The notes beneath the pieces are model-generated. The model ran no database searches and was not told the origin of the DNA. It saw only the letters and a list, made by a program, of their open reading frames with translations. A DNA stretch of 7,842 nucleotides, from the NCBI GenBank assembly GCA_029938505.1, contig JAOZUV010000067.1, positions 1 to 7,842 on the forward strand, written 5' to 3'. Source of the stretch: Bacteroidales bacterium. Lineage in GTDB: Bacteria; Bacteroidota; Bacteroidia; Bacteroidales; GCA-2711565. The first letter of the stretch is position 1; each line of letters starts with the position of its first letter. Shown one piece after another: positions 1-7,842 of the stretch. A program made the position numbers and the translations under genes.

Positions 1-1
1 A

Positions 2-373
2 AAGGTTGAAGAACCTATGATACGTTCTTATGTATTTGTAAAAAGTAGTGAAAAAGAATATTACGATATTTTAAATACAATAGGAGCTGTTCGTTATGTG
101 ACTTTTGAGGGAAAAGCAGCAGCGATACCAGAATGGCAAATCGAAGCAATGAGAAGGATGCTGGATTATAATTTACCACATCAATATTCTGACGAACGAT
201 TTTTTAAAGGTGAGCAAATAAAAATAACAGAAGGTCCTTTAAAGGGACTAGAAGGAGAGGTTGTTGCAAATTCGGAAGGCAAACAAAAAGTAATTATTCG
301 AATTGCAAATATTGGATATTCATTAGTTATTAAAAGTCCATTGGTTTTTGTAAAAAATTTATCAAATAAATGA
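2..373 (+). CDS. UpxY-like NusG-family transcription antiterminator, 3' part (5' end outside window)
   Basis: NusG paralogues of the UpxY type sit first in Bacteroidota capsule operons and let RNA polymerase read through the long locus. The reading frame is open back to base 2, so the ATG at 17 is probably internal: the family motif of a Pro followed by an S/G-Y-V-F-V strand is visible as PMIRSYVFV, with the Pro lying before that ATG. About 123 residues are visible, roughly the last two thirds of a typical family member. After the NGN core comes the 'aIPewqIeamrrmL' segment usual in this family. A KOW motif follows at about visible residues 70-97 (GEQIKITEGPLKGLEGEVV), then a beta-rich tail. 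The gene ends 7 bp before wlbA, so the two are probably co-transcribed. No upxZ-like gene follows. Family call is strong; the exact subfamily and the locus it serves are inferred from position. Confidence 0.85.
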   Translation, partial: KVEEPMIRSYVFVKSSEKEYYDILNTIGAVRYVTFEGKAAAIPEWQIEAMRRMLDYNLPHQYSDERFFKGEQIKITEGPLKGLEGEVVANSEGKQKVIIRIANIGYSLVIKSPLVFVKNLSNK

Positions 374-380
374 AACTACT

Positions 381-1340
381 GTGAAAAAACTCAAATCATC
401 TAAAAACTTTGCCCTCATTGGTGCAGCTGGATATATCGCTCCACGACACATGAAAGCCATTAAAGAAACAGGAAATAATTTACTATCAGCTCTTGATCCT
501 TTTGATAGTGTAGGTATAATCGACAGTTACTTCCCTAAGGCTGATTTTTTTACTGAACCTGAGCGATTTGACAGGCATCTAGATAAAAAAAGAAGAAATG
601 GAGGAGGTAAAATTGACTTTGTAAGTATTTGCTCTCCAAACTATTTACACGATGCTCACATCCGTATGGCCTTAAGAAACGAAGCTCACACCATTTGTGA
701 AAAACCCATCGTATTAAATCCATGGAATATTGATGCTCTTCAGGAAATCGAGAAAGAAAGTGGGAAACGAATATATAATGTACTCCAACTAAGATATCAT
801 CAAAGTATCATCGATTTAAAAAAGAAAATTGATAATGGTCCAAAAGATAAAATTTATGATGTTGATTTAAGTTATATCACATCGCGAGGTCATTGGTATT
901 TTATTTCATGGAAAGGTGATCATGAAAAATCTGGAGGAGTAGCAACAAATATTGGGGTTCATTTTTTCGATATGTTGACCTATATTTTTGGCAAGTGTAG
1001 AATCAACATTATCCATAAACTTGACCCGCACACAAATGCTGGTTTTTTAGAACTTGAAAAAGCAAGAGTCAGGTGGTTTTTGAGTGTTGACGATAAAAAT
1101 CTCCCACAAGAAGCTATCAAAAAAAATCAACGAACGTGTAGATCTATAAGTATTGAAGGAAAAGAAATTGAATTCTCTGATGGATTTACTGATTTACATA
1201 CATTGGTTTACAAAGATATTTTAAATGGGAATGGTTTTTCATTAGAAGATGCCCGCCCAAGTATTGAGCTGGTTCAAAATATCAGAAACTCAAAATCTGT
1301 AGGATTAAAAGGAGATTATCACCCATTTTTAAAAAAATAA
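381..1340 (+). CDS. wlbA: UDP-N-acetyl-2-amino-2-deoxy-glucuronate 3-dehydrogenase (WlbA/WbpB type, Gfo/Idh/MocA family)
   Basis: WlbA/WbpB oxidises C3 of UDP-GlcNAcA to the 3-keto sugar with NAD+, the step before transamination and acetylation to UDP-2,3-diacetamido-uronic acids used in O-antigens and capsules. The 319-residue product has the usual family length. The N-terminal Rossmann segment FALIGAAGYIAPRHMKAIKETGN (residues 10-32, given here as its recognisable start) is highly typical of WlbA. The Gfo/Idh/MocA signature EKP lies at residues 107-109 with catalytic Lys108. The GG...NIGVHFFD helix supplies His194 and Asp197. The best start is GTG at 381: no in-frame ATG occurs upstream after the previous gene, and the next one (450) would remove the dinucleotide-binding loop. 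It lies 7 bp after the antiterminator and 17 bp before tviB. The partner aminotransferase (WbpE/WlbC) and acetyltransferase (WbpD/WlbB) are not in the window. Confidence 0.88.
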   Translation: MKKLKSSKNFALIGAAGYIAPRHMKAIKETGNNLLSALDPFDSVGIIDSYFPKADFFTEPERFDRHLDKKRRNGGGKIDFVSICSPNYLHDAHIRMALRNEAHTICEKPIVLNPWNIDALQEIEKESGKRIYNVLQLRYHQSIIDLKKKIDNGPKDKIYDVDLSYITSRGHWYFISWKGDHEKSGGVATNIGVHFFDMLTYIFGKCRINIIHKLDPHTNAGFLELEKARVRWFLSVDDKNLPQEAIKKNQRTCRSISIEGKEIEFSDGFTDLHTLVYKDILNGNGFSLEDARPSIELVQNIRNSKSVGLKGDYHPFLKK

Positions 1341-1357
1341 ATTTCTAGATTAATAAA

Positions 1358-2659
1358 ATGAATAAAAAAACCAATATCGCAATTATCGGACTCGGATACG
1401 TTGGTCTCCCACTCTCTGTCGAATTTGCGAAAAAATTCTCTGTCATTGGATTTGACATTAAACAAGAGAGGGTTGATGAATTAAATCGGGGTCATGATCC
1501 AACACTGGAAGTTGAAGACAAAAATCTCCAATCCGTTCTAAAAAGCACCCAACAATTAGAAGCTAATAGCGGTTTATATCTAACAACATCAATCGAAGAC
1601 ATTAAACATTCCAATATTTATATTATTGCCGTCCCTACCCCTACTGATAAAAATAATCGTCCAGATTTAACCCCCCTAATTAAATCATCAGAAACAGTGG
1701 CTAAAGTATTAAACGACGGAGACATTGTAATTTACGAATCAACAGTTTACCCCGGTGCAACAGAAGAAGATTGTGTTCCAATTCTAGAAAAAGTCTCCGG
1801 GAAAAAAATAAACAAGCACTTTTTTGTAGGTTATTCTCCCGAACGTATCAATCCTGGAGATAAAATTCATACATTAACTACTATCAAAAAAGTTACCTCA
1901 GGATCTACACCCGAAACAGGAAAGATTGTTGACAATCTATATAAAGAAATTATTACTGCAGGAACCCATCTCGCTACAAGCATAAAAGTTGCTGAAGCAG
2001 CAAAAGTGATTGAAAATTCTCAACGAGATATTAACATTGCTTTTGTAAATGAACTTTCAAAAATTTTTAACCGTATGGGAATTGATACCCTCGAAGTTTT
2101 GGAAGCAGCTGGCACAAAATGGAATTTTTTACCATTTAGACCTGGATTAGTGGGCGGACATTGCATAGGTGTTGATCCTTTTTATTTGGCTCAAAAAGCT
2201 CAAGAAGTGGGTTATCATCCTGAAATTATTTTAGCTGGCCGCCGAGTAAATGATTCTATGGGAGCATATGTAGCAGGAGAGCTTGTTAAACTTATGCTCA
2301 AAGCAGGAAAACTAATAAAAAATGCTAAGGTATTAATGCTGGGAATTACATTTAAAGAAAACTGCCCTGATATCAGAAATACAAGGGCAATAGATATTTA
2401 TAGAGAACTTGAATCCTATGGAGTAAATGTAGACATATTTGACCCCTGGGCGGATATAAATGAAGTTAAAGAAGAGTATAATATTGAGATGTTAGATGTT
2501 TCAATTGATGAGCTTTCAACTGAATACAATGCTATAATATTGGCAGTTTCACATAATGAATTTAAACAAATTGATTTAAAAGCTCATAAAAATAAAAAAA
2601 CCATAATATTTGATGTCAAAGGAATTTTGCCAAAAGAATTTGTAGATGCAAGATTATAA
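1358..2659 (+). CDS. tviB: UDP-N-acetyl-D-glucosamine 6-dehydrogenase (TviB/WbpO type)
   Basis: This enzyme oxidises C6 of a UDP-N-acetylhexosamine twice with NAD+ to the uronic acid, supplying UDP-GlcNAcA for WlbA and for the downstream epimerase. The 433-residue product is full length. The N-terminal Rossmann fold begins with GLGYVG (residues 11-16). The central part carries [14 protein letters not shown] and [10 protein letters not shown] (Glu163). The catalytic cysteine is Cys269 in [11 protein letters not shown]. The C-terminal UDP-binding domain includes [16 protein letters not shown] (about 329-343) and FDPW. The wording of these blocks ([30 protein letters not shown]) fits TviB/VipA and WbpO rather than plain UDP-glucose dehydrogenases or WbpA, so UDP-GlcNAc or UDP-GalNAc is the expected substrate. 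Codon use shifts along the gene: the first ~110 codons are rich in C-ending codons with almost no ATA, while the last ~110 have many ATA and few C-ending codons. Confidence 0.9.
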
Positions 2660-2725
2660 GTAAAACAATATCAACTAATCATGAATACTCTTTCTAATTC
2701 TCAAACTTAATATCATTCACATAAA

Positions 2726-3718
2726 ATGAAAATTTTAGTAACTGGTGGAGCAGGATTTATTGGAAGTAATCTTGTGGAAACATTATTAAGACAAAACAAT
2801 AAAGTTGTTTGTCTAGATAATTTTTCGACTGGTTATTATAAAAATGTAAAACCATTTTTGTCAAATCCAGATTTCACATTAATTGAAGGAGATATTAGAA
2901 TATCCGCAGATTGTGAAAAAGCTATTCAAGGTGTTGATTATGTTTTTCATCAAGCAGCATTAGGGTCAGTTCCAAGATCAATAAAAGATCCTAGCACTAC
3001 AAATGAAGTTAATATACAAGGTTTTCTGAATATGCTGATTGCTTCAAGAGATGCTAATGTAAAACGCTTTGTATATGCTGCCAGTTCATCAACTTATGGC
3101 GACTCTAAAAAACTTCCAAAAACAGAAGAAAACATTGGACGCCCATTAAGTCCTTATGCAGTTACAAAATATGTGAACGAACTTTATGCAGATGTATTTG
3201 CAAGAACATACGAAATGGAATGTATAGGTTTGCGTTATTTTAATGTATTTGGGGAAAATCAGGACCCCAATGGTGCATATGCTGCGGTAATTCCTTTATG
3301 GGTAAAACAATTAATAAATCATGAGTCACCCATTATTAATGGAGATGGAAGCTTTAGCCGAGATTTTACATATATTGAAAATGTAATTCAAGCTAATATT
3401 TTAGCAATGCGAACTTCTTTTGAAAAAATAAGGTCAAAAGAAAAAGATTATACTCATGAGGTATTTAATGTTGCATTTGGAGGAAATACAAATTTGATCA
3501 CACTTTTTAATACTTTAAAAAATAATCTTGCAAACTTCGATTCAGCCATTTCTTTAATTGAACCCATTTTTGGTTCTTTTAGAGATGGAGATATTCCTCA
3601 TTCACAAGCCTCTATTGAAAAAGCCAAAACCCGATTAGGATACAAACCCGATTTTGATGCAATTCAAGGATTCAAATTAGCTTGTGATTGGTATTTTAAT
3701 GAGTTTAATAAAGATTGA
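2726..3718 (+). CDS. tviC: UDP-N-acetylhexosamine(uronic acid) C4-epimerase (TviC/WbpP type, extended SDR)
   Basis: It interconverts UDP-GlcNAc/UDP-GalNAc or, with a TviB partner, UDP-GlcNAcA/UDP-GalNAcA. The NAD-binding start is GGAGFIGSN (residues 7-15). The catalytic set is visible as ASSSTYGD (Ser120/Ser121) and Y144xxxK148 in PYAVTKY, with the spacing seen in Wbp[12 protein letters not shown] (75-85), the long conserved [21 protein letters not shown] block starting at residue 170, and [10 protein letters not shown] (205-214) are hallmarks of the group-3 epimerases that prefer N-acetylated substrates. At 330 residues it lacks only the short N-terminal extension of WbpP. It follows tviB after 66 bp, in which I see no convincing gene. 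Its last two codons and TGA stop lie inside or at the edge of the left repeat of the next cassette, so the very C-terminus may have been reshaped by that insertion. Whether the in vivo substrate is the amino sugar or its uronate cannot be told from sequence. Confidence 0.9.
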
Positions 3719-3730
3719 GGTTGAGATTAA
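3711..3730 (+). repeat. Left arm of imperfect inverted repeat flanking the four-helix-bundle gene
   Basis: The 20 bases AAGATTGAGGTTGAGATTAA match the reverse complement of 4066-4085 at 17 of 20 positions by eye. The first nine (AAGATTGAG) also match the reverse complement of 4059-4067 exactly. The arm overlaps the last codons and stop of tviC. Read with the right arm it bounds a cassette of about 385 bp. Confidence 0.7.
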
Positions 3731-3749
3731 ATATAATGTAATAGCAATT

Positions 3750-4069
3750 ATGTATAAAAGTTTTACAGATATGTCAGTTTGGAAAGAATCATTAAATCTT
3801 TCCGAAAGAATATTTAAACTATCTCTTAGCTTGCCAAAATGCGAAGCATTACCGCTAATATCGCTGAAGCCTTTGGTCGTAGCACATCAAAAGATAAAAA
3901 CAGATTCTATACCATTGCTAAAAGTTCAGCATTTGAAACTCAAAGTCATTTGCTTTATGGACAAAAAGTTAATTATTTTGAGGAAAATAAAGTAAGTGAC
4001 ATATTTCAGTTATATAATCAATTAATATTTGACCTCAATAAAATTATAAAATCCCTTTCTCAATCTTAA
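3750..4069 (+). pseudogene. Four-helix-bundle protein (TIGR02436 / 23S rRNA intervening-sequence-protein type), broken by an internal deletion
   Basis: The frame starting at ATG 3750 reads MYKSFTDMSVWKESLNLSER, then IFKLSLSLPK, which is the first helix of the family (normally 'F.dl.vW..a..l...iy.l...lPk'). At about 3840 the homology jumps to another frame, where RSITANIAEAFGR and helices 3-4 continue to the TAA at 4067-4069 (ending IKSLSQS). The segment usually found between, about 13-14 residues of the 'E-Y-x-L-T-x-Q-I-R-R-S' type, is missing. Restoring frame needs a length of 1 mod 3, such as 40 nt. The bases CGAAG at 3842-3846 could be the product of recombination between two short direct repeats. 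The molecular role of this family is not established; members occur inside rRNA intervening sequences and near diversity-generating retroelements as Avd, but also as lone genes. The downstream part alone (from ATG 3839, 76 aa) could still be made. I judge it a pseudogene. Confidence 0.78.
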
Positions 4070-4095
4070 CCTTAACCTCAGTCTTAACTTTAACC
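4059..4095 (+). repeat. Right arm of inverted repeat: degenerate CTTAAC(C)-type tandem repeat
   Basis: This stretch is a run of related units (CTCAATCTTAAC, CTTAACC, TCAGTCTTAAC, TTTAACC) starting at the end of the four-helix-bundle frame, whose TAA stop lies within it. Bases 4066-4085 are the reverse complement of the left arm (3711-3730) with three mismatches. The opposite strand gives an artificial (Leu-Arg)n reading frame, which is not a gene. The purine/pyrimidine strand bias and the unit structure suggest a terminal repeat of a small dispersed element. I see no target-site duplication that I would defend. Confidence 0.7.
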
Positions 4096-4102
4096 TTTTT
4101 AC

Positions 4103-4110
4103 TATCTTTG
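4103..4110 (+). promoter_or_regulatory. Bacteroidota-type -7 promoter box for cysD
   Basis: TATCTTTG is a full match to the Bacteroidota -7 consensus TAnnTTTG and is followed by C, as is common. Transcription would begin around 4115-4120, leaving a leader of about 55-60 nt before the cysD ATG. A good -33 TTTG is not obvious; only a TTTA-containing stretch near 4089 lies upstream. It means cysD-cysN can be transcribed apart from the UpxY-led operon, with the cassette between them. Confidence 0.55.
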
Positions 4111-4125
4111 CCAACTTTACATTGT

Positions 4126-4162
4126 CCGCCGAAACTTTAGTGGCGGCAGAACTAATAAGCCG
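4126..4162 (+). promoter_or_regulatory. Structured 5' leader of cysD with possible H-type pseudoknot
   Basis: CCGCC (4126-4130) can pair with GGCGG (4142-4146), the only GC-rich helix in an AT-rich spacer. The last five loop bases, TTAGT (4137-4141), can pair with ACTAA (4151-4155). The two helices abut, with a 6-nt first loop and a 4-nt last loop, a geometry that suits an H-type pseudoknot. An alternative hairpin, CGGC (4144-4147) with GCCG (4159-4162), would compete with the first helix just before the start codon. The layout suggests translational control of sulfate activation. It does not match the SAM-II consensus as I know it. The helices are seen; the function is inference. Confidence 0.4.
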
Positions 4163-4173
4163 TAACCCGAAAA

Positions 4174-5082
4174 ATGAACAATTATAACTTATCCAATTTA
4201 CGTCAACTCGAAGCCGAATCAATCCACATCATTCGTGAGGTAGCAGCTGAATTTGAAAATCCAGTTATGCTTTACTCCATTGGGAAGGATTCATCAGTTA
4301 TGGTTCGCTTGGCAGAAAAAGCTTTTGCACCAGGCAAAGTACCTTTTCCATTAATGCATATCGATTCAAAATGGAAATTCGGAGAAATGGTTGAATTCCG
4401 CGATAAATATGCTAAAGAAAAAGATTGGGATTTAATTGTTCATTACAATAAAGAAGGATTTGAAACAGGTGTTGGCCCATTTTCTCACGGGAGTAAGGTT
4501 CACACTGATATTATGAAAACTCAGGCCTTATTAGCTGGTTTAGATAAATATGGTTTTGATGCAGCTTTTGGTGGTGCTCGTCGAGATGAAGAAAAATCAA
4601 GAGCCAAAGAACGAATCTATTCTTTCCGCGATCGTTCTCATCAATGGGATCCTAAAAACCAACGCCCCGAATTATGGAATATTTATAATGCCAAAGTTCA
4701 AAAGGGTGAATCTATTAGAGTGTTCCCAATTTCCAACTGGACAGAACTTGATATTTGGCAATATATCCGATTAGAAAACATTCCAATTGTTCCTCTGTAT
4801 TATGCAAAAAAACGCCCAATTGTTGAGTATAATGGTGCAATGGTTTTGGTTGATGATAAGAGAATGCCAAAAGAATTAGCTGAGCAAGCAAAAATGAGGA
4901 TGGTTAGATTCAGGACCTTAGGTTGCTATCCTTTAACTGGAGCTGTAGAATCAGAAGCCGATACCATTGAAAAAATAGTTGAAGAAATGATGACCACGAC
5001 CGTTTCGGAACGTACGACCCGAGTGATTGATTTTGATCAAGAAGGAAGCATGGAGCAGAAAAAGAGAGAAGGGTACTTCTAG
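4174..5082 (+). CDS. cysD: Sulfate adenylyltransferase subunit 2 (ATP sulfurylase, CysD)
   Basis: CysD is the catalytic, ATP-pyrophosphatase-fold subunit of the CysDN ATP sulfurylase and makes APS from ATP and sulfate in the cytoplasm. The 302-residue product equals E. coli CysD in length. The PP-loop appears as [10 protein letters not shown] (residues 34-43). It is followed by [15 protein letters not shown] (133-147), the [10 protein letters not shown] helix (189-198) and [13 protein letters not shown] (247-258), all landmarks of CysD. The ATG at 4174 gives the standard N-terminus ([25 protein letters not shown] starts at residue 6). It has its own promoter and structured leader, and the partner subunit cysN follows after 124 bp. 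In this place, next to uronic-acid sugar genes and a sulfotransferase-like gene, it more likely serves glycan sulfation than cysteine synthesis. That is inference: no cysH, cysI or sulfate permease is present in the window. Confidence 0.95.
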
Positions 5083-5097
5083 ATAAAACAAACAAAT

Positions 5098-5165
5098 TGT
5101 TTACAAATGAGATTTCTCGCTCTCTCGAAATGACAAGTTTGCATTTTACATTAAAAAGTAAACAA
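5098..5165. repeat. 8-bp inverted repeat enclosing the cysD-cysN spacer element
   Basis: TTGTTTAC (5098-5105) and GTAAACAA (5158-5165) are perfect inverted copies with 52 bp between them. The left arm is also part of a second short palindrome, AAACAAATTGTTT (5090-5102). Together they could fold the cysD-cysN spacer into an extended hairpin or mark the ends of a small inserted element. No convincing TAnnTTTG box lies in this spacer, so cysN is probably co-transcribed with cysD. Confidence 0.45.
5109..5135. repeat. REP-like palindromic element (gagatttctcg...cgaaatgac)
   Basis: The core ATTTCTCG-CTCT-CTCGAAAT is an imperfect palindrome flanked by GAG and GAC. From memory, near-identical 25-30 bp units are scattered in intergenic regions of many Bacteroidota genomes. 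Only one copy is present in the window, so its repeat status rests on that recollection. Between cysD and cysN it could influence message stability or the relative expression of the two subunits. Confidence 0.5.
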
Positions 5166-5206
5166 ACTATAAATAAGCACTTATAAAATTCCGAACAAGA
5201 AATAGC

Positions 5207-7126
5207 ATGACAGACACAACCCTCGACATAAAAGAATTCCTTGACCAGGACGAAAAAAAGGATCTACTAAGACTACTAACTGCAGGTTCAGTTGATGACG
5301 GAAAATCAACATTGATTGGGCGTTTATTATTCGATAGCAAAAAATTGTATGATGATCAACTTTCAGCATTAGAGCGCGATAGTAAGCGCATGGGTCATGC
5401 AGGTGAGGATATAGATTATGCTTTATTGTTGGATGGATTAAAAGCTGAACGTGAACAAGGAATTACAATTGACGTAGCCTATAGATATTTCTCAACCAAC
5501 AAACGAAAATTCATCATTGCTGATACACCTGGCCACGAGCAATACACCAGGAACATGGTAACTGGTGCCTCTACTGCTAATTTAGCCATATTGCTGGTTG
5601 ATGCCCGCACAGGCGTAATCACACAAACTAAACGCCATACCTATATTGTTTCCCTTTTGGGAATAAAACATGTGGTAGTTGCCATTAATAAAATGGATTT
5701 GGTAGATTTCAATCAAGAGCGATACGATGAAATTTGTGCTGACTATAAAAACTTTATTACTGGATTAAATATTCCTGATATTAGTTTCATTCCAATTTCT
5801 GCCCTTAAAGGCGATAATGTGGTTGATAAATCTGAACACATGAATTGGTATCATGGAAAATGCATGCTTGAATTTTTGGAAACTGTTCATGTTGGAAGTG
5901 ATCGTAATTTCGAAGATTTACGATTTCCAGTTCAATTTGTAAATCGTCCAGATATAAATTTTAGAGGTTTCTCTACGACACTTGCTTCTGGAGTCATTAA
6001 AAAAGGTGATACAATCAAAGCATTGCCATCTGGGCAAACATCAGTTGTCACAAGCATCCTTGGTTCTGCTGGGGAAATAGAAAAAGCTTTTCCCCCACAA
6101 GCAATTACTATCACTCTCAAGAATGAGATTGATATTTCAAGAGGAGAAATGATTGTTCACCCTGATAATATGCCACGCATTGAACGACATTTCGAAGCAA
6201 TGCTCGTTTGGATGGATGAAAAGGCTATGAATCCTAAAACTCAATTCTATATTAAGCATACTACCAATACAACTAAGGCACGATTCGATCAGATAAAATA
6301 CAAGGTAGATGTGAATACCATGGAAAAGTCTGAGATTGGACATTTAGAGTTGAATGAAATTGGACGAGTTGTTTTGACCACTGTAAAACCATTATTTTTT
6401 GATCCATACAAAACAAACCGAGAAACTGGTTCATTTATCCTCATTGATCCCGTAAGTAATAATACGTGTGCAGTTGGTATGATTATCGACAAATTGCAAG
6501 ACAAAGATTTACATTCTCGCATTACAGATTTAGATAAAGAAAAAATTATCCGAGGTAAGGCTTTAATCAGTACTGAAGAACGAGAAGCAAGAAATAATCA
6601 AAAAGGAGCGACCATTTGGATAACAGGTTTGCATGGATCAGGAAAAAATAATTTGGCCTATATGCTCGAACGCAGATTGTTTGAAATGGGAGCAACAGCT
6701 GTTTTAATGGATGGAAGCACAATAAGATCTGGTCTATCAAAAGAACTCGACTTCTCCCCTGCTGACCGCGCTGAACATCTACGTCGAGTAGCAGAAGTTT
6801 GTAAAGTATTAAATGATCAGGGAATTATTACCATCTGTTCATTTATTTCACCTAAAGAAAATATTCGCCAGCAAGTTTCCAATATCATTGGCAAAGAAAG
6901 ATTCAACGAAATTTATATGAATTCTGATCTTGAATTCTGTAAAAAACACAAACCTAAATTCTATAAAAAAGTAGAAGAAGGAAAACTACTATTTGTTCCA
7001 GGAATTGATGAAGAGTTTGAAAAACCTAAACAAGCTGCATTGACTCTTTGTCCAGAAAACGAAAGCAAAAATATTGAAGATATTATTGATCATTTGAAAA
7101 ACCACAAAATTTTTCCGATAAAATAA
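5207..7126 (+). CDS. cysN: Sulfate adenylyltransferase subunit 1 (CysN GTPase) fused to a degenerate APS-kinase-like domain
   Basis: CysN is the EF-Tu-like GTPase that drives APS synthesis by CysD. The 639-residue product has the length of NodQ/CysNC fusions. The GTPase domain (about 20-230) shows GSVDDGKS (27-34), the switch region [11 protein letters not shown] (85-95), DTPGH (106-110) and NKMD (161-164), all intact. Two beta-barrel domains follow (about 238-320 and 325-430). From about 465 comes a domain that aligns along its length with APS kinase but is eroded. Walker A reads GLHGSGKNN (474-482), with Asn where Ser/Thr-Thr is expected. LDGDNVR has become MDGSTIR (501-507). The KGLY motif is absent (KPKFY), and FTG is VPG. 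Kept are FSPADR (516-521), the following RR (526-527), the FISP motif (546-549) and GID..FEKP. ATP sulfurylase activity is well supported. APS kinase activity is doubtful, so a PAPS kinase may be encoded elsewhere. Confidence 0.92.
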
Positions 7127-7178
7127 ATAGGTCAAAGCTTTTGTATCAATTCTTAATCTAGTTTCTGGATTACCACAT

Positions 7179-7212
7179 GGGCATGCTGTAGCATTATTCT
7201 TACCCTTTTTTT
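7179..7212 (+). terminator. Weak candidate terminator downstream of cysN
   Basis: GGG (7179-7181) and CCC (7203-7205) could close a stem that contains the small hairpin ATGC-TGTA-GCAT (7183-7194). Seven T residues follow directly (7206-7212). The stem is short and has a large asymmetric internal loop, so this is a suggestion based on the T-run and its position about 50 bp after the cysN stop. Confidence 0.25.
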
Positions 7213-7234
7213 AATTGTCATAAATTAACAAAAA
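7206..7234. repeat. A/T inverted repeat
   Basis: TTAATT (7211-7216) pairs with AATTAA (7223-7228). After a single bulged C, the outer T-run (7206-7210) pairs with an A-run (7230-7234). It makes an 11-bp A/T-only stem with a 6-base loop. It could act as part of a termination region or be a by-product of base composition. Confidence 0.3.
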
Positions 7235-7427
7235 AAGAAAATTGTAATTAAAATATTAATACTGAAAGGCTAAAGAATAATCCCGTGATCTATTCAAATA
7301 CTGAATTAATTTCTTTTCTACAAGATTCATTTATATAGTTAAAATAATTGGTTATTGAAATAAGTAAATAAGAATACTCCAATCTCAATAAACTATTTAA
7401 TATTATAATTAATAATACTATTTAAAA

Positions 7428-7842
7428 ATGCATAAAATTCCAGTTAATAACAATAGCAAGCGATTAAATATATTAGTATCAGGATTAGTTTGGAGTGGTT
7501 CATCTGCTATTATTGATTTACTTTCTGAATATGATGGAATTTATTCTTTTCCAATAGAGTTTGATGACTTTAGAAAACCCAATATGATAGGGGATCTATT
7601 AGAAAAAGAATACGATCTAAAAATCCCTTCTAAACTTCCAAGAGGAATTAGTCGAAAATTATACTTAAAGTATTTTTTCTTACCAGATTACATTTCATTT
7701 TTTGTATGTAAAATATTAGGCTGGAATCTTCAGCTGTATAAAGAAAAGAAATTATGGCTAAAATATGTTTATTCTATAATTGAATTAAATAAGTTAATCA
7801 CAGTCGAAAAAGATTATAATAAAAGAATAGCTTATGCAAAAA
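7428..7842 (+). CDS. Sulfotransferase-like P-loop protein, 5' part (3' end outside window)
   Basis: An uninterrupted frame runs from ATG 7428 to the window edge, giving 138 complete codons. After a polar start (MHKIPVNNNSKR) a hydrophobic strand leads into VSGLVWSGSSAIIDLL (residues 17-32), a glycine/serine loop followed by a helix. This resembles the 5'-phosphosulfate-binding loop of PAPS-dependent sulfotransferases (GxxRSGSS/KSGTT types) more than a Walker A motif, because it has no Lys before the Ser pair. The next stretch, EFDDFRKPNMIGDLL, is well formed and looks conserved, but I cannot tie it to a named family. No signal peptide is seen; a Tyr/Phe-rich segment near residues 80-95 may be a buried helix. 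Placement after cysD-cysN supports sulfate transfer to a polysaccharide. The function is a reasoned guess; another P-loop transferase or nucleotide-binding enzyme is possible. Confidence 0.6.
   Translation, partial: MHKIPVNNNSKRLNILVSGLVWSGSSAIIDLLSEYDGIYSFPIEFDDFRKPNMIGDLLEKEYDLKIPSKLPRGISRKLYLKYFFLPDYISFFVCKILGWNLQLYKEKKLWLKYVYSIIELNKLITVEKDYNKRIAYAK

Follow-up and report, generated by a model that had tools for sequence, protein, structure and literature searches.

The ATP sulfurylase of Penicillium chrysogenum has an APS-kinase-like C-terminal regulatory domain (PDB 1i2d, 1m8p), and PAPS is described as an allosteric inhibitor of the fungal enzyme (PMC3779200). The C-terminal domain of yeast ATP sulfurylase is APS-kinase-like as well and is presented in the same source as one without a defined function. 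These domains are carried by Sat, not by CysN, and PMC1780047 describes fungal Sat as unrelated to CysDN. APS, which is made by CysDN, is reported to be a product inhibitor of the yeast, fungal and human ATP sulfurylases (PMC3734648). The CysNC proteins of Mycobacterium tuberculosis and of rhizobia (NodQ) are described with CysN followed by CysC (PMC4373884, PMC1780047), and the CysC of M. tuberculosis is described as keeping its catalytic machinery (PMC4373884). In the structures reported there, the Mg ligand, the proposed base, the lysine at the gamma-phosphate and the ATP-stacking arginine make up the catalytic side, and the phosphosulfate arginines lie on the substrate side. Here, we analysed a stretch of 7,842 nucleotides from a Bacteroidales bacterium, hereafter referred to as the window, which encodes a CysN with the same order of parts and matching the same Pfam and NCBIfam families. 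In contrast to the mycobacterial protein, its C-terminal domain has lost the catalytic machinery. No dead APS-kinase domain on CysN is described in the titles or abstract openings of the open-licence PMC papers that our literature searches listed.

The features of the locus are listed in Table 1. The CysN scores lie above the family cut-offs (885.3 bits against 715 for NF004035, and a cut-off of 336.1 for TIGR02034), and the protein is an EF-like GTPase with cysD adjoining. The APS-making half, which comprises CysD and the GTPase part of CysN, looks sound because the motifs of both are kept. The C-terminal domain matches Pfam APS_kinase over residues 466-613 with 155.7 bits (cut-off 21.1). The APS-kinase layout that the original prediction had placed at residues ~465-639 is thereby borne out, and codon 465 begins at nucleotide 6599. 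This CysN exceeds the curated cut-offs of NCBIfam and is named there as a bifunctional sulfate adenylyltransferase/adenylylsulfate kinase; for these Bacteroidota, PAPS synthesis is therefore likely to be predicted in error.

Table 1 Features of the cysD-cysN locus in the window.
Feature	Position (nt)	Strand	Remarks
cysD, sulfate adenylyltransferase small subunit, 302 aa	4174..5082	+	ORF; NCBIfam TIGR02039 503.1 bits; SIGKDS and GARRDEE motifs
cysN fusion ORF	5207-7126	+	639 aa, frame intact
cysN GTPase and beta-barrel part, aa 1-464, motifs intact	5207..6598	+	Pfam GTP_EFTU, GTP-eEF1A_C; NCBIfam TIGR02034 615.5 bits
Degenerate C-terminal APS-kinase domain, aa 465-639 and stop	6599..7126	+	Pfam PF01583 match
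Degenerate P-loop GLHGSGKN, aa 474-481	6626..6649	+	Asn481 replaces the Mg-binding Ser/Thr
DGS, aa 502-504, instead of DGD	6710..6718	+	Ser504; proposed catalytic base gone
Arg507, equivalent of human PAPSS1 Arg92 and M. tuberculosis CysC Arg483, APS phosphosulfate contact, kept	6725..6727	+	
Segment aa 516-527	6752..6787	+	Phe516 (aromatic) and Arg521 kept; His524 at the Asn109 equivalent
Lid CKKHKPKFY, aa 578-586	6938..6964	+	ATP-stacking Arg lost, RDxKGLY broken, one-residue deletion

Canonical APS kinases have G.SG.GK[ST]T, DGD and C..RD.KGLY at the sites where the window has GLHGSGKN, DGS and CKKHKPKFY. Residues were compared in an alignment with human PAPSS1 that took in 95 of the 96 fused degenerate domains and, of the 99 canonical ones (fused or free), 91; eight canonical rows (L090 and L237-L243) and the distant degenerate domain L245 were dropped. 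The canonical set was picked by GK[ST] and DGD and the degenerate set by GK[NKR], so that the difference at Thr66, and the invariance of Asp89 among the canonical domains, follow from the way in which the sets were drawn. In the degenerate set the Walker A Ser/Thr position is occupied by Asn in 92 domains, Arg in two and Lys in one. The second Asp of DGD (Asp89) is found in none of the 95 (Ser in 83, Lys in nine, another residue in three), while the first Asp is kept in 90. Both losses had been read correctly from the window before, as GKNN and DGS. Five further differences are independent of the choice of sets: lid Lys171 (91/91 canonical, 0/95 degenerate), Gly172 (91/91 and 9/95), lid Arg168 (91/91 and 1/95), the second Walker Thr67 (88/91 and 1/95) and Asn109, the Asn of RxxN (90/91 and 13/95). 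All 91 canonical domains have KGxY and none of the 95 degenerate domains has KG[LMIF]Y. The reported loss of KGLY therefore holds for the motif, which reads HKPKFY in the window, although K584, just before FY, still stands opposite the lid Lys in a pairwise alignment of the window copy. In the alignment with PAPSS1, the lid has a one-residue deletion, and a Lys next to the LY/FY pair is found in the window itself and in only two of its 95 relatives. Judged from these residues, the domain is very probably a pseudokinase, dead as an APS kinase.

The substrate side of the domain is preserved in part. The window has FSPADR (516-521), RR (526-527), FISP (546-549) and GID..FEKP (599-607). The Arg92 equivalent is found in all 95 degenerate and all 91 canonical domains, and the degenerate set keeps the P-loop Lys65 (95/95), Arg139 (95/95), Phe131 and Ser133 (92/95 each) and Arg106, which is Arg521 of the window and, with Arg507, one of the phosphosulfate arginines (90/95); F, Y or H occupies position 101 in 94/95. 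The claim that substrate-side residues are kept is thus upheld for these motifs but not for the Asn of RxxN, nor for the second adenine-stacking Phe, whose equivalent, Phe185, is kept in 3/95. The affinity for APS may be low because these two are mostly lost. Furthermore, Q465, F492, A496, E513, N536, Q538 and Q556 are conserved solely in the degenerate clade, and H476, D515 and P598 are changed and fixed there, which indicates a new constraint.

The likeness to the regulatory domain of P. chrysogenum is that of an APS-kinase-like C-terminal domain, which in our case is non-catalytic by sequence only. With respect to the fungal-type pocket, the Arg92, Arg106 and Ser133 equivalents and the aromatic residue at 101 are kept here, and those of Phe185 and Asn109 are mostly lost. 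The fungal domain differs in that the second Asp is retained (as LGD), FTG has its Phe and RxxN its Asn, and Ala replaces the Ser of ISP. The parallel is good in anatomy, but in function it would be conjectural.

A search with residues 455-639 found GSGKN in 120 of 120 aligned sequences, the best 120 of 1609 matches. In the scan of contigs, GKN was found in 80/80 GTDB loci (the best 80 of 196 relatives), a count that is biased, GLHGSGKN having been one of two patterns searched for. A plain Pfam-family search of 247 genomes of the order gave 23 fused CysN-kinase frames, of which two are canonical (one cut short) and 21 are degenerate, with GKN in 18, GKR in two and GKK in one. For 395 genomes of the phylum, from which part of the fused frames listed were fetched, the matches listed include the degenerate form in G001 and G351 and a very eroded form in G265 and G588. 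Canonical fusions fetched from the genomes of the order and the phylum amount to at least 27 distinct domains; examples such as L195, L196 and L170 represent the same fusion in the same phylum group, but with GKST and DGD.

Among the 96 domains selected for a tree, the 29 that are degenerate, with the window included and L245 apart, form one clade (support 99/94) on a long stem (0.53), and the canonical fusions and free-standing CysC fall outside it. The GKNN/DGS forms thus make up a clade with conserved anion-site residues (90-95 of 95), the pattern that the original prediction had proposed to look for. The tree is most simply read as a single loss of catalysis on the branch leading to this clade, in an ancestor within the Bacteroidota. 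Two CysN fusions have a very eroded kinase domain, L245:4450-6285 (GKKT), which is beside a canonical CysC, and L244:247-2058 (GKKE). They may have arisen by another, independent loss; a common origin of every degenerate fusion, with L245 included, was neither rejected when the tree was constrained (p-AU 0.076) nor demonstrated. Free-standing APS-kinase paralogues of ~250 aa with GKSE or GKRE, and with DGH or without DGD, were also seen (L198:2147-2887, L251:1681-2460 and L226:92-841). Two of them adjoin a canonical CysC and the third a canonical CysN-CysC fusion, and they are possibly another degenerate or repurposed branch.

The domain is under selection in the lineage of the window. NG86 dN/dS over the domain ranges from 0.016 to 0.161 with a median of 0.047 (30 pairs past the saturation filter, which share species and are not independent). 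For comparison, the GTPase part has a median of 0.024 in the same 30 pairs. Three Draconibacterium pairs (L059, L073 and L078), from genomes with neither CysC nor Sulfotransfer_3, have values of 0.016-0.043. Identity among relatives of the domain is about 60% across genera, and the frame is open through the domain in 80 GTDB loci (the best 80 of 196), some frames being cut by contig ends. Since the domain is conserved and its dN/dS is low, it is kept by selection, very probably for a function; the earlier view of an intact frame and a domain retained rather than decaying was right.

Relatives with less than the whole domain, which the original prediction had counted against retention, do exist in a related lineage. 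A CysN search of the 247 genomes of the order gave 39 in which the GTPase part, over most of its length, is at least 68% identical to that of the window (the partial G063 was left out); the domain is full-length in 21, frameshifted in one (G707) and shortened in 17. The shortened copies differ in how much they keep. In L325 (G706), GKN is still present, but Arg507, Arg526 and Arg527 are gone. Nine distinct remnants (L323, L324 and L328-L334) are without an intact P-loop, APS loop or lid; by eye, they keep the helix ERxL..xG in 9/9 and the entry to the QG strand in 8/9. Other shortened copies end in a tail of ~50 residues. In the GTPase tree, 15 of the 17 shortened genomes and the GKR pair L317/L318 fall into one clade of 22 rows (support 99), some of these rows being duplicate fetches, and L339/L340 are a second reduction. 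The dN/dS of the remnants is 0.118-0.135 (3 pairs), ~2.5-3x the full-length median, and that of the GKR pair is 0.030. In 11 of the 14 fetched shortened cases (12 with the longer G116 frame) the locus also contains a canonical cysC, versus 7 of the 45 full-length loci that extend 4 kb or more upstream, a contrast that is not an independent test because it comes mainly from one clade. The frameshift of G707 (L308) falls just after GLHG in the degenerate domain on one MAG contig and is either real decay or an assembly error.

The company of this CysN was surveyed in 70 genomes with the degenerate type (20, plus 50 of the other 60; MAG completeness is not given), with Sulfotransfer_3 (PF13469) over its cut-off as the sole sulfotransferase family tried. 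The separate intact cysC that the original prediction had suggested seeking is present in 23/70, and all 23 kinases keep GK[S/T], DGD and RDxKGxY; a whole one was not detected in 47/70. Sulfotransfer_3 is found in 24/70. Both are present in 20 genomes, CysC only in three (G014, G663 and G665), Sulfotransfer_3 only in four and neither in 43, so that Sulfotransfer_3 occurs in 20/23 genomes with a separate kinase versus 4/47 without (Fisher p 9e-11). When the canonical CysC fragments of G666 and G678 are counted in, the numbers become 20, five, four and 41 (p 2e-9). Controlled on the CysN tree, 12 independent pairs gave 8.7 in the same direction and 0.5 in the opposite one (median p 0.008, range 0.004-0.07). 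The four genomes with Sulfotransfer_3 in which CysC was not detected (G012, with a weak match, G667, G692 and G695) are all MAGs whose completeness is not given. Among genomes with canonical CysN-CysC fusions, which lie outside the degenerate clade, 18/25 have Sulfotransfer_3, versus the same 4/47 (p 5e-8, not controlled on the tree); in a few of the 25, another kinase-like match is present as well. Sulfotransferases thus go with a fused kinase whose residues are intact, and mostly not with the degenerate one on its own. Nine isolates have neither CysC nor Sulfotransfer_3: Draconibacterium orientale (complete genome), D. mangrovi, three Maribellus, Mangrovibacterium marinum, Mariniphaga anaerophila, Sunxiuqinia indica and S. 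dokdonensis. Three isolates, M. lignilyticum, S. elliptica and Tangfeifania, have both. A 582-aa frame (L363, G679:C210:3601-4971) combines Sulfotransfer_3 with an APS kinase of canonical residues and represents a sulfotransferase-CysC fusion.

The CysH proteins of 20 of these genomes were also examined. All 18 that could be assigned have CC..RK, S.GC..CT and ECGLH, motifs that we take to mark the Fe-S APS reductase, so the reductive branch uses APS; the other two genomes (G013 and G015) have only weak PF01507 matches, besides CysD. CysH of this kind is also found beside canonical fusions in at least nine loci, and its presence thus allows the kinase to be lost without requiring, or by itself explaining, the loss.

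The explanation that we prefer is as follows. A former APS kinase fused to CysN would have lost its phosphotransfer chemistry in a Bacteroidota ancestor and then been kept as a pseudokinase. It would no longer make PAPS, because the catalytic positions are lost and sulfotransferases are mostly found where a separate canonical CysC exists. In this account the domain would most likely have retained APS binding, possibly together with a nucleotide in the P-loop. Loaded with APS, it may restrain or steady the CysDN ATP sulfurylase, a product feedback like the fungal one that would read APS instead of PAPS. Part of the role would be structural and reside in the first helix and the beta core, since the related lineage kept mainly the core after the ligand site was lost. 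As a whole, this account is tentative and somewhat less likely than not. The kept anion site favours a role linked to a ligand, and APS is the likelier ligand than PAPS, if there is any; regulation through bound APS, as suggested by those residues, is quite possible. Possible but rather doubtful is the wider proposal that a regulatory pseudo-APS-kinase reading APS arose in the Bacteroidota without any link to the fungal case, on an unrelated, GTPase-driven sulfurylase, where it would suit a pathway in which APS is reduced directly, and that this sensor was dismantled stepwise to a structural core where cysC joined the operon. The AlphaFold model of the full-length protein (pLDDT 71.5, pTM 0.42) is too poor to read the packing of the domain.

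Other explanations have to be weighed against this one. The dead domain could be purely a structural scaffold that keeps CysDN dimeric, stable or correctly assembled without a ligand, as the helix and strand retained by the nine remnants would suggest. Helices alpha2 and alpha3 of M. tuberculosis CysC are described as making most of the dimer contact (PMC4373884), and helix 518-537 is highly conserved here, its equivalence to alpha2 or alpha3 being assumed. However, a scaffold alone leaves the retention of the P-loop Lys and of the Arg92, Arg106 and Ser133 equivalents unexplained, and the remnants, which have only the core, evolve under the raised dN/dS given above; as the whole answer we consider it rather unlikely. 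A docking platform, in which the domain pairs with CysH, or with CysC as a mixed dimer where CysC is present, and hands over APS, would agree with the dimerisation of APS kinases (PMC4373884) and with the positions conserved only in this clade. Yet the domain occurs in genomes that have CysH without CysC, in genomes that have the two, and in one (G015) that has CysC and, apart from CysD, only weak PF01507 matches, so it has no constant partner other than CysD and CysN, and docking is improbable. The PAPS sensor of filamentous fungi, in which PAPS from elsewhere binds the domain and inhibits CysDN, was the original prediction for this domain, and it is weakened by the genome content. A sensor of the fungal type would presuppose a separate kinase that makes PAPS in the same cell, but here the domain is kept in the 47 genomes in which no other whole APS kinase was found, 43 of them also without Sulfotransfer_3. 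With no PAPS maker or tested PAPS user visible in those 43 (or 41) genomes, PAPS sensing is unlikely as a general role. Moreover, CysH uses APS, and the ligand site was lost where cysC mostly adjoins cysDN, the reverse of what a PAPS sensor predicts. Inhibition by PAPS as in fungi is thus unlikely in most genomes here, and as the explanation of the domain it has a small chance of being right. Of the earlier interpretation, the kept dead domain stands, and PAPS as its ligand does not fare well.

Two explanations would do without a pseudokinase that has a function. The domain could still phosphorylate APS through a changed chemistry, or act as a kinase on a different substrate, given that the P-loop Lys and mostly the first Asp of DGD are kept, that the window copy has K584 near the lid position, and that four genomes have Sulfotransfer_3 with CysC not detected. 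Against this, the Mg ligand, the catalytic base, the lid Lys and the lid Arg were lost together and sulfotransferases follow the separate CysC, the four exceptions being the MAGs mentioned above, one with a weak match; activity is very improbable. Neutral decay of a useless tail could account for the shrunken or lost forms in the related lineage and for the one frameshifted MAG copy, but it is hardly compatible with the open frames, the identity across genera, a dN/dS near 0.05 and the residues fixed in this clade, and we regard it as highly implausible.

If the domain regulates CysDN, the conversion of an enzyme into a sensor would have happened convergently in this pathway. Intermediates exist in nature, from the full-length form through GKR/GKK and copies without the substrate site to those reduced to a core or a tail; they would make the steps testable, and species with the pseudokinase in which no other APS kinase was found also offer a clean genetic system.

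The ORF downstream of cysN (7428-7841, cut by the end of the window) was considered as the start of a sulfotransferase from an impression by eye, and no claim is made for it. Pfam at E up to 10 gave one weak, unrelated match and NCBIfam none, and no match was found in the protein database (candidates limited by length) or in 198 genomes (searched without a positive control). The cysD and cysN genes lie within a capsule-type locus (window 2-3718 and 4174-7126) with the end of an UpxY antiterminator, a Gfo/Idh oxidoreductase, a TviB-like dehydrogenase and a TviC-like epimerase. Among 80 loci of this CysN (the best 80 of 196 relatives), with clusters named from sequence, Gfo/Idh is found in 19, UpxY in 17 and the epimerase in 17. 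A cluster of small ORFs (for example L001:8126-8476, L002:8176-8553, L011:8037-8444 and L066:4623-4994), which presumably resemble four-helix-bundle proteins, is found in 18/80, sometimes between cysD and cysN, and the window ORF 3684-3995 perhaps belongs to the same cluster, from a likeness seen by eye.
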